Of a DNA stretch of 64,000 nt, positions 1 to 64,000 are shown piece after piece (position 1 is the stretch's first letter; every line of letters starts with the position of its first letter). The position numbers and the translations under genes were made by a program. The notes below the pieces were generated by a model, which searched no databases, was not told where the DNA came from, and saw nothing but the letters and a program-made list of their open reading frames with translations. The stretch is from positions 1 through 64,000 of the forward strand of contig NZ_FQWX01000012.1 in assembly GCF_900129815.1 (NCBI RefSeq), written 5' to 3'. Origin of the DNA: Asaccharospora irregularis DSM 2635 (GTDB lineage Bacteria > Bacillota > Clostridia > Peptostreptococcales > Peptostreptococcaceae).

Positions 1-194
1 GAATAATTCCCTTCGGGGAAATTCAACCAGCTAAACATAGAACTATTACTGATGGAATGATACGCTATTTTTCGGGTATAGGATCTCTAAGATCACCCAG
101 GGGGGATACATCTATCCTCTATTCAGTAAAGATTATACTATATTTGTCAAAGTTGAATCATCCATTAGGGAGAATTTTAATAGAAAACAATTAA
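1..194 (+). CDS. C-terminal end of a protein of unknown function (cut by window edge)
   Basis: An open frame enters from the left edge (first whole codon at position 3) and runs about 63 codons to TAA at 192-194. It begins IIPFGEIQPAKHRT, contains GIGSLRSPRGDTS and ends LGRILIENN. I do not recognise the family. It lies upstream of a glycosyltransferase on the same strand, so it may belong to the same surface-polysaccharide locus, but that rests on position only. The missing N-terminus prevents any domain call. Confidence 0.5.
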   Translation, partial: IIPFGEIQPAKHRTITDGMIRYFSGIGSLRSPRGDTSILYSVKIILYLSKLNHPLGRILIENN

Positions 195-326
195 AGAAAT
201 GAATTAAGATCCGATAGGATTTTATACAAATTTAAAAATTAAGAAAAGTTGTTAATGTTCGTTAGATTATTAGAAAGTTTTCTATCAAATGTTACAACTA
301 CATTATACAAGGGGGGAGATTTAGAG

Positions 327-1553
327 TTGAGAATTCTTCATATAATAGCTCAAAAACCAAACAGTACGGGTAGTGGAATTTACATGAGTGGAGTTATAAG
401 TGGTCTGAAAAGGTTGGGACACGATCAATCTGTAATTGCGGGGATAGATGTAAATGATAGCTTGGATTGTTCTTTAGAAGGAATATCATTTTATCCGGTT
501 ATATACAATACTGATAAATTAGATTTTAATGTTTTGGGAATGAGTGATTCTATGCCTTATGAAAGTACTAGATACAGGGACCTTGATGGGGATATGATTA
601 AAAAATTTAAAGAGGCATTTAAAGAAAAAATAGAATTAGTTATAAAAAAATTTAATCCAGATGTGGTTATATGTCATCATTTGTACCTTTTGACTGCATT
701 TGTTAGAGAACTTCTAGAAGATAAAAAGGTTTTGGCCGTGTGTCACGGAACTTGCCTTAGACAGCTTAAAACTATAAATTTAGAAAGAGACTATATTAAG
801 TCTAATATTAGAAACTTAGACCTAATATTTGCTCTACATGATGAACAGAAGAAAGAGATTATAAGAGAGTTTAAAATAGAAGATGATAAGGTAGTGGTGA
901 TAGGAAGTGGCTATAATGATAAAATATTTACAAATAAAAAATATACATTGGATAATAATAAGGTAGATATAACTTTTGCTGGCAAAATATGCTTATCAAA
1001 AGGTTTGGAGTCATTGATAAGGGTATTAGCAAGGCTTAAGTATCCAAAGGAAAGTATAAGGCTTAATTTAGCGGGGACCGGAAGTGACAAGCCATCATTT
1101 GACAAGATAAAACGTCTTGGAAAGGAATGCCCTTTTGAGGTGAACTTCCTAGGTAGATTAAATCAGGTAGATTTAGCGGAAGTATTCAATAAATCACATA
1201 TATTTATTTTGCCTTCATTTTATGAAGGCCTGCCAGTTGTTATACTAGAAGCCTTAGCCTGTGGTACAGATGTTATAACTACAGATATAAATGGCGTAAG
1301 ACAGTGGATGGGAGATGAGATAAATAATTCGGGTAAGATAGAATACATAAAACTTCCAAATATGAAGAGTGAAGGAGTTCCTGTAGAGGAGGAATTGCCT
1401 AGGTTTGAAAACGATTTATATGATATGCTAAATAAAAAAGTAGACAGTATACTTAATGGTTCTTATTATTATAAGGAAGTAGATATGTCGGATAAGACAT
1501 GGGATGGTTTATCATTTAGGATTTATAATTATATAAATAGAAATTTCATCTAG
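327..1553 (+). CDS. GT4-family glycosyltransferase
   Basis: Predicted cytoplasmic GT-B glycosyltransferase that moves a sugar from a nucleotide donor to an unknown acceptor. The N-terminus LRILHIIAQKP..GSGIYMSGVISGLKRLGH is the usual acceptor-side Rossmann start, with a glycine-rich turn. Around residues 298-308 FYEGLPVVILEALACG carries the E-x7-E donor-binding motif of GT4 enzymes. The open frame extends to 249, but I choose TTG 327 because GGGGGGAG at 311-318 sits about 8 nt upstream and the family start aligns there. That gives about 408 residues, normal for the family. Acceptor and pathway cannot be read from the sequence. Confidence 0.85.
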   Translation: MRILHIIAQKPNSTGSGIYMSGVISGLKRLGHDQSVIAGIDVNDSLDCSLEGISFYPVIYNTDKLDFNVLGMSDSMPYESTRYRDLDGDMIKKFKEAFKEKIELVIKKFNPDVVICHHLYLLTAFVRELLEDKKVLAVCHGTCLRQLKTINLERDYIKSNIRNLDLIFALHDEQKKEIIREFKIEDDKVVVIGSGYNDKIFTNKKYTLDNNKVDITFAGKICLSKGLESLIRVLARLKYPKESIRLNLAGTGSDKPSFDKIKRLGKECPFEVNFLGRLNQVDLAEVFNKSHIFILPSFYEGLPVVILEALACGTDVITTDINGVRQWMGDEINNSGKIEYIKLPNMKSEGVPVEEELPRFENDLYDMLNKKVDSILNGSYYYKEVDMSDKTWDGLSFRIYNYINRNFI

Positions 1554-1670
1554 ATTAGAAGTCATGAACAAAGATAAAAAGATTAATAAATAAGTAAGAA
1601 AATACTTTAGAAAAATATTCTATAGTTAAATTAAGCATTAATGAAAATAATAAATTGTAAAATTTACTAA

Positions 1671-1702
1671 TAGGCATAAAAATAAGTAGGCATAAAAATA
1701 AG
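1671..1702. repeat. two perfect tandem copies of a 16-bp unit
   Basis: TAGGCATAAAAATAAG occurs at 1671-1686 and again directly at 1687-1702, next to the inverted repeat that follows the hsmA remnant. It lies between convergent genes. No function is evident; replication slippage is the simplest origin. Confidence 0.8.
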
Positions 1703-1737
1703 TATGTTATAAATTTTTCAACAGGATTTATAACATA
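1703..1737 (-). terminator. probable terminator of the hsmA remnant
   Basis: TATGTTATAAA (1703-1713) pairs with TTTATAACATA (1727-1737), an 11-bp stem with a 13-nt loop. On the minus strand the stem is followed by a T-rich stretch (TTATTTTTAT). It may also end the glycosyltransferase transcript on the plus strand. Confidence 0.55.
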
Positions 1738-1755
1738 CCTATTTTAAAGTTAGGA

Positions 1756-2150
1756 TTACATCATACCTATAAACATGCCTATAAAATACGGTATAAGCCA
1801 AATTATCCAAACAATAATACTAAATTTATGGAAAATTTTCTTTTTATTATCGTCATTTTTATATAGTACAAAGGTAGCCCAACTTGCATGGAACAACATA
1901 AGAATAATAGCTAAAAGGCCTGTTACTCCATGTAGATTTTGAGTTAAAGTACTGTTAGACACAAAAGAGTTACTTTTAGCAATGTTACTCATAGTTAATG
2001 TTCCTAGTGTATCGCATATTAGTCCTAACCAAAATATGATTACATGTTTTTGTTTAAAGTTTTTGCATTTCTTTCACTAAATACTCCCACAGTATATAAG
2101 ACTAAAGCAGATGTTATAAAAGATATTGCAAGTATTAGTTTAGAATCCAA
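1756..2150 (-). pseudogene. hsmA: HsmA-family membrane protein, split by a single-base frameshift
   Basis: From TTG 2150 (AGAGGTG SD at 2159-2165, about 8 nt away) the first frame reads LDSKLILAISFITSALVLYT.. and stops after NKNM at a TAA. The following frame, starting at HVIIFWLGLICDTLGT, continues without interruption through MSNIAKSN..NLHGVTGLLAIILMLFHASWATFVLY to the stop at 1756. Joined, the two pieces make one protein of about 130 residues with four hydrophobic segments, the length and order of HsmA-family membrane proteins. The break lies in an A-rich run (AAACAAAAACATG); one added base would restore the frame. A start at 1992 would leave out the first two membrane segments. Real mutation and sequencing error cannot be separated here. 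The molecular function of the family is not established to my knowledge. Confidence 0.75.
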
Positions 2151-2293
2151 TATTTTCACACCTCTTTATATATTAATAATATTATTTTTTACCCAAAGTA
2201 ATTTAATAATAACATATTTTATAAGGATTTATTAAGCTTTATGTTATAATTTTTGGTAGGTATAAATTTATTAGTGAAGAGGTGAAATAAAAA

Positions 2294-3256
2294 ATGATAA
2301 AAGATTTATTTAGTAAATTGTTGCAATTTATTTTAGCTATTTTTATCTTATCTTTTATAGTATTTTTTATTGCAAGACTTTCACCTGGAGATCCGTTGGC
2401 ATCGTATTATGGAGAGGGAGTAGATAGGATTAGTACACAAGAAAGAAAAATAGCAACGGATAAATTAGGTTTAGATAAGCCAATTTTCACCCAGTATATA
2501 AAATGGGTGTCAAATGCAAGTAAAGGAGAATTTGGGATATCATTTAAATACAAGCAAGACGTTATTGAAGTTATAAAGGGGTTATATATGAATACTGTAG
2601 TACTAAGTGGTGGAGCGTATATATTAACATTTATACTTGCGTTATTGCTGGGGTTGGTGTGTGCATTTAATGAAGGTAAATTAATTGATAGATTAATATG
2701 CAAATTAGGAATAATAACAAATAGCGTTCCGTCGTTTTGGATATCTTTAATATTAATACTTATTTTTAGTATTAATCTAAAACTCCTACCGACAAGCGGG
2801 GCGTATTCTATAGGAAAAGAAAATAGTTTTATAGATAGAGTTCTGCATTTAATACTTCCAATGACGGTTATTATAATAAGTCATTTGTGGTACTATGCAT
2901 ATCTAGTTAGAAATAAGTTAATAGAAGAAAAAAAGCAAGAATACGTACTTTTATGTAAAGCGAAAGGGTTAAGTGACAAACAAATTATGTACAAGCACTG
3001 CCTAAGAAACATTATCCCATCTTATATAAATTTGATGGCGGTATCTGTGCCACATATAATAGGAGGGACCTATATAGTAGAAAAAGTTTTTTCTTACCCT
3101 GGGCTAGGAACGCTTTGTTTTGAAAGTGCAAAGTACCATGACTATAATATGTTATTGGTACTTTCTCTAATAACAGGAGCTCTGGTTTTATTCTCAAGTG
3201 CTATTGCTCAAATAATAAGCAACAACATAGATCCTAGAATTAAACATGAATCTTAG
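2294..3256 (+). CDS. ABC transporter permease, DppB/NikB type
   Basis: Inner permease of a peptide/nickel-type importer. The first membrane segment (about residues 8-30) is followed by ARLSPGDP, the usual NikB/DppB signature, then a large extracellular part and five more hydrophobic segments. The cytoplasmic EAA loop is visible near residues 224-245 (AKGLSDKQIMYKHCLRNIIPS) and contacts the ATPase in this family. Length (320 aa) is typical. An SD, GAGGTGA, precedes ATG 2294. The next gene starts 26 nt downstream, so the two permeases and the lipoprotein form one operon. The substrate cannot be deduced: oligopeptide, nickel and other small ligands are all possible. Confidence 0.9.
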   Translation: MIKDLFSKLLQFILAIFILSFIVFFIARLSPGDPLASYYGEGVDRISTQERKIATDKLGLDKPIFTQYIKWVSNASKGEFGISFKYKQDVIEVIKGLYMNTVVLSGGAYILTFILALLLGLVCAFNEGKLIDRLICKLGIITNSVPSFWISLILILIFSINLKLLPTSGAYSIGKENSFIDRVLHLILPMTVIIISHLWYYAYLVRNKLIEEKKQEYVLLCKAKGLSDKQIMYKHCLRNIIPSYINLMAVSVPHIIGGTYIVEKVFSYPGLGTLCFESAKYHDYNMLLVLSLITGALVLFSSAIAQIISNNIDPRIKHES

Positions 3257-3282
3257 GATGAAACGCGACGGAAGTGATAAAT

Positions 3283-4116
3283 ATGAATTTTAAAAATAAA
3301 TATAAGTTTAACAGTACTAAAATACCACATATATCTATCTTTACGTTATTTTTTATTGTAATGGGATGTATATTTTCAAAGTTTATTATAAATCATAATC
3401 CGATTTATATGGATGTATATAATATTAACGTACCGCCAAATGAGGTGTTTTGGTTTGGAACGGACTCTATGGGTAGAGATATATATTCTATGATTTGGTA
3501 TGGAGGGAGGATATCATTATTTATAGGTATTTTCTCAACTCTAATTTCTACTTTTATAGGGATAGTTTATGGTAGTGTAAGTGCTACAGCTCCAAAAAAA
3601 ATAGATAACATAATGATGAGGTTCACTGAAATTATACTTAGTATACCATCTATATTATTGATAGTATTCATTGAATCTATATTTAAAAGTTCAAATCCAA
3701 TTACAATATCTATAGTAATAGGTATAACTAGCTGGACAACTATTGCCAAGGTAATCAGAGCTGAAGTTAGGCAAATTAGAAATTCAGACTATATATTATA
3801 TGCAAAAATATCAGGGGGTAGCTTTTTTTATATATTAAATAAACATTTACTACCTAATTTTATAGCATCGATAATGTTTATTGTGGTAAATAATATAGGC
3901 CATGCGATATTACTTGAATCAACACTTAGCTTTTTGGGAGTAGGATTGCCTATAGAAATAATATCTTGGGGAAGTATGCTTACATTAGCACAAGAAGCAT
4001 TACTATCTAATAGATGGTGGATAATAGTAATACCAGGTTTTTTCTTAATAACAACTTTGGTTTGTATAACAAGTCTAGGTAATTATATAAGAGAAATTAA
4101 TAGCAAGAAAATATAA
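3283..4116 (+). CDS. ABC transporter permease, DppC/NikC type
   Basis: Second permease of the importer. An N-terminal membrane segment is followed by FWFGTDSMGRDIYSMIWYGG, the hallmark GTDxxGRDxxS region of DppC/NikC proteins, then about five membrane segments and an EAA-like loop (SGGSFFYILNKHLLPN, followed by LSFLGVGLP). I prefer ATG 3283, with GGAAG about 8 nt upstream; an in-frame GTG at 3274 would add three residues and overlaps that SD. It would pair with the 2294-3256 permease in the membrane. Confidence 0.88.
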   Translation: MNFKNKYKFNSTKIPHISIFTLFFIVMGCIFSKFIINHNPIYMDVYNINVPPNEVFWFGTDSMGRDIYSMIWYGGRISLFIGIFSTLISTFIGIVYGSVSATAPKKIDNIMMRFTEIILSIPSILLIVFIESIFKSSNPITISIVIGITSWTTIAKVIRAEVRQIRNSDYILYAKISGGSFFYILNKHLLPNFIASIMFIVVNNIGHAILLESTLSFLGVGLPIEIISWGSMLTLAQEALLSNRWWIIVIPGFFLITTLVCITSLGNYIREINSKKI

Positions 4117-4155
4117 TGGTAAAAAAATATTTAAACATAAAAGGGGAAATCTATA

Positions 4156-5718
4156 ATGAAGTTGACGAGGTTAAAAAGGTTAAGGTTGATCGGTATAATC
4201 ATGGCTTTAGGTTTGATGATTGGATGTTCAAAGCAAGAAGATTCTAATAAGGAATCATCACCAAATGAAAAGGTGCTTGTATATGGAAGTAATGATTATA
4301 CAAATATAAACCCAGCGCTATATGAGCATGGGGAAATAAACTCGCTGATATTTAACGGTTTAACAGCTCACGATAAAGATAATAAAATAATACCAGCTTT
4401 AGCTGAAAGTTGGAATTTTGATAAATCAACAAATACATATACTTTTAATCTAAGAAAAGATATAAAATGGCATGATGGACAACCGTTTAGTGCAGATGAT
4501 GTTAAGTTTACGGTAGAATCTATTAAAAATCCTAAAAATGCATCAGAAATAGCATCAAATTACGAAGATGTAACTGGTGTAGAAGTAGTCGATGATAATA
4601 CTATAAAAATAAGTTTAAACGCACCGAATACTGCTATGCTTGATTATTTAACTGTAGGGGTGTTGCCAAAACATATATTACAAGGTAAAGATATAACTAC
4701 TGATAACTTTAATCAAAATCCTATAGGTACAGGTCCATTCAAACTTGAAAAGTGGGACAGGGGTCAAAATATAATCCTTGTAAAAAACAAAGATTATTTC
4801 GCAAAACAACCTAGTATAGATAAGGTTGTATTTAAAATAGTTCCTGACGATAAGATTAAATCAGTTCAATTAAAATCAGGAGAACTAGATTTAGCACAGG
4901 TAACCCCTAAGGATATTGAAAATTTTGAAGAGGATAATAACTTCGATGTTAGGATTATGAAAACGGCTGATTATAGAGGGATATTATACAACTTTAATTC
5001 AAAGTTTTTTAAAGAAAATAAAAGTTTACCAAATGCACTAAGTTATGCAATTGATAGAAATGCAATAATCGATAGCATATTGTTAGGTCATGGTGAAGAG
5101 GCATATTCTCCTCTTCAAATGGGTGAGTATAATAATCCAGATATAGAGAAGTTTGAATATGATAAAAATAGAGCAAAGGAAGAAATAGAGAAGTTGGGTT
5201 GGAAACTAGGTAAGGACAATATATACGAGAAAAACGGTGAGAAGCTATCTTTTGAAATAGTATGTGGAGAAGGAGATCAAGTTAGAATAGATATGGCTAA
5301 TTTATGTTCTCAACAGCTAAGAGAAATAGGTGTTGAGAGTAAAGTTAGGATTAATTCGAAGATAGACTGGGAAAATCAGGATAGCTACTTGATTGGATGG
5401 GGAAGTCCTTTTGATCCGGATGACCATACTTACAAGGTTTTTGGCACAGGTAAAGGTTCGAATTATAGTTCGTATTCCAACAAAGCCATAGATGAGTTGC
5501 TTAAAAAGGCTAGAGAAACAGATAATAATGAAGAAAAAATTATGTACTACAAAAAGTTCCAAGAGGAAATGACAAAGGATATGCCTTATACATTTATTTC
5601 ATATATAGATTCTATATATGTAGCTAAATCAAATATAAAAGGAATAACTGATGAGACTGTATTGGGACATCATGGAGTAGGTATATTTTGGAATATAGTT
5701 GATTGGACGATAGAATAA
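4156..5718 (+). CDS. extracellular solute-binding lipoprotein, SBP_bac_5 family
   Basis: Ligand receptor of the importer, anchored outside the cell. A basic N-terminus and hydrophobic stretch end in a lipobox LMIGC with lipidated Cys24. The mature part shows family-5 hallmarks: IFNGLTAHD, ALAESWNFD, YTFNLRKDIKWHDGQPFSADDVKFT and GTGPFKLEKW. Length (520 aa) is typical. SD AGGGGAAA lies before ATG 4156. It closes the operon with the two permeases; no DppD/DppF-type ATPase is present up- or downstream, so the importer must use ATPases encoded elsewhere or be incomplete. Ligand unknown. Confidence 0.9.
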   Translation: MKLTRLKRLRLIGIIMALGLMIGCSKQEDSNKESSPNEKVLVYGSNDYTNINPALYEHGEINSLIFNGLTAHDKDNKIIPALAESWNFDKSTNTYTFNLRKDIKWHDGQPFSADDVKFTVESIKNPKNASEIASNYEDVTGVEVVDDNTIKISLNAPNTAMLDYLTVGVLPKHILQGKDITTDNFNQNPIGTGPFKLEKWDRGQNIILVKNKDYFAKQPSIDKVVFKIVPDDKIKSVQLKSGELDLAQVTPKDIENFEEDNNFDVRIMKTADYRGILYNFNSKFFKENKSLPNALSYAIDRNAIIDSILLGHGEEAYSPLQMGEYNNPDIEKFEYDKNRAKEEIEKLGWKLGKDNIYEKNGEKLSFEIVCGEGDQVRIDMANLCSQQLREIGVESKVRINSKIDWENQDSYLIGWGSPFDPDDHTYKVFGTGKGSNYSSYSNKAIDELLKKARETDNNEEKIMYYKKFQEEMTKDMPYTFISYIDSIYVAKSNIKGITDETVLGHHGVGIFWNIVDWTIE

Positions 5719-5849
5719 GATTTATAGGCACTCCCTAATTGTATTGGTACAATATCTATAAAATAGGCAAAAACCCTCTTTTTATTGAAAAAAATACCAT
5801 ATAATAGTAAGATTTTAATTAAGATAATAATTAAAGGGGGATACAATAT

Positions 5850-6716
5850 ATGTCAAACAAACCAAACAAAAACTTAGCAGAACTTTTAAAAGGTGGAGTA
5901 ATAATGGATGTAACTAATCCAGAGCAAGCAAAAATAGCACAAGAAGCTGGAGCATGCGCAGTTATGGCTTTAGAAAGAGTTCCTTCAGATATAAGAAGAG
6001 ACGGGGGAGTAGCCAGAATGTCTGATCCTAGTATGATAAAGAGTATCCAAGATGCGGTTAGTATACCGGTTATGGCCAAAGTAAGAATAGGTCACTTTGT
6101 AGAGGCACAAATACTAGAAGCTCTTAAAATAGACTTCATAGATGAGAGTGAGGTACTAACTCCAGCAGATAATAGATATCATATAGAAAAAGAAAAATTC
6201 GAAACTCCTTTTGTATGTGGTGCTAGAAATTTAGGAGAAGCACTAAGAAGAATAGGTGAGGGTGCTATGATGATAAGAACTAAAGGAGAGGCTGGAACTG
6301 GGGACGTTGTAGAAGCTGTGAAACACATGAGAACAATGAACGATGGAATAAGAAGAGTTGTTTCTATGGGCAAAGAAGAACTTATGAACGAAGCTAAAGA
6401 AATAGGTGCACCATATGACCTAGTAAAATATGTTCATGAAAACAAGAAACTTCCTGTAGTCAACTTTGCAGCTGGTGGAGTTGCAACTCCTGCTGATGCT
6501 GCACTTATGATGCAATTAGGATGTGATGGAGTTTTTGTTGGTTCTGGAATATTTAAATCAGATAATCCTAAAAAAAGGGCAGAGGCTATAGTTAAAGCAG
6601 TTAAAAACTACAATAATCCAGAAGTTTTAGCTGAGGTATCAAAGGATTTGGGTCCAGCAATGAGTGGGATAGCGGTTGTAAGTTTAAGTGAAAGTGATAA
6701 ATTAGCGGGAAGATAA
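5850..6716 (+). CDS. pdxS: pyridoxal 5'-phosphate synthase lyase subunit PdxS
   Basis: Makes PLP from ribose 5-phosphate, glyceraldehyde 3-phosphate and ammonia; the ammonia comes from the glutaminase PdxT. A (beta/alpha)8 protein of 288 aa, close to the usual 290-295. Asp20 (VIMDV), Lys77 (VMAKVRIGH) and Lys145 ([13 protein letters not shown]) match the conserved catalytic Asp and two Lys that shuttle the substrate. [12 protein letters not shown] and [11 protein letters not shown] form the phosphate-binding site. SD AAAGGGGG lies about 8 nt before ATG 5850. Usually pdxT follows directly; here an intrinsic terminator comes next and no pdxT is in the window. Confidence 0.97.
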
Positions 6717-6794
6717 ATAATAAATATAAAACAATATAAATAATAAATATTTTAAATAAGATAAACCTTGAAAATGATCGACAAAACGGAGATA

Positions 6795-6833
6795 AAAGAG
6801 GAACTAGCTAATACAAGCTAGTTCCTCTTTTTA
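6795..6833 (+). terminator. intrinsic terminator of pdxS
   Basis: Perfect 15-bp stem AAAGAGGAACTAGCT (6795-6809) / AGCTAGTTCCTCTTT (6816-6830) with a 6-nt loop, running into TTTTT. It is directly followed by a copy of the dispersed TATAATGCATAGAAA motif. Confidence 0.95.
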
Positions 6834-6874
6834 TAATGCATAGAAATTTTTTATTTGTCTTATTATTTATCTTA

Positions 6875-7876
6875 TTATTTTTCTTCAGTAGTTATGTATT
6901 TTATATTTTTTTGTTTTGGTTTTTCTAGAGATAGAGCTTTTAAAGTTCCTTCATTTACTATTAGTTCAGTGTCTTCTAGAGTAGTTACAGGCATTTCGGA
7001 GATAGATTCTCCATTTAAAACTTTAACTGCCATCTCACCAGTTTTGTACCCTAGATCAAAGTAGTTTATACCTTGGCAAGCAAGAGCTCCCTTTTTAACA
7101 TGACCATCTTCAGTACCAATTACTGGTATATTATTTTCTGTTGCAACTTTAGCTATTATAGGCATAGAAGATGCAGCTAGGTTATCAGTCGGTACATATA
7201 ATACATCAGCTTTTCCTACTAAACTAGAAACAGCTTGATTGACCTCATTTGAAGTTGTAATACCTTTTTCGATTACTTTGAAGTTGTTTTTAGAAGCGTA
7301 TTTTTTTAGAGCGTCTATTTGTAGTTTGGAATTTATTTCACTAGTGTTACATACAACTCCGATAGTTTTTGCATCTGGAGAGAACAGTTTAACTAATTCT
7401 AAAGCTTTATCAACAGGGATAAAGTCTGAAGTACCAGATACATTTCCTCCTGGCTTTTCTAAAGATTCAACTAAGCCAGCTTTTACTGGGTCTGTAATAG
7501 CAGTCATAAGTATAGGAATATCTTTAGTGGCATTAAAAGCTGCTTGAGCTGATGGTGTTGATATTGCAAATATTAAATCCTTTTTATCTGATGCAAATTT
7601 ACTGGCTATAGTTTGTGTAGTAGGCATATCGTTTTGTGCATTTTGGAAATCGACTTCTATATTTTCGCCATCTTTAAATCCATTATCTTCTAATGCCTTT
7701 AAAAATCCCTCTCTACTACTATCAAGTGCAGGGTGTTCCACGAGTTGTGTTATCCCTATTTTTTTCATTTCATTATTACCTTGATTTGAGTTTTCTCCTT
7801 TAGAACATCCTGTAAGTGCTGATACGCTAAGCATTCCAGCTAAGATAAAGCTTACTACTTTTTTTGTTTTAATCAT
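6875..7876 (-). CDS. ABC transporter substrate-binding lipoprotein, TrpX/ABC_sub_bind family
   Basis: Receptor of a three-gene importer read permease-ATPase-receptor on the minus strand. The signal peptide ends SALTGC (Cys24). The body has the periplasmic-binding type I fold typical of the family: KKIGITQLVEHPALDSSREGFLKAL near the N-terminus, then FAISTPSAQAAFNAT, PILMTAITDPVKAGLVESLEKPGGNVSGTSD and IGVVCNTSE. Members of this family are linked by genomic context to tryptophan or tyrosine uptake in Firmicutes (TrpXYZ). The Tyr-codon leader ahead of this operon favours tyrosine or a related aromatic compound; that is inference. Confidence 0.88.
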   Translation of the reverse strand: MIKTKKVVSFILAGMLSVSALTGCSKGENSNQGNNEMKKIGITQLVEHPALDSSREGFLKALEDNGFKDGENIEVDFQNAQNDMPTTQTIASKFASDKKDLIFAISTPSAQAAFNATKDIPILMTAITDPVKAGLVESLEKPGGNVSGTSDFIPVDKALELVKLFSPDAKTIGVVCNTSEINSKLQIDALKKYASKNNFKVIEKGITTSNEVNQAVSSLVGKADVLYVPTDNLAASSMPIIAKVATENNIPVIGTEDGHVKKGALACQGINYFDLGYKTGEMAVKVLNGESISEMPVTTLEDTELIVNEGTLKALSLEKPKQKNIKYITTEEK

Positions 7877-7901
7877 GATATTATTCCCCCTGTTTATTTA
7901 A

Positions 7902-8657
7902 TTACACTGCGTATTCGAATTTTTCAAGTATATCTTCTATAGTCATTTTAGATTTTTCCTCGCCTTTTACATCTAATATAACTTTTCCTTTGTGTAGCAT
8001 TATTAATCTATCTCCATAACTAAGTGCATGTTTTAAGTTGTGAGTTACCATCAAAGTTGTAATATTTTTTTCTCTAACAATTTTGTCAGTCAATGCTATT
8101 ATTTCGTTTGAAGTTTTAGGGTCGAGTGCCGCTGTATGTTCATCTAGAAGCAAAACCTCTGGATTTGTTAAACTGGACATAATTAGAGACAATGACTGTC
8201 TTTGTCCACCAGATAAATACTTCACCTGTACATCTAAGTATTTTTTTAGGTCTAGAGAAACTCCTTCAAGTAAGTTTTCTAGCGAATCTGTCTTATAGCG
8301 AAGACATTTTCTTAGGTTTAATAGTTTTCCTTTGTTTAAAGCTAAAGATAAGTTTTCTCTAACTGTCATAGAAGGACAAGTACCAAGACTTGGATTTTGG
8401 AAAACTCTACTTATAATCTGAGTTTTTTTATGTTCTGGTAAACTAGTTATGTTTTTATTTCCTAATAAAATTTCACCGGAAGTCTCTTTTATAAGTCCAG
8501 AAATTATATTAAGTAAAGTTGATTTTCCAGTACCATTACTTCCTATTATGCTTACGAACTCACCTTTTTCTATATTTATAGATAGGTTTTCAAATATTGT
8601 ATTTGGCTCACCGTATGGGTTAGGGAAGCTTTTAGATATTCCTTTAATTTGAAGCAT
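7902..8657 (-). CDS. ABC transporter ATP-binding protein (aromatic amino-acid-type importer)
   Basis: Cytoplasmic ATPase of the importer. Walker A is GSNGTGKST, the Q-loop lies in RVFQNPSLGT, the signature is YLSGGQRQSLSL, Walker B is VLLLDEHTAALD and the H-loop is VTHNLKHAL. About 251 residues. The first ATG (8666) overlaps the SD (AAGGAG), so ATG 8657, about 9 nt downstream, is the likely start. It overlaps the last codons of the permease gene (which ends at 8644), implying translational coupling, and is followed 25 nt later by the lipoprotein gene. Confidence 0.93.
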   Translation of the reverse strand: MLQIKGISKSFPNPYGEPNTIFENLSINIEKGEFVSIIGSNGTGKSTLLNIISGLIKETSGEILLGNKNITSLPEHKKTQIISRVFQNPSLGTCPSMTVRENLSLALNKGKLLNLRKCLRYKTDSLENLLEGVSLDLKKYLDVQVKYLSGGQRQSLSLIMSSLTNPEVLLLDEHTAALDPKTSNEIIALTDKIVREKNITTLMVTHNLKHALSYGDRLIMLHKGKVILDVKGEEKSKMTIEDILEKFEYAV

Positions 8658-9540
8658 TTGAAACATCTCCTTCCTTAAGTTTTATATTTTTTTTTGAATT
8701 CTTTTCTGATAATATACTCGCATTTCCTAGTCCTAAGAATGCGACTATCACCAATGCAGTTATTAATTTTAGATCGCTAGATAATAAACCAAAGTTCATT
8801 GCGAAGTATATTGTAAATTGGTATATAAATGCCCCTACAAGTAAAGCGGTAGAATCTTTGAAAAAAGTTAATTTTTTAAATAAAGACATACCTATTATTA
8901 TTGATGCTATACCAAGAACTAGGGTACCAATACCCATATTAACATCTGCAAAGCCTAAGAATTGGCACATTAGACTTCCTGATAAAGCTATCAAAGCATT
9001 TGATATCATAAGACCTAATATTTTTATTGAACCTATATTTATACCTAAAGATTTTATCATTTGGTGGTTGTCGCCGACACCTTTTAGAGTATACCCAAGT
9101 CCAGTTTTTAGGAATAAATCCAAAAGAATTTTACAAAGAAGAAATACAAGTAAAGCCATAGCTATTTTAGGAAGTGTTCCGCTGAATAAGTGTGGAAAAT
9201 TAAATAAAGGTAAATTTGATTTCCCTCCCATGACTCTTAGGTTTATAGAGTAAAGCATACCCATAACTAAGATTCCAGAAAGTAAATTTGAAATTTTAAG
9301 CTTAACGTGAATAAAACCAGTAATAAGTCCAGCTATTGCACCACATAATACAGCTAATAAAGTTCCTATGATTGGAGAAATTCCATTGACCAAACAAGAT
9401 GCTACTACAGCAGCTCCTAATGTATAACTACCATCCGCAGTCATATCTGGAAAATCCAATATTTTGTAAGTGATATAAACTCCTAGAGCTAAGATTGATA
9501 AAATTAAACTCTGAGTCATTACAGATATAATACCTGACAT
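8644..9540 (-). CDS. ABC transporter permease (aromatic amino-acid-type importer)
   Basis: Integral membrane subunit, about 298 aa with roughly nine hydrophobic segments. MSGIISVMTQSLILSILALGVYITYKILDFPDMTADGSYTLGA and PLLAVLCGAIAGLITGF-like stretches are the LivH/RbsC-type permease pattern seen in TrpY-type permeases. The open frame extends further upstream, but ATG 9540 has a strong SD (AGGGGG) and the extension runs into the leader's terminator hairpins, so I start here. First gene of the operon, about 360 nt downstream of the promoter. Confidence 0.9.
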   Translation of the reverse strand: MSGIISVMTQSLILSILALGVYITYKILDFPDMTADGSYTLGAAVVASCLVNGISPIIGTLLAVLCGAIAGLITGFIHVKLKISNLLSGILVMGMLYSINLRVMGGKSNLPLFNFPHLFSGTLPKIAMALLVFLLCKILLDLFLKTGLGYTLKGVGDNHQMIKSLGINIGSIKILGLMISNALIALSGSLMCQFLGFADVNMGIGTLVLGIASIIIGMSLFKKLTFFKDSTALLVGAFIYQFTIYFAMNFGLLSSDLKLITALVIVAFLGLGNASILSEKNSKKNIKLKEGDVSNASN

Positions 9541-9591
9541 AATAAAGCCCCCTTTTAAGTAAATGATTGATAAATAAAGTGATAAAAATGT

Positions 9592-9621
9592 AAAAAAGCC
9601 ACATAATTTTACATATGTGGC
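9592..9621 (-). terminator. second leader terminator of the ABC operon
   Basis: On the minus strand GCCACAT (from 9621) pairs with ATGTGGC and runs into TTTTTT (to 9592). The stem reuses the GCCACAT/ATGTGGC sequence of the terminator just upstream, so the leader carries two near-identical terminators in series before the permease start at 9540. Confidence 0.8.
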
Positions 9622-9627
9622 AACGCG

Positions 9628-9660
9628 AAAAAGCCACATAATCAAAATCCATGTGGCTTT
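9628..9660 (-). terminator. attenuator terminator (strands 3:4) of the ABC operon leader
   Basis: Minus-strand AAAGCCACAT (9660-9651, strand 3) pairs with ATGTGGCTTT (strand 4) and is followed by a T run ending at 9628. Strand 3 can instead pair with upstream TGTTGGCT (strand 2, 9692-9703), giving a classical antiterminator choice. Confidence 0.85.
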
Positions 9661-9691
9661 TATATATTTTAATGAAAAATTTATATAAACA

Positions 9692-9786
9692 ATATAGCCA
9701 ACACAGATACAACCCTAAATTTAAAATCCTAAGGGGTTTGCATCTATGCTAGAACATACCTGCAAACCCTAACAATAGTGGCTATA
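9692..9786 (-). promoter_or_regulatory. leader-peptide attenuator: strands 1 and 2 and enclosed hairpin
   Basis: Within the leader transcript ATAGCCA, which lies inside the Tyr codons of the leader peptide (strand 1, 9778-9786), can pair with TGGCTAT (strand 2, 9692-9703). The pairing encloses a 9-bp hairpin GGGTTTGCA/TGCAAACCC (9769-9734) that starts at the peptide's stop codon. If ribosomes stall on Tyr codons, strand 1 is covered, strand 2 is free to pair with strand 3, and the 9628-9660 terminator cannot form. The arrangement is seen in the sequence; the mechanism is inferred from enteric trp/his/phe attenuation. Confidence 0.75.
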
Positions 9787-9822
9787 ATAATAGTATTTTT
9801 TATTGTTTAATAAAGTTTCCAT
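9769..9822 (-). CDS. Tyr-rich leader peptide, 17 aa
   Basis: A short gene too small for ordinary ORF callers: ATG at 9822, SD AAGGAGAT at 9830-9837 (7 nt away), stop TAG at 9769-9771. It encodes METLLNNKKYYYYSHYC, with four consecutive Tyr codons and a fifth shortly after, right where the first attenuator strand lies. It starts about 80 nt after the predicted transcription start and about 280 nt before the permease gene. By analogy with known leader peptides it would sense charged tRNA-Tyr. Confidence 0.78.
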   Translation of the reverse strand: METLLNNKKYYYYSHYC

Positions 9823-9906
9823 AGTTAATATCTCCTTATTTTAGTATAGTTTAAAATATTTTATTAGAAAAATTAGAAAAAACATTTTTTTCTTAATTTA
9901 ATAAAA

Positions 9907-9935
9907 ATTATAGTTTATATTTTTAGAAAAGTCAA
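9907..9935 (-). promoter_or_regulatory. SigA-type promoter of the ABC operon
   Basis: On the minus strand TTGACT (9935-9930), a 17-nt spacer and TATAAT (9912-9907). Transcription should begin near 9900, giving a leader of about 360 nt that contains the peptide and the terminators. Confidence 0.88.
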
Positions 9936-9956
9936 CAAATAAAAATATATTTTTTT

Positions 9957-9987
9957 TATAATGCATAGAAAATTATATTCATTTCAA
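9957..9987 (+). repeat. copy of dispersed TATAATGCATAGAAA motif
   Basis: TATAATGCATAGAAAATTAT followed by ATTCATTTC, preceded by a T run. Related copies lie at 6832, 18769, 20445 and 49128. This copy sits between the divergent ABC operon and nfeD, not directly behind a recognisable terminator hairpin. Function unknown. Confidence 0.6.
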
Positions 9988-10169
9988 ACAAAATATCATT
10001 TAAATTTTTAAATAGAAAATTTTTTTATTATATATAGGGAATTATATATTAAACATAAATTATGTCACATTTCTTTATCTCGTTTGTTACTATTTATAAG
10101 AGTGAAGTATATATGTATATTACAAAATTGATGTAACATATGATAGTATATAATTTAACATCTGAAACT

Positions 10170-10233
10170 AGTTATTCACTACTTATATTATTAGTTATTT
10201 TATAATAACTAATAATATAAGTAATGGATAACT
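10170..10233. repeat. long inverted repeat, two 30-nt arms with a 4-nt loop
   Basis: Arm 10170-10199 (AGTTATTCACTACTTATATT and 10 more bases) pairs with 10204-10233 at 28 of 30 positions; one exception is a T-G wobble and one a C-A mismatch. The loop is TTAT. No T run follows, so it is not an ordinary terminator. It lies about 60 nt before the nfeD-like gene. A structured 5' leader, an RNase processing site or a remnant of a small inverted-repeat element are possible. Confidence 0.8.
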
Positions 10234-10294
10234 TGGTGATTTTTAAATGTAATATTCAAAAATAGTATAAACAAGAATAAGGGGTGAATAAAAT

Positions 10295-10738
10295 ATGAGC
10301 ATGAAGTTAGTATGGCTTATAATAGCTATTGTATTTGGCGTAGGAGAGTTATTAACTCCGAGCTTAACTTTAATCTGGTTTAGCATTGGAGCCTTTATAT
10401 CTATATTTTTAAGTAGCTTTATAGATAATATAGTTTACCAAATTGTTATATTTGGAATAATTTCAGTAATACCTCTTGTGATAGTCACTAAGAAAATGGT
10501 AAAAAAAGATGCAAGTTATAAGTATAACACTAATTTACAAGGAATTATATCTAAACCAGGGATTGTAAAGATAGAAATCCTTCCTAACAAACCAGGTATA
10601 GTACTTGTAGGTAGTGAAGAATGGACAGCTATATCTGTAGACAACGAAAAAATAGAAGCGGGGTCTACTGTTGAAATAGTTAAAATTGAGGGTGTAAAGT
10701 TAGTTGTAAAATCAAAAAAATATGCAACTAATAAATAA
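10295..10738 (+). CDS. NfeD-family membrane protein
   Basis: 147 aa. Three hydrophobic segments lie within residues 1-70 (MKLVWLIIAIVFGVGELLTPSLTLIWFSIGAFISIF...), followed by a soluble OB-like C-terminal domain (GIISKPGIVKIEILPNKPGIVLVGSEEWTAIS..IEAGSTVEIVKIEGVKLVVK), the short-NfeD layout. SD GGGGTGA precedes ATG 10295. Short NfeD proteins typically occur beside a stomatin/SPFH gene and are thought to act together with it in membrane organisation. The SPFH gene starts 14 nt downstream. Confidence 0.9.
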   Translation: MSMKLVWLIIAIVFGVGELLTPSLTLIWFSIGAFISIFLSSFIDNIVYQIVIFGIISVIPLVIVTKKMVKKDASYKYNTNLQGIISKPGIVKIEILPNKPGIVLVGSEEWTAISVDNEKIEAGSTVEIVKIEGVKLVVKSKKYATNK

Positions 10739-10752
10739 GAGGAGGTACTTTT

Positions 10753-11763
10753 ATGAAAATTATTGAATACCTATTACCTATAGTATTGATAGTTATTGCG
10801 GTTGCAATAGCTGTATCTTGTGTAAGGGTAATAAAGCAATCCAAGGTTGGTATAATTATGAGACTTGGGAAATTTAAAAAGACAGCTGATACAGGGATAC
10901 ACTTTTTAGTACCATTTATAGACACTATGGCATATGTAATTGACTTGAGGGAAATAGTAATAGATTTTCCGCCTCAACCAGTTATAACAAAGGATAACGT
11001 AACTATGCAAATAGATACAGTTGTATATTACCAAGTTACAGATCCTACTAGATATGTATTTGAAATAGCAAATCCTATTTCAGCAATTGAAAACCTAACA
11101 GCTACAACTTTGAGAAATATAATTGGTGAATTGGACTTAGATGAAACTTTAACATCTAGAGATATTATAAATGCTAAGATGAGGTTAATCTTAGATGAAG
11201 CGACTGATAAGTGGGGAATAAAAGTCAATAGAGTTGAGCTGAAGAACATAATGCCACCTCATGATATTCAAGTTGCTATGGAAAAACAGATGAGAGCAGA
11301 AAGAGAAAGAAGAGAATCTATATTACAAGCAGAAGGAAATAAATCAGCGGCTATACTTCAAGCAGAAGGTGAAAAACAAGCAGCTATACTAAGAGCTGAG
11401 GCTAAAAAAGAGTCTATGGTTCGTGAAGCAGAAGGTGAAAAAGAATCTGCTGTATTAAAAGCCCAAGGGGAAGCAGAAGCAATAAGAGAGTTAGCTATAG
11501 CAAAAGGCAAAGGAGATGCAGAAATCATACTTAGAACTCAAGAAGCGAAGGCAGAAGGTATGAAGGCTGTATTTACAGCTATAAAGGAATCTAATATTGA
11601 TGATAATATGTTAGCCCTAAAATCTATGGAAGCTTTAGAAAAAGTTGCAGAAGGAAAATCAACTAAATTAGTATTGCCATCAGAAACAGTTAATTTCCTT
11701 GGATCATTTAAGGGAATAAAAGAAGTTTTAAATTATGAAAATAAAAAAGAAGATATTAAATAA
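10753..11763 (+). CDS. SPFH/band 7 (stomatin-like) membrane protein
   Basis: 336 aa. One N-terminal membrane anchor (IIEYLLPIVLIVIAVAIAVSC) is followed by the SPFH domain (QSKVGIIMRLGKFKKTADTGIHFLVPFIDTMAYVIDLRE..VTKDNVTMQIDTVVYYQVTDP) and a long Ala/Glu/Lys coiled coil (about residues 180-260; AEGEKQAAILRAEAKKES repeats), as in QmcA/stomatin proteins. Such proteins oligomerise at the membrane and scaffold proteases or other complexes. It follows the NfeD-like gene by 14 nt with SD AAGAGGAGG, a standard pair. Confidence 0.93.
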   Translation: MKIIEYLLPIVLIVIAVAIAVSCVRVIKQSKVGIIMRLGKFKKTADTGIHFLVPFIDTMAYVIDLREIVIDFPPQPVITKDNVTMQIDTVVYYQVTDPTRYVFEIANPISAIENLTATTLRNIIGELDLDETLTSRDIINAKMRLILDEATDKWGIKVNRVELKNIMPPHDIQVAMEKQMRAERERRESILQAEGNKSAAILQAEGEKQAAILRAEAKKESMVREAEGEKESAVLKAQGEAEAIRELAIAKGKGDAEIILRTQEAKAEGMKAVFTAIKESNIDDNMLALKSMEALEKVAEGKSTKLVLPSETVNFLGSFKGIKEVLNYENKKEDIK

Positions 11764-11883
11764 AATATTGTATAAAAGAACAAATGTTTGGTAATTATCC
11801 TTAGTAGGTAGTGTTTCGAGCAAACATAAATCTATATCTCTTTTAATTTAGAGATAAATATATAATGTATAAGGATGATTATT

Positions 11884-12231
11884 ATGAACAAAGTTACCTT
11901 GGTAGGAAGACTAATCAAAGACCCTCAAATAAAATATATTGGAGAATCCCAGATTCCTGTTGTGGACTTTATGTTGGCAGTGAATAGATCATACAAGGAC
12001 AAAGAAGGAATAAAAAAGGCAGATTTCATAAGAGTAGAAATATGGAACAGACAAGCTGAAGTATTTTGTGAACATCTCCAAAAGGGAAGACTGATTGCTA
12101 TAGAAGGATCGCTTAGGGTTGATGTGATTGAGGACCTCGAAGGTAAAATTAAGTACTTTACAAAGGTAAAGGCTAGTAAATTTGAGTTTTTAGATTATAA
12201 AAAAGTTAATAAGAGCCTTGCTCTAAGTTGA
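11884..12231 (+). CDS. single-stranded DNA-binding protein-like OB-fold protein
   Basis: About 115 aa. MNKVTLVGRLIKDPQIKYI..IPVVDFMLAVNRSYKD..KADFIRVEIWNRQAEVFCEHLQKGRLIAIEGSLRVD is the OB-fold core of SSB. The acidic, Gly-rich tail with the DDDIPF-type tip of housekeeping SSB is absent, so this looks like an accessory SSB (competence, repair or mobile-element type). I choose ATG 11884 because AAGGATG lies at the right distance; the in-frame ATG 11875 overlaps that SD. It stands alone in front of a terminator shared with the L25 gene. Confidence 0.88.
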   Translation: MNKVTLVGRLIKDPQIKYIGESQIPVVDFMLAVNRSYKDKEGIKKADFIRVEIWNRQAEVFCEHLQKGRLIAIEGSLRVDVIEDLEGKIKYFTKVKASKFEFLDYKKVNKSLALS

Positions 12232-12238
12232 AATTATA

Positions 12239-12277
12239 AAAGCTATCCCAAACTAAATTTAGTTTGAGGATAGCTTT
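12239..12277. terminator. bidirectional terminator between the SSB-like gene and rplY
   Basis: AAAGCTATCC (12239-12248) pairs with GGATAGCTTT (12268-12277); an inner AAACTAA/TTAGTTT extends the stem. The T run is better on the minus strand (TTTTATAATTT), so it mainly serves the L25 gene. Confidence 0.8.
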
Positions 12278-12281
12278 ATTA

Positions 12282-12821
12282 TTAACTATGAACTATAGCT
12301 AAAATAGTATCAGGGTTTGATAATACAGTCACTGATTCAGGTATAGCTATATCTTTTACTAATAATTTGTCATTAAAATTCATGTCGGCTACATTGATTT
12401 CTATGAATTCTGGTATTTCTTCAACGTTTCCTTGAAGTTCTATGGATTGATTGAATGTCTCTAACACTAATCTTTTAAGTTCTAAGTTTTCTTGCCCGAA
12501 GTATTTAACAGGAATACTCATTTTAATTACTTCATTTGGTTTAACATATTGTAAATCCATATGAAGTATCTCATTGACATTACTTCTTTGAACTTCTTTA
12601 ACAACACAGTTAAATGGTTTACCATCTAAATCAAATGGTATTATAGAACCGCTGTAGTTTGCTTTAAGCATCTTAATAAGTTCAGGTTTGTCCATTTTTA
12701 CAGGAATTGATTCCTCTAAAAACTCTCCGTAAATTATACAAGGAACTTGACCAGATTTTCTCATATTTTTTAAATTCTCTTTTGTATCTCTTTGATATAC
12801 CTTAAATGCTACGTTTGACAT
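12282..12821 (-). CDS. rplY: 50S ribosomal protein L25, CTC form
   Basis: 179 aa: an N-terminal 5S-rRNA-binding L25 domain (residues 1-90, RDTKENLKNMRKSGQVPCIIYG) plus the C-terminal TL5-like beta domain (residues 95-178, VIKMSIPVKYFGQEN..VLETFNQSIELQGNVEEIPEFIEINVADMNFNDKLLVKDI). In Firmicutes this form (CTC) is a general-stress protein that can replace L25 on the 5S rRNA. SD GGAGAGG precedes ATG 12821. The leader carries a separate mini-ORF and a possible hairpin. Confidence 0.93.
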   Translation of the reverse strand: MSNVAFKVYQRDTKENLKNMRKSGQVPCIIYGEFLEESIPVKMDKPELIKMLKANYSGSIIPFDLDGKPFNCVVKEVQRSNVNEILHMDLQYVKPNEVIKMSIPVKYFGQENLELKRLVLETFNQSIELQGNVEEIPEFIEINVADMNFNDKLLVKDIAIPESVTVLSNPDTILAIVHS

Positions 12822-12924
12822 AATAAATACCTCTCCTATCGTTTTTAATTTTAAATAATATTTATTAAGCTCTATAGATGTTAAGGTTAAACTGTAATAA
12901 AAGTTATAGTTTAAGTTCGATTAA

Positions 12925-12957
12925 CTAAATAAAGAGCTTAAAACTAAAACTCCACAT
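12925..12957 (-). CDS. possible leader peptide upstream of the L25 gene, 10 aa
   Basis: ATG 12957 follows a perfect AGGAGG (12972-12967) by 9 nt and encodes MWSFSFKLFI, stop TAG at 12925. The SD is stronger than that of the L25 gene itself. The coding part TAAGCTC can pair with GAGCTTA about 70 nt downstream. An ATG six bases upstream (12963) is in frame but too close to the SD. Not a recognised family; translated attenuator or chance. Confidence 0.4.
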   Translation of the reverse strand: MWSFSFKLFI

Positions 12958-12992
12958 ATGCATCAGCCTCCTAGAAAATAATTGTTAGAATA

Positions 12993-13020
12993 AGTATACC
13001 ATATAAATTTTAAAAAACAA
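12993..13020 (-). promoter_or_regulatory. promoter of the L25 gene and its mini-ORF
   Basis: Minus strand: TTGTTT (13020-13015), 16-nt spacer, TATACT (12998-12993), the latter preceded by TGG, giving an extended -10. It would produce a leader of about 165 nt. Confidence 0.6.
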
Positions 13021-13451
13021 AATTTACATAAATCTATAAAGTTGTATAGAAAATAAGACTTATATTGTTAAAGTTTTAAAATATTAAAGATATAATCACT
13101 AATCGATATGTTTAAAAATATTATAAGTTATAGATAATGAAAAATTAATACTTGAATAAAAAGGGATGATAAGTTTATTAATACTAAACTATATGTAAAG
13201 TAGTTAAAAAATAAAAAGTTTAGCTCAAGTATACATATCATTCAAAAATATTAAACAAAAAACATTAGAAAATCAACTTGTTAATAAAAAAATAGGTGAA
13301 AATAGAAAATTAAATATTATTTAAAAAATTTATATATACTAAACTTATAGAAAATTAATGTGAACACAAAAAATAAAAATACGCAATTAAGCATTGAAAA
13401 TGCTAGGACACGGCTAATGCTACAAAAAAATAAAAAAATCAAAAAAAGTAC
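13021..13451. other. AT-rich intergenic stretch with one GC-richer structured island
   Basis: No gene is visible between the L25 promoter and the speA promoter. The only feature that stands out is at 13381-13423: AGCATT (13390-13395) can pair with AATGCT at 13399-13404 or with an identical AATGCT at 13416-13421, two mutually exclusive hairpins around CTAGGACACGGC. It lies upstream of the speA promoter, so it would not be on that transcript. I cannot assign it to a known RNA class. Confidence 0.4.
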
Positions 13452-13480
13452 TTGTAAAAAATATATAAACTTAATATAAT
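13452..13480 (+). promoter_or_regulatory. promoter of the spermidine cluster
   Basis: TTGTAA (13452-13457), 17-nt spacer, TATAAT (13475-13480), about 100 nt before the speA start. Confidence 0.7.
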
Positions 13481-13579
13481 GGATATCATAAGTTTAATAA
13501 AAGTAAATTTTAAAAATATAAATAATAAATTTTAATATATGATTAAAATTGAGATTAGTATTTGAAAGGAGGTATCTAA

Positions 13580-15088
13580 GTGGGGAGTATAAAAAATGAA
13601 TTTGCAAAGGATATTAACCCTAATCATGAACAAATACCTTTATTAGAATCGCTAAAGAGTTATTCAAATACGGATATATCTTGTTTTGATGTTCCAGGGC
13701 ATGTTAAGGATCAAGGCGTAGAGATACTAAATCGTTACTTTGGAGAAGAAGTGATGAAGATGGATATAAATTCATCGCCTAATATGGATAATGTAGCTAA
13801 CCCTAAAGGGGTAATAAAAATGGCTCAAAAGTTATTGGCAGATGCATATGGATCAGATGAGGCTTTCTTTATAACTAATGGAACGACTCAAGCGATACAT
13901 TGTATGATATTGAGTGTATTAAATCCTGGGGATAAAATACTTCTTCCTAGGAATATTCATAAATCGGTAATAAATGCGTTGATACTTTGTGGGGGTGTTC
14001 CGATATTTGTTCAACCTGAATTTGATTATAATTTGGGGATAAGTTTAAACATTAACCCAGATAGAATAGAGCGTGCTTTAGAGGAAAACAAAGATGTAAA
14101 AGCTGTGTTTTTACTTAATCCAACATATTATGGAGCCTGTACTGATTTAAAGAGGGTAGTAGAAATTTGTCATAAGAAAGGTGTTTTGGTGTTAGTTGAT
14201 GAGGCGCATGGAGCACATTTCCCTTTTCACTTTGATTTGCCACCATCAGGTATGAGTGTGGGGGCAGATATGGCGGCTGTCAGTATACATAAGACAGGAG
14301 GAGCTCTAACGCAGGCATCTGCTCTTTTAGTAAACAAAAAAAATATAGATTATAAAAGTGTTCAGCAATCTATAAATATGATGCAATCAACATCAGCTTC
14401 ATATCTTCTTATGGCTAGTATTGATGGAGCGAGGGCTAATTTGGTTGAAAACGGTGAGGAGCAATTCTCAAAGGCCTTAAATTTATCGAGATACGCAAAG
14501 AGTAAAATAAATAAAATTAACGGGATAAAACTTGTTTCTACTGAGGTTTTAGAAAGTGAAGGTGTAGAGTTTATAGATGAAACAAAGCTTTGTATAAATG
14601 TTAAGGGATTAAACTTAACTGGATTAGAAGTATACGACTTGCTTTATCAAAACTTCTCTGTTCAAGTAGAACTTGGAGACTTATATAACATACTGGCTCT
14701 TGTATCAATAGGGACTACGAAGAAAGATATAGATAATTTAATAGAGGCACTTAGTATTATAGCTAAAACACACAGAAAAAACGATTCTTTAAAAGAACTC
14801 AATATAAAACAAATAAACCCGGAGATTAAATTAAAACCTAGGGAAGCTTTTTATGCAAAAAAGGAAAGTGTAGATATAGATAAGTGTGCAAATAGAATAT
14901 GTGCAGAATCTATAATGGCATACCCTCCAGGGATACCGATAGTTTCACCTGGCGAGGTCATAACAGAGGAAATTATAGATTATATAAAACTACTAAAGAG
15001 AAATAATGCATATTTAACGGATATGAAAGATAAAGATCTAAATACGATTTTAGTTATAAAAGAAGTTATATTAAATACTGTGAAATAG
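13580..15088 (+). CDS. speA: arginine decarboxylase (Orn/Lys/Arg decarboxylase major group)
   Basis: PLP enzyme expected to turn arginine into agmatine, step one of the cluster. 502 aa, close to Bacillus SpeA. Visible: [23 protein letters not shown] at the N-terminus, [15 protein letters not shown] (cofactor phosphate site), [13 protein letters not shown], and the PLP lysine Lys238 in [16 protein letters not shown]; the C-terminal lobe has [13 protein letters not shown]. Start is GTG 13580 with SD AAAGGAGGT about 7 nt upstream. Family members can prefer Arg, Lys or Orn; the adjacent agmatinase gene argues for Arg. speD follows after a 14-nt gap. Confidence 0.9.
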
Positions 15089-15102
15089 AAAGGATGATTA
15101 TT

Positions 15103-15516
15103 ATGAACGTTGAAACTTTAGGAAGACATATATTAGTAGAATATTACAACTGCGATGAGGAAATTTTAAGAGACCCTCAATTAATTGAAAAATATATGAA
15201 TGATGCGGCTTTAAATGCTAAAGCTACTATAGTAGACTCAGTTTTTCACCACTTTAATCCTTGGGGAGTTTCAGGTGCAGTTATAATAGCTGAGTCTCAC
15301 CTTACAATACACACATGGCCAGAATATGGATATGCAGCTGCAGATTTCTTTACTTGTGGAGATATAGACCCATGGAAGAGCTTTGAGCTATTAGAGGAAC
15401 TTTTATGTGCAGAAAGAAGTGAATCCACTGAAATACCAAGAGGATTAGTTAGTAAAATAAAGAAACACTCAAAAAAAGATTTAGGCAATATTACTCATAA
15501 GCCTGAAGCTATATAA
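15103..15516 (+). CDS. speD: S-adenosylmethionine decarboxylase proenzyme (SpeH type)
   Basis: Makes decarboxylated AdoMet, the aminopropyl donor for spermidine. 137 aa. The proenzyme cleaves itself between Glu64 and Ser65 in [14 protein letters not shown]; Ser65 becomes the pyruvoyl group. His70 and Cys85 (DFFTCGD) are the family's other catalytic residues and are present. [17 protein letters not shown] is the typical start, so I use ATG 15103 with SD AAAGGATG rather than the in-frame ATG nine bases upstream, which overlaps that SD. Expected to act as an alpha2-beta2 enzyme. Confidence 0.95.
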
Positions 15517-15739
15517 ATAAATATACCTAAATATAAAAAAATAAAACAAAATAAATTTAATTGTGAATAAATATTTTAACATATAAATCTAAAATATGCA
15601 AAATATCAGTAGATTTAGAGATATATAAATAAATATAAATATATAAATAATAAATATAAAATAGATAAATAAAAGTAGAAAAATCTTAGATAAGAAAAGT
15701 AATAGATATACAAAAATATTATAAACACGGAGGGGAAAT

Positions 15740-16594
15740 ATGGAACTTTGGTATACAGAAGAGTGGACTGATAACGTACGTTTTTCAATAAAAACAGATA
15801 GACATTTATTTAGTGGAAAGTCGGAATTTCAAACAGTAGATGTTTTTGAAAGCAAGGAATACGGAAGATTTTTGACTTTAGATGGACTTATGATGGTAAC
15901 GGAGAAAGATGAGTTTATATATCATGATATGATAGTTCATGTTCCTATGGCTACAAATCCTAATATAAAGAGAGCTTTAGTAATAGGAGGAGGCGATGGA
16001 GGAACGGTAAGAGAGCTTAGTCGTTACTCAACAATTGAAAAAATAGACATGGTAGAAATAGACAAGATGGTTGTAGATGTATCTAGAGATTATATAGATA
16101 TATGTGCTTGTAAGTTGGATGATAGTAGAGTTAATCTGTATTATGAGGATGGGGTAGCATTTATCAAGAACTCCAAAGATAAATCTTATGATTTAATAAT
16201 AGTTGACTCTACGGATCCAGTGGGACCAGGAGAAGGTTTATTTTCAGTAGATTTCTACAATGATTGCTATAGAGTTCTTAGTGATGATGGTATACTTGTA
16301 AATCAAAATGAAACACCGTATTTTGAAAGTTATGCAAGAGAGATGAAAAGGGCGAACAATAAAATATCTAGCATATTTCCAATAACTAAAGTATATCAAG
16401 CACATATACCTACGTATCCATCAGGGCACTGGTTATTTGGATTTGCATCTAAAAAGTTTGATCCAATAAAAGATCAAAATAGAGAAGCATGGGAAAGTTT
16501 AAATCTAAAAACTAAATACTATAATAGCGATATACATGTAGGGGCATTTATGTTACCTCAATATGTAAAGGATATGCTAAATGAAGACAAATAA
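15740..16594 (+). CDS. speE: spermidine synthase
   Basis: Transfers the aminopropyl group from decarboxylated AdoMet to putrescine. 284 aa. MELWYTEEWTDNVRFSIKTDR is the family start. VIGGGDGGTVRELSRY binds the nucleoside; VEIDKMVV follows with its acidic end; DLIIVDSTDPVGPGEGLF contains the catalytic Asp region; HIPTYPSGHWLFGFASK is the conserved C-terminal block. SD CGGAGGGG precedes ATG 15740. A 223-nt AT-rich gap separates it from speD, with no clear terminator in it. Its last 14 bases overlap the next gene. Confidence 0.96.
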   Translation: MELWYTEEWTDNVRFSIKTDRHLFSGKSEFQTVDVFESKEYGRFLTLDGLMMVTEKDEFIYHDMIVHVPMATNPNIKRALVIGGGDGGTVRELSRYSTIEKIDMVEIDKMVVDVSRDYIDICACKLDDSRVNLYYEDGVAFIKNSKDKSYDLIIVDSTDPVGPGEGLFSVDFYNDCYRVLSDDGILVNQNETPYFESYAREMKRANNKISSIFPITKVYQAHIPTYPSGHWLFGFASKKFDPIKDQNREAWESLNLKTKYYNSDIHVGAFMLPQYVKDMLNEDK

Positions 16595-17471
16595 TTTTTA
16601 TTACTTGGATAAATTCATGGCAATGGACAGTGAATACGATTTAGCTGATATTGTTGTGTACGGTGTTGGATTTGATGGAACTACCTCAAATAGACCTGGG
16701 ACTAGATTTGCAAGTTCTGCTATGAGAGGTGAGTTCTATGGATTAGAAACATACAGCCCTATTTTGAAATTAGATTTAGAAGATTATAAAATATGTGACT
16801 TAGGTGACTTAGAGTTAAGCATAGGCAATACAGAAAGAGTTTTAGATGAAATCTACCAAGGCACGAAGCAGATAGTACAAGATAATAAATTTCCAATGAT
16901 GATAGGTGGAGAGCACTTAGTAACGCTACCTGCATTTAAAGCTGTTTATGAGAAATATAAAGATATATATGTACTTCATTTTGATGCCCATACGGATTTA
17001 AGAGAAGAATACAACAACAATAAAAATTCTCATGCAACTGTTATAAAGAGAATATGGGATATATTAGGTGATGATAAAATATTCCAATTTGGAATTAGAT
17101 CAGGAACCAAAGAAGAATTTGATTTTGCTTTAAATAAAAATCATACTTATATGGAAGTTGGTGGGATAACAACTTTTGAGGAAATTTTGGACAAATTAAA
17201 TAACAAGAATGTCTATTTAACTATAGATTTGGATATACTTGATCCATCTATATTCCCTGGAACAGGTACTCCAGAACCAGGAGGAATTACTTACAAGGAA
17301 CTTGAGAAAGTTTTTTCGATAATAAAAAAATCAAGTATAAACTTGGTTGGTTGTGACATAGTTGAGTTGAGTCCGGATTACGACAATACAAATGTATCGA
17401 CTATTACTGCTTGCAAGATTTTAAGAGAATTGAGTTTAGTAATTGGAGACAACCTAGAAAATAGAAAGTAA
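16581..17471 (+). CDS. speB: agmatinase (ureohydrolase family)
   Basis: Hydrolyses agmatine to putrescine and urea, the middle step between SpeA and SpeE. 296 aa. The two-manganese site is visible: GGEH, HFDAHTD and DLDILDP, plus PGTGTPEPGG near the C-terminus. The usual SHG after the second motif is SHA here (NSHATVI), a mild deviation. ATG 16581 overlaps the speE end by 14 bases, a translational-coupling arrangement. Related ureohydrolases act on arginine, guanidinobutyrate or guanidine, but the spe context favours agmatine. Confidence 0.92.
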   Translation: MKTNNFYYLDKFMAMDSEYDLADIVVYGVGFDGTTSNRPGTRFASSAMRGEFYGLETYSPILKLDLEDYKICDLGDLELSIGNTERVLDEIYQGTKQIVQDNKFPMMIGGEHLVTLPAFKAVYEKYKDIYVLHFDAHTDLREEYNNNKNSHATVIKRIWDILGDDKIFQFGIRSGTKEEFDFALNKNHTYMEVGGITTFEEILDKLNNKNVYLTIDLDILDPSIFPGTGTPEPGGITYKELEKVFSIIKKSSINLVGCDIVELSPDYDNTNVSTITACKILRELSLVIGDNLENRK

Positions 17472-17526
17472 AAGAATAGATAATTAGTAAAATAAAATGA
17501 AAAAGATAATGAAAGGTGAGATGAAA

Positions 17527-18720
17527 ATGGCAAGACATTTATTTACTTCAGAGTCAGTTACAGAAGGACATCCAGATAAAATGAGTGATCAAATATCGGA
17601 TGCAATATTAGATGAGTTATTACGACAAGATCCTTTATCTAGGGTTGCGTGTGAAACTACAGTTACAACAGGTCTTGTGCTTGTTGCTGGTGAGATAAGC
17701 ACAAGTGCATATGCAGATATTCCTAAAATAGTTAGAAATACAGTAAAAGAGATAGGATACACTAGAGCGAAGTACGGGTTTGACTGTGATACTTGTGCAG
17801 TCATAACATCTATAGATGAGCAATCAAACGATATTGCTATAGGAGTAGACGAAGCATTAGAAAATAAAGCTGGAGAAATGGTAGAAGATGAGATAGAGAA
17901 GGTTGGAGCAGGAGACCAAGGTATAATGTTTGGTTTTGCTTGTAATGAAACAGAGGAATTGATGCCTCTTCCAATATCTTTGGCTCATAAATTGGCTAGA
18001 AAACTTACAGAAGTTAGAAAAAGTGGTAAATTAGACTACCTAAGACCGGATGGTAAAACACAGGTTACTGTTGAATATGATGATGATAAGGCCATCAGAG
18101 TTCACACTGTGCTTATATCTACTCAACACAGTGAAGATGTTGAAAATAATACTATAAGAGAAGATTTAATAGAAAATGTTATAAAAGTGGTAATACCTGA
18201 AAATCTATTAGATGAAGAAACAAAAATATATATAAATCCTACAGGTAGATTTGTCATAGGAGGTCCTCAAGGGGATACAGGTCTTACAGGAAGAAAAATA
18301 ATAATAGATACTTATGGCGGATACTCTAGACACGGAGGAGGAGCATTCTCAGGAAAAGACCCTACAAAAGTTGATAGATCTGCAGCCTATGCAGCTAGAT
18401 ATGTTGCTAAAAACATAGTTGCAGCAGGACTTGCCGATAAGTGTGAAATAGAGCTTGCATATGCGATTGGAGTAGCTAGACCATTATCTATATTTATAGA
18501 TACTTTTGGAACTGGAAAAGTTTCAGAGGACAAGCTAGTTGAACTAGTAAACAAGCACTTTGATCTAAGACCAGGTGCAATAATAAGAGATTTAGACCTA
18601 AGAAAACCTATGTACAAAAAAGTTGCAGCTTACGGACATTTTGGAAGAACTGATATAGATTTACCTTGGGAAAGAACAGATAAGGCTGAAATTCTAAAAA
18701 AAGAAGCTCTAGATAAATAG
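17527..18720 (+). CDS. metK: S-adenosylmethionine synthetase
   Basis: Makes AdoMet from methionine and ATP. About 397 aa, the family's normal length. [41 protein letters not shown] and [19 protein letters not shown] are hallmark motifs. I start at ATG 17527 with SD AAAGGTGAG; the frame is open from 17497 but the family begins MARHLF. It is the last gene of the spe cluster, 55 nt behind speB, and supplies the substrate of SpeD. I see no S-box or other SAM riboswitch in front of it, so control probably follows the spe promoter. Confidence 0.97.
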
Positions 18721-18732
18721 TATATAAACATA

Positions 18733-18769
18733 AAAAAACTAGAATAAGAGATTTTTATTCTAGTTTTTT
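18733..18769 (+). terminator. terminator of the spe-metK cluster
   Basis: AAAACTAGAATA pairs with TATTCTAGTTTT and runs into TTTTTT. Directly followed by a copy of the dispersed TATAATG motif at 18769. Confidence 0.9.
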
Positions 18770-18801
18770 ATAATGTATAGGAAATTATATTCATTTTCAA
18801 A
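18769..18801 (+). repeat. copy of dispersed TATAATG(C/T)ATAG motif
   Basis: TATAATGTATAGGAAATTAT followed by ATTCATTTTC, nearly identical over about 30 nt to the copy at 9957. It sits in the short gap between two terminators. Confidence 0.65.
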
Positions 18802-18804
18802 AAC

Positions 18805-18834
18805 AAAAAAAGAACTCTTAAGAGTTCTTTTTTT
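18805..18834. terminator. bidirectional terminator, mainly for csp
   Basis: Perfect palindrome AAAAAAAGAACTCTT/AAGAGTTCTTTTTTT, just downstream of the cold-shock gene on the minus strand. Confidence 0.88.
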
Positions 18835-18860
18835 AAAAATATATATATAAATTAATATAA

Positions 18861-19061
18861 TTATATTCTATTTACGTTTTCAGCTTGAGGTCCTCTAGCA
18901 CCTTGAGTTATTTCAAAGCTAACTTCTTGACCTTCTTCTAAAGTTTTGAATCCGTCACCTTGTATAGCTGTGAAGTGTACGAAAACATCGTCTCCACCTT
19001 CAACAGATATGAATCCAAATCCTTTGTCACTATTAAACCATTTTACTATTCCGTTTTTCAT
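18861..19061 (-). CDS. cold-shock protein (CspA family)
   Basis: 66-aa single cold-shock domain that binds single-stranded RNA/DNA and acts as an RNA chaperone. RNP1 KGFGFI (residues 13-18) and RNP2 VFVHF (26-30) are intact; ends [13 protein letters not shown] as in the family. SD GGAGG lies before ATG 19061. Monocistronic between a SigA-type promoter and a palindromic terminator. Confidence 0.97.
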
Positions 19062-19114
19062 TGTAAAAAACCTCCGATATATTTAAAATACAAACTAAAA
19101 TAAGTCTGTCATAT

Positions 19115-19143
19115 TAATATATCATAAATACGGATTATAAACA
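19115..19143 (-). promoter_or_regulatory. promoter of the cold-shock gene
   Basis: Minus strand: TTGTTT (19143-19138), 17-nt spacer, TATATT (19120-19115), giving a leader of roughly 50 nt. Confidence 0.65.
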
Positions 19144-19287
19144 ACATTTATTTTTTGGAAATAAAAAAATAGCTACAATGTAAACATTAATTGATGTTAA
19201 GGAGGCATATAAATAATATGAGTACGAAATAAATTACTATAAACACAATTAACTTAGTAGGGGATTAACAAAGATTGGGAGGTTAAA

Positions 19288-20367
19288 ATGAATAGGAATG
19301 GTAACTTTAAAGAAATTATTAAGTTTGCCGGAACTTATATATCTGTATGTATAGGTTCCGGGTTTGCAACAGGGCAAGAAATTATGCAATTTTTTTCGGC
19401 ACATGGGATGATTAGTATTTTAGGAAGTATGATATGCATGGTAATACTATCTTACTGTGGGGGGGAGTTATTAGAGATTGGAAATACTGTGAGGCTAAGA
19501 TCAAGTAATGACATATTTACATATTTGTGTGGTGATTTTGTAGGTAAATTTTTCAAGATGTTTATGCCGTTATTCTTCTTCTGCTCATTTGTTGTTATGA
19601 TTTCAGGGTCAGGGGCTACCATGAATCAATACTACGGAATAAGTAAGAGTATAGGAAGTTTAATTTTAAGTGTTGTAGTGGTTCTATCAGTTTTATTAGG
19701 AATCAATAGGGTTATAGACATACTTGGGAATATTGGACCTGTAATAATATTTGTATCTATAGGTATAGGGGTTATAACTATTGCCAGAAACTATGAAAGT
19801 CTTTTACATATAAATGAAATACTTCCAAGCTTAAATATGACAAAGGCGGTTGATAAATGGTGGTTGTCAGGGCTGATTTATAGCGGCCTAAATATAATAA
19901 TAGTAACACCATTTTTAATTGGAGTAGGATCGACTGCTAAAAATAGAAAAAATTGTATATGGGGTGGAATTTTAGGTGGAGTAGCATTTATGGCGGCAGC
20001 TATAATTTTGAACTTTGGACTAATGGCTGATATAAAAAATGTATACACTACAGAGATTCCGACTTTATATATGGCGGATAAGATTTCACCTCTAGTTGGG
20101 ACTATGTTTTCATTTATTTTAATTGCTGGTATATATACTACAGCTGTTCCTCTACTTTGGAGCGTATGTAATAGCTTTGCAAAAGAAAAAACGGTAAAGT
20201 TTAATATAATAGCACTTATATGCGGTATACTAGGTTTTTTTGGTGGTAGGTTGCCATTTGCAGCTTTAGTAAATATTATATATCCTCTATCAGGAGCACT
20301 AGGGATAATTATTATAATAGGCATAATTTTAAGAAAAATTAAAAAAAATAGGTGGGCAAAAATCTAA
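19288..20367 (+). CDS. YkvI-family membrane protein (putative transporter)
   Basis: 359 aa with about ten hydrophobic segments, LeuT-fold-like. The N-terminus FKEIIKFAGTYISVCIGSGFATGQEIMQFFSAHG contains an unwound first helix with GSGFATGQE, as in YkvI-like relatives of amino-acid transporters. Substrate unknown. SD GGGAGG precedes ATG 19288. Upstream (19200-19287) is a four-codon frame behind AAGGAGG (MSTK, stop), probably chance. A single gene with no obvious operon partner. Confidence 0.82.
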   Translation: MNRNGNFKEIIKFAGTYISVCIGSGFATGQEIMQFFSAHGMISILGSMICMVILSYCGGELLEIGNTVRLRSSNDIFTYLCGDFVGKFFKMFMPLFFFCSFVVMISGSGATMNQYYGISKSIGSLILSVVVVLSVLLGINRVIDILGNIGPVIIFVSIGIGVITIARNYESLLHINEILPSLNMTKAVDKWWLSGLIYSGLNIIIVTPFLIGVGSTAKNRKNCIWGGILGGVAFMAAAIILNFGLMADIKNVYTTEIPTLYMADKISPLVGTMFSFILIAGIYTTAVPLLWSVCNSFAKEKTVKFNIIALICGILGFFGGRLPFAALVNIIYPLSGALGIIIIIGIILRKIKKNRWAKI

Positions 20368-20444
20368 AATTATTTGTGTTAGAAATACTACTAATAAACA
20401 TTTAAAAACATTGACAATTATACAAAAAGATGTCAAAATTACCT

Positions 20445-20551
20445 TATAATGACTAAGAAATTATATTCCTTTAATATCGCTGATAAATATAGTTTCACAG
20501 TAGTCATTTTTAAAAAGCCGATTTTAAATATATTTTAGGAAAGGCTTTTTT
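20445..20551 (+). promoter_or_regulatory. leader of the BMP lipoprotein gene with a transcription terminator
   Basis: TATAAT at 20445-20450 starts a fifth copy of the dispersed motif. AATGACTA (20448-20455) can pair with TAGTCATT (20501-20508), and this is followed by AAAAAGCC/GGCTTTTT (20512-20519/20543-20550) with a T tail: a terminator 38 nt before the gene. The layout suggests an attenuated leader. It lacks the conserved core of purine riboswitches, so I do not name a ligand. Confidence 0.55.
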
Positions 20552-20588
20552 GCAAATACATATAGCTTACACATTAGGAGGAAATAGC

Positions 20589-21617
20589 ATGAAATTCAAA
20601 AAAGTAGTTGCATTAGCGACAACAGCTATACTGTCAACATCTTTATTAGTTGGATGTTCAGGTTCAAAATCAGAGTCTGATGATAAAAAGAAGGACGTTA
20701 CTATAGCAATGGTAACTGATACAGGTGGAGTAAACGATTTATCATTTAACCAATCAGCATGGGAAGGGCTTCAAAGAGCAGAAAAAGAATTAGGAGTAAA
20801 AGTAAAATACTTAGAATCACACAAAGATTCAGATTATATGTCAAATATAGAAACATTAGTTGATGAAGAAGTAGATTTAATAGTTGGGGTTGGATTTAAA
20901 ATAGCACCAGCTATAGAAGATTCAGCTAAATTATTCCCAGAACAAAAATTTGCAATAGTAGATGCTACTTACGACAAAGTTCCTGAGAATGTAAAGAGTA
21001 TACTGTTTAATGCTCAAGAGGCTGGATATTTAGTTGGGGCAGTAGCAGCTAAAATGACAAAAACTAATAACGTAGGATTTATAGGAGGGGTAGAAATACC
21101 TTCTGTACAAACTTTTGAATATGGATACTTAAAAGGTGTTGAAGATACAAACCCTGAAGTAACTGTACAAAGACAATATGCAAACTCATTTACTGACTCA
21201 GCTAAAGGAAAAGCTATAGCTCAACAAATGCACAACAAAAATGCTGATATAATATTTGCAGCAGCAGGTGGAGTTGGAACAGGTGCTATAGAAGCGGCTA
21301 GAGAAAATAATAAATTTGCAATTGGTGTAGATAGAGATCAAAGCAATGAAGCTCCAGATAATATATTAACTTCAGCTATAAAGAGAGTTGATGTAGGGGT
21401 ATTTGAAACAGTTAAAGAATTAGTAGAAGATAAGTTCCCAGGAGGAACAAGTAAAGTTTATGGACTAGAAGAAGACGGAATAGGTATACCAGATACTACA
21501 AGTAAATTAGTTCCACAAGAAATAATAGACTATGTAAAAGAAATAGAAGGTAAGTTAAAAAAAGGTGAAATAAAAGTTCCTGGTACTCCAGAAGAATACA
21601 AGGAAATGTCAAAATAA
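20589..21617 (+). CDS. BMP-family (PnrA/Med-like) substrate-binding lipoprotein
   Basis: Extracellular receptor, probably for purine nucleosides as in PnrA/TmpC relatives. The signal peptide ends SLLVGC (Cys23). The body has the family motifs VTIAMVTDTGGVNDLSFNQSAWEG, VDLIVGVGFKIAPAIEDSAKLFPEQKFAIVDA, ILFNAQEAGYLVGAVAAKMT, GFIGGVEIPSVQTFEYGYLKG and AAAGGVGTGAIEAA. About 342 aa. I choose ATG 20589 with SD TTAGGAGGAAA; the frame is open from 20550 but that extension begins inside the terminator. No cognate permease or ATPase gene is near. Confidence 0.92.
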   Translation: MKFKKVVALATTAILSTSLLVGCSGSKSESDDKKKDVTIAMVTDTGGVNDLSFNQSAWEGLQRAEKELGVKVKYLESHKDSDYMSNIETLVDEEVDLIVGVGFKIAPAIEDSAKLFPEQKFAIVDATYDKVPENVKSILFNAQEAGYLVGAVAAKMTKTNNVGFIGGVEIPSVQTFEYGYLKGVEDTNPEVTVQRQYANSFTDSAKGKAIAQQMHNKNADIIFAAAGGVGTGAIEAARENNKFAIGVDRDQSNEAPDNILTSAIKRVDVGVFETVKELVEDKFPGGTSKVYGLEEDGIGIPDTTSKLVPQEIIDYVKEIEGKLKKGEIKVPGTPEEYKEMSK

Positions 21618-21623
21618 TAGAAT

Positions 21624-21663
21624 AAAAAAATAGCGATGAGAAATTTCTCATCGCTATTTTTTT
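21624..21663. terminator. bidirectional terminator between BMP and cotF-like genes
   Basis: Perfect 20-bp palindrome AAAAAAATAGCGATGAGAAA and its complement, with T runs on both strands. It overlaps the stop codon of the coat-protein gene at 21662-21664. Confidence 0.95.
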
Positions 21664-22168
21664 ATTGTACGTTATACATACCTTTTTGGCTCATATAGTT
21701 AAATATTTTCTCACCGTGTTCTTGTTCTTCTTTTTGTATATGATTTAATAACTGTCTTACGTCTTTATCTACAAACTCAAATATAGCAGTATTATATGTA
21801 GATGAAACATATTTCTCAGTTGAAAGGGCATCAATACATAAAGTTTTATCATGTTCGCTATAAGAATTATTTTGTAGTCCAGAATTCATACTTGATGAAT
21901 TTAAATTCATGAAATTTTGTTGGGAGTTTTGCATTTGTTGACTTTGTTGTTGGCCTTGCTGTTGATTTGTGCTTGGAACAACACCACTTAGAAGTTGGTT
22001 TATTGAGTCTAAATGTTCTTGTTCCTTTTGTGCAAGTTGTGAAAAAAGATTTTTTAATTCAGGATCTTCTGCTTTGTTGGCAAAACTATTGTATTTGTCC
22101 ACGCATAGTTGTTCTTGTTGTTTTTCATCTTCTAATAGAAATTTTTCTTTTGTAGTTAAATTTATCAT
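21662..22168 (-). CDS. CotF-like spore coat protein (ferritin-like)
   Basis: About 168 aa. Two helical halves, LTTKEKFLLEDEKQQEQLCVDKYNSFANKAEDPELKNLFSQLAQKEQEHLDSINQLL and CIDALSTEKYVSSTYNTAIFEFVDKDVRQLLNHIQKEEQEHGEKIFNYM, both with E..KEEQEH-type motifs, as in CotF/DUF2383-like coat proteins. They are joined by a Gln/Asn/Ser-rich linker (about residues 70-115, QQQGQQQSQQMQNSQQN). Start ATG 22168 is set by SD GGAGGTG. Family members are packed into the spore coat, so the host is probably a spore-former. No sporulation promoter was recognised. Confidence 0.85.
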   Translation of the reverse strand: MINLTTKEKFLLEDEKQQEQLCVDKYNSFANKAEDPELKNLFSQLAQKEQEHLDSINQLLSGVVPSTNQQQGQQQSQQMQNSQQNFMNLNSSSMNSGLQNNSYSEHDKTLCIDALSTEKYVSSTYNTAIFEFVDKDVRQLLNHIQKEEQEHGEKIFNYMSQKGMYNVQ

Positions 22169-22383
22169 AATAAACACCTCCAACCATAGTATTTGTATAA
22201 ATGTATGTATTATTCACAAAAGAATATATAAATTTTAAAAAATAGGTTTATAAAACTTATATAAACAAACAATATATATATAAACAACTAAATATATATA
22301 ACCAATTAATTTATATAGAAAATATATTTATATATTAGAATAAATAGATTTTGATAAATATCTTAGAAAGGAAATTTATAGAT

Positions 22384-24045
22384 ATGAACAAAGAAAAAGT
22401 AAGAGTAATTCCGTTAGGCGGACTTGGAGAAATAGGAAAAAACATAACTGCGATTGAATACGGTGATGAAATAATAGTAGTGGACTGCGGTATATCATTT
22501 CCAGATGAAGAAATGTATGGAGTGGACTTAGTGATTCCAGATATAAATTATTTAATAGATAAAAAAGAAAATATAAAAGGTCTATTTTTAACCCATGGGC
22601 ACGAAGATCATATAGGAGCAACACCGTATATCTTACAACAATTGAATATGCCTGTTTATGGTACAAAATTGACACTTGGTTTGGTTGAAAATAAATTAAG
22701 AGAGCATAATATGCTATCTGATTGTGTTTTAGTGCCTGTTGATGCAGGTGAAGATGTAATACTTGATAAGATAAGGGTTGAATTTATTAGAGTAACCCAT
22801 AGTATAGCGGATTCATGCGCATTGGCAATACACACGCCTCTAGGAATCATTCTTCACACAGGAGACTTTAAAATAGACTACACTCCTATAGATGGATTAG
22901 TAATGGACTTAAATAGAATAGGTGAACTAGGAGAAGAAGGAGTATTACTTTTATTAGCAGATAGTACTAATGTAGAAAGAAGTGGACACTCAATCTCCGA
23001 AAAAACAATAGGAGAAACTTTACTTAGGATTTTTTCAAATGCAAAGGGTAGAGTAATAGTAGCTACATTTGCATCTAATATTCACAGGATGCAACAAATA
23101 GTAAACGCATCTCTAAAATATAATAGAAAGATATCCTTTAGTGGAAGAAGCATGGAAAACATATCCAAAGTTGCTATGGATTTGGGTTATCTTCACATAC
23201 CAGAAGAAAGCATTTTAGATATAGACGATACATCAAAATACTCAGATGAAAATATAACTATAATAACAACAGGTAGCCAAGGTGAACCTATGGCTGGACT
23301 TTCAAGGATAGCTTATGGATCTCATAGAAAAATAACTATAAACTCAAATGATTTATTTATAATATCAGCCTCTCCTATACCTGGAAATGATAAGATGATA
23401 TCTAAAGTAATAAATCAACTATTTAGAAAAGGTGTAGATGTTATATATGAGGATCTAGAAGAGGTACATGTATCAGGTCATGCATACCAGGAAGAATTAA
23501 AATTAGTTCACACCCTAGCAAAACCAAAGTATTTTATGCCTGTTCATGGAGAATATAGACATTTAAAACATCACAGTGATTTAGCTATAAGGTTAGGTAT
23601 GTATCAAAAAGATGTATTTACATTAGAAACAGGACAAGTATTAGAAGTCTCTAATGAAGGAGTTGATACGTCTAAACGAGTTCGTACAGGGGGTATTTAT
23701 GTAGACGGAATAGGAGTTGGAGATGTAGGAAATATAGTCCTTAGGGATAGGAGATATTTGGCTAAAGACGGCATGGTGACAATTGTCATAGCTATAGATA
23801 GAGAAACATATAGTATAGTAGCAGGTCCAGATATAATAACTAGAGGATTTGTATATGCAAGAGAGGCGGAAGAGCTTATAAACGACATAAAAGAAATTTC
23901 AAGAGAAGAAGTAGAAGCTTGTTTAAACAACAATGTAGTAGAATGGCACATACTAAAGACAAGTGTAAAAAAATCAGTAGAGCAACTTCTATATGATAGA
24001 ACAAAAAGAAGACCTATCATATTTCCTATAATAATGGATGTTTAA
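22384..24045 (+). CDS. ribonuclease J
   Basis: Endo- and 5'-3' exoribonuclease of mRNA turnover. 553 aa. The metallo-beta-lactamase core has HGHEDHIGA (residues 71-79) for the two zinc ions; the beta-CASP part has ADSTNVERSGHS, VATFASNIHRMQQI, TGSQGEPMAGLSRIA and HVSGHAYQEELKL..FMPVHGEYRHL; a C-terminal dimerisation domain follows. I start at ATG 22384 because the family begins VRVIPLGGLGEIGKN; the frame is open from 22351. Expected in a degradosome-like complex. Monocistronic with its own terminator. Confidence 0.96.
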   Translation: MNKEKVRVIPLGGLGEIGKNITAIEYGDEIIVVDCGISFPDEEMYGVDLVIPDINYLIDKKENIKGLFLTHGHEDHIGATPYILQQLNMPVYGTKLTLGLVENKLREHNMLSDCVLVPVDAGEDVILDKIRVEFIRVTHSIADSCALAIHTPLGIILHTGDFKIDYTPIDGLVMDLNRIGELGEEGVLLLLADSTNVERSGHSISEKTIGETLLRIFSNAKGRVIVATFASNIHRMQQIVNASLKYNRKISFSGRSMENISKVAMDLGYLHIPEESILDIDDTSKYSDENITIITTGSQGEPMAGLSRIAYGSHRKITINSNDLFIISASPIPGNDKMISKVINQLFRKGVDVIYEDLEEVHVSGHAYQEELKLVHTLAKPKYFMPVHGEYRHLKHHSDLAIRLGMYQKDVFTLETGQVLEVSNEGVDTSKRVRTGGIYVDGIGVGDVGNIVLRDRRYLAKDGMVTIVIAIDRETYSIVAGPDIITRGFVYAREAEELINDIKEISREEVEACLNNNVVEWHILKTSVKKSVEQLLYDRTKRRPIIFPIIMDV

Positions 24046-24066
24046 ACCTGTATTATAAATACTACC

Positions 24067-24104
24067 AAAGGTTATCTTTAATAATAAAAAAGATAACCTT
24101 TTTT
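24067..24104 (+). terminator. terminator of the RNase J gene
   Basis: AAAGGTTATCTTT pairs with AAAGATAACCTTT and runs into TTTTTT. Confidence 0.92.
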
Positions 24105-24216
24105 CATTATGCGGTATAGATTTAAACCTTATAAGTTAGTAATAAAGTGTAGGTAAAATAAATATATTGTTATGATATAATATACTAAAAACTAGATGAG
24201 AATAGAGGGAATATTG

Positions 24217-24921
24217 TTGAGTAAATATATTGAATTCAAAGATGTAAAAAAAGTATATAAAATGGGAGAAGTTGAAATTTCTGCATTGAGTGGTGTTAAC
24301 TTTTCAGTGGATAAGGGAGAGTTTGTAATAGTAGCAGGAGCTAGTGGAGCAGGAAAGAGTACTATACTAAATATACTAGGAGGTATGGACAGCCCTAGTA
24401 GTGGCGAGGTAATTGTAGATGGTAAAAAAGTAAATAACTATTCAAACAAGGAACTTATAACATATAGAAGATATGATATAGGGTTTGTGTTTCAATTTTA
24501 TAATTTAGTTCAAAATTTAACTGCCAGAGAAAATATAGAGTTAGCTACACAAATATGTAAAGAGCCCTTAAACATAGACGAAGTAATGGAATCCGTAGGA
24601 CTTGAGCAGAGAAAAAATAATTTTCCAGCTCAACTTTCAGGAGGTGAGCAGCAAAGGGTTGCAATTGCTAGGGCACTTGCTAAAAATCCTAAAATCCTTC
24701 TATGCGATGAACCTACAGGAGCATTAGATTATAATACAGGTAAATCAATACTTAAACTTCTTCAAGATACATGCAAAAAAATGGGTATGACTGTGATAAT
24801 AATCACTCATAACTTGGCATTGGTGCCTATAGGGGATAGAGTTATAAAAGTTAAAAATGGAAAGATAGAGAGTTCTACTATCAATGAAAATCCAGTACCG
24901 GTAGAAAGGATTGAATGGTAG
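24217..24921 (+). CDS. ABC transporter ATP-binding protein (LolD/MacB-like)
   Basis: ATPase partner of the large FtsX-type permease that follows. Walker [11 protein letters not shown]-loop [14 protein letters not shown], signature [16 protein letters not shown], Walker [14 protein letters not shown]-loop IITHN. The [17 protein letters not shown] stretch is typical of MacB/LolD-like ATPases. I choose TTG 24217 with SD GAGGGA 6 nt upstream (then [14 protein letters not shown]), not ATG 24196, which has no SD. Its last bases overlap the permease ATG, so the pair is translationally coupled. Confidence 0.9.
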
Positions 24922-27900
24922 ATATGAAGAGTGCTTTATGGAAGGATATTATTAGAGATATAAAAAAGAGTAGGGGCAGGTTTTTATCTATAATGTGTAT
25001 TGTGGCTTTAGGGGTTGCTTTTTTTTCGGGAGTAAAAGTTTCTCCTATGGTGATGAGAAATACCTCAGACAAGTACTTTGATGATAATAATCTAATGGAT
25101 ATAAGGCTGGTATCTACACTAGGGCTTACAGATAAAGACGTAGAGGAAATAGTTAAAATTGATAGTATTGAAGGTGTTTTACCGACTTATTCTTTAGATG
25201 TATTGGCAAAATATAGTAGTCAGGAAAAGGTATTTAAGATACACGCACTTCCTTTAGAGGATATAAAAAAAGAAAGTAAGGATTATATAAATAGAGTAAA
25301 TGTGCTAGAAGGAAGATTACCTCAAAAAAGCGGTGAGTGTGTAGTAGAAAAAAGTAAAATAGATCGCTTAGGTCTGAAGATAGGTGATAAACTCAACCTA
25401 AAGTCTGGGACAGATGAAAGTCTAACAAAAAGTTTAAATAACTCAGAATATAAGGTGGTTGGATTTATAGAAACACCGTATTACCTATCACACGAGAAAG
25501 GTAGTAGTAGCATAGGAAGCGGTATTGTAAATGGTGTAATTATGATTCCACAGAGTGATTTCATAATGGATGCTTACACAGATATATTCTTGACAGTTAA
25601 AGGTGCCAAAGATGAAAATTCTTATACCGATGAGTACTTTAATATAGTTGACAAGACAACAAATAAATTAAAAGATATATCAGATTCCAGGATAAAATCA
25701 AGATATAAAGAGGTGCGACAAGAGGCATATGAAGAGCTAGGTAAAGGCAAAAAAGAATTTGAGCAAAATAAAGTAGATGTAAATAAAAAGCTGGATGATG
25801 CACAAAGAGAACTTGAAGATTATAAACAAAAAATAAATACTGGTGAAAAACAGTTAAAAATAAAAAAATTAGAAGTACAAAGTCAGATAAAGAGCGGAAA
25901 ATCTAAAATATTAAATGCCGAGAAACAATTAATTCAAGGGGAAAAAGAGTATGAGAAAAATCTAAAGCTTTTTAACCAAAATAAAACTTTAGCAGAAAAT
26001 GAGTTTTCAAAAGCAGAAGTACAAATAAATGAACTAGGGATTAAAATAGCAGGATTAAAAAATTTAAATTCAACTTTAGAAACTAGGTTAAATGACACAA
26101 ATTTAAGTGAATCGGAAAAAGAGATTATAAAACAGGAAATGGCTAAGAATAATGCTATAATAAACAGTATTGTACCTCAATATGAGAGTAGCAAAAATCA
26201 ATTAAATTCAAAAAAACAGGAACTAGTAGAAACTAGGGAAAAATTAAAAAAAGCAAAAAATGATATAGTTATAGCAAAAAATAAATTACAAAAAGAAAAA
26301 TCTACTTTGGACTTGATGGAATCTAAATCAAAGGTAGAGTTCAAAAAAGCGGAAAATGAGTTAAGTAAACAAAAAAATAGGATAAAAGAAGCAGAGTATG
26401 AATTGATAGACAATAGGAAAAAAGCAAAAGATGAGTTACAAAAAGCAGAAAATAAAATAATTGATGCAGAGGACAAAATAGCAAAAATAGAAAAACCAGA
26501 GTGGTATGTTCTGGACAGAAACAGTCACTACTCATATAGAGAGTATTCAGGATGCGCAAAAAGTATAGATGCCCTTTCTGGAATATTTCCAGTATTTTTC
26601 TTTTCGGTGGCAGCCCTTGTTTGCCTAACAACAATGACTAGGATGGTAGATGAGCAAAGGATAAATATTGGTACGCTTAAGGGACTTGGATATACAACTT
26701 GGAAGATAGCTCAAAAATATATAATATATTCACTAGCAGCTAGCTTAATCGGAAGTGCTATGGGGCTATTGATAGGGTATACTTTGTTTCCAACCATAAT
26801 ATTTGATGCTTATGGAATGATGTACAATTTGCCTAAAGCTATTTTAACATTCAATATACCTTTAGCACTAAATGTAACAATAACATCGATAGCTATAACC
26901 ACACTATCAGCTTATTTAGCTTGCTACAAAGAACTTAAAGAGTCTCCGTCTGTATTAATGAGACCAAAGGCTCCGAAAAATGGCAAGAGGATTTTACTGG
27001 AGAGAGTAGACTTTATATGGAATAAGATAGGTTTTATAGGAAAAGTGACTATTAGAAATATATTCAGGTATAAGAAAAGATTTTTAATGACAGTTTTAGG
27101 TGTTGCAGGGTGTACAGCTCTAATATTGACAGGTTTTGGAATTCGTGATTCTATTCAAATGATAGTAGACGGTCAATATGGTACTATATTCAAATACGAT
27201 ATGACAATCACCCTTGATAATAATCCTAAGTTAAGTGATATAGATAAACTATCAGAATATATACAAAAAGATAATAGAATAGAAGATTATCAATTTATAA
27301 ATCAGCAAAATGGAAAGTTAAGATCAAAAAACAGTGAGAAAGATGTTTCTATTTTAGTTCCTAGTGACATAGATGATATGAGTAAACTTATACATCTGCA
27401 AGATAGGAAGAGTAAAGAAAGTATAAAGCTTGGAAAGAATGGTATTGTAATAACGGAAAAGATAGCAAGGGAACTAGATATTAAAACAGGAGATATAATT
27501 GAGGTTGTAAATAGTAGTGACAAGAAAGTAAAAGCTGAGGTAATGGGAATTGCAGAAAACTATGTTTCACATTATGCGTATATGTCAGAGGAGTATTACA
27601 ATAAACTATTTGGAAGAAAAACAAAACATAATACAGTTATAGCAACCTTAAGAGATACATCAAAAAACTTAGAGGAAAGCTTATCTAAGGATATAATTAG
27701 AAGTACAAATATAAAAGGAGTTAGTTATAACACAGCAGTAAAAGAAACCTTTGGAGATACTATAAAAAATCTAAATTATGTAGTACTGATAATGATTTTA
27801 TCTGCGGGATCTTTAGCGTTTGTAGTTCTTTACAACTTAACAAATGTAAATATATCGGAGAGAATCAGGGAAATAGCAACGATAAAAGTTTTAGGATTTT

Positions 27901-28172
27901 ATGACAATGAAGTATCGGCATATATATATCGAGAAAATATAATTTTAACTGTAATTGGATCATTTGTAGGGCTTGGACTTGGAAAATTATTGCACCAATT
28001 TATAATGATAACTGTTGAAGTTGAAAATATGATGTTTGGTAGGGTGATAAGTATTAAAAGCTATTTGATAGCATTTGTGTTAACAATAGTTATGGGAGTA
28101 GTGGTCAACCTTGCAATGTACTATAAGTTAAAGCAAGTACAAATGGTAGAATCGTTGAAATCTGTTGACTAA
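24915..28172 (+). CDS. large FtsX-type ABC transporter permease with extracellular coiled coil
   Basis: 1085 aa. One N-terminal membrane segment (about residues 20-40), an extracellular domain, a charged coiled coil rich in Lys/Glu (about residues 270-530), three membrane segments with the first FtsX domain (about 545-670), then a second half with one segment near 720 and a final FtsX domain of three segments (955-1075). ATG 24915 overlaps the ATPase gene; ATG 24924 is also possible. Relatives act in lipid or lipoprotein handling, peptide export or signalling; the substrate here is not evident. The coiled coil may reach through or along the cell wall. Confidence 0.88.
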   Translation: MVDMKSALWKDIIRDIKKSRGRFLSIMCIVALGVAFFSGVKVSPMVMRNTSDKYFDDNNLMDIRLVSTLGLTDKDVEEIVKIDSIEGVLPTYSLDVLAKYSSQEKVFKIHALPLEDIKKESKDYINRVNVLEGRLPQKSGECVVEKSKIDRLGLKIGDKLNLKSGTDESLTKSLNNSEYKVVGFIETPYYLSHEKGSSSIGSGIVNGVIMIPQSDFIMDAYTDIFLTVKGAKDENSYTDEYFNIVDKTTNKLKDISDSRIKSRYKEVRQEAYEELGKGKKEFEQNKVDVNKKLDDAQRELEDYKQKINTGEKQLKIKKLEVQSQIKSGKSKILNAEKQLIQGEKEYEKNLKLFNQNKTLAENEFSKAEVQINELGIKIAGLKNLNSTLETRLNDTNLSESEKEIIKQEMAKNNAIINSIVPQYESSKNQLNSKKQELVETREKLKKAKNDIVIAKNKLQKEKSTLDLMESKSKVEFKKAENELSKQKNRIKEAEYELIDNRKKAKDELQKAENKIIDAEDKIAKIEKPEWYVLDRNSHYSYREYSGCAKSIDALSGIFPVFFFSVAALVCLTTMTRMVDEQRINIGTLKGLGYTTWKIAQKYIIYSLAASLIGSAMGLLIGYTLFPTIIFDAYGMMYNLPKAILTFNIPLALNVTITSIAITTLSAYLACYKELKESPSVLMRPKAPKNGKRILLERVDFIWNKIGFIGKVTIRNIFRYKKRFLMTVLGVAGCTALILTGFGIRDSIQMIVDGQYGTIFKYDMTITLDNNPKLSDIDKLSEYIQKDNRIEDYQFINQQNGKLRSKNSEKDVSILVPSDIDDMSKLIHLQDRKSKESIKLGKNGIVITEKIARELDIKTGDIIEVVNSSDKKVKAEVMGIAENYVSHYAYMSEEYYNKLFGRKTKHNTVIATLRDTSKNLEESLSKDIIRSTNIKGVSYNTAVKETFGDTIKNLNYVVLIMILSAGSLAFVVLYNLTNVNISERIREIATIKVLGFYDNEVSAYIYRENIILTVIGSFVGLGLGKLLHQFIMITVEVENMMFGRVISIKSYLIAFVLTIVMGVVVNLAMYYKLKQVQMVESLKSVD

Positions 28173-28272
28173 TATATATTTATCCAGAAAGTAATGTCAA
28201 AATTATCCCCAGATACATAGTATATATTAGAGTTAAAACTCATTATTAGAAATCAACAAGGGGGTAACATAT

Positions 28273-28470
28273 ATGTTAGAAAGATTTTTTGGAGAAGATG
28301 GTTTTATGGGCGGTTGTGGAATATGGATAATAGTTTTATTCTTTTTATTCTTAGCTTTCCAAGATAGTTGTGTTGATATAGATTTAACTGCATGGATACC
28401 ATTCTTAATATTATTATTAATAGTTTGTGGAGCAGGAGAAATGTTTGATGGTGGATGTGGATGCTGCTAA
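28273..28470 (+). CDS. small Cys-rich membrane protein of unknown function
   Basis: 65 aa, MLERFFGEDGFMGGCGIWIIVLFFLF.., with two hydrophobic segments (about 17-30 and 40-53) joined by a loop DSCVDIDLTAW, and a C-terminal tip FDGGCGCC. Five Cys in all, three of them at the tip. SD AAGGGGG lies before ATG 28273 and a clean terminator follows, so it is a real single gene. I do not recognise the family. The terminal CGCC could bind metal or form disulfides. Confidence 0.75.
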   Translation: MLERFFGEDGFMGGCGIWIIVLFFLFLAFQDSCVDIDLTAWIPFLILLLIVCGAGEMFDGGCGCC

Positions 28471-28493
28471 TAATAAAAAAATAATTAAAATAG

Positions 28494-28523
28494 AGACTAT
28501 CGTCTAATTAGACGATAGTCTTT
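28494..28523 (+). terminator. terminator of the small Cys-rich protein gene
   Basis: AGACTATCGTCTAA/TTAGACGATAGTCT palindrome followed by TTTG. Confidence 0.85.
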
Positions 28524-28543
28524 GTTTTGCGTTATAAATTGTC

Positions 28544-28572
28544 TTGAAAATTTATTTTTTTAGAGTTATAAT
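28544..28572 (+). promoter_or_regulatory. promoter of the DUF1846 gene
   Basis: TTGAAA (28544-28549), 17-nt spacer, TATAAT (28567-28572). AACTGGTTATCAATAA (28595-28610) lies in the leader and recurs at 30210-30225 beyond the gene. Confidence 0.78.
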
Positions 28573-28637
28573 ATTAGCTTAGAAAAAATATAAAAACTGG
28601 TTATCAATAATTAATTTAATTTAGTGAGGTGCAAAAA

Positions 28638-30143
28638 ATGAAAATAGGATTTGACCATGAAAAGTATTTAGAAGAACAGTCAAAATACATACTAGAGAGG
28701 GTCAATAATTTTGACAAGCTCTATTTGGAATTTGGCGGAAAGCTTATTGGAGATCTTCATGCTAAGAGAGTTCTACCCGGGTTTGACGAAAATGCTAAGA
28801 TAAAAGTATTACAAAAGATAAAAGAAAAAGTAGAAGTAGTCATATGTGTTTATGCAGGTGATATAGAAAGAAATAAAATAAGAGGCGATTTTGGTATTAC
28901 CTACGATATGGAAGTTTTAAGACTGATAGATGATTTGAGAATGTATGAATTAGATGTAAACAGTGTGGTTATAACAAGATTTGAAGGTCAGCCTGCAACA
29001 ACAGTATTTATAAATAAACTAGAGCGTAGAGGTATAAAAGTATATAAACATACTCCTACAAAGGGATATCCATCAGATGTAGATACTATAGTAAGTGATG
29101 AAGGATATGGTGCCAATCCATATATAGAAACAACTAAGCCTATAGTTGTACTTACAGCTCCTGGACCAAACAGTGGTAAACTTGGAACTTGTTTAAGTCA
29201 GCTATACCATGAAAATAAAAGAGGTAATGTAGTAGGATATTCGAAGTTTGAAACATTCCCAGTATGGAATGTGCCTCTAAAACATCCACTAAACATTGCA
29301 TATGAAGCTGCGACTGTAGATTTAAAAGATGTTAATATGATAGATTCATTCCATCTTGAAAGATATGGGAAAATGTCTGTAAACTATAATAGAGACTTAG
29401 AGTTGTTTCCAGTGCTTAGAAAAATAATAGAAAAGATAACAGGAAAAGAAGCTATATACCAGTCTCCAACAGATATGGGTGTTAATAGAGTAGGTTTTGG
29501 AATAATTGATGATGAAGTAGTAAAAAAAGCATCTATAGAAGAAATAATAAGAAGATACTTTAAAACTTCATGTGAATATAAAAAGGGTCAAGTAGACAAA
29601 GGCGCTTACGATAGAATGAGCATGATCCTACAAGAGCTTAATTTAAAACCAGAAGATAGAAAAGTTGTTATGCCCGCAAGAAATTATAGCAATAAATTAA
29701 GAGAAAATGCCGATAAAAATGATATATGTCCAGTAGTAGCAATAGAATTAAACGATGGGACTATATTGACAGGTAAGGGTTCTGATTTAATGAATGCAAC
29801 AGCCGCTGCAATATTAAATTCAGTAAAATATCTAGCAAGTATTTCTGATGATATGCATTTGATATCTCCAGTAATACTAGAACCAATTATAAACTTAAAA
29901 ACTAAAACACTATCTAGTAGAAATGTTTCACTTAGTTGCCAAGAGGTATTAACTGCACTTAGTATATGTGCTGTTACAAGTCCTATTGCACAATTTGCGA
30001 TGGAAAAATTACATATGCTAAAAGGTTCCCAAGCTCATTCAACTACTATACTTAGTAAGGATGATGAACAAACATTTAGAAAGCTAGGTATAGATGTTAC
30101 TTGCGATCCTGAATATCCATCACAAAATCTTTATTATAATTAA
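28638..30143 (+). CDS. DUF1846 (UPF0371) family protein
   Basis: 501 aa, the family's usual length. [125 protein letters not shown] and [10 protein letters not shown]-like motifs are all family marks. The function is not established to my knowledge; relatives look like nucleotide-binding enzymes. ATG 28638 has SD GAGGTG; a GTG at 28629 overlaps it. Monocistronic with promoter and terminator. Confidence 0.93.
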
Positions 30144-30171
30144 AAGTAAAAAATAAAAAATCAAAAAAAGT

Positions 30172-30206
30172 AGACCATATCATTGCTAAGAGGTATGGTC
30201 TTTTTT
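30172..30206 (+). terminator. terminator of the DUF1846 gene
   Basis: AGACCATA (30172-30179) pairs with TATGGTCT (30194-30201) and runs into TTTTT. Confidence 0.85.
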
Positions 30207-30374
30207 AGTAACTGGTTATCAATAAGGAATTATAATTTAGTTCCTTGGAATATTTATTTTAAATCTTTTTTTAGTATTTTGCAAGGATTTTTTAGAAAAT
30301 ATTTATTAATAAACGCTAAATCTAGGAAATCTATAGAAATACAACTATTATTTGATATAATTATGATACAGACA

Positions 30375-30386
30375 GAACATAAGTTC
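30375..30386 (+). promoter_or_regulatory. LexA (SOS) box in front of dinB
   Basis: GAACATAAGTTC, followed by G: the Gram-positive LexA consensus GAAC-N4-GTTC, a perfect dyad in its outer bases. It lies 30 nt before the dinB start. Confidence 0.82.
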
Positions 30387-30415
30387 GAAAAATATAGATT
30401 TTAAAAGGTGATATT

Positions 30416-31510
30416 ATGGAATATAATAGAAAAATAGTACATATAGATATGGACGCATTTTATGCATCAATAGAACAAAGAGATAATAATAAACTAAAGG
30501 GAAAACCGGTTATAGTTGGGGGGAATCCTCAAAGTAGAGGAGTAGTGGCTACTTGTTCATATGAAGCTAGAAAATACGGTATTCACTCTGCTATGCCGTC
30601 AAAAATAGCATATAAAAGATGTCCTTATGCAATTTTTGTCAAACCTAGATTTGAAGTTTATCATGAAGTATCAAACCAAATTAGAGAGATATTCTATAGA
30701 TATACAGATATAGTAGAACCACTTTCTTTAGATGAAGCTTTTTTAGATGTAACCCATAACAAGAAAAATATTAAATATGCTACCTCATTAGCAAAAAGTA
30801 TAAAGTCAGATATTTTAAATGAACTGGGCCTTAGTGCATCAGCAGGTGTATCCTATAACAAGTTTTTGGCAAAGGTTGCTTCAGATTATCAAAAACCAAA
30901 TGGATTAACCGTTATAACCAAGGAAAATACTCAAGAAATTTTAGATAGTTTACCTATAAATAAGTTTTTTGGTGTTGGAAAGGTTACAGAAAAAACACTT
31001 AGACGGTTTGGGATAAACAATGGATATGATCTTAGGAGTCTAAGTTTGTATGAACTTGAGAATATGTTTAAGCAAAAGGGATATACACTATATCAGTTCG
31101 CGAGAGGAATAGATAATAGAGAAGTTAAAACGCATAGAGAGAGAAAATCTGTAGGGGCAGAGACAACACTAAATCATGATATATTTATCGATGACGAAGA
31201 GGCAAGTGATATTTTAGATGCTATTAGTAAAGAGGTATCAGATAGATTAATAAGATCAGGAAAACTATGTAAGACTATAACCTTGAAGGTAAAGTATGAT
31301 GATTTCAAACAGATTACTAGAAGCATAACCTTAAGTGAATATGTAAACTCACATAAAAGAATTAGAGAAACCGTATATTCACTTTTAAAAAATATAACTA
31401 TAAAAGAAAATCGTGTAAGGCTTTTGGGGATAACAACATCAAATCTAATAGATGGAGAAGATGAGTATGTAAATATTACTTTAAATGAGTACTTAGATAG
31501 AATAAAATGA
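30416..31510 (+). CDS. dinB: DNA polymerase IV (Y-family)
   Basis: Error-prone translesion polymerase. 364 aa. Catalytic motif HIDMDAFYASIEQRD (Asp11, Asp13) and SLDEAFLDVT (second acidic pair); GGNPQSRGVVATCSYEARKYGIHSAMPS fingers; GVSYNKFLAKVASDYQKPNGL palm; helix-hairpin-helix FFGVGKVTEKTLRRFGI; the C-terminal little finger has SVGAETTL. The expected C-terminal clamp-binding peptide is not obvious (ends LNEYLDRIK). SD AAAGGTGA precedes ATG 30416. The LexA box upstream indicates SOS induction. Confidence 0.95.
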   Translation: MEYNRKIVHIDMDAFYASIEQRDNNKLKGKPVIVGGNPQSRGVVATCSYEARKYGIHSAMPSKIAYKRCPYAIFVKPRFEVYHEVSNQIREIFYRYTDIVEPLSLDEAFLDVTHNKKNIKYATSLAKSIKSDILNELGLSASAGVSYNKFLAKVASDYQKPNGLTVITKENTQEILDSLPINKFFGVGKVTEKTLRRFGINNGYDLRSLSLYELENMFKQKGYTLYQFARGIDNREVKTHRERKSVGAETTLNHDIFIDDEEASDILDAISKEVSDRLIRSGKLCKTITLKVKYDDFKQITRSITLSEYVNSHKRIRETVYSLLKNITIKENRVRLLGITTSNLIDGEDEYVNITLNEYLDRIK

Positions 31511-31566
31511 TTGGTTATAATGGTAGTTTGAAAAATTTTATCAATGTTTTAACAATGTTTTAGTGA

Positions 31567-31572
31567 TATAAT
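31567..31572 (+). promoter_or_regulatory. extended -10 of the aldo/keto reductase pair
   Basis: TGATATAAT: an extended -10 (TGn + TATAAT) without a convincing -35 box, 40 nt before the gene. The same TAGTGATATAAT string appears ahead of the YgiQ gene (43711-43722). Confidence 0.55.
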
Positions 31573-31611
31573 ATTTTTAATTAGACTTTATAACAAAGAG
31601 GGGAGCATTTT

Positions 31612-32748
31612 ATGAGATATACAGAGTATGGAAAAACCGGGAAAAAGGTTTCAGTTGTAGGATTTGGTGGACTGAGATTTGATTTAGAAAAAAGTAATGA
31701 AGATCATGCAGAGCTAATAAAATATGCATATGAAAAAGGTATAAACTACTTTGATACAGCGCCAGGTTATTGTGATGATAGAAGTGAAGATATATACGGA
31801 ATAGCATTTAGGGATATGATAAAAGAAGGGAAAACGGATTTTTACGTATCTACTAAAGGTATGCCAGAAACCTATGACACAGCAGAAAAGGCAATAGAAG
31901 CTGTAAAAAAATCTATAGAAAGACTAGGCGTAAAAAAAATAAATTTCTACCACGTATGGTGTGTTAGAAAAATGGAGCACTACGAATTAGCCATGAAAAA
32001 AGGTGGACAATACGAAGGTTTATTAAAGTGTAAAGAAGAGGGTCTAATAGATCATATAGTATTCTCATCACATCAAGAAGGAAATGAAGTTATAAAGGTC
32101 CTTGATGAAAATAAATTTGAAGGTGTTACTCTAGGAATAAATATATTAAACTTCCCTTATAGAATAAAAGGGGCCCAACATGCAGTAGATAATGGGTATG
32201 GAGTAGTGGCTATGAACCCATTAAATGGTGGAACTATACCAGCACATAACAAAGAGCTATCATTTTTAGCTAAAGATGGAGAAACAGCAACAGAGGCTGC
32301 ACTTAGATTTAATATAGGTATTCCACAAATAAATATTTCATTAGTTGGATTTAGCAAAAAACAGGACATAGACGATGCTTGTAGAATAGCAGATGAAAAT
32401 ATAGATTATTCACAACAAGATATAGATGAAATAGAAAGTAAAATTGGCGAAAACATGAATGCAATATGTAGTGGATGTGGTTATTGTAGAGTATGTCCAA
32501 AAGAAATAAATACAGCTGCGTATATGCTTTTCTACAATGAAAAACAAATGTTTAAGAAAAACGATGAAGATATGACAAACCTGTTATTAGGAACTAGATA
32601 TGGGAACTATACAACAGGTAGCAAGGTAAAAGCGAGTGAGTGTGTCTCATGTGGCAAATGTGAAAAAGAGTGTACACAACACTTACCAATTATAGACAGA
32701 TTAAAGGAAATATCTAAGTGGGAAGAAGATGTAAAAAAAATTAAATAA
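31612..32748 (+). CDS. aldo/keto reductase with C-terminal 2[4Fe-4S] ferredoxin domain (copy 1)
   Basis: 378 aa. The AKR barrel (1-275) has NYFDTAPGYCDDRSED (catalytic Asp/Tyr), FYVSTKG (Lys) and FYHVWCVRKME (His). The C-terminal domain (about 285-370) has two cysteine clusters, CSGCGYCRVCP and CVSCGKCEKEC, for two [4Fe-4S] clusters. Such Fe-S AKRs of anaerobes are expected to pass electrons between ferredoxin and a carbonyl substrate, which is unknown. SD GAGGGGAG precedes ATG 31612. The paralogue follows 20 nt later. Confidence 0.92.
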   Translation: MRYTEYGKTGKKVSVVGFGGLRFDLEKSNEDHAELIKYAYEKGINYFDTAPGYCDDRSEDIYGIAFRDMIKEGKTDFYVSTKGMPETYDTAEKAIEAVKKSIERLGVKKINFYHVWCVRKMEHYELAMKKGGQYEGLLKCKEEGLIDHIVFSSHQEGNEVIKVLDENKFEGVTLGINILNFPYRIKGAQHAVDNGYGVVAMNPLNGGTIPAHNKELSFLAKDGETATEAALRFNIGIPQINISLVGFSKKQDIDDACRIADENIDYSQQDIDEIESKIGENMNAICSGCGYCRVCPKEINTAAYMLFYNEKQMFKKNDEDMTNLLLGTRYGNYTTGSKVKASECVSCGKCEKECTQHLPIIDRLKEISKWEEDVKKIK

Positions 32749-32768
32749 TTTTTAGGGGAGAGTCTATC

Positions 32769-33911
32769 ATGAGATATGTAGATTATGGAAAGACAGGCAA
32801 AAAAGTTTCGGTAGTTGGATTTGGTGGGTTAAGATTTGACTTAGATAAGAGCAACGAGGAAAATGCACAGTTAATAAAATATGCATATGAAAAGGGAATA
32901 AACTACTTTGACACGGCTCCAGGGTATTGTGATGATAGAAGTGAGGATATTTTTGGAGTTGCGTTTAGAGAAATGATAAAAGAGGGTAAGACTGATTTTT
33001 ATGTATCTACTAAGGGAAAACCTAAGATGTTTGATACATCAGAAAAGGCAATAGCTGCAGTAAAAAGATCTATAGAAAGATTAGGGGTAAAAAAAATAGA
33101 CTTTTATCATGTATGGTGTGTTAGAAAGATGGAGCACTATGAGTTGGCCATGAAAAAGGGTGGACAATACGAAGGGCTACTAAAGTGCCAAGAAGAAGGT
33201 CTAATAGATCATATAGTATTTTCATCTCACCAACCAGGAGATGAGGTTATGGAAATACTTGATAAAAACAAATTTGAAGGGGTTACTATGGGAATAAATA
33301 TATTAAATTTCCCATATAGATTTAAAGGTGCTGAATATGCAGCTAAAAATGGATATGGGGTAGTAGCAATGAATCCTTTAAGTGGAGGAACAATTCCAAA
33401 ACATAGTGAAGAATTGTCTTTTCTAGCAAAACAGGGAGAAACAGCAATAGAAGCTGCACTTAGATTTAATATAGGATGTCCAGAGATAACGGTTTCTCTA
33501 ATTGGATTTGGCAAAAAACAAGATATAGATGATGCCTGCAAAATAGTGGATGAAAATGAAGTTTATTCAAAGGAAGATATAGAAAAAATAAAAAATAGAC
33601 TAGGCGAAAATATGAATGCAATATGTAGTGGTTGTGGGTACTGCAAAGTTTGTCCAAAAGAAATAAATACACCTGCATATATGTTATTTTATAACGAAAA
33701 ACAAATGTTTAAAAAGACTGATAAAGAGATGACTGAATTGGTTTATGGACTTGAGTATTGGAATTATACTATGAATAGTAAAGCCCAAGCATCTGAGTGC
33801 ATAGCCTGTGGAAAGTGTGAAAGTGAATGTACACAGCACTTACCGATAATAGAGAGACTAAAGGAAATAGCTAAATGGGAATCCGAAGGTGTAAATGATG
33901 TAACTGTATAG
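32769..33911 (+). CDS. aldo/keto reductase with C-terminal 2[4Fe-4S] ferredoxin domain (copy 2)
   Basis: 380 aa, a close paralogue of the gene just upstream: by eye about three quarters of residues are identical, in the same order and with the same cysteine clusters (CSGCGYCKVCP, CIACGKCESEC) and catalytic residues (NYFDTAPGYCDDRSED, FYVSTKG, FYHVWCVRK). SD GGGGAGA precedes ATG 32769. The pair shares one promoter and one terminator, so the duplication is a tandem one kept in an operon. Differences cluster near the C-terminal linker (MTELVYGLEYWNYTMNSKAQ). Confidence 0.92.
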   Translation: MRYVDYGKTGKKVSVVGFGGLRFDLDKSNEENAQLIKYAYEKGINYFDTAPGYCDDRSEDIFGVAFREMIKEGKTDFYVSTKGKPKMFDTSEKAIAAVKRSIERLGVKKIDFYHVWCVRKMEHYELAMKKGGQYEGLLKCQEEGLIDHIVFSSHQPGDEVMEILDKNKFEGVTMGINILNFPYRFKGAEYAAKNGYGVVAMNPLSGGTIPKHSEELSFLAKQGETAIEAALRFNIGCPEITVSLIGFGKKQDIDDACKIVDENEVYSKEDIEKIKNRLGENMNAICSGCGYCKVCPKEINTPAYMLFYNEKQMFKKTDKEMTELVYGLEYWNYTMNSKAQASECIACGKCESECTQHLPIIERLKEIAKWESEGVNDVTV

Positions 33912-33950
33912 TATTAATTAAAAGAAGAAATAGAAAATCAAGTTTTAGTT

Positions 33951-33997
33951 AAAAATACTCTCATTGATAAAAGTTATATTCATGGGAGTATTTTTTT
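33951..33997 (+). terminator. terminator of the aldo/keto reductase pair
   Basis: AAAAATACTCTCAT pairs with ATGGGAGTATTTTT and is followed by TT. Confidence 0.88.
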
Positions 33998-34097
33998 GAA
34001 ATTGGGATGAAAATATTATAAGAAAGTAGTAAGTATTGCTGGTATTAATGGTATAATATTTACAAAGTTATATAATTAGGAGAAAGGATGTATTATA

Positions 34098-35363
34098 ATG
34101 ACAAATAATTTATCAATGCAAGAATTGCTTGATCAAGAAGAACAAGCACTTAGTAAGATAAAAGTTGGAGAGATAATAACGGGAAAAGTAATAAAAATAA
34201 CATCTGATGAAGTTATATTAGGGTTAGATTACGGCTTTGATGGTTCTATATCTATAGACGAATTAAATATAGAAAAAGGTAAATACGCTGATGAAGTATA
34301 TAAAATAGGTGATGAAATAACAGGAGTTATAACAAAGGTTTATCAAAAAGATGGAGTAATCAAACTATCAAAATTAGCTGCTGATAAGGCTAATGATTTC
34401 GTAGAGATAGAAAAAGCATTTGAAGAGCATAGAATAATAACTGTTAATGTGGAGAGAAGTATAGAAAAAGGGTTATTCGCTAACTACAAAACTCACACAT
34501 TCTTTATACCTATATCACATATAGATACTAAATTTGTTAAAAATACAAATGAGTACATAGGTAGAAACCTAGAGGTATATATAATAGAATTAAACCAAAG
34601 TAAAAATAAATTTGTAGCATCACATAGAGATGTTTTACAGGAGCGTTTAGATAAGGAAAGAGAAGAGAGAAGAGCGCGTATAAAAGCGGAAAAGGAAGCT
34701 GAAAGAGCACGTATAAAAGCTGATAGAGAAGCAGAGAGAGCCCGCATAAAGGCAGAGAAGGAAGAATTATTTGACTCTTTAGAAGTAGGTCAAAAAAGAG
34801 AAGGTAAGGTTACAAAAATAATGACTTACGGAGCTTTTGTTGACATTGGAGGACTAGAAGGATTGGCTCATATAAACAACTTATCTTGGAAAAGAGTAGA
34901 ATCTGTAGAAGATGTGCTACAAGAAGGTCAGGATGTAGAGGTATATGTTTTAGATGTGGACAGGGAAACTAGAAGAATAGCCTTAGCATTAAAAGACATA
35001 AATAATGACCCTTGGAATCTAATATCAAAGGAGCTAGAAGAAGGGGATATTATAACTGGTAAAGTAGTTAGAATAATAGAAAAAGGTGCATTTGTTGAGA
35101 TAAGAGAAGGTGTAGATGCATACTTACCTATATCTGAACTAAGTGATGATAGAGTTGTAAAAGTTACTAATGTAGTTAATGTTGATGATGAGATTAAGGT
35201 AAAAGTTCTTAATTTCAAGCCAAAGGACAAGAGAATGTTAGTATCTATAAAAGAAGCAAATAGAGAGCCAGAGGAAGATATATCAGAGTATATGGAAGTA
35301 GAGGAATCTTTAGGAACTTTAGGAGACTTACTTAAAGATAAGTTTAAAGACTTAGAGTTATAA
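34098..35363 (+). CDS. S1-domain RNA-binding protein (RpsA-like)
   Basis: 421 aa with four S1 domains: VGEIITGKVIKITSDEVILGLDYGFDGSI (about 22), a second near 110, VGQKREGKVTKIMTYGAFVDIGGLEGLAH (about 230) and EGDIITGKVVRIIEKGAFVEIREGVDAYLP (about 315). Between domains 2 and 3 is a highly charged helix in which ARIKA recurs three times at 11-residue intervals (about residues 193-225). Firmicute S1 homologues of this type bind mRNA but often are not stable 30S subunits. SD AGGAGAAAGG precedes ATG 34098. Monocistronic. Confidence 0.92.
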   Translation: MTNNLSMQELLDQEEQALSKIKVGEIITGKVIKITSDEVILGLDYGFDGSISIDELNIEKGKYADEVYKIGDEITGVITKVYQKDGVIKLSKLAADKANDFVEIEKAFEEHRIITVNVERSIEKGLFANYKTHTFFIPISHIDTKFVKNTNEYIGRNLEVYIIELNQSKNKFVASHRDVLQERLDKEREERRARIKAEKEAERARIKADREAERARIKAEKEELFDSLEVGQKREGKVTKIMTYGAFVDIGGLEGLAHINNLSWKRVESVEDVLQEGQDVEVYVLDVDRETRRIALALKDINNDPWNLISKELEEGDIITGKVVRIIEKGAFVEIREGVDAYLPISELSDDRVVKVTNVVNVDDEIKVKVLNFKPKDKRMLVSIKEANREPEEDISEYMEVEESLGTLGDLLKDKFKDLEL

Positions 35364-35377
35364 TAATTATTAAAACT

Positions 35378-35409
35378 AGCCATATTTGCATAATGCAGTA
35401 TGGCTTTTT
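35378..35409 (+). terminator. terminator of the S1-like gene
   Basis: AGCCATA pairs with TATGGCT and runs into TTTTT. Confidence 0.8.
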
Positions 35410-35516
35410 AATATACGGGTCATTATAGTGTATAAAGACCTTGTTTGTAACATATAATCCAAGAATATATATACAATATATAGTGTGGAAAAATTGCAAG
35501 ATAGGAGAAAATAGAA

Positions 35517-36233
35517 ATGAAAGCTATATTAGATGTACATTGTCATACTATTGTAAGTGGTCATGCTTACAGCACATTAGAGGAAAATATAAAAGGAGCT
35601 AAAAAAAATGGTATTAAGTATCTAGGAATATCAGACCATGCACCTAATATGCCTGGAGGACCTCATCCATTTTACTTTCAAAATATGCATGTAATACCAA
35701 GAAGGGTAGATGGTGTAGCAATACTTAGAGGAATAGAGGCAAATATAATAGATTACAATGGAAGTATAGATGTAGACCAAGAAATATTGGGTCGATTAGA
35801 TTATGTAATTGCGAGTCTTCATAGACCTTGTATAGAACCAGGTACAAAAGAAGAAAATACAAATGCAATACTGAAAGTTATGGATGAACCTAAGGTAAAG
35901 ATAATTGGTCATCTAGATGATAGTGGATTTCCTGTAGACTATGAGCCTATAATAAAGAAAGCAAAGGAGCGCAATGTTCTTTTAGAAATTAATAATTCAT
36001 CTTTGAATACAGGTTCTTATAGAACTGGTGTAAAGGATAACTTAAAGGTGTTACTTGAGTATTGTAAAAAGTATGATGCAAAAGTCATATTAGGAAGTGA
36101 TTCACATATATCTTATACAATAGGTAAGTTTGACAATTGTAAAGGAGTATTAGAAGAAGTAGAATTTCCAGATAAATTAATTATAAATTATTACGAAGAT
36201 GAGATTGTGGATTTCTTTGGAATAAATTTTTAA
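35517..36233 (+). CDS. PHP-domain phosphatase (YcdX family)
   Basis: 238 aa. Metal-dependent hydrolase of the PHP superfamily. Metal-binding motifs: DVHCHTIVSGHAYST (residues 5-19), GISDHAPNMPGGPHP, GIEANI, ASLHRP, GHLDDSGF and GSDSHISYTIG, the full YcdX set. Members hydrolyse phosphate monoesters with three zinc or manganese ions; the natural substrate is not known. SD AGGAGAAA precedes ATG 35517. The following thioesterase gene starts 46 nt downstream. Confidence 0.92.
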   Translation: MKAILDVHCHTIVSGHAYSTLEENIKGAKKNGIKYLGISDHAPNMPGGPHPFYFQNMHVIPRRVDGVAILRGIEANIIDYNGSIDVDQEILGRLDYVIASLHRPCIEPGTKEENTNAILKVMDEPKVKIIGHLDDSGFPVDYEPIIKKAKERNVLLEINNSSLNTGSYRTGVKDNLKVLLEYCKKYDAKVILGSDSHISYTIGKFDNCKGVLEEVEFPDKLIINYYEDEIVDFFGINF

Positions 36234-36279
36234 TCTAAATGATATACAGTGGATTATAATTCGGTGGGGAGGAACTATT

Positions 36280-36780
36280 TTGAAGCATAAGGTACTAAAG
36301 AAACAAAACGTTGGCAGAAGGTGTATTGTTTGTGGAACAGACAATGATTTAGGATTAAAAACATCTTTTTATGAACTTGAAAATGGTGAACTCTTAGCTG
36401 TTTGCAATACTAAAGACTGGCATCAAAGCTATCCAGGTAGAGTTCATGGAGGAATTTCTGCTGCTCTTCTTGATGAGACTATAGGAAGGGCTATTAGCAT
36501 TAATGATGAAACTATATGGGGAGTGACTGTGTCACTAGAGATAAAATATAAAAAACCAGTTCCAACAGACCAACAAATAAAAATAGTGGGTAGGATAACA
36601 AAAGAAAATAGAAAATTATTTGAAGGAAGTGGAGAAATAATTTTAGAAAATGGTGATATAGCAGCTACAGCCACAGGAAAATACATGAAGATGCCTATTA
36701 GCCAGATAACAGATGAAGAGTTAGAAGGCGATGAGTGGATAAATACAGAAGACGAGTTACCAGATTATATAGAATTTTAA
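36280..36780 (+). CDS. hotdog-fold acyl-CoA thioesterase (PaaI-like)
   Basis: 166 aa. RRCIVCGTDNDLGLKTSFYELENGELLAVC, then the hotdog core with GRVHGGISAALLDETIGRAI, where the HGG..DE helix holds the catalytic region, and VTVSLEIKYKKPVPTDQQIKIVGRITKENRKLFEGSGEI. Cleaves a thioester whose acyl group is unknown. The start is TTG 36280, with SD GGGGAGGA (36267-36274) at normal distance; no ATG is better placed. The Cys-x2-Cys near the N-terminus is shared by a clostridial subgroup. Confidence 0.85.
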   Translation: MKHKVLKKQNVGRRCIVCGTDNDLGLKTSFYELENGELLAVCNTKDWHQSYPGRVHGGISAALLDETIGRAISINDETIWGVTVSLEIKYKKPVPTDQQIKIVGRITKENRKLFEGSGEIILENGDIAATATGKYMKMPISQITDEELEGDEWINTEDELPDYIEF

Positions 36781-36936
36781 TATTAAAAAATAGAGTTTTA
36801 ACTAAAATATATATCTATACTAGAAATTTGTATTATTGTCTTGTATATTTGATTAAAAGTTATATGGTATTTTAAAATTTTTAAAAAAATATACTAAACA
36901 ATCAAAAAAAATGTTAGAATTATACAATAAATGTAA

Positions 36937-36978
36937 TATTATGTAATAATGTCTTTTAAAAGACATTATTACATAATA
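36937..36978. repeat. 42-bp perfect palindrome, no loop
   Basis: TATTATGTAATAATGTCTTT plus T (36937-36957) is the exact reverse complement of 36958-36978. There is no T run after it, and it lies 30 nt before the start of the broken EAL gene. A 21-bp perfect stem could be a hairpin in the mRNA leader, a cruciform or a dyad operator. Confidence 0.9.
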
Positions 36979-37007
36979 GTAACAACTTAAAATTAAGGAA
37001 TGATTAT

Positions 37008-38656
37008 ATGAGGATATTTAAACAGAAAATAGTTGCTACGGTATGTATAATATTTTTTTAAAGTACAAATACTGCTATGGCTAAAGTTAATAGTGCCTCG
37101 AAGACCACAGAGGATACACTTAAAGTAGGTTTTTATGAGGTAAATCCGTACTATTTCATAAATGATAGAGGACAGATAGATGGTTATTACAAAGAAGTAT
37201 GGGATTTGATATCAGACGAATTAGATGTAAAATACGAATATGTAATGGCTGATTTTGCAGACTGTATAGATAAACTGGAAAGCGGAGAAATTGACCTTCT
37301 TTTCGGATTGCATAGGACTGATGAGAGGCTTAGAAAGTTAGAGTATACAGATAATTATATCACCGTTGAAATGTATGGACTGTATACCAATAAAAATATT
37401 AATTACGGTGAATTAAAGAAACTAGATGGAGGCAAAATCGCCTTTGTAAAAGATGATATAAATTCAAGGTGGATGAAAGATTTCTTGAAAGAAAAAAGTA
37501 TAAGTATAAATCAAGTCATAACAAACTCTTATGATACATCAGCAGATCTTTTAGAATCAGGTAAGGTTGACGCTATGTGTAGTGTAGCTGGAGACTCCGA
37601 TGTCAAAGGTAAAAATATATATGAATATTCATTAGGCCCAGTGTATATATGTGGGAACAAAAATAGTATGGAATATATAAATAAAATAGATAGATTGCTA
37701 GATCAATATAAAGAAAAAAAAAGAAATCCAATAGATGATATACAAAAAAATATCATCAGGAGGATCATGGTAAAAATAAATACAAAAATAGATATAGGTT
37801 AAGAATACTTTTAAGTATAAGTATTTTACTAATTCTAGTTATGATAACTATTGTACTAAATAAACTAACTCCACTTATAATAAAAAAGAGAACACAAAAT
37901 ATAATAAAAAATAGAATGAAGAATAATGAATACCTATTATATTACCAGCCTATAATTGATCCTAAAAAAAATAGTATAATGGGGTTTGAAGCATTATTAA
38001 GATTAAACGATTCTAAAGAAGGGATACTACCTCCAAATAAATTCATAAAAGAAATAGAAGATAATGATATGATTTTTGATGTATCTTTATGGATATTAAA
38101 AAATGCAATAAACGACTATAAAATAATAAGAGAGTATAAAAATGTAATTAATAAAGATTTTTATATATCTATAAACGTTTCTTTAAATGAGATTGAAAAT
38201 GAAAAGTTTATAAAAAAAGTAAAGGAAATTAAGCAAGAAAGTGGAATAGGTAGAAACAAGATTTGCCTAGAGATAGTAGAAAAAATAAGGATAAATGATT
38301 TGTTTAAAATGCAACAGTCAATAAAATCTCTAAAAGAAAGTGGAATAATGATAGCTATAGATGATTTTGGTGTTGAGTATTCAAATCTAGATATATTAGA
38401 AAAATTAGACTGTGATATGATAAAATTAGATAAATATTTTATAGATGATATAGAAAGGTCAATGCTTAGAAAAGAGATACTGGACTTTTTATCTAATATT
38501 TCTATTGCTACAAATAAGACAATAGTAGTTGAGGGTGTAGAAAGTGATGATCAAAAACAAATTATACAGGATAATAAAAACACCAGATTCTATATTCAAG
38601 GATATTATTACTCAAAACCTGTTCCTATTGAAGAAGTAAAAAATATTAAACTATAA
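37008..38656 (+). pseudogene. broken SBP_bac_3-TM-EAL membrane phosphodiesterase
   Basis: Three pieces of one gene. ATG 37008 (SD AAGGAATG) starts a signal peptide MRIFKQKIVATVCIIFF that ends at TAA 37059-37061; the same frame continues STNTAMAKVNS into a family-3 solute-binding domain (to about 37780; LKVGFYEVNPYYFINDRGQIDGYYKEVWDLI). Near 37740-37800, an A-rich stretch, the frame shifts by one and resumes as NRYRLRILLSISILLILVMITIV, a membrane segment, then an EAL domain: YYQPIIDPKKNSIMGFEALLRLND (EALLR), ISINVSLNE, CLEIVE, MIAIDDFGVEYSN, IKLDKYFID, VVEGVE. The catalytic EAL residues look intact. The intact form would sense a ligand outside and cleave c-di-GMP inside. Two separate lesions argue for real decay. 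Confidence 0.82.
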
Positions 38657-38672
38657 AAATATAAGATATTAT

Positions 38673-38719
38673 AAAAATAGTGGGAGAATAGCAATTTTGG
38701 CTAATCTACCACTATTTTT
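38673..38719. terminator. bidirectional terminator between EAL remnant and merR-like gene
   Basis: AAAAATAGTGG (38673-38683) pairs with CCACTATTTTT (38709-38719); T runs on both strands. Confidence 0.85.
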
Positions 38720-38736
38720 AGTTTATAATATGGGTA

Positions 38737-39579
38737 TTAAACAAAGTATAATTCGCTTAACAGTTTAACAGGAATTTGAACCTGGGTAACGTACTCATCT
38801 TCTAAAGCTGTTTCGTATATATCTATCTTATAAATTTCAACGGGATCCCCAAGTATTGTATAGTTATTAGCGGTTATAAACTTATGTAGCATGGGAAGTA
38901 TTTGGGAAGATTTTTTATAGTCACCTTTATATGTATAAGTGACATAATAACCTTCTTCTAAAACAAAATTATAATTGGTAGCATCATCATCAAGTAAACA
39001 AAAGATATATTTAAAATTATTAAATATTCCTTTTGATATACTCTTAGAATCAAATACAGCACCAAAGTTACTATTTCCTAAGAGATAAAATTTATCATCG
39101 AACTTTTCATTTAATCTCTGTATAAGAAAATCTACATTTTCATCAAAAGTGACATTAGTGTTTATAGTGAGTGCTTTTCTTTTAGGCATATACAAGAGTT
39201 CTATTCTATTGAAGTTAGTATGATTTATAGTATTATCTATAGATGATAATCTTTTTTTTAATGATTCCTTGTGACTAGCTAATTCATTTAATTTTTCATC
39301 TATAAGTGAAATTTCTTCTTGAAGCATATTTTTAGTACTATTAATATTCCTATTCTGCAAGTATTCTTTTATTCTTTGCATAGAAAAATCAAGGCTTCTA
39401 AGCTCTCTTATGAGATTGAGGTTGCAGATATCTTTAATAGTGTACATCCTATAAGAATTGGTGTCACGGTCAGGATTTAACAGACCTAATTTTTCATAGT
39501 ATTTTATAGAATCTCTACCTATTTTATATATTTTTGAAAGCTCACCTGTTTTATAGTATTTTCTTTTTATAATAGCCAC
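38737..39579 (-). CDS. MerR-family regulator with C-terminal effector-binding domain
   Basis: 280 aa. Winged helix at residues 8-75 (YYKTGELSKIYKIGRDSIKYYEKLGLLNPDRDTNSYRMYTIKDICNLNLI), a dimerising coiled coil (about 85-125), then a GyrI-like effector domain as in BmrR-type multidrug sensors. The GTG at 39579 overlaps the SD AGGAGG (39584-39579), so it cannot be a normal start; the codons at usable distance are ATT 39573 and ATA 39570. It is divergent from a MATE exporter gene with a MerR-type promoter between, so it probably activates that exporter when it binds a drug. Confidence 0.88.
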   Translation of the reverse strand: MAIIKRKYYKTGELSKIYKIGRDSIKYYEKLGLLNPDRDTNSYRMYTIKDICNLNLIRELRSLDFSMQRIKEYLQNRNINSTKNMLQEEISLIDEKLNELASHKESLKKRLSSIDNTINHTNFNRIELLYMPKRKALTINTNVTFDENVDFLIQRLNEKFDDKFYLLGNSNFGAVFDSKSISKGIFNNFKYIFCLLDDDATNYNFVLEEGYYVTYTYKGDYKKSSQILPMLHKFITANNYTILGDPVEIYKIDIYETALEDEYVTQVQIPVKLLSELYFV

Positions 39580-39598
39580 CTCCTAAAATTAAAAAAAC

Positions 39599-39629
39599 TT
39601 GACTTGAGTATTATACCACAGTTTATAGT
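39599..39629 (+). promoter_or_regulatory. MerR-type promoter of the MATE gene (19-bp spacer)
   Basis: TTGACT (39599-39604) and TATAGT (39624-39629) are 19 bp apart, not 17. A lengthened spacer that needs DNA untwisting by the activator is the hallmark of MerR-controlled promoters. It lies between the divergent regulator and exporter genes. Confidence 0.82.
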
Positions 39630-39654
39630 TTTCTAGGAAGAAGGAGGGATTTAT

Positions 39655-41001
39655 ATGGAATCAATAAAGGATTTAAAATCACAATTTAAAAAATATGTAA
39701 TACCTTCGGTATCAGCTATGTGGGTATTCTCTTTATATTCAATGGTAGATGGAATATTTGTAAGCAAAGGAGTAGGAAGTGAGGCGTTGGCGGCTGTAAA
39801 TATATCAACACCTTACATAAATACTATATTTGCTTTATCTATACTGTTTTCAACAGGAGCAACAACCGTGGTATCTATGACACTAGGTAGAGGCGATGAC
39901 AAAAAAGCAAGTGAGTACTTTACACTAAATACAATTGTTCTAGTAATTTTATCTGCTATTATACTTGTGCTTAGCTTGTCTAATTTAGATAGAATAGCAG
40001 TATTTTTGGGGGCAACTACATCGACACTTGAATATGTGAAAGGTTATTTAGGAAATATAATCTTGTTTGTAGGGTTTTATATAGTATCGTATTCGTTGGA
40101 AGTTCTTATTAAAAGTGATGGATATCCTCACCTTTCAACAATAGGTGTTGTTATATCGGCAATAACTAATATAGTACTGGACTATGTATTTGTACTTAAA
40201 TTAAACTGGGGAGTTGAGGGAGCAGCGATTGCAACCGGATTTGCAAGAGTGTTCTCTTTTTCATTTTTCTTTATACACTTCCTAAGAAGAAAAGGCAAAC
40301 TAAGATTCACTAAGTTTAAGTTTGATTTTGACATTATAAAAAGAATAGTGTCAATAGGTATACCTGATTGTGTAACAGAGGCTAGTATGGCGGTAGTAGT
40401 ATTATTATTCAATCAAAGTATACTAAGATTTATTGGAGAGGATGCACTTGTAAGTTATAGTGTTATTTGCTATGTAAATACATTGATTTTAAGTACAATG
40501 ATAGGTATTTCTCAAGGTATGCAACCAATTTGTAGCTATTATTATGGCAAAAAAGACAGGGAAGCTGTGCTTAATATCTTAGATATGGGATTAAAAGTCG
40601 TAAAGGTAGCATCTGTAGCATCATTTTTAATAGTTGTTATTTTTACTAATCAGATAGTATCAATGTTTATTGATAAAATAGATGAAAATATGTTCAATTA
40701 TACTGTAACGACTTTAAGAGTATTTTCATTTGCATTTTTAATAATGGGATACAATGTAATTACCTCTGGATTTTGTACTGCGATAGGAAGACCTATGTTA
40801 GCGGGGGTAGTTTCTATAGGAAGAGGAGTTGTTGTAATAACAATTAGCTTAGTAGTAATGCTGTTTTTATTTGGAGGCAAGGGTATATGGATAGCGACTG
40901 TGGTATCTGAGGTTGTAGTTCTTGTTATGGCTAGAATGATAATGAGAAGTTGTAGAGATGAAATTGAAGAAAGTAAGTATGCTGATGTTAGAATAGCTTA
41001 A
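39655..41001 (+). CDS. MATE-family multidrug efflux transporter
   Basis: 448 aa with 12 hydrophobic segments in two halves, the MATE fold. YVIPSVSAMWVFSLYSMVDGIFVSKGVGSEALAAVNISTP is the typical first pair of helices with the DGIFV..G.EALAAVN motif; the second half has GIPDCVTEASMAVVVLLFNQ and GISQGMQPICSYYYGKKD, another family mark. Exports cationic compounds using Na+ or H+. SD AAGGAGGG precedes ATG 39655. Controlled by the neighbouring MerR-type regulator by inference. Confidence 0.93.
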   Translation: MESIKDLKSQFKKYVIPSVSAMWVFSLYSMVDGIFVSKGVGSEALAAVNISTPYINTIFALSILFSTGATTVVSMTLGRGDDKKASEYFTLNTIVLVILSAIILVLSLSNLDRIAVFLGATTSTLEYVKGYLGNIILFVGFYIVSYSLEVLIKSDGYPHLSTIGVVISAITNIVLDYVFVLKLNWGVEGAAIATGFARVFSFSFFFIHFLRRKGKLRFTKFKFDFDIIKRIVSIGIPDCVTEASMAVVVLLFNQSILRFIGEDALVSYSVICYVNTLILSTMIGISQGMQPICSYYYGKKDREAVLNILDMGLKVVKVASVASFLIVVIFTNQIVSMFIDKIDENMFNYTVTTLRVFSFAFLIMGYNVITSGFCTAIGRPMLAGVVSIGRGVVVITISLVVMLFLFGGKGIWIATVVSEVVVLVMARMIMRSCRDEIEESKYADVRIA

Positions 41002-41015
41002 TGTTTAACTATTAA

Positions 41016-41061
41016 AAATAAACTCTAAATAGATTTTAATAAAATCCTTTAGAGTTTATTT
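41016..41061. terminator. bidirectional terminator between MATE and kinase-like genes
   Basis: AAATAAACTCTAAA pairs with TTTAGAGTTTATTT with T runs on both sides. Confidence 0.9.
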
Positions 41062-41077
41062 TTTATATAGAAAAAGA

Positions 41078-42088
41078 TTATAGAAAATAATTACTTTCTA
41101 TCTCATCCAAAAAGCTGTGTTTTAAATAAGACTCTATTTTTTTATATGTAAATTCATTTTGTAAGATTTTTTCTGATTGATTGTACTGAATCCATGCCAT
41201 AGAACACCACGTAATACCTCTTAAACATGTAAGTGGCATATAGGTTTCAAATCTGTCGATTATATTTGATGTGTCGAATCTATCTTTGACTAAATCTATA
41301 TAATCATTTATGAATTTATACATTTTAGTTTTTTCTAGTATTACGTCTGTTTTCCAAAAAGTTGTTGTTGGTGCAAGAAAGTGAGCTAGGTCTTGTGCAG
41401 GCTCCCCAAGCAAGGGTTTTTCCCAATCAATAATATAATTATTTTTTTGTGGACCGTTAATTAAAAAATTTCCGGAGTTTAGTTCAGTATTTATATAATG
41501 ACGGTCTCCATCATAGTCCTTTTCAAATTTAATTTTTTCATTGCAGTAATTTATAAGTCTTTTAATTTGATTTTTAGTTCTAGTATCCCCAAGTGGCGAA
41601 TCTAAGTATACTTTTGCCATATTCTCACATTCATCTACCATTGCATATAAAAGATTTTTAGGTGAAATTAGAGTGGTATCACTAGATACTTTTGTACTAT
41701 GTATATCTGATAGACACTCGGCTGCTATTTTTAAATCCGTTAAATAATTTAGAGGTTTTCCTTCTAAAAACTCCATAACGAGAACCCCAAAAGGAAAATC
41801 TTTTTTAGTGCCATCCACATAATAAACCTGAGGAGTTCTGCCACTAGAAAATAATTCTTTAAGAGCATTGTACTCATAATCTATCTGGTTATCTAAATGC
41901 ATCTGGCTACCTGTGTTTACTCTAAGAAGTAATTTTTGGCCACTGGATGGATGGATGAATAGATAGTTGACATTGTATTCACCCTGGGCTAGTAATTTGA
42001 ATTCTAGGTCGTACTCAAGTGGTATTTTTAGAGCATTTCTAAATTTAGATGTTTTTGCATATCTATTTAAGTATTCTAGTTTATCCAT
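41078..42088 (-). CDS. APH/choline-kinase-like phosphotransferase
   Basis: 336 aa. Kinase-like fold: N-lobe KLLLRVNTGSQMHLDNQIDYEYNALKEL with the ATP-site Lys/Arg region, hinge GVLVMEFLEGKPL, and IIDWEKPLLGEPAQDLAHFLAP with the metal-binding Asp. The usual catalytic HxDxxxxN reads INTELNSGN here: His and the catalytic Asp are replaced by Asn and Glu. It may therefore be an atypical kinase or inactive. SD GGGGG precedes ATG 42088. It is the last gene in a minus-strand run with two glycosyltransferases. Confidence 0.75.
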   Translation of the reverse strand: MDKLEYLNRYAKTSKFRNALKIPLEYDLEFKLLAQGEYNVNYLFIHPSSGQKLLLRVNTGSQMHLDNQIDYEYNALKELFSSGRTPQVYYVDGTKKDFPFGVLVMEFLEGKPLNYLTDLKIAAECLSDIHSTKVSSDTTLISPKNLLYAMVDECENMAKVYLDSPLGDTRTKNQIKRLINYCNEKIKFEKDYDGDRHYINTELNSGNFLINGPQKNNYIIDWEKPLLGEPAQDLAHFLAPTTTFWKTDVILEKTKMYKFINDYIDLVKDRFDTSNIIDRFETYMPLTCLRGITWCSMAWIQYNQSEKILQNEFTYKKIESYLKHSFLDEIESNYFL

Positions 42089-42134
42089 TGTAAATAACCC
42101 CCTAGTATATAGTTACTTTTAAGTATATTAACTA

Positions 42135-42791
42135 TTATTTATTTTTTAAAAAATTAATTGTGTTTATACAATCTACAGTTTTTCTATTTTGTATATCTTT
42201 TTTTAATATACTTAGGTCCTGTTCATCGTCTATGTCTAAACAAGTATCTACAAGTTCGTATGAAAGACCTAATCTTTTAAACTGTCCTATAGTATTTGAT
42301 AAAACATCACCACTACCATAAGTTTGATTTTCAAAAATCCCCCTATGAACTTTTTTCATTCCAATTAAATAGTAGCCTTTGTCATATGTAGGGCCTATGA
42401 CTACATCCTTATTATTTAAATAATAAAAGGCATTTAGTAGTGTTACTGATTTTATTTGAGGAACATCAGTGCCTATAAGTACACATGATTCATAATTTTT
42501 ATCAAGTACATATGAAATAGCATTTGCCATTTTTTCACCTAAATCGGAGCCCTCCTGAGGAATATAGGTATTATTTTCTCCAAGCAAATTTACTAGAATA
42601 TGCTTGTCTGATTTAGGAGTATAAAAAATAAGAATATCTTTTTTAGTTTTTTTACATACATTAAAAATATCTTTCAAAAAATTACTGTGTATTAAAGCAC
42701 AGTCTTTTGGAGATAGACACGTCTGTAGACGAGTTTTCGTTTTACCTGGGATAGGTACTCTTGTGAAAATTATAATTGCTTCTTTTTTCAT
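42135..42791 (-). CDS. TIGR04282-type (DUF2064) glycosyltransferase
   Basis: 218 aa. MKKEAIIIFTRVPIPGKTKTRLQTCLSPKDCALIHSNFLKD is the family start (PxPGxxKTRL), followed by LIGTDVPQIKSVTLLNAFYYL and DVVIGPTYDKGYYLIGMKK. The family is annotated with arsenosugar biosynthesis because it travels with the TIGR04283 enzyme that is next door; biochemical proof is limited. Start ATG 42791 with SD AAGGTGA; a GTG at 42800 is in frame but lies within that SD. The stop of the upstream gene (42797) overlaps the SD, so the two are coupled. Confidence 0.87.
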   Translation of the reverse strand: MKKEAIIIFTRVPIPGKTKTRLQTCLSPKDCALIHSNFLKDIFNVCKKTKKDILIFYTPKSDKHILVNLLGENNTYIPQEGSDLGEKMANAISYVLDKNYESCVLIGTDVPQIKSVTLLNAFYYLNNKDVVIGPTYDKGYYLIGMKKVHRGIFENQTYGSGDVLSNTIGQFKRLGLSYELVDTCLDIDDEQDLSILKKDIQNRKTVDCINTINFLKNK

Positions 42792-42796
42792 ATAAA

Positions 42797-43471
42797 TCAC
42801 CTTATATCTCTATACATTTTTGATATTAAATTAATATCTTCGCCATTTCTAAACATCCTTTGAAGTTTTTGCATTTTCCACATGGTCTTAAAGATTCCAG
42901 TATCTAAAAATCTTCTTGAAGAAGTTGTAATTTTGCTGTTTACTTGGCAAATTTTATATTTTTCCTTTAAATATATGGATAGTTGATAGTCTTCCATTAT
43001 AGGTATATCTGGAAACATTCCGATATCATAAAAAACTTCTTTTTTTATAAATATACCCTGGTCTCCAAATGCAATGCATCTTAATTTGACTCTTAGGTTT
43101 GAAAAATATGCACAAACTTTCATCCATATATTTCTAGAATCAAATCTAAGCTTAAAACAACCTACAGAGTAACCATCGTTTATTTTATCTATTATTTTAG
43201 TAAGTGCATCTTTTTCTAGGGTACTATCACAGTGAAGGAAAAATAATATATCACCTGTAGCATACTCAGAACCGAAATTCATTTGATTAGCTCGTCCTTT
43301 TTTGCTATGAATTACAGTATAATCATTTCCAATTATAGAAAGAGTATCATCTGTACTTCCTCCATCACTAAATATAACTTCAAAGTCTCCTTCAAGAATT
43401 TTGAGGTTATCTATTAAAGACTTAATTTGTTTTTCTTCATTGTAAGTTGGAATTATAATAGAAATTTTCAT
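42797..43471 (-). CDS. TIGR04283-type family 2 glycosyltransferase
   Basis: 224 aa GT-A enzyme. MKISIIIPTYNEEKQIKSLIDNL, FEVIFSDGGSTDDTLSI with the nucleotide-binding Asp, SKKGRANQMNFGSEYATGDILFFLHCDSTL with the DXD-like HCDS, AFGDQGIFIKKEVF and PIMEDYQLSIYLK are family marks. Start ATG 43471 with SD AGGAGTG; first gene of the minus-strand run. Acceptor unknown. No arsenic methyltransferase (ArsM) or radical-SAM ArsS gene is in the window, so an arsenosugar role is unsupported locally. Confidence 0.87.
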   Translation of the reverse strand: MKISIIIPTYNEEKQIKSLIDNLKILEGDFEVIFSDGGSTDDTLSIIGNDYTVIHSKKGRANQMNFGSEYATGDILFFLHCDSTLEKDALTKIIDKINDGYSVGCFKLRFDSRNIWMKVCAYFSNLRVKLRCIAFGDQGIFIKKEVFYDIGMFPDIPIMEDYQLSIYLKEKYKICQVNSKITTSSRRFLDTGIFKTMWKMQKLQRMFRNGEDINLISKMYRDIR

Positions 43472-43783
43472 ACTCACTCCTTATAAAAATTACGTCTATG
43501 TCAATAATCTAATTTATAACATTTGAGTTTTGACAATTTTATAATATTAAATAGTTAAAAAAGTTCTGATACTTTAAATCCATAGATAACCATATTTTTT
43601 ATGTGAATTATGGATTTATTTAGCGCTCATTATATTATATCAAAAAAACTTAGTTAGAAATTTCAAAATGATGTTTCAACAGATTATATTTGATATAAAA
43701 AGTTTTAATTTAGTGATATAATTAGAGTTTAGGATAAAATAAATTACTATAGAAGTTTGAATATAGAGAAATAGGTGATGTTA
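43472..43783. other. intergenic region between divergent genes
   Basis: No gene seen. It holds an imperfect hairpin TAAATCCATA/TTATGGATTTA (about 43575-43621) and an extended -10, TGATATAAT (43714-43722), that serves the YgiQ gene. Confidence 0.55.
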
Positions 43784-45757
43784 ATGGAAAATAAATTTTT
43801 GCCAATATGTAAGCAAGATATGATAGATAGAGGATGGGAACAATTAGACTTTGTACTGATAACGGGAGATGCTTATGTTGACCATCATAGTTTTGGAACT
43901 GCGATAATATCTAGAGTCTTAGAGGCCGCTGGTTATAAAGTTGGTATAATAGCTCAGCCTGATTGGAAATCAACTGATGATTTTATGAAACTAGGAAAGC
44001 CTAGACTTGGATTTTTAGTCAACTCAGGTAACATGGACTCAATGGTAAATCATTATTCGGTAAGTAAAAAACGTAGAGATAAGGATTTATATTCCCCAGG
44101 TGGGAAAATGGGATGTAGACCAGATCGAGCTGTAATAGTTTATTGCAACAAAATAAGAGAGGCATATAGTGATGTAGCTGTTGTAATAGGAGGACTAGAA
44201 GCTAGTTTAAGAAGATTTGCCCACTACGACTATTGGGGTAATAAAGTAAGAAAGTCAATGCTTATAGATAGTGGTGCGGATTTATTAGTATACGGTATGA
44301 GTGAAAAGCAAATAGTTGAGGTAGCTGATGCATTAAATGATGGGTACGATCCTAAATATATTAGACATATAAATGGTACATGCTATTTAGCGGATAGTTT
44401 GGATGAAATATATGGAGATTATATACAAATACCTTCATACAAAGAGGTATGTGAGGATAAGATGAAATATGTAGAGGCTTTTAAAGTTCAATATGATGAG
44501 CAAGACCCATTTAGAGGAAAGGTTATAGTTCAGGGACACGGAAATAAGTACTTAGTACAAAATGTACCAGAAAAACCTTTAAATAGAGAAGAATTAGATG
44601 AGGTGTATGGACTTCCTTATCAAAAGACTTACCATCCGATATATAAGGAGATGGGAGGAATTCCAGCTATAGAAGAGGTAAAATTTAGTATCGTTAGTTC
44701 TAGAGGGTGTTTTGGAAGTTGTTCGTTTTGTGCAATAACATTCCATCAAGGAAGGGCCGTACAAAGTAGAAGCGAGGATTCAATAGTAGAAGAGGCCAAG
44801 TATATAACTACACTACCAGATTTTAAAGGGTATATTCACGATGTGGGTGGACCTACTGCAAACTTTAGAAAAGCCGCATGTAAAAAGCAGATTACAAAGG
44901 GTGCATGTAAGCATAGACAATGTTTATCTCCTGATGTGTGCAAGAATTTAGATGTAGATCACGAAGAGTACTTACATTTACTTAGAAGGGTTAGAAATCT
45001 GCCTAATATTAAAAAAGTATTCGTGCGTTCAGGAATTAGATATGACTATGTTATGGCAGATAAAAGCAATAAATTCTTGAGAGAATTAATAGAACACCAT
45101 GTAAGTGGTCAACTAAAGGTTGCTCCTGAGCACGTTGCAGATGAAGTATTAGAATATATGCAAAAACCAGCAGGAAAAACATATGATAAGTTTAGACAAA
45201 AATTCTTTGCAATAAATGAACAGCTAGGTAAAAAGCAATATCTAATACCTTATTTAATGTCAAGTCACCCAGGCTCAACATTAAATAGTGCAATTGAATT
45301 AGCTGAATACCTTAGAGATACACATTACCAACCAGAGCAGGTTCAAGATTTTTATCCAACACCAGGGACTTTATCTACAGCAATGTTTTATACAGAGATC
45401 GATCCACTTACAATGAAACCTGTATATGTACCTAAGTCAAAAACTGAAAAGGCTATGCAAAGAGCGCTTCTTCAGTATAGAGCACCAAGAAATTATGACC
45501 TGGTATATAATGCTTTGGTTGAAGCAGGTAGAGAAGATTTAATAGGTTATGGACATAGATGTCTAATAAAACCTAGAGAAGATAGATATTATGGAAATAG
45601 ATATGGATCTAATAAACAAAAGAGCTCTAAAACTGAAAATAAAAAAGATAAAAATGGTAAGAATAGAAACAATAGGGATAGAAATAATAGGGATAAAAAT
45701 AATAATTTTAGCAAAGTAGACAAAAAATCAAATATCAAGAGAAAAAAGAAAAAGTAA
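43784..45757 (+). CDS. YgiQ-family radical SAM protein
   Basis: About 657 aa. The N-terminal domain [40 protein letters not shown] is B12-binding-like; the radical SAM cluster motif is [20 protein letters not shown] (C-x3-C-x2-C). [18 protein letters not shown] and [17 protein letters not shown] follow. The tail is a disordered Lys/Asn/Arg stretch ([20 protein letters not shown]), perhaps for RNA binding. The substrate of the family is unknown. ATG 43784 has SD AGGTGA; two earlier in-frame starts overlap it. Confidence 0.93.
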
Positions 45758-46149
45758 AAACTTTAGTAAATAAAAAAGGAAATTATATAGTTTTAAAGAA
45801 ACTATATAATTGGTAGACAAAATAATTATGAAATGTATAAGGTTCTTGAGTTAATATCATAACTTTATACATTTCTATTTTTTTTATAATTTTAAGTATA
45901 GATCAAATAAATTATTTGTAGCCTATAGTCTATACGTCTTATAGGTAAATTAAATCGGAAAAATAAACTTAGTAAGCCCTAAATTTGATGATAAAGATTA
46001 ATTTATTAATATAACTAGGTCTGAATTTTCTGAAAATTACTTGAGAAAATAATAATTATTTGGTAGAATAACATAAACCATATTATCAATTTATGAACTA
46101 AAATAATGTAGAAACTAATATGTTAAGGGTTTCTGAAGGGGGAAATAAT
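45758..46149 (+). other. intergenic region with two hairpins, including the YgiQ terminator
   Basis: AATTATATAGTTT/AAACTATATAATT (45781-45811) is a 13-bp stem without a T run. GAAATGTATAA../TTATACATTTC (45830-45875) is followed by CTATTTTTTTT and is the likely terminator of the YgiQ gene. Between 45895 and 46149 I see no gene and no known riboswitch; SD AAGGGGGAAA of the next gene ends it. Confidence 0.65.
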
Positions 46150-47142
46150 ATGAGAAAAACTATCTCTATACTTGTATCTATGGTGTTAGGTATGACTCTT
46201 TTAGCAGGGTGCGCTAGTCCTAAAGAGAATAAAAAAGAAGAGATTAAAGAAGCAGTTAAAAAAGTAAACATAGTAGCCCCAGATGGATTGCCATCTATAG
46301 CTATAGCTCAATTAGCAAAAGAAAATCCAGAGATAAAAAATGGCTATGATTTAATATATACAGTAGAGAAATCACCTGAGTCACTTTCAACTACAGTTAT
46401 GAAACAAGAGGCAGATATAGCTATAGTTCCATCAAATATGGCAGCCATAGCATATAACAAGACATCAAATTATAAAATAGCAGGAACGGTTGGAATGGGT
46501 TCGTTTTACCTAGTATCCACAGATAATATATCAGAAATTAAGGATTTAGAAGGTAAGGAAGTAGGAAATACTGGAAAAGGCTTGACTCCAGATATAACAG
46601 TGCAAAGTGTGTTAAAAGCCAATGAAGTAGATCTATCAAGTTTGAAGTTTAACTATGTTAATTCAGCAAGTGAATTAGTACCTTTATTGGCAACTGAGAA
46701 GATATCTACAGGATTTGTACCAGAACCAGCTTTAACTGCGTTGATGATTAAAAATCCAAATATGAAGATAGTAAAAAGTTTAAATGATGCATGGAAAGAA
46801 GCAAACAAAACAGAGAACGGCTACCCTCAATCTACAGTAATTGTAAAAGCTGACTTTGCCGATGAAAATAAAGAATTTGTAGATTCGTTTTTAGGTCAAT
46901 TATCAAATAGCATTGAGTGGGCAAACAAAAATTCTAAGGAAGCTGGAGAATATGCAAAAGAAATAGGTGTATCTACAGAACCAAAAATAATAGAAAAATC
47001 TATGGAAAGATCAAATTTAAAGTTTATTTTAGCAAAAGATATGATTGAGGATTATAACAATTACTTTAAAAAATTATTTGACTATGATATTAAGACGGTA
47101 GGTGGAAAATTACCTGATGAAAAAATTTATCTTTCTGAATAA
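46150..47142 (+). CDS. NitT/TauT-type ABC substrate-binding lipoprotein
   Basis: 330 aa. The signal peptide ends TLLAGC (Cys21). The mature part has the type II binding-protein fold of the SsuA/TauA/NrtA group: KKVNIVAPDGLPSIAIAQLAKENP, ADIAIVPSNMAAIAYNK, GTVGMGSFYLVSTDNISEIKDLEGKEVGNTGKGLTPDITVQSVLKANEVD and STGFVPEPALTALM. The ligand cannot be deduced; candidates are organosulfonates, nitrate-like anions or a pyrimidine thiamine precursor, and no TPP riboswitch is seen. I start at ATG 46150 with SD AAGGGGGAAA. It overlaps the permease gene, forming a compact three-gene operon. Confidence 0.88.
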   Translation: MRKTISILVSMVLGMTLLAGCASPKENKKEEIKEAVKKVNIVAPDGLPSIAIAQLAKENPEIKNGYDLIYTVEKSPESLSTTVMKQEADIAIVPSNMAAIAYNKTSNYKIAGTVGMGSFYLVSTDNISEIKDLEGKEVGNTGKGLTPDITVQSVLKANEVDLSSLKFNYVNSASELVPLLATEKISTGFVPEPALTALMIKNPNMKIVKSLNDAWKEANKTENGYPQSTVIVKADFADENKEFVDSFLGQLSNSIEWANKNSKEAGEYAKEIGVSTEPKIIEKSMERSNLKFILAKDMIEDYNNYFKKLFDYDIKTVGGKLPDEKIYLSE

Positions 47143-47902
47143 TAAAGAAAATAAAGAAGATTTAATAAGCAAAATAGAGATAACACTTTCATGTGTTATC
47201 CTATTGTTTTTGTGGCAGATTATTGCTATAAAGTTAAACAATAATATATTTTTGCCAACTATAGGTGAAGTTATAAAAAGTATGATGGAGATATCTACTC
47301 AGGAAAGGTTTTATTTAGATATAACCGCATCTATGGCTAGGTGTATTTTTAGTTTTGTATTTGCTATTCTTTTTGCTTTTATTTTAGGAGTATTAGCTTA
47401 TATAAGTAGAGTGTTTAGAAATCTTCTAAAACCAATAAGTGCTTTAGTTAGCTCAATACCCACTATGGTACTTGTAGTACTTGCACTTATTTGGTTTGAA
47501 AAGGATAATGCACCATTTGTTGTTGGATTTGCCATAGTTTTTCCTATTTTGTACGATAGTGTTTTAAGTGCACTGTTAAATATAGATAGGAATTTAATAG
47601 AAATGCTAAGTTTGTACAAGATAAACACAAAAGATAAAATACTAAAAGTATATCTTCCGTCAATAAAGTTTCAGCTGGTACCAATTCTAGTATCCACATT
47701 TTCCTTGGCATTAAAGGTGGTAATAGCCGGAGAAGTTCATGGACAGCCTACATATGGGATTGGAACTATGATACAAATTGAAAAAATAAATTTTAATACA
47801 CCAGGTATATTTGCATGGATAATAATTATAATTTTAATCTCTATTATATTAGAAATAGTTCAAAGAATATTAGTTAGGAGAACATTTATATGGAAGAGAT
47901 GA
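47117..47902 (+). CDS. NitT/TauT-type ABC transporter permease
   Basis: 261 aa, about six hydrophobic segments. The EAA-loop region SLYKINTKDKILKVYLPSIKFQLVPILVSTFSLALKVVIAGEVHGQPTYGIG matches SsuC/TauC-type permeases. ATG 47117 lies inside the end of the lipoprotein gene (26-bp overlap) with SD AGGTGG; a GTG at 47102 is in frame without a good SD. Partner of the lipoprotein and the ATPase on either side. Confidence 0.88.
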   Translation: MKKFIFLNNKENKEDLISKIEITLSCVILLFLWQIIAIKLNNNIFLPTIGEVIKSMMEISTQERFYLDITASMARCIFSFVFAILFAFILGVLAYISRVFRNLLKPISALVSSIPTMVLVVLALIWFEKDNAPFVVGFAIVFPILYDSVLSALLNIDRNLIEMLSLYKINTKDKILKVYLPSIKFQLVPILVSTFSLALKVVIAGEVHGQPTYGIGTMIQIEKINFNTPGIFAWIIIIILISIILEIVQRILVRRTFIWKR

Positions 47903-48567
47903 CTTTTAATATAAAAAATATAAATAAGACATATGGAAATAAAGTTATATTTAGAGATTTTGAGATTGATTTTTATAGGGATAAGGTAAATTGTATAATA
48001 GGAAAATCTGGTTGTGGTAAAACTACTCTTTTAAATATTATAAGTGGAGTTATAAAAAGCGACATAGAGGATTTTGAAACATTAGAAAGGTTCAAATTAA
48101 GCTATATATTTCAAGAGGATAGGCTTATACAGTGGCTAACGGTTGAGGAAAACATAAAATTAATTGGTAAAAAATATTATGACGAATCTGTTATAGACAG
48201 TGTATGTGACAAGTACTTAGAATTGGTGGGTATTGGAGAGTATAAAAAATATTACCCTCAAATGCTTAGTGGTGGAATTAGACAAAGAGTAAATATAGCA
48301 AGAGCCTTTATTTGTCCATCAAAAGTTATTATTATGGATGAACCATTTAAATCAATTGATGCTAAAAACAAAAAAATGATAATAGAACGTTTAAAGGAGA
48401 TTTTCAAAAAAGAAAAGAGAACAGCTATTTTTGTAACTCATGATATAGAAGAAGCACTGCTTTTAGCGGATAAAATATTTATATTAGGGGACTCCCCTGT
48501 AAATATAAAGGATATATTAGATAACAATAAAAACTTGGAAAAAAACAGCTTATATAGTTTAATATAA
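47890..48567 (+). CDS. NitT/TauT-type ABC transporter ATP-binding protein
   Basis: 225 aa. Walker A GKSGCGKTT, Q-loop YIFQEDRLIQWLTVEENI, signature MLSGGIRQRVNIARAF, Walker B VIIMDEPFKSID, H-loop VTHDIEEAL. The QEDRLIQWLTVEENI string is typical of SsuB/TauB ATPases. ATG 47890 overlaps the permease gene by 13 bases, with SD AGGAGA upstream. The signature reads SGGIRQR rather than SGGxxQR with Gln; this is a common variant. Completes the importer. Confidence 0.9.
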   Translation: MEEMTFNIKNINKTYGNKVIFRDFEIDFYRDKVNCIIGKSGCGKTTLLNIISGVIKSDIEDFETLERFKLSYIFQEDRLIQWLTVEENIKLIGKKYYDESVIDSVCDKYLELVGIGEYKKYYPQMLSGGIRQRVNIARAFICPSKVIIMDEPFKSIDAKNKKMIIERLKEIFKKEKRTAIFVTHDIEEALLLADKIFILGDSPVNIKDILDNNKNLEKNSLYSLI

Positions 48568-48612
48568 GTATAGAAAATTTTTTTGTTGATTCGATATGGA
48601 GGATTTAGAATT

Positions 48613-49092
48613 ATGTCAAAAGCAGTAAAAACAAACGCGATGAGGATATTGGACTCTAATAAAATAAGTTATAACACTCTATCATATTCAGTCAAAGATG
48701 ACCATGTAGACGGAGTAGAGGTAGCGAACCAAATAGGTAGAGGAGTGGATGAAGTTTACAAAACTCTAGTAACCCAAGGAGTTAGCAAAAGTTTATATGT
48801 ATTTGTAATACCAGTTCACGAAAATTTAGATTTAAAAAAAGCGGCTAAGATTGCAAATGAAAAAAGTGTTGAAATGATCCATGTAAAAGATATAAATAAA
48901 TTTACAGGGTACATAAGAGGAGGATGTTCTCCTATAGGAATGAAAAAGCTGTACAAAACTTTTGTAAATGATACTGCAAAAAATTTAAAAACAATGATAA
49001 TGAGTGCTGGTAAGATAGGATATCAAATAGAGCTATCTCCACTAGATTTACAAAAAGTAGTAGGGTGTGAGTTTGCTGACATCATTAAATAG
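48613..49092 (+). CDS. ybaK: Cys-tRNA(Pro)/Cys-tRNA(Cys) deacylase, YbaK/EbsC family
   Basis: 159 aa. Removes Cys from mischarged tRNA-Pro and keeps the proline code accurate. KTNAMRILDSNKISYNTLSYSVKDDHVDGVEVANQIGRGVDEVYKTLVTQG, FVIPVHENLDLKKAAKIANEKSVEMI, GYIRGGCSPIGMKK (the catalytic Lys and GxxP region) and the C-terminal AGKIGYQIELSPLDLQKVVGCEFADI are family marks. ATG 48613 has SD GGAGG; the frame is open from 48583. Monocistronic with terminator. Confidence 0.93.
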   Translation: MSKAVKTNAMRILDSNKISYNTLSYSVKDDHVDGVEVANQIGRGVDEVYKTLVTQGVSKSLYVFVIPVHENLDLKKAAKIANEKSVEMIHVKDINKFTGYIRGGCSPIGMKKLYKTFVNDTAKNLKTMIMSAGKIGYQIELSPLDLQKVVGCEFADIIK

Positions 49093-49096
49093 AATG

Positions 49097-49128
49097 AAAA
49101 GAGGTCTTGTTTTAATAAGGCCTTTTTT
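49097..49128 (+). terminator. terminator of ybaK
   Basis: AAAGAGGTCTT pairs (with G-U pairs) with AAGGCCTTTTT; then a copy of TATAATGCATAGAAA starts at 49128. Confidence 0.85.
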
Positions 49129-49254
49129 ATAATGCATAGAAAATTTTTTTACTTTATTCTAAAAATATTCATTTAAGTTGTTAAAAATAAAAAAAAATGT
49201 TAAAGTGTAAATATAGATGCGAATATTTTTAATAAAGCAAGGAGGTACGTTCGT

Positions 49255-50094
49255 TTGAGGATAGTACAGTCTGAAGAAATAGTAGAAAAAGTAAAGGAAC
49301 TTTGCATAAATGCGAACCTTTACTTGGGCGATGATGTAAAAAGTTGTATAAGATACAACTTGGATAATGAAGAGAGTAGTGTAGGTAAAAATATATTAAA
49401 TATACTGCTTGAGAATGCAACTATAGCAGAAGAAAAGAGTATACCACTTTGTCAAGATACGGGTATGGCTGTGTTTTTTGTTAAATTAGGACAAGAAGTA
49501 ATTGTTAGGGGAGATACTCTAACTGATGCTATAAATAAAGGTGTAAAACAAGGATATGAAGAAGGATACCTAAGAAAATCTGTAGTGGATCCACTTAGTA
49601 GAATAAATACGAAAGACAATACCCCGGCAATCATTCATTATGAAATGGTAAAAGGAGATAAAATATTTATAGAATTTGCTCCAAAAGGTTTTGGTAGTGA
49701 GAATATGAGTAAACTAAAGATGCTAAAACCTTCAGATGGAATAGAAGGAATCAAAAAATTTATAATAGAAACTGTCTCAGAAGCTGGACCAAATCCTTGC
49801 CCTCCTATAGTAATAGGTGTAGGAATAGGTGGTACAGTTGATAAGTGTGCACAAATAGCGAAAAAGGCACTTCTTAGAAATGTTGGAGAGCATAGCACAG
49901 ATGCTTTTTTAGCAGATTTAGAAAGAGAAATGCTAGAGAAAATCAATAAGTTGGGAATAGGGCCACAAGGTTTGGGTGGTAATACAACTGCACTTGCTAT
50001 AAATATAGAAACTTTTCCTACTCATATAGCAGGATTACCTGTTGTAGTAAATATAAATTGCCATGCAGCGAGACATAAAAAGGCAATAATATAG
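49255..50094 (+). CDS. fumA: class I fumarate hydratase, alpha subunit
   Basis: 279 aa. With the beta subunit it interconverts fumarate and malate using a [4Fe-4S] cluster. Cysteines for the cluster are visible: [12 protein letters not shown] (Cys), [17 protein letters not shown] (Cys) and [16 protein letters not shown] (Cys); [39 protein letters not shown] closes the subunit. The start is TTG 49255 with SD AAGGAGGT 8 nt upstream. The beta-subunit gene follows 10 nt later; together they equal a split FumA/TtdAB. Tartrate dehydratase is the alternative, but the malic enzyme downstream favours fumarase. Confidence 0.92.
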
Positions 50095-50104
50095 GAGGAA
50101 AACT

Positions 50105-50650
50105 ATGAAAAAGATAAAAATGCCAACAAATAGTGTAGAGATAGAAAATTTAGTTTCTGGAGATGTAGTAAGTATAAGTGGAGTTATTTACACAGGTAGG
50201 GATGCAGCACACAAAAGAATGATAGATAGTATAAATAAAGGTGAAAAATTACCATTTGATGTCGATGGACAAGGTATATATTATGTAGGCCCAACTCCAA
50301 GTAAACCAGGAGAAGTAATAGGTTCAGCAGGACCTACTACAAGTTATAGAATGGACGACTTGACAGTACCTTTACTTGAAAGAGGATTAAAAGTTATGAT
50401 AGGAAAAGGGAAGAGAAGTCAAGAAGTAATAGAAGGGATGAAAAAATACAAGGCTGTGTATCTTGCTGCAATAGGTGGAGCAGGGGCTTATATATCTAAC
50501 TCAATAAAATCATGCAGAGTAATTGCATATGATGACTTGGGTGCAGAAGCTGTAAGAAAACTTGTCGTTGAGGACTTACAACTGATAGTTGCCATAGATA
50601 GTAAAGGCAATAATATTTATGAAACTGGAAGAAAATTATATGAAAAGTAA
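50105..50650 (+). CDS. fumB: class I fumarate hydratase, beta subunit
   Basis: 181 aa. Carries the C-terminal half of the class I fumarase: VSGDVVSISGVIYTGRDAAHKRMID, GQGIYYVGPTPSKPGEVIGSAGPTTSYRMD, MIGKGKRSQEVIEGMKKYKAVYLAAIGGAGAYISNSIKSCRVIAYDDLGAEAVRKLVVED. SD AGGAGGAAA precedes ATG 50105. It sits between the alpha gene and the malic enzyme in one operon. Confidence 0.92.
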   Translation: MKKIKMPTNSVEIENLVSGDVVSISGVIYTGRDAAHKRMIDSINKGEKLPFDVDGQGIYYVGPTPSKPGEVIGSAGPTTSYRMDDLTVPLLERGLKVMIGKGKRSQEVIEGMKKYKAVYLAAIGGAGAYISNSIKSCRVIAYDDLGAEAVRKLVVEDLQLIVAIDSKGNNIYETGRKLYEK

Positions 50651-50697
50651 AGAAATATAAAAACTGAAATATACATATAACGCAGGAGGAAAATTTG

Positions 50698-51876
50698 ATG
50701 GCTAAGGATTACAAAAAATTAGCATTAGATATGCACGAAGAAAAAAAAGGAAAAATTAGCGTAGAAAGCAAAGTTAAGGTTGAAAACAAAGATGATTTAT
50801 CTATTGCATATACACCGGGAGTTGCTCAACCTTGTTTAGAAATAAATAAAAACAAAGATGATGTATATAAATATACTTCAAAAGGAAACCTAGTAGCTGT
50901 AGTAAGTGACGGGAGTGCAGTACTAGGTTTAGGAGATATCGGAGCAGAAGCATCTATACCAGTAATGGAAGGAAAAGCAATACTATTCAAAGAGTTTGCG
51001 GGAGTGGATTCATTTCCTATATGTCTAAAAACAAATGATGTAGATGAAATAGTTAGAACTGTAAAGTTATTAGAGCCAGTTTTCGGAGGAATAAATTTAG
51101 AGGATATATCTTCTCCTAGATGTTTTGAAATAGAAGAAAAACTAAAAAAAGAATTGGATATACCAGTATTTCATGATGATCAGCATGGTACAGCTATAAT
51201 TCTTGCAGCAGCCATAATAAACTCAGTAAAATTAATAGATAAAAAAATAGAGGATTTAGAAATAGTAATAAATGGACCAGGTGCAGCTGGTATGGCCATA
51301 GCTAAAATATTACTTAGTATGAATGTGAAAAATATAGTACTATGTAATCTAGAAGGTGCACTTCATAAAGATATGGAATCTTTAAACTGGGCTCAAAGAG
51401 ATATGCTCCCTCTAACAAACAAGAACAACGAAAGAGGACTTTTAAAAGACGTAATAAAAGGTAAAGACGTATTTATAGGAGTTTCAGGGCCAAATGCATT
51501 AACTAAAGAAATGGTCAAAACTATGGCAGATAAACCTGTAATAATGGCAATGGCAAACCCGACACCAGAAATAATGCCAGATGAGGCAAAAGAAGGTGGA
51601 GCATTTATAGTTGGAACAGGACGTTCAGACTTCCCTAATCAGATAAATAATGTATTGGCATTCCCAGGAGTATTCAGAGGAGCGCTAGATGTTAGAGCTT
51701 CTGAAATTAACGAAGAAATGAAAATAGCAGCAGCACACGCAATAGCAAACACAATAAGCGATGATGAAATATCACCAGACTATATACTACCAGATGCATT
51801 TAATAAAAAAGTAGTCGAAAACGTAGCCAAAGCAGTAAAAGAAGCAGCGATAAAAACAGGAGTAAATAGAATATAA
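50698..51876 (+). CDS. malic enzyme (malate to pyruvate, NAD(P)-dependent)
   Basis: 392 aa, the short bacterial type without a PTA domain. Oxidative decarboxylation of malate. AYTPGVAQPCLEINKN holds the catalytic Tyr region; NLEDISSPRCFEIEEKLKKELDIPVFHDDQHGTA holds the metal-binding Glu/Asp; VINGPGAAGMAIAKILL is the dinucleotide fold; ANPTPEIMPDEAKEGGAFIVGTGRSDFPNQINNVLAFPGVFRGAL closes the site. ATG 50698 has SD GGAGGAAAA. It runs with fumAB and links fumarate to pyruvate. Cofactor preference is not certain. Confidence 0.93.
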   Translation: MAKDYKKLALDMHEEKKGKISVESKVKVENKDDLSIAYTPGVAQPCLEINKNKDDVYKYTSKGNLVAVVSDGSAVLGLGDIGAEASIPVMEGKAILFKEFAGVDSFPICLKTNDVDEIVRTVKLLEPVFGGINLEDISSPRCFEIEEKLKKELDIPVFHDDQHGTAIILAAAIINSVKLIDKKIEDLEIVINGPGAAGMAIAKILLSMNVKNIVLCNLEGALHKDMESLNWAQRDMLPLTNKNNERGLLKDVIKGKDVFIGVSGPNALTKEMVKTMADKPVIMAMANPTPEIMPDEAKEGGAFIVGTGRSDFPNQINNVLAFPGVFRGALDVRASEINEEMKIAAAHAIANTISDDEISPDYILPDAFNKKVVENVAKAVKEAAIKTGVNRI

Positions 51877-51905
51877 TTTAAGAAATATTATGATTAACTC
51901 AAAGG

Positions 51906-51945
51906 AAAATCTCTATATGTATTTTATACACGTATAGGGATTTTT
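51906..51945 (+). terminator. terminator of the fumarase-malic enzyme operon
   Basis: AAAATCTCTATATG pairs imperfectly with CGTATAGGGATTTT and runs into TTTTT. Confidence 0.75.
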
Positions 51946-52067
51946 ACTATACCTATTTTTAGGTATAACTTATTTCGACTAATAGCTGTACTATGTGTAT
52001 TGTTGTTATGTTAGCAATTGTGCAGTCTAAAATAGAGCATTAGTTATAATGATAAGGCATTATAAAA

Positions 52068-52119
52068 ATAGTGGTTATTGCAAAACTTATAAGCATATCA
52101 GTTTCACAATAACCACTAT
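52068..52119. repeat. 13-bp inverted repeat with 26-nt loop
   Basis: ATAGTGGTTATTG (52068-52080) is the exact reverse complement of CAATAACCACTAT (52107-52119). It lies in the gap before the structured repeat array, between convergent genes. No T run follows on either strand. Function unknown. Confidence 0.8.
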
Positions 52120-52130
52120 AGAATCAACAT

Positions 52131-52545
52131 ATAAAAATGTAAAGTATTATCCAGCGAGGGGTGGCGTATATATAAACTTTAACGACATTGCAGCTTGACT
52201 GTCTGGAGCAAAGTTTATATCAATCAATCCCTAAGTGATTACATATTCACTTATCAAAAAGTCCTTTCCTCGTATCGATGCCGATAAAAATGTAAAGTAT
52301 TATCCAGCGAGGGGTGGCGTATATATAAACTTTAGCGACATTGCAGCTTGACTGCCTGGAGCAAAGTTTATATCAAGTATAATCCCTAAGTGGTTAAATA
52401 CTCATTTATTAAAAAGTTCTTCCCTCGTATCGATGCCGATAAAAATGTAAAGTATTATCTAGCGAGGGGTGGCGTATATATAAACTTTAGCGACATTGCA
52501 GCTTGACTGTCTGGAGCAAAGTTTATATATAGCCAACCCGAGCGG
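52131..52545. repeat. structured repeat array A: two full and one shorter copy (about 154-bp unit)
   Basis: Units begin ATAAAAATGTAAAGTATTAT at 52131, 52284 and 52439; the third ends just before the cvfB stop. Each has an outer GCGAGG (pairs with CCTCGT in copies 1 and 2), GGGGTGG, then a 12-bp stem TATATAAACTTT/AAAGTTTATATA, and inside it GACATT, a mini-hairpin GCAG-CTTGA-CTGY, and CTGGA. Copies 1 and 2 also have an AAGTG-type hairpin and TATCG-ATGC-CGATA at the end. Strand is not fixed; G-U pairs in the plus sense suggest an RNA read on plus. Confidence 0.85.
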
Positions 52546-52558
52546 CCAATACAAACAT

Positions 52559-53401
52559 TTATTTCAAATAAGTCCCTTCTTCGTCCTGAGTAATAAGTCC
52601 TTTTTTCATCAAAACCCCAAGAGCACGTTTAAAGTTTTTCTTGCTAGAATTAAATAATATAGAAATATCATTAGGATCAGATTTATCATTAAATCTCATA
52701 TATCCGTCAGAACCCTCTAAATAACTCAAAATCTTTCTCTCAAGTTTATCTAATTCATTTTCTCTGCTTACTCTAGGAGAAAGTCCTAATTTCCCGTCTT
52801 CATATACCTTTATAACTTTTAATTCTTCTAAACAGTCACCTATTTTTAGTTCTGTGAAGTATTCATTGTGAAGAATAACTGCTGCATACTTATTGTCAAC
52901 ACAAACCATAGCAGAGTCGTTAGTTTGGAAACCATAAACAATTCCACTAACCATATCTCCAACATTATAAGTGTGTTCTGTAGATAGATAAGGGTCTATA
53001 TCAGTAGTTGCAGCTATTCTAGAACTCTTATCTAAGTAAATATAAAACAAGTATTTTTCATCTCTAAATATAGGATAAGTTTTAGCTTTAAATGGTACTA
53101 ATATATCTTTAGGAAGACCCATGTCAATGAAACTACCTATATCAGTATTATCGACAACCTTTAAATGAGCAACCTCACCAACCTTAGCTAGAGGCTTAAT
53201 TAAAGTTGCAGCAACTCTATCCTCTGAATCTTTAAATATAAAAGCATCGACTTCATCACCAACAGATACTTTGTTATCTCCTAAAAGTCTATTGTGAAGA
53301 AGTACATCATCTTTAGTATTCCCAGTTTTGGCATCTAAAAAAAATCCAAAGTCAGTCTTTCTTTTTACTTCAAGTCTATTATAATCGCCTATCTTTATCA
53401 C
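52559..53401 (-). CDS. cvfB: CvfB-family S1-domain RNA-binding protein
   Basis: 280 aa. Several S1-like folds followed by a C-terminal winged helix, the CvfB layout: IKIGDYNRLEVKRKTDFGFFLDAKTGNTKDDVLLHNRLLG, VGEVAHLKVVDNTDIGSFIDMGLPKDILVPFKAK, VGDMVSGIVYGFQTNDSAMVCVDNKYAAVIL, then KLERKILSYLEGSDGYMRFNDKSDPNDI..FKRALGVLMKKGLI. In staphylococci CvfB binds RNA and affects virulence genes; the role here is unknown. SD GGAGATGA lies before ATG 53401. The gene is bracketed by two arrays of a structured repeat. Confidence 0.92.
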   Translation of the reverse strand: MIKIGDYNRLEVKRKTDFGFFLDAKTGNTKDDVLLHNRLLGDNKVSVGDEVDAFIFKDSEDRVAATLIKPLAKVGEVAHLKVVDNTDIGSFIDMGLPKDILVPFKAKTYPIFRDEKYLFYIYLDKSSRIAATTDIDPYLSTEHTYNVGDMVSGIVYGFQTNDSAMVCVDNKYAAVILHNEYFTELKIGDCLEELKVIKVYEDGKLGLSPRVSRENELDKLERKILSYLEGSDGYMRFNDKSDPNDISILFNSSKKNFKRALGVLMKKGLITQDEEGTYLK

Positions 53402-53556
53402 GCTTAAATCATCTCCTTAATTGGTCATCATATGTAAATGTAGAAAGTATTAACAAATTATTATAACACAATATCTACCATAAATATATTATATACAAAT
53501 ATCACAAATAAGATAGGCTTAAAAAACAAATTCATAAAATGATAAGCAAAAAGGCG

Positions 53557-53803
53557 CCTCACCTAATCATTTATAAAAGTAATAACTAATTCGAGCGAAG
53601 GGTAGGAGAAGATATGAGCCGTACTGACATTGCAACTTGATTGCTTGGAAGGAGACTTATATCGAACCTACCCGAAGCGCCCTCACCTAATCATTTATAA
53701 AAGTAATAACTAATTCGAGCGAAGGGGAGGAGAAGATATGAGTCGTACTGACATTGCAACTTGATTGCTTGGAAGGAGACTCATATCGAACCTACCCGAA
53801 GCG
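53557..53803. repeat. structured repeat array B: two tandem copies (about 124-bp unit)
   Basis: Units at 53557-53680 and 53681-53803, about 97% identical. Each has TTCGAGCGAA, GGGTAGG (GGGGAGG in copy 2) pairing with CCTACCC, then GATATGAGYC pairing with GACTYATATC, and inside it TGACATT, the mini-hairpin GCAA-CTTGA-TTGC, and TTGGA. The flanks are GCGAA on the left and GAAGCG on the right. Same architecture as array A but different stem sequences. It lies between trpA and cvfB (both minus strand). Confidence 0.85.
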
Positions 53804-53820
53804 TCGATAATAGTATACCT

Positions 53821-54621
53821 TTATAAAACTATATAATCATTTAGTGCCATTTTAGCAGATTTTACAAAGTCGAAAACAGGTTTTTCAGCTTTTTCTTTAT
53901 GTTTTTCTACTAATTTTACAATAGCGCTTCCGATTATAACGCCATCGCAGTACTTTTTCATTTCTCTTACTTGTTTTGGGGAAGAAATTCCAAATCCTAC
54001 TGCATATGGTATACTTGCTGATTTTTTGATTTCAGTAAAAAATTTATCAAAATCAGTGGAGAATTCATTTCTTGTTCCAGTAACTCCAGTAGAGGATACA
54101 CAGTATAAAAATCCTTTGCTATTCTTTGCTATCTTTTGTATTCTATCTCCAGATGTAGGAGCTACAAGACTTATAGAATGAACCTTGTATTCATCAGCAT
54201 AACTTTGGATTTCATCTTTTTCCTCAAACGGCATATCTGGAACTATAACTCCATCAATTCCACTTTCATTGCAAAGGGAGAAGAATTTCTCTGTTCCAAA
54301 TCCGAATATTGAGTTTAAGTATAGCATTAACAAAATTGGCTTTTCGGTATTTTCTCTCAGGCGTTTTACAAGGTCAAATATATGAACTAGCTTTGTTCCA
54401 TTATCAAGCGAACGTTTACTAGCCATTTGAATTACCGGGCCTTCAGCTATAGGGTCTGAGAATGGAACACCTATCTCTATAATATCGGCACCAGCTTTAT
54501 CCATAGTTAAAACTAAATTTTCTGTCATATCAAGGTTTGGATCTCCTGCTGTAATAAATGTAATTAAGGCTTTTTTGTTTTCTTTTTTTAATTCTTCAAA
54601 TTTCATATCTATTCTATTCAT
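53821..54621 (-). CDS. trpA: tryptophan synthase alpha chain
   Basis: Cleaves indole-3-glycerol phosphate to indole, which is channelled to TrpB. About 266 aa TIM barrel. [40 protein letters not shown] (catalytic Glu), [14 protein letters not shown] (catalytic Asp), [26 protein letters not shown] and [14 protein letters not shown] are hallmarks. ATG 54621 has SD GAGGAG; TTG 54630 is in frame further up. It overlaps the end of trpB by 8 bases; last gene of the operon. Confidence 0.97.
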
Positions 54622-55801
54622 TAATATCAACTCCTCTGTATCTAGCTATTTGGTATACATCTTTATCTCCGCGACCAGATAAACATATAATTATGCTTTG
54701 GTCCTTTCTCATAGTAGGTGCAATTTTTCTAGCAACTGAAACTGCATGTGCAGATTCTATAGCTGGGATAACCCCCTCCATTTTGGATAAGTATTCAAAA
54801 GAAGAAACAGCCTCTTCATCTGTGACACTTACATACTCAGCCCTACCAGTTGAATGTAGGTTTGCGTGTTCTGGCCCTATTCCAGGGTAGTCAAGACCAG
54901 CAGAAATAGAATAAACTGGAGCTATTTGGCCTTCTTCATTTTGTAAGAAAATAGATTTCATACCATGGAAAATTCCAGTTGAGCCCTTGGCAATTGTAGC
55001 TGCATGAAGTTCTGTATCTGCTCCCTTTCCAGCAGCTTCTGCACCTATAAGTTTGACAGAAGCATCTGGTATAAAATCATAGAACATTCCCATAGCATTA
55101 GAACCACCTCCAACACAGGCTATTACACAATCTGGAAGCTTGTTTTCAAGTTCATAGTGTTGTTTTTTAGCTTCTTCACCTATTATTTTCTGGAAATCTC
55201 TCACCATTTGAGGGTAGGGATGAGGTCCCATAACAGAACCTATTAGATAATAGGTATTTTCTATATTAGTAGCCCAATCACGCATAGCCTCGTTTATTGC
55301 ATCTTTAAGTGTACTAGTTCCGCTGTTTACACCTGTTACTTTTGCTCCAAGAAGTTCCATGCGGTAGACATTTAGGGACTGTCTTTCTATATCTTCTTCT
55401 CCCATATACACCTCACACTCTAGACCAAATAATGCAGCAGCGGTAGCTGTAGCAACACCATGTTGACCTGCACCAGTTTCTGCTATGATACGTTTTTTGC
55501 CCATTTTCTTGGCAAGAAGGATTTGACCTAAAACATTATTTATTTTGTGAGCACCAGTATGATTTAAGTCCTCACGTTTAAGATATATTTTAGCTCCACC
55601 TAAGTCTTGAGTCATATGTCTAGCGAAGTATAGCATAGAAGGTCTATTTGCATACTTTTCATATAAATCGTGAAGTTCTTTTTTGAAATCTTCATCATCT
55701 TTATAGTAGTTATAAGCTTTTTCTAGTTCGCAGACAGCATTCATTACTGTTTCAGGGACGTACTGTCCTCCAAATTGACCAAATCTTCCTATTTTTTTCA
55801 T
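54614..55801 (-). CDS. trpB: tryptophan synthase beta chain
   Basis: PLP enzyme that joins indole and serine to tryptophan. 395 aa. [16 protein letters not shown] start; PLP lysine in [20 protein letters not shown]; the catalytic Glu region is [17 protein letters not shown]; phosphate loop [21 protein letters not shown] closes the site. ATG 55801 has SD AAGGAGAAAGTAA and follows trpF with no gap. Confidence 0.98.
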
Positions 55802-56437
55802 TTACTTTCTCCTTATACAATTTATTATTTTTTCTATTTTATTTCTATCTTTAAAACCATCAGTTTCAACACCACTTGAGATGTCAACACCATACGGAGA
55901 TACCTCAGACAAAGTGTTTAATATATTATCAATGTTTAATCCTCCAGCTAAAAAGAATTGATTTTTTATAGTAGAACTTTTTATAATATCCAAATCTATA
56001 GTTTTTCCGGTTCCTCCATAAGATTGTTTTGAAAAGCTATCTAAAAGCAGACAATCAACAGGGAGCTTATCACCCGATATTATATCTTTTTCTCCTTTTA
56101 CCCTTATTGCTTTCCAGACAAGGGTATCTTTTAGCGATGTAGAGTTTTTAAGTATATTTTTTAGATCAAGTATATATTCCCTTGTTTCATCGCCGTGAAG
56201 TTGGATTACATCTAAATTAGCAACTAAAGTAGTAGAGATTACTTTTTCTAAGGATTCATTTACAAATACACCAACGGTCTTTATAGAAGGATCTAATTCT
56301 TTTTTTAAAACTAAACATTCTGCCGATGTTATCTGTCTTTTACTTTTAGCAAATATGAATCCTATATAATCAGGCAAAAATTCATTTACATACTCTATAT
56401 CCTGATGACGCCTTATACCGCAAATTTTAATTTTCAT
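55802..56437 (-). CDS. trpF: phosphoribosylanthranilate isomerase
   Basis: Third step after anthranilate: Amadori rearrangement of PRA to CdRP. About 211 aa TIM barrel. MKIKICGIRR (catalytic Cys7-type), DYIGFIFAKSKRQI, TVGVFVNESLEKV, VIQLHGDET, LLLDSFSKQSYGGTGKTIDL (catalytic Asp), FFLAGGLNIDNI and GVDISSGVETDGFKDRNKI are marks. ATG 56437 lies inside the end of trpC (11-base overlap). Confidence 0.95.
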   Translation of the reverse strand: MKIKICGIRRHQDIEYVNEFLPDYIGFIFAKSKRQITSAECLVLKKELDPSIKTVGVFVNESLEKVISTTLVANLDVIQLHGDETREYILDLKNILKNSTSLKDTLVWKAIRVKGEKDIISGDKLPVDCLLLDSFSKQSYGGTGKTIDLDIIKSSTIKNQFFLAGGLNIDNILNTLSEVSPYGVDISSGVETDGFKDRNKIEKIINCIRRK

Positions 56438-57227
56438 TATATCTCTCATTTGGGTATTTAAGTTCTTCAAAGGTTTTTTTAATATCACTACTTTTCATCA
56501 AAGTTTCTCCTATCAAAACAGCATTTGCACCAGAGTCATAAGCGGTTTTCATATGTGATCTATTTTTTATACCGCTCTCAGAAACTATAGTAAGGTTGCT
56601 AGGTATTAACTTACTAAGTAGTGTAGTGGTTGATAAATCTGTAGAAAAAGTCTTTAAATCTCTATTATTTATACCTATGATACTCGAATTTGCTTTTAGG
56701 GCAGAGGATAGTTCTTTTTCATTGTGTACTTCAGTGAGGCAGTGGAGCCCTAAATTATTAGCAATATCTAAAAATTCCATAAGTGTATCAGTATCTAATA
56801 TGGAGGCTATAAGTAAGATAGCATCAGACCCAATAGCCTTTGATTCATATATTTGATATGGATCTATAATGAAATCTTTTCTCAAAATTGGTAAATCTAT
56901 GTTATTTCTAATATCCTCTAGATAGCTTTTATCACCCTTGAAGTAGTATTTTTCTGTAAGAACCGATATAGCACTTGCTCCATTTTCTTCGTATTTCTTA
57001 GCGATTAGAGTAGGATTAAAGTTATGACTTATAATTCCCTTTGAAGGTGACGCTTTTTTTACTTCTGCAATTATAGATAGTGTATTTTTTTTATCAATAG
57101 CTGATTTAAAGTCTTTTATGTCTCTAGTTCTACAATGAGATAGATAAATTATTTCTTCCAAAGGAATATTATTTTTTTCATGTTCTAATTGCTCTTTTCT
57201 TTTTTTTACTATCTGGTCTAATATCAT
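56427..57227 (-). CDS. trpC: indole-3-glycerol phosphate synthase
   Basis: Closes the indole ring from CdRP. 266 aa TIM barrel. SIIAEVKKASPSKGII (catalytic Lys), ISVLTEKYYFKGDKSYLEDIRNNIDLPILRKDFIIDPYQIYES (catalytic Lys/Glu), GLHCLTEVHNEKEL, IGINNRDLKTF, VSESGI and AVLIGETLMKS. SD GGGGG precedes ATG 57227. TrpC and TrpF are separate genes here, unlike enteric fusions. Confidence 0.96.
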   Translation of the reverse strand: MILDQIVKKRKEQLEHEKNNIPLEEIIYLSHCRTRDIKDFKSAIDKKNTLSIIAEVKKASPSKGIISHNFNPTLIAKKYEENGASAISVLTEKYYFKGDKSYLEDIRNNIDLPILRKDFIIDPYQIYESKAIGSDAILLIASILDTDTLMEFLDIANNLGLHCLTEVHNEKELSSALKANSSIIGINNRDLKTFSTDLSTTTLLSKLIPSNLTIVSESGIKNRSHMKTAYDSGANAVLIGETLMKSSDIKKTFEELKYPNERYNEN

Positions 57228-57237
57228 GAATTTCCCC

Positions 57238-58869
57238 CTAAAAACTATTTGAAAATGTTTTTAATTCTTCTAACTTAGAAAGCGCAGCACCAGAGTCTAT
57301 AGACTTTTTGGCCATTTCAATACCTTCAGATATAGTGCTAGCCTTGCCTGAAATGTATATGGCACACCCTGCATTCAATAAAACTATATCTCGAGTTGGG
57401 CCAGTTTTTCCATTTAGTATATCTAATGTAATTAGAGAATTGTCATAGGCACTACCACCAACTACCTCAGATTTATCTGATAGCTTAAATCCATAATCTC
57501 TAGGATCTAATTCGTATTTAATTAATTTTTCACCCTTAATTTCACAGATTTTTGTTGTGTCTGATATAGTTATTTCATCTAAACCATCGCTACCATGTAC
57601 AATCATAGCTCCTTTTATTCCTATGTTCATAAGAACTCTTGCCATAGGTTCTAATAAATCTTCCTCGTATACACCGAGAATAATATATTCAGCAAGTGCA
57701 GGACTTGCAAGCGGTCCCAATATATTGAATACACTTCTAACACCGATTTCACGTCTAGGAGTTGCTGCAAATTTCATAGATCCATGGAAATTAGGTGCAA
57801 ATAAGAATGATATACCACATTCATCTAAACAAGAAGAAGCCTTTTGTGGATCCATTTTTATTTTTACCCCAAGGGCTTCAAGCACATCAGCACTGCCACT
57901 TTTACTAGAGACACTTCTATTGCCATGTTTGGCTACCTTTAGACCGGCACCTGCTATAACAAATGACGAAGTAGTTGAAATATTAAATGTATTTGCCATA
58001 TCTCCACCAGTTCCAACTATATCAACGGCAGGATGTGAATGTATTACTTTTTTTGATTTTTCTCTCATGACCTTAGCAAATCCCGTAATTTCATCTATAG
58101 TTTCCCCTTTCATTCTAAGGGCAGTTATAAAGGAACTGATTTGGGAGTCAGTAGCATTTCCACTCATGATACACTCCATGGCACTAAATGCCTCATCTTG
58201 TGATAAATTTTCACCATCTATAACTTTAAAAATGAATTTTTTAAGACCATTTTTATTTGTTTGATCTAAATCCTTTTTTGAATTATTTTGTATAGGATTA
58301 GAAAGTGTGGATATAAAGTTTTCTATTATTTTCATACCAGAGTCTGTTAAGATTGATTCTGGATGAAATTGCAATCCGTAAGTTGGATATTCATTGTGTT
58401 TAACAGCCATTATTTCTCCAAAATTATCTTTTGCAGTAATAGATAAACATGATGGAAGAGTAGTTTTATCAACTATCAAAGAATGATATCTACCTACTGA
58501 AATTTTATCTGAAAGACCGCTAAAAATAGGGCATTTTAGATCAATATCTATTTCACTTGATTTTCCATGTAGTTGTTCTCTAGCTTGGATAACCTTACCA
58601 CCAAATACCTGGCAAATTGATTGATGACCTAAGCATACACCGAGTATAGGTATTTTAGGGCTAAAGTATCTAATAGCCTCAAGAGAGACTCCCGCTGAAT
58701 CAGGAAAGCCAGGACCTGGTGAAATTATTATAGCTTTCGGATTTAGTTTTTCTATTTCTTTTATATTTATCTTGTCATTTCTAACAACCTTGATATTTTC
58801 ATAGAGTTGCCCAATTGCCTGATAAAGGTTGTATGTGAATGAATCATAATTATCTATCAACAAAATCAT
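57238..58869 (-). CDS. trpGD: bifunctional anthranilate synthase glutaminase / anthranilate phosphoribosyltransferase (TrpG-TrpD fusion)
   Basis: 543 aa. Residues 1-195 are a class I glutamine amidotransferase (MILLIDNYDSFTYNL, nucleophile in GVCLGHQSICQ, HPES near residue 173) that feeds ammonia to TrpE. A short linker near 200 joins a PRT-fold domain with DIVGTGGDMANTFNISTTSSFVIAGAGLKVAKHGNRSVSSKSGSADVLEALG, the PRPP and anthranilate sites of TrpD. Such TrpGD fusions are known from enterics; in Gram-positives the two are usually separate. The ATG overlaps the trpE stop (ATGA). Confidence 0.96.
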   Translation of the reverse strand: MILLIDNYDSFTYNLYQAIGQLYENIKVVRNDKINIKEIEKLNPKAIIISPGPGFPDSAGVSLEAIRYFSPKIPILGVCLGHQSICQVFGGKVIQAREQLHGKSSEIDIDLKCPIFSGLSDKISVGRYHSLIVDKTTLPSCLSITAKDNFGEIMAVKHNEYPTYGLQFHPESILTDSGMKIIENFISTLSNPIQNNSKKDLDQTNKNGLKKFIFKVIDGENLSQDEAFSAMECIMSGNATDSQISSFITALRMKGETIDEITGFAKVMREKSKKVIHSHPAVDIVGTGGDMANTFNISTTSSFVIAGAGLKVAKHGNRSVSSKSGSADVLEALGVKIKMDPQKASSCLDECGISFLFAPNFHGSMKFAATPRREIGVRSVFNILGPLASPALAEYIILGVYEEDLLEPMARVLMNIGIKGAMIVHGSDGLDEITISDTTKICEIKGEKLIKYELDPRDYGFKLSDKSEVVGGSAYDNSLITLDILNGKTGPTRDIVLLNAGCAIYISGKASTISEGIEMAKKSIDSGAALSKLEELKTFSNSF

Positions 58870-60335
58870 AACTTACAAGCCTCCTTAATTGCACTTAAAA
58901 CAGCAAATGCTTTGTTTTCAGATTCCTCAAATTCATTTTCTGGTACGGAATCGAGTACTATCCCTCCGCCAGCTTGGATATATGCTTTATTATCTTTAAA
59001 TAAAGCGGTGCGTATTGCTATACAAGTATCCATGTTTCCGTCAAAGGCAAGGTATCCAACAGTGCCACCATATAGACCTCGTTTTTTATTTTCGATTTCA
59101 TCAATTAATTCCATAGCTCTTACTTTTGGAGCACCAGATAATGTGCCTGCAGGAAGTACTGATGAAAGAGCATCAAGGGCGGTTTTATCATTTTGTAAAA
59201 TACCTTTTACACCACTAACAAGATGCATCACCTTTGAATATCGATCTACTTTCATAAACTCAGTTACTTCTACTGTTCCAAATTTTGATACCTTTCCAAC
59301 ATCATTTCTTCCTAAATCTACAAGCATAGTATGTTCAGCTCTTTCTTTAGGGTCAGCTAAAAGCTGTCTTTCAAATTCTTTATCTTCATCTTCAGTAGCC
59401 CCACGGCAAATTGTTCCGGCAATAGGCTTTGTAGAAATTATTTTTTTAGTTACATTTACCAACATCTCAGGTGATGCTCCAACAATTTGGTAATCATTAG
59501 TTTTGAAGTAATAAAGATAAGGAGAAGGATTAGTCGAGCGTAGTACACGGTAAACATCAAAAGGATCTGGTGTGTTTTGTACCTCAAATCTTTGTGACAA
59601 AACGACCTGGAATATATCACCGTTTTTTATGTGCTCTTTAGCCTTATTAACATTATCCATAAATTCTTTTTTAGTAAGATTTGACTTAACTTCAATTTCT
59701 TTATTTTGTTTTGGTTTATTTTTTATAGGGATATAATTTTTTATTAAATTAGATATTACTTTTGAACGTCTTATACAACTTTCGTATTGTTTACTTGCAT
59801 CATCCTTAGACGATATGTTTAATATAACAACTGTCTTATTTGTGAGATGATCAAAAGCTATTATTTCATCAAATAAAAATAAATTGCAATCTGGTATACC
59901 AATGTCATCCTCGGGTATATTTACAAGAGTTTTTTCAAAATATCTGACCATATCATAGCCAAAGTATCCGATAAGACCTCCCGTTAGCTTAGGTCTGTTA
60001 GGGAAGTTTGGGGATTTATATTGATTTAAAATACTCTGTAGAAACTCAGTAGGTGAATCTATTTTCTCAGTTGAGGACCCTTCTTCTTTTATGATACAGC
60101 CTAAACCATCTTTAATTTTAATTTCTGCTTTTGGATTAATACCTATAAAAGAATATCGACCCCAGTTATTTTTATTATCAACACTCTCTAATATAAAGCA
60201 GTTATCACAAGTATCCTTAAGTGCATTAAAGATATATATTGGAGTGTAATTGTCAGATAGCACTTCGTAGAAAACAGGTACAGTGTCGTATTGCTTTAAC
60301 AAATCTTTTACACAGTTTAAATTGGGATATAACAT
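58866..60335 (-). CDS. trpE: anthranilate synthase component I
   Basis: Makes anthranilate from chorismate with ammonia from TrpG. 489 aa. The regulatory N-terminal part keeps the feedback motif CFILESVDNKNNWGRYSFIG (LLES-type, ILES here), which binds tryptophan. The chorismate domain has VSPEMLVNV-like GASPEMLVNVTKK, TKPIAGTICRG, LADPKERAEHTMLVDLGRNDVG, VLPAGTLSGAPKVRAMELIDE and YGGTVGYLAFDGNMDTCIAIRT. SD GAAGGAGA precedes ATG 60335. First gene of the operon behind the T-box. Confidence 0.97.
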   Translation of the reverse strand: MLYPNLNCVKDLLKQYDTVPVFYEVLSDNYTPIYIFNALKDTCDNCFILESVDNKNNWGRYSFIGINPKAEIKIKDGLGCIIKEEGSSTEKIDSPTEFLQSILNQYKSPNFPNRPKLTGGLIGYFGYDMVRYFEKTLVNIPEDDIGIPDCNLFLFDEIIAFDHLTNKTVVILNISSKDDASKQYESCIRRSKVISNLIKNYIPIKNKPKQNKEIEVKSNLTKKEFMDNVNKAKEHIKNGDIFQVVLSQRFEVQNTPDPFDVYRVLRSTNPSPYLYYFKTNDYQIVGASPEMLVNVTKKIISTKPIAGTICRGATEDEDKEFERQLLADPKERAEHTMLVDLGRNDVGKVSKFGTVEVTEFMKVDRYSKVMHLVSGVKGILQNDKTALDALSSVLPAGTLSGAPKVRAMELIDEIENKKRGLYGGTVGYLAFDGNMDTCIAIRTALFKDNKAYIQAGGGIVLDSVPENEFEESENKAFAVLSAIKEACKL

Positions 60336-60381
60336 ATTTATTAAATCTCCTTCCTAAATCTATTTATTTAAAAACAAAAAA

Positions 60382-60640
60382 GAGCCTATCATCCCAAGGG
60401 ACGATAGACTCGTGGTGCCACCCAAATTTAAGAATAGCAAAATAAGCTATTCAACTTTAATAAGGTATCTCACAAATTAGTTTTAATACCCTTTTTCTAT
60501 AACGTGAAAAAAACGTCAACAGATACTAAGATAAAATCTTTTCACTGTGCTCCTCACAAACCCATTCACTAATATCGTATGTATTGGCTCTCACCAAGTG
60601 CCAACTCTCTGTACCATCGTTTTATTAGTTACTTACTTTT
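60382..60640 (-). promoter_or_regulatory. T-box leader of the trp operon (tRNA-Trp sensing)
   Basis: Minus-strand leader RNA with a stem I region (AGAGAG, GGTGAGAGCC), a specifier loop GTGAATGGGTTTG in which TGG (60564-60562) reads Trp, and the T-box TGGGTGGCACCACG (60424-60411) that pairs with the free NCCA end of uncharged tRNA. It ends in a terminator GAGTCTATCGTCCC/GGGATGATAGGCTC plus TTTTTT (60411-60382) that shares bases with the T-box. Uncharged tRNA-Trp should favour read-through into trpE. Confidence 0.92.
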
Positions 60641-60673
60641 GTTCTTAGGATTTTAAGTCTTAAATTATTAATA

Positions 60674-60702
60674 ATTGTATGCTATAAAAAATCTAAAGTC
60701 AA
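60674..60702 (-). promoter_or_regulatory. promoter of the trp operon
   Basis: Minus strand: TTGACT (60702-60697), 17-nt spacer, TACAAT (60679-60674), just upstream of the T-box. Confidence 0.85.
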
Positions 60703-60943
60703 CATATTTTAAAAAGATTAAGAAAATTAAAAAATATAAGTTTTTACCTAAAAAAATAAATAATATACAGCGATATAGAGTGTATTAAATTAAAAAATAA
60801 GTAGTTTATAAGCGTTTAAAAAAATAGTACCTATTTAGTTTTTAAATATTAACTATAGAAAATTTCTATAGTTAATATTTAATGTATTGAAAAAAAGTAT
60901 ATTTCTACTATAAAAATATAATATTTTTAGGAACTGTGTTTGC
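60703..60943. other. intergenic stretch between trp operon and rhodanese gene
   Basis: AT-rich, no gene. AACTATAGAAA/TTTCTATAGTT (60849-60870) is a perfect dyad; TGCTATAAT at 60941-60949 is an extended -10 that likely serves the rhodanese gene. Confidence 0.6.
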
Positions 60944-60974
60944 TATAATAACTCTAGAGACTTATAACTAGGAG

Positions 60975-62390
60975 GTGCAATATGAGAAAAAATTTTTGAG
61001 TGTGTTTTTGTCTTCTGCATTGGCGATTTCTATGCTTTCTGGATGTGCTAAAAATGAAGAGAAAAGTGACAAAAAAGCTGAAAGTAAATATGAAACTGTT
61101 ACAACAGATGATTTAAAGTCAGCTTTAAAAGATGAAAAAGCTGTCGTTTTGGATGCAAGGCTAAATGATGCATATAATGGATGGGCAATTGATGGAGCTA
61201 AAAGAGGTGGTCACATACCAGGTGCTAAAGATTTCTCTGCTAGTTGGATAAATTGCGAATATGATGATAAGGAAAATCTTGAAGGAGAAACAAGAGAAGA
61301 AGTATTAAAAGAAGCTATAGAAAATAAAGGTATATCAGCTGACAAAAAAGTAATAGTCTATGATACTAACGGAAAAGATGCTATTGAAGTTGCCAATTAT
61401 TTGACTGAAAAAGGAATAAAAAATATTTATACTTATGATGCCAATGAATGGATAAATGATGAAAGTTTAGATATGGAATCATACCCTAATTATAAAATGC
61501 TTGTTCCTGCAAGTGTTGTAAAAGAGATAACAGATGGAAAAGTTCCAGAAGGTTTCACTAAATCTAAAGATATAAAAATAGTTGATGTAAGATGGGGAGA
61601 TAACAAAGAGTCAGGGTATTTAGATGGACATGTTCCTAAAGCTGTGCATATAAACACTGATTCATTTGAGCCTCCTAAAGAATATGTAAAAGGAATAGAG
61701 GAGTGGAGACTAGCAGATGATCAAACTTTAGTTAAATTACTTCTTGATTCTGGTATAAAAGCAGGGGACTGTGTAATATCTACAAGTCCTGAGCCAATGG
61801 CGGCTTCTAGATTTGCTGTTATATGTAAGTACCTAGGTGTTGAAGATGTTCGTGTTATGAGTTCAGGTCTAGTTGGATGGAACCAAGCAGGATATGAATT
61901 ATCTAAAGAAGATATAAAACCTGTAGCTGAAAAAGAGTTTGGAGTTGAGGTTCCGGCAAATCCTGATTGGATAGACACTATAGAAGAAGTTAAGGAGCAG
62001 TTAAATACTCCAGATTATACATTAGTAGATAATCGTACCAAAGAAGAGTTTATAGGAAAAGAAACAGGATATAGCTATCATAAAATAGCAGGTCGCATTG
62101 AAGGAGCTGTATTTGGATATGCAGGTAAGAAAAATTCAAGTTCAGTGTCTTATTACAGAAATATAGACAAGTCTATGAGAAATGCAGATGAAATAAAAGC
62201 GATGTGGGATGAATGTAAAATAGATACTAATAAACGTTTAGCGTTTATGTGTGGAAGCGGATGGAGAGCTGCTGAAATACTATGGTATTCTAAAGTAATG
62301 GGACTTGATAAGACTACTTTATACAGTGATGGATGGATAAGATGGAGTAATGAAGGAAATCCATATGTAACTGGAGAACCCGGAAAATAA
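60975..62390 (+). CDS. three-domain rhodanese lipoprotein, 5' frame problem
   Basis: Sulfurtransferase-like exported protein of about 470 aa. Domain 1 (about 45-160) has VVLDARLNDAYNGWAIDGAKRGGHIPGAKDFSASW but no Cys loop (IVYDTNGKDA). Domain 2 (about 165-305) has KIVDVRWGDNKESGYLDGHVPKAVHINTD and STSPEPMAASR, again without Cys. Domain 3 has LVDNRTKEEF and the active loop FMCGSGWRAAE. The lipobox MLSGC is in frame. The in-frame GTG at 60975 is part of the SD AGGAGG (60970-60975); the well-placed ATG 60982 reads MRKNF then stop, one base out of frame in an A6 run. Active expression needs one extra A or slippage. Confidence 0.8.
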   Translation: MQYEKKFLSVFLSSALAISMLSGCAKNEEKSDKKAESKYETVTTDDLKSALKDEKAVVLDARLNDAYNGWAIDGAKRGGHIPGAKDFSASWINCEYDDKENLEGETREEVLKEAIENKGISADKKVIVYDTNGKDAIEVANYLTEKGIKNIYTYDANEWINDESLDMESYPNYKMLVPASVVKEITDGKVPEGFTKSKDIKIVDVRWGDNKESGYLDGHVPKAVHINTDSFEPPKEYVKGIEEWRLADDQTLVKLLLDSGIKAGDCVISTSPEPMAASRFAVICKYLGVEDVRVMSSGLVGWNQAGYELSKEDIKPVAEKEFGVEVPANPDWIDTIEEVKEQLNTPDYTLVDNRTKEEFIGKETGYSYHKIAGRIEGAVFGYAGKKNSSSVSYYRNIDKSMRNADEIKAMWDECKIDTNKRLAFMCGSGWRAAEILWYSKVMGLDKTTLYSDGWIRWSNEGNPYVTGEPGK

Positions 62391-62398
62391 AAATCAAT

Positions 62399-62842
62399 AT
62401 GAATAAAAAAGTACGCAATACATTATTTTGTTTTATCTCTCTAATACAAATTTCAATTATTTATGCTATAAGTATCCTGAGTAAATTGTCTAGAAAAAGA
62501 GCGGGTATAAACCATCACCTTTCATATAATAGGACTAAGTATAATTCACATATATTTACAGATAATAATGTTCTTATAATGAAGATATTAGTTTTTTTAC
62601 TAGCTATTATATTTATTGTTCTTTTACTTAAGACGTTAAGGGATAGATCGAACAACAAAAGCTTGTATTTAAAAATAATTATGATAATTGCTATAATTTG
62701 TTTTGGAGTTCTTTTATGGGAATTGAGTAGTTCAACATTTAAGTCTGTCATATATTACCCATATGCTGTATTTGCAACAGTTTTGATAATTTCACTTCAA
62801 ATGTTACAATTATTTATATACAAGATTATTAAAATTACCTAA
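62399..62842 (+). CDS. hypothetical membrane protein
   Basis: 147 aa with four hydrophobic segments (about 8-25, 62-80, 93-110, 117-142). Basic N-terminus MNKKVRNTLF; no recognised motif. No good SD in front of ATG 62399, but it starts 8 nt behind the rhodanese lipoprotein gene, so translation may be coupled. The last codons fall in a 16-bp tandem repeat (ATTATTAAAATTACCT, twice), and a terminator follows. Function unknown; possible small membrane partner of the lipoprotein. Confidence 0.6.
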   Translation: MNKKVRNTLFCFISLIQISIIYAISILSKLSRKRAGINHHLSYNRTKYNSHIFTDNNVLIMKILVFLLAIIFIVLLLKTLRDRSNNKSLYLKIIMIIAIICFGVLLWELSSSTFKSVIYYPYAVFATVLIISLQMLQLFIYKIIKIT

Positions 62843-62857
62843 TTATTAAAATTACCT

Positions 62858-62889
62858 AAAAAATGCGAGAAAATTTTCTCGCGTTTTTT
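62858..62889 (+). terminator. terminator after the hypothetical membrane protein
   Basis: AAAAAA-GCGAGAAAA/TTTTCTCGC-TTTTTT stem with long T run. Confidence 0.92.
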
Positions 62890-63117
62890 CTAGTGCTTTT
62901 TTGTAGCGATGCTATTTCTAGGTGAATTTCAAGGTATGGTATTATAATAAACCATAAAACTATATTTTAAATATATGAAAGAAAATAAAAAAAATAACTG
63001 TGTATTTCAATTTTGTGAAAAAAATAATGGAAAATTTCATATAAATATAGTCATTTTTGAAATAATGATGTATTATATATTTGGGGAATTAATCTAGCAT
63101 AATTAGGGGGAATTATT

Positions 63118-63816
63118 TTGTTAAAAGACACGGTTTATAAATTAATTAGATTAGTCCTGGGGCTATTCATATGTGCTCTTGGGATTGTATTCTCAATAAA
63201 TGCAAATTTAGGATTGGCACCTTGGGATGTCCTTCATCAAGGAATATCTAATCATGTTGGAATAACGATAGGAACGGCATCAATTATTATAGGGATTACA
63301 ATTGTCCTGGCAAACGTTTTACTTGGGGAAAATATTGGATGGGGAACGATTATAAATATACTATGCATAGGAACATTTATGGATTTAATAATAGCTAGCA
63401 AATTAGTTCCAAGTAGTAATAGTATATTAAACGGAATTTTAATGATAATTATAAGTATGACACTTATGGGATTTGGAATGGCAATGTATATGGGGTGTGG
63501 ACTTGGAAGTGGTCCTAGAGATGGAATGATGGTTGCCTTGCAAAAAAGAACTAATAAGCCAGTAAGTATTGTTAGAGGTTCTATGGAAGTTGGGGCACTA
63601 ACTGTAGGTTATTTATTAGGGGGAAAAGTTGGAATCGGTACGGTTATAAATGCTTTTGTATTAGGGTACTTTATAAAGATTGTATTTAGAATATGTAAAT
63701 TAGATAGTAGTAAAATAAAACACAGGTTTATAGTAGACGACATAAAATATATAAAGTCGCTATCTATAAAAGGGAATAGAGAATTGGCCGATGTTCAAGA
63801 TAGTATATCTGAATAA
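63118..63816 (+). CDS. YczE/YitT-like membrane protein
   Basis: 232 aa. Five hydrophobic segments within the first 185 residues, rich in Gly: LVLGLFICALGIVFSINANLGLAPWDVLHQGISNHVGITIGTASIIIGITIV and MGFGMAMYMGCGLGSGPRDGMMVALQKRTNKPVSIVRGSMEVGALTVGYLLGGKVGIGTVINAFVLGYFIKI are the DUF6198/YczE pattern (APWDVLHQG and GSGPRDGMM are two halves of an internal repeat). A charged cytoplasmic tail follows. Function unknown. Start TTG 63118 with SD AGGGGGAA; terminator follows. Confidence 0.85.
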   Translation: MLKDTVYKLIRLVLGLFICALGIVFSINANLGLAPWDVLHQGISNHVGITIGTASIIIGITIVLANVLLGENIGWGTIINILCIGTFMDLIIASKLVPSSNSILNGILMIIISMTLMGFGMAMYMGCGLGSGPRDGMMVALQKRTNKPVSIVRGSMEVGALTVGYLLGGKVGIGTVINAFVLGYFIKIVFRICKLDSSKIKHRFIVDDIKYIKSLSIKGNRELADVQDSISE

Positions 63817-63854
63817 TTACTAAAATATAGTAGATTATAATAAATAAGAATGAA

Positions 63855-63884
63855 ATAACACTAAATATTTGGTGTTATTTTTTT
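63855..63884 (+). terminator. terminator of the YczE-like gene
   Basis: AATAACACTAAAT pairs (one T-G) with ATTTGGTGTTATT and runs into TTTTTT. Confidence 0.88.
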
Positions 63885-64000
63885 TACTTAAGCTACAAGT
63901 AATTAAAATATAAATAATTAGGCATACTAAACTTTATAAATATTAATATGAATACTTTGTGATATACTTAAGTAGAAGTATTTAAAATGCTAGTATTTTT

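Follow-up and report, generated by a model that had tools for sequence, protein, structure and literature searches.

Attenuators of enteric trp, his and phe operons consist of a leader ORF with tandem regulatory codons and of mutually exclusive terminator and antiterminator structures. His-leader attenuators have been proposed for his operons of Peptostreptococcaceae, of Erysipelotrichales and of the B. cereus group (Ashniev et al. 2022, PMC9413887), and a His leader has been reported in bacilli (Naville and Gautheret 2010, PMC2965389). The accessible text of both papers, supplements aside, treats histidine genes and makes no mention of Tyr, Phe or Leu versions or of a shared scaffold. In 2021 the motif uORFC-13-1, found before aroF in Acholeplasma, was proposed as a uORF attenuator that has Phe codon(s) and a terminator (PMC8632094). 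For the RF04312 'trpB motif', over 900 examples have been reported from Firmicutes and Fusobacteria, most often before an amino-acid-type ABC transporter; its authors regard it as a strong candidate for a riboswitch and keep a classic attenuator as a possibility (Narunsky et al. 2024, PMC11109978). On the protein side, the Clostridioides difficile binding protein CD0873 was crystallised with tyrosine, which it binds with a KD of 94 uM; in its pocket Glu263 touches the hydroxyl group of the ligand, and Tyr279 keeps tryptophan out (PMC6816091). C. difficile that had lost two genes of the neighbouring transporter, equated with CD0876/CD0877 (PMC6816091), took up less tyrosine and phenylalanine (PMC5951980). 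The words 'leader' and 'attenuat' are absent from the accessible main text of these two papers.

We analysed a leader on the minus strand of a 64,000-nucleotide stretch of Asaccharospora irregularis DNA (the window). Like the enteric attenuators it has tandem regulatory codons and an exclusive terminator and antiterminator, and it belongs to the same mechanism class as the published His leaders of his operons. Unlike the enteric leaders, it has a pairing strand on the stop codon (M5), tandem terminators and, in its ABC subtype, a helix at the start codon (P0). It differs from uORFC-13-1, to which it is likened by description only, in lineage and gene. Judging from sequence, the locus is very likely a transcription attenuator in which the ribosome senses the charging of tRNA-Tyr and which controls a tyrosine importer. 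The elements, their conservation and covariation, the fit between codons and genes and the pocket residues were computed; from these we infer translation of the ORF, stalling, the order of folding and read-through. The kind of control would be leader-peptide attenuation, of which His examples had been proposed before. The Tyr version and the unification of the codon types appear to be new: the accessible open-licence literature, supplements aside, describes neither this Tyr leader, nor Phe and Leu versions of its scaffold, nor the unification.

Leader elements and the importer operon

Table 1. Features of the Tyr leader and of the operon behind it (window positions)
Feature	Position	Strand	Basis or remark
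SigA-like promoter, predicted	9935-9907	-	TTGACT 9935-9930, 17 nt spacer, TATAAT 9912-9907; 11/12 consensus matches
Shine-Dalgarno AAGGAG of leader ORF	9837-9832	-	sequence
Leader ORF METLLNNKKYYYYSHYC and stop, 17 codons	9822-9769	-	sequence; conserved in relatives
P0 outer helix, 5' strand	9822-9803	-	ORF codons 1-7; cognate versus swapped duplex test
Tyr codons, five in total	9795-9784 and 9777-9775	-	codons 10-13 (tandem) and codon 16
Strand 1a UAUAGCCA, 5' strand of P1	9786-9779	-	within codons Tyr13-Ser14-His15; covariation with S2 3' end
M5:M3 hairpin GGGTTTGCA...TGCAAACCC	9769-9734	-	sequence, covariation
M5, 5' hairpin arm	9769-9754	-	begins at last base of stop codon; M5:M3 covariation
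M3, partner of either M5 or S2	9750-9734	-	covariation with both
S2, 22 nt	9715-9694	-	alternative partners 1a, M3 or T5; covariation and duplex tests
P0 outer helix, 3' strand	9692-9672	-	duplex test
Terminator 1	9658-9627	-	T5 9658-9649, T3 9639-9632, T-run; read from sequence
Terminator 2	9621-9592	-	listed by terminator scan
ABC permease	9540-8644	-	PF02653
ABC ATPase	8666-7902	-	PF00005
Substrate-binding lipoprotein	7876-6875	-	PF04392; nearest solved structure CD0873

The leader occupies positions 9935-9592 of the minus strand (Table 1). An earlier note on this DNA had placed here a promoter, a strong Shine-Dalgarno (SD) sequence and a 17-residue ORF with five Tyr codons, followed by four pairing strands and a second terminator. 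All of these were recovered where it had put them: strand 1, ATAGCCA (9785-9779); strand 2, TGGCTAT (9700-9694), which is really longer, being part of the 22-nt S2; strand 3, AGCCACAT (9658-9651); strand 4, ATGTGGCT with its T-run (9639-9627); and terminator 2. SD, short ORF and regulatory codon run thus lie between a predicted promoter and the operon, as in a ribosome-mediated attenuator, although the promoter scan as a whole performed at chance level (36 sites versus 34.3 in shuffles). Because the terminator scan has a loop limit of 8 nt and the loop of terminator 1 is 11 nt, it lists terminator 2 alone. The nearest upstream ORF of at least 80 residues, at 10295, is divergent, and the terminators therefore most likely serve the Tyr leader. 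The divergent pair at 10295-11763 (plus strand) encodes an NfeD-domain protein (PF01957) and one neighbour, which we take to resemble an SPFH/stomatin protein.

Aligned leaders show five strands. Strand 1a (AUAGCCA) lies just 3' of the Tyr run, M5 (consensus GGGUUUGUA..CUA) starts at the stop codon, and M3 (consensus ACAUAGAUACAARCCC) can pair with either M5 or S2 (GGGAUUGUAUCUAUGUUGGCUA). The 3' end of S2 forms P1 with 1a, and the whole of S2 forms an antiterminator with the 5' arm of terminator 1 (T5, AGCCACAUAGAU). The earlier note had its pairings exclude one another exactly as in enteric attenuators. The exclusive strands do covary, but the layout is not exactly enteric, since resetting probably falls to a fifth strand, M5, placed at the stop codon; the M5:M3 stop-codon hairpin, the M3:S2 pairing and the P0 helix had been overlooked. 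We adopted the five-strand model because the enteric four-strand model alone leaves the conserved post-stop hairpin and the second partner of S2 unexplained.

The operon behind the leader probably encodes a tyrosine importer made of permease, ATPase and binding protein. Searched against solved structures, the binding protein scored 514 bits with CD0873 (6HNI), the next two hits reaching 209 and 199 bits, and it keeps Glu263 and Tyr279, the pair characteristic of CD0873-type tyrosine binding. The substrate guessed earlier from the leader codons, tyrosine or an aromatic relative, is in line with what crystallography and binding measurements showed for CD0873, the nearest homologue of solved structure. 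The accompanying label 'TrpXYZ-type' is apt for the family but not for the substrate, since the binding protein scored 311.5 bits with the TrpX model NF041285, below its curated cut-off of 390.

Permease homologues were present in 63 of 71 genomes of the family, close ones in fewer. The 22 named permease loci include C. difficile, Metaclostridioides, Peptacetobacter and Peptostreptococcus russellii as well as remote ones, and many of the homologues have leaders of the same plan. The leader peptides read MNTLLNNKKYYYYYSHYF in C. difficile (Tyr type), MITLLNKNRYYYYSQYL in Metaclostridioides, MKTLVNKQRRFYYSHY in Peptacetobacter and MKILLNNKNYYYYFGYYG in P. russellii; some homologous loci, such as L043-L050, have no such leader within 700 nt. 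Second copies are partly of a Phe type (MKTLLNKQVRFFSSQFS in C. difficile locus L052, MNTLINKQARFSFNSQF in Metaclostridioides); genus g22 has MNNLLNIKNSFFFNSQFR and variants of it. In a C. difficile-type genome (G009), a Tyr leader stands before the binding protein that matches CD0873 and a Phe leader before the neighbouring transporter, so that the CD0873 importer shares with the window the leader type in addition to being its nearest solved relative. In C. difficile strain 173070, a Phe leader on a draft contig (L052) is followed by a CD0873-type binding protein, and at L051 the other type of binding protein precedes the Tyr-leader permease; this is perhaps a crossed assembly of a repeated locus, or a real exchange. 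The host genome itself carries a second leader, of Phe type (MNTLINKQARFSFYSQFI), on contig 37 at 182237-182388 (L144:338-489); the gene behind it encodes a solitary binding protein that belongs to the same family and has Glu263 and Tyr279. A c-di-GMP-I riboswitch (52.8 bits) lies near that gene at L144:3117-3194 on the minus strand.

Binding proteins beside Tyr or Phe leaders have Glu or Asp at position 263 together with Tyr279. Codon and substrate are not strictly one-to-one, since Phe-leader operons retain the tyrosine pocket residues; a strict rule by which a Phe leader means a phenylalanine pocket was not borne out, Glu263 being retained. Leader codon identity fits the amino acid of the operon for the window pocket and, with such exceptions, for the family. 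By hand count, position 262 is occupied by Ser or Cys in 13 of the 15 proteins behind Phe leaders and in 5 of the 11 behind Tyr leaders, a trend left unused because it is too weak and the proteins too related.

Conserved pairings and the proposed switch

The leader RNA folds at -70.9 kcal/mol, compared with -47.3 (sd 4.45) for 200 dinucleotide shuffles, none of which was as good (z -5.3); in this minimum-energy fold terminators 1 and 2 pair with each other. Chance is excluded for the ORF by the conservation of its end at the same structural point. In a first set of 47 leaders, 46 have an ATG ORF whose end lies no more than 14 nt from where M5 begins, at an identical offset in 33; a strong SD was found in 44, a weak one in L154 and L157 among the 46, and the exception, L038, has an ORF that reads further. 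This set is partly circular, since 24 of its members seeded covariance model R1, which was built from importer leaders. The cleaner set consists of the 46 places that came from model R2, for which 36 diverse members were used; R2 starts in the codon run and excludes SD and start codon. An SD-ATG ORF ending at M5 was present at 34 of these 46 places and in 1.75% of 9200 shuffles; with a homotypic codon run required as well, the figures were 32 of 46 and 0.47% of 9200. In the first set 46 of 47 passed for SD, ATG and stop and 36 of 47 had the homotypic run, the shuffles of both sets giving 1.6-1.8% and 0.4-0.5%. Pooled, 80 of 93 members passed the strict test and 68 of 93 had a homotypic run (Tyr 35, His 17, Leu 4, Asn 4, Ser 3, Phe 3, Ile 2). 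The second set took the M5 position from a simple pattern, dropped L272 and retained the false L254, and some failures, such as L266 and L267, show visible codon runs.

Covariation was counted on alignment A5, 36 sequences aligned with MAFFT and unfitted to structure. These counts outweigh those on A4 (47 sequences), which agree with them, because A4 was fitted to a model containing P1 and M5:M3. On A5, paired cells amounted to 96.3% for P1, 88.9% for M5:M3 and 89.1% for M3:S2, with 23, 17 and 31 cells changed on both sides, respectively. For all three helices the covariation score exceeded that of all 500 shuffles and dropped sharply in slid registers; shuffle counts are not probabilities, as the sequences are related, and for P1 the observed number of doubly changed pairs was reached by 12 of the 500.

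Duplex tests on 28 representatives hand-picked from the 47 gave the same picture: cognate strands pair better than strands swapped between leaders. Cognate and swapped energies were -17.0 and -13.8 kcal/mol for M5:M3, -21.9 and -17.7 for M3:S2, -13.2 and -9.3 for 1a:S2, and -14.3 and -12.5 for S2:T5, with 0 of 5000 permutations matching in each case. S2:T5 was the weakest of these tests, its cognate partner ranking within the best 10% in 21% of cases, and used the wrong T5 piece for L028 and L034. A terminator-like hairpin follows S2 in 47 of 47 members. A mutually exclusive terminator and antiterminator, backed by covariation, is therefore present, and the conserved ORF, the covarying strands and the fit between codons and genes support the reading of the locus as a probable Tyr leader-peptide attenuator. 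Conservation of the codons and covariation of the strands were the checks that the earlier note had asked for; the ORF and its Tyr (or Phe) codons are kept in homologous leaders.

Conserved stretches of RNA could also betray an aptamer that binds tyrosine or a related ligand directly, as suggested for the trpB motif, with the ORF incidental. Several stretches are indeed conserved in sequence beyond pairing, and the leader overlaps RF04312, the published riboswitch candidate (PMC11109978). The conserved stretches are, however, M5, M3, S2 and T5, whose sequences are tied to one another by complementarity, and an ORF with a codon run is far commoner than in shuffles. A single pocket would moreover not explain one scaffold with fitting Tyr, Phe, His, Leu and Trp codons (see below). 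We regard direct ligand binding as very unlikely.

P0 is confined to the ABC/SBP subtype, where its first strand is formed by the first seven ORF codons and its second lies 3' of S2. Among 17 representatives of this subtype the cognate energy was -13.7 kcal/mol and the swapped energy -8.6 (0 of 5000 permutations); in 11 representatives of the BrnQ/His/SNF/NhaC subtype the duplex test found no P0 (z 0.4), which ruled it out as a general feature. P0 can explain the conserved LLNN of the peptide, and this bears on a TnaC-like arrest in which the nascent leader peptide, by its sequence rather than by tRNA charging, would sense free tyrosine. Conservation of the peptide outside the Tyr run (an MxTLLNN start and an SHY/SQF end) would suit such an arrest, but those parts are accounted for by the encoded helices P0 and P1 and are lost in other subtypes, where the codon run stays. 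We give nascent-peptide arrest as slim a chance as the aptamer.

Read as an attenuator of tRNA-Tyr charging, the leader would work as follows. With plentiful tyrosine the ribosome would reach the stop codon and cover M5, leaving M3 free for S2; 1a and P0 would also lock S2, terminator 1 would form, with terminator 2 as a backup, and transcription would end before the importer. With scarce tyrosine the ribosome would stall at the Tyr run, covering 1a and part of P0 and leaving M5 free. M5:M3 would then form and release S2, which would pair with the 5' arm of terminator 1, so that the importer would be transcribed.

We folded leaders at equilibrium, which says nothing of kinetics, cutting the RNA off after the 5' arm of terminator 1 and masking a stretch the size of a ribosome. 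For the window leader the calculation predicts 8.0 S2:T5 pairs with the ribosome at the Tyr codons, and 0.0 S2:T5 pairs and 17.1 S2:(1a+M3) pairs with the ribosome at the stop codon. The window leader switches in the model, but a gain of more than 2 S2:T5 pairs upon stalling was predicted in only 13 of the 28 representatives; 15 showed no such change, and none changed by that margin in the opposite direction. Stall codons were chosen automatically (LL in L024, L160 and L162, FLL in L058). M5:M3 can form before S2 exists, which may matter in the 15 non-switching representatives.

Codon types of the leader family

Model R1 found the second leader of the host and members before other types of genes. 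At an E-value of 0.01, R2 had matches in 71 of the 393 genomes sampled from the order and in 19 of the 391 sampled from the class, and the two samples overlap. Forty-seven of the further R2 places, not all, were fetched, and the best match per fetched locus was used; matches on the opposite strand arise from near-palindromic hairpins. Two weak matches, L254 and L272, look false.

The leader codons mostly fit the next gene, and Tyr and Phe runs stand before transporters. His runs precede hisZ-like genes (L245, MVRLNVEKLNIKLNHHHHHRLKGL), whose best model is TIGR00443 at a score below its cut-off, as well as hisS (L249 and L246, over the cut-off) and an amino acid substrate-binding protein (L228); the His leader of the hisZ-like gene, in genome G009, has the same scaffold as the Tyr leader. 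Tyr runs were found before SNF symporters (L155 by profile search, L255 by likeness), an NhaC-type antiporter (L154) and livcs/BrnQ-type carriers (L151 by profile search, others by likeness), and a Phe run, FFFSFF, before an SNF symporter (L262). Leu runs precede SNF-type symporters at L227 and L253 (profile search) and at L229, L265 and L270 (likeness), and predict leucine as the substrate of these five. Runs are weak or mixed in L160-L162, L240 and L258. BrnQ-type carriers stand behind Tyr- or Phe-rich leaders at L151, L156, L159, L163, L164, L165, L230 and L234. The carrier at L151 passes the branched-chain model livcs; the leaders suggest that these carriers move aromatic rather than branched-chain amino acids.

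T-boxes, which are known tRNA-sensing leaders, are common in this host, whose genome has 22 T-box matches, 21 of them over the cut-off; one is at 60394-60655 of the window (minus strand, 113.7 bits). Profile searches of the leader contradict a T-box here: at threshold, RF00230 matched neither the window leader nor any of 15 loci, the window's own among them, and T-boxes were absent among matches to the window leader up to an E-value of 10. No other Rfam family, known riboswitches included, reached threshold in the window leader or these 15 loci, so that the T-box or known aptamer that the earlier note had named as evidence against its reading did not appear. The proteobacterial amino acid leaders of Rfam were likewise absent among covariance model matches to the leaders. 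A T-box or other known tRNA-sensing leader is therefore close to inconceivable at this locus, and T-boxes and the Tyr-type attenuator coexist in the host.

Relation to the trpB motif and meaning

A permissive Rfam scan of the window leader gave one meaningful sub-threshold match, RF04312, at 39.1 bits (E-value 0.00025; gathering threshold 59). The two hairpins of RF04312 align with M3:S2 and terminator 1, and the window leader has the hairpin, intrinsic terminator and antiterminator within the right arm of the hairpin that mark this motif. In the alignment the RF04312 model begins downstream of the leader ORF, whose codons are Tyr in the window and Trp in RF04312. The only two RF04312 matches of the host genome at an E-value of 0.01 are the Tyr leader and its paralogue.

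Over-threshold RF04312 matches were rare in the samples, occurring in 0 of 60 and 1 of 299 genomes, but common in the family of that one genome, where 12 of 29 genomes had them. The Trp type was examined in this one family (29 genomes), which lies outside the class of the window. In all 14 over-threshold matches, an ORF lies just 5' of the hairpin and carries W-Q-x-W close to its end (for example MRQLSLTTNEQRQSWQSWRR), and the same holds for 21 of 23 matches at an E-value of 1e-4; of the other two, L304 shows these Trp codons but has its start beyond the range, and L305 lacks them. The sub-threshold matches L288, L289, L290 and L305 have no Trp leader. All 19 homologous binding proteins found in the Trp-leader loci carry Val263 and Gln279, and four further loci gave none; the tryptophan-bound structure 3LFT has Gln at 279 and Ala at 263. 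R2, built without Trp leaders, recovers the Trp leader weakly, its best consistent placement being L296 (E-value 0.0018). Common descent of the Tyr-type scaffold and the RF04312 Trp leaders is likely on these comparisons.

We think it likely, with somewhat less assurance than for the window leader itself, that an ancestral scaffold serves as a codon cassette in Clostridia and, within the same phylum, beyond the class, probably in Bacilli, as an alternative to T-boxes. The codon run (Tyr, Phe, His, Leu or Trp) and the complementary end of S2 would retarget it to importers, biosynthesis operons and tRNA synthetases, and RF04312 would be its Trp version and not a ligand-binding riboswitch. One scaffold would then cover four codon types within the class, in 71 of 393 sampled genomes of the order, plus the Trp type of RF04312, and a codon-reading scaffold offers a mechanism for that riboswitch candidate and its more than 900 reported examples. 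Leader codons would also predict transporter substrates, as for the branched-chain-type carriers behind Tyr leaders. For C. difficile, the two neighbouring leaders suggest that the uptake of tyrosine, which feeds p-cresol, is set by the charging of both tRNA-Tyr and tRNA-Phe.
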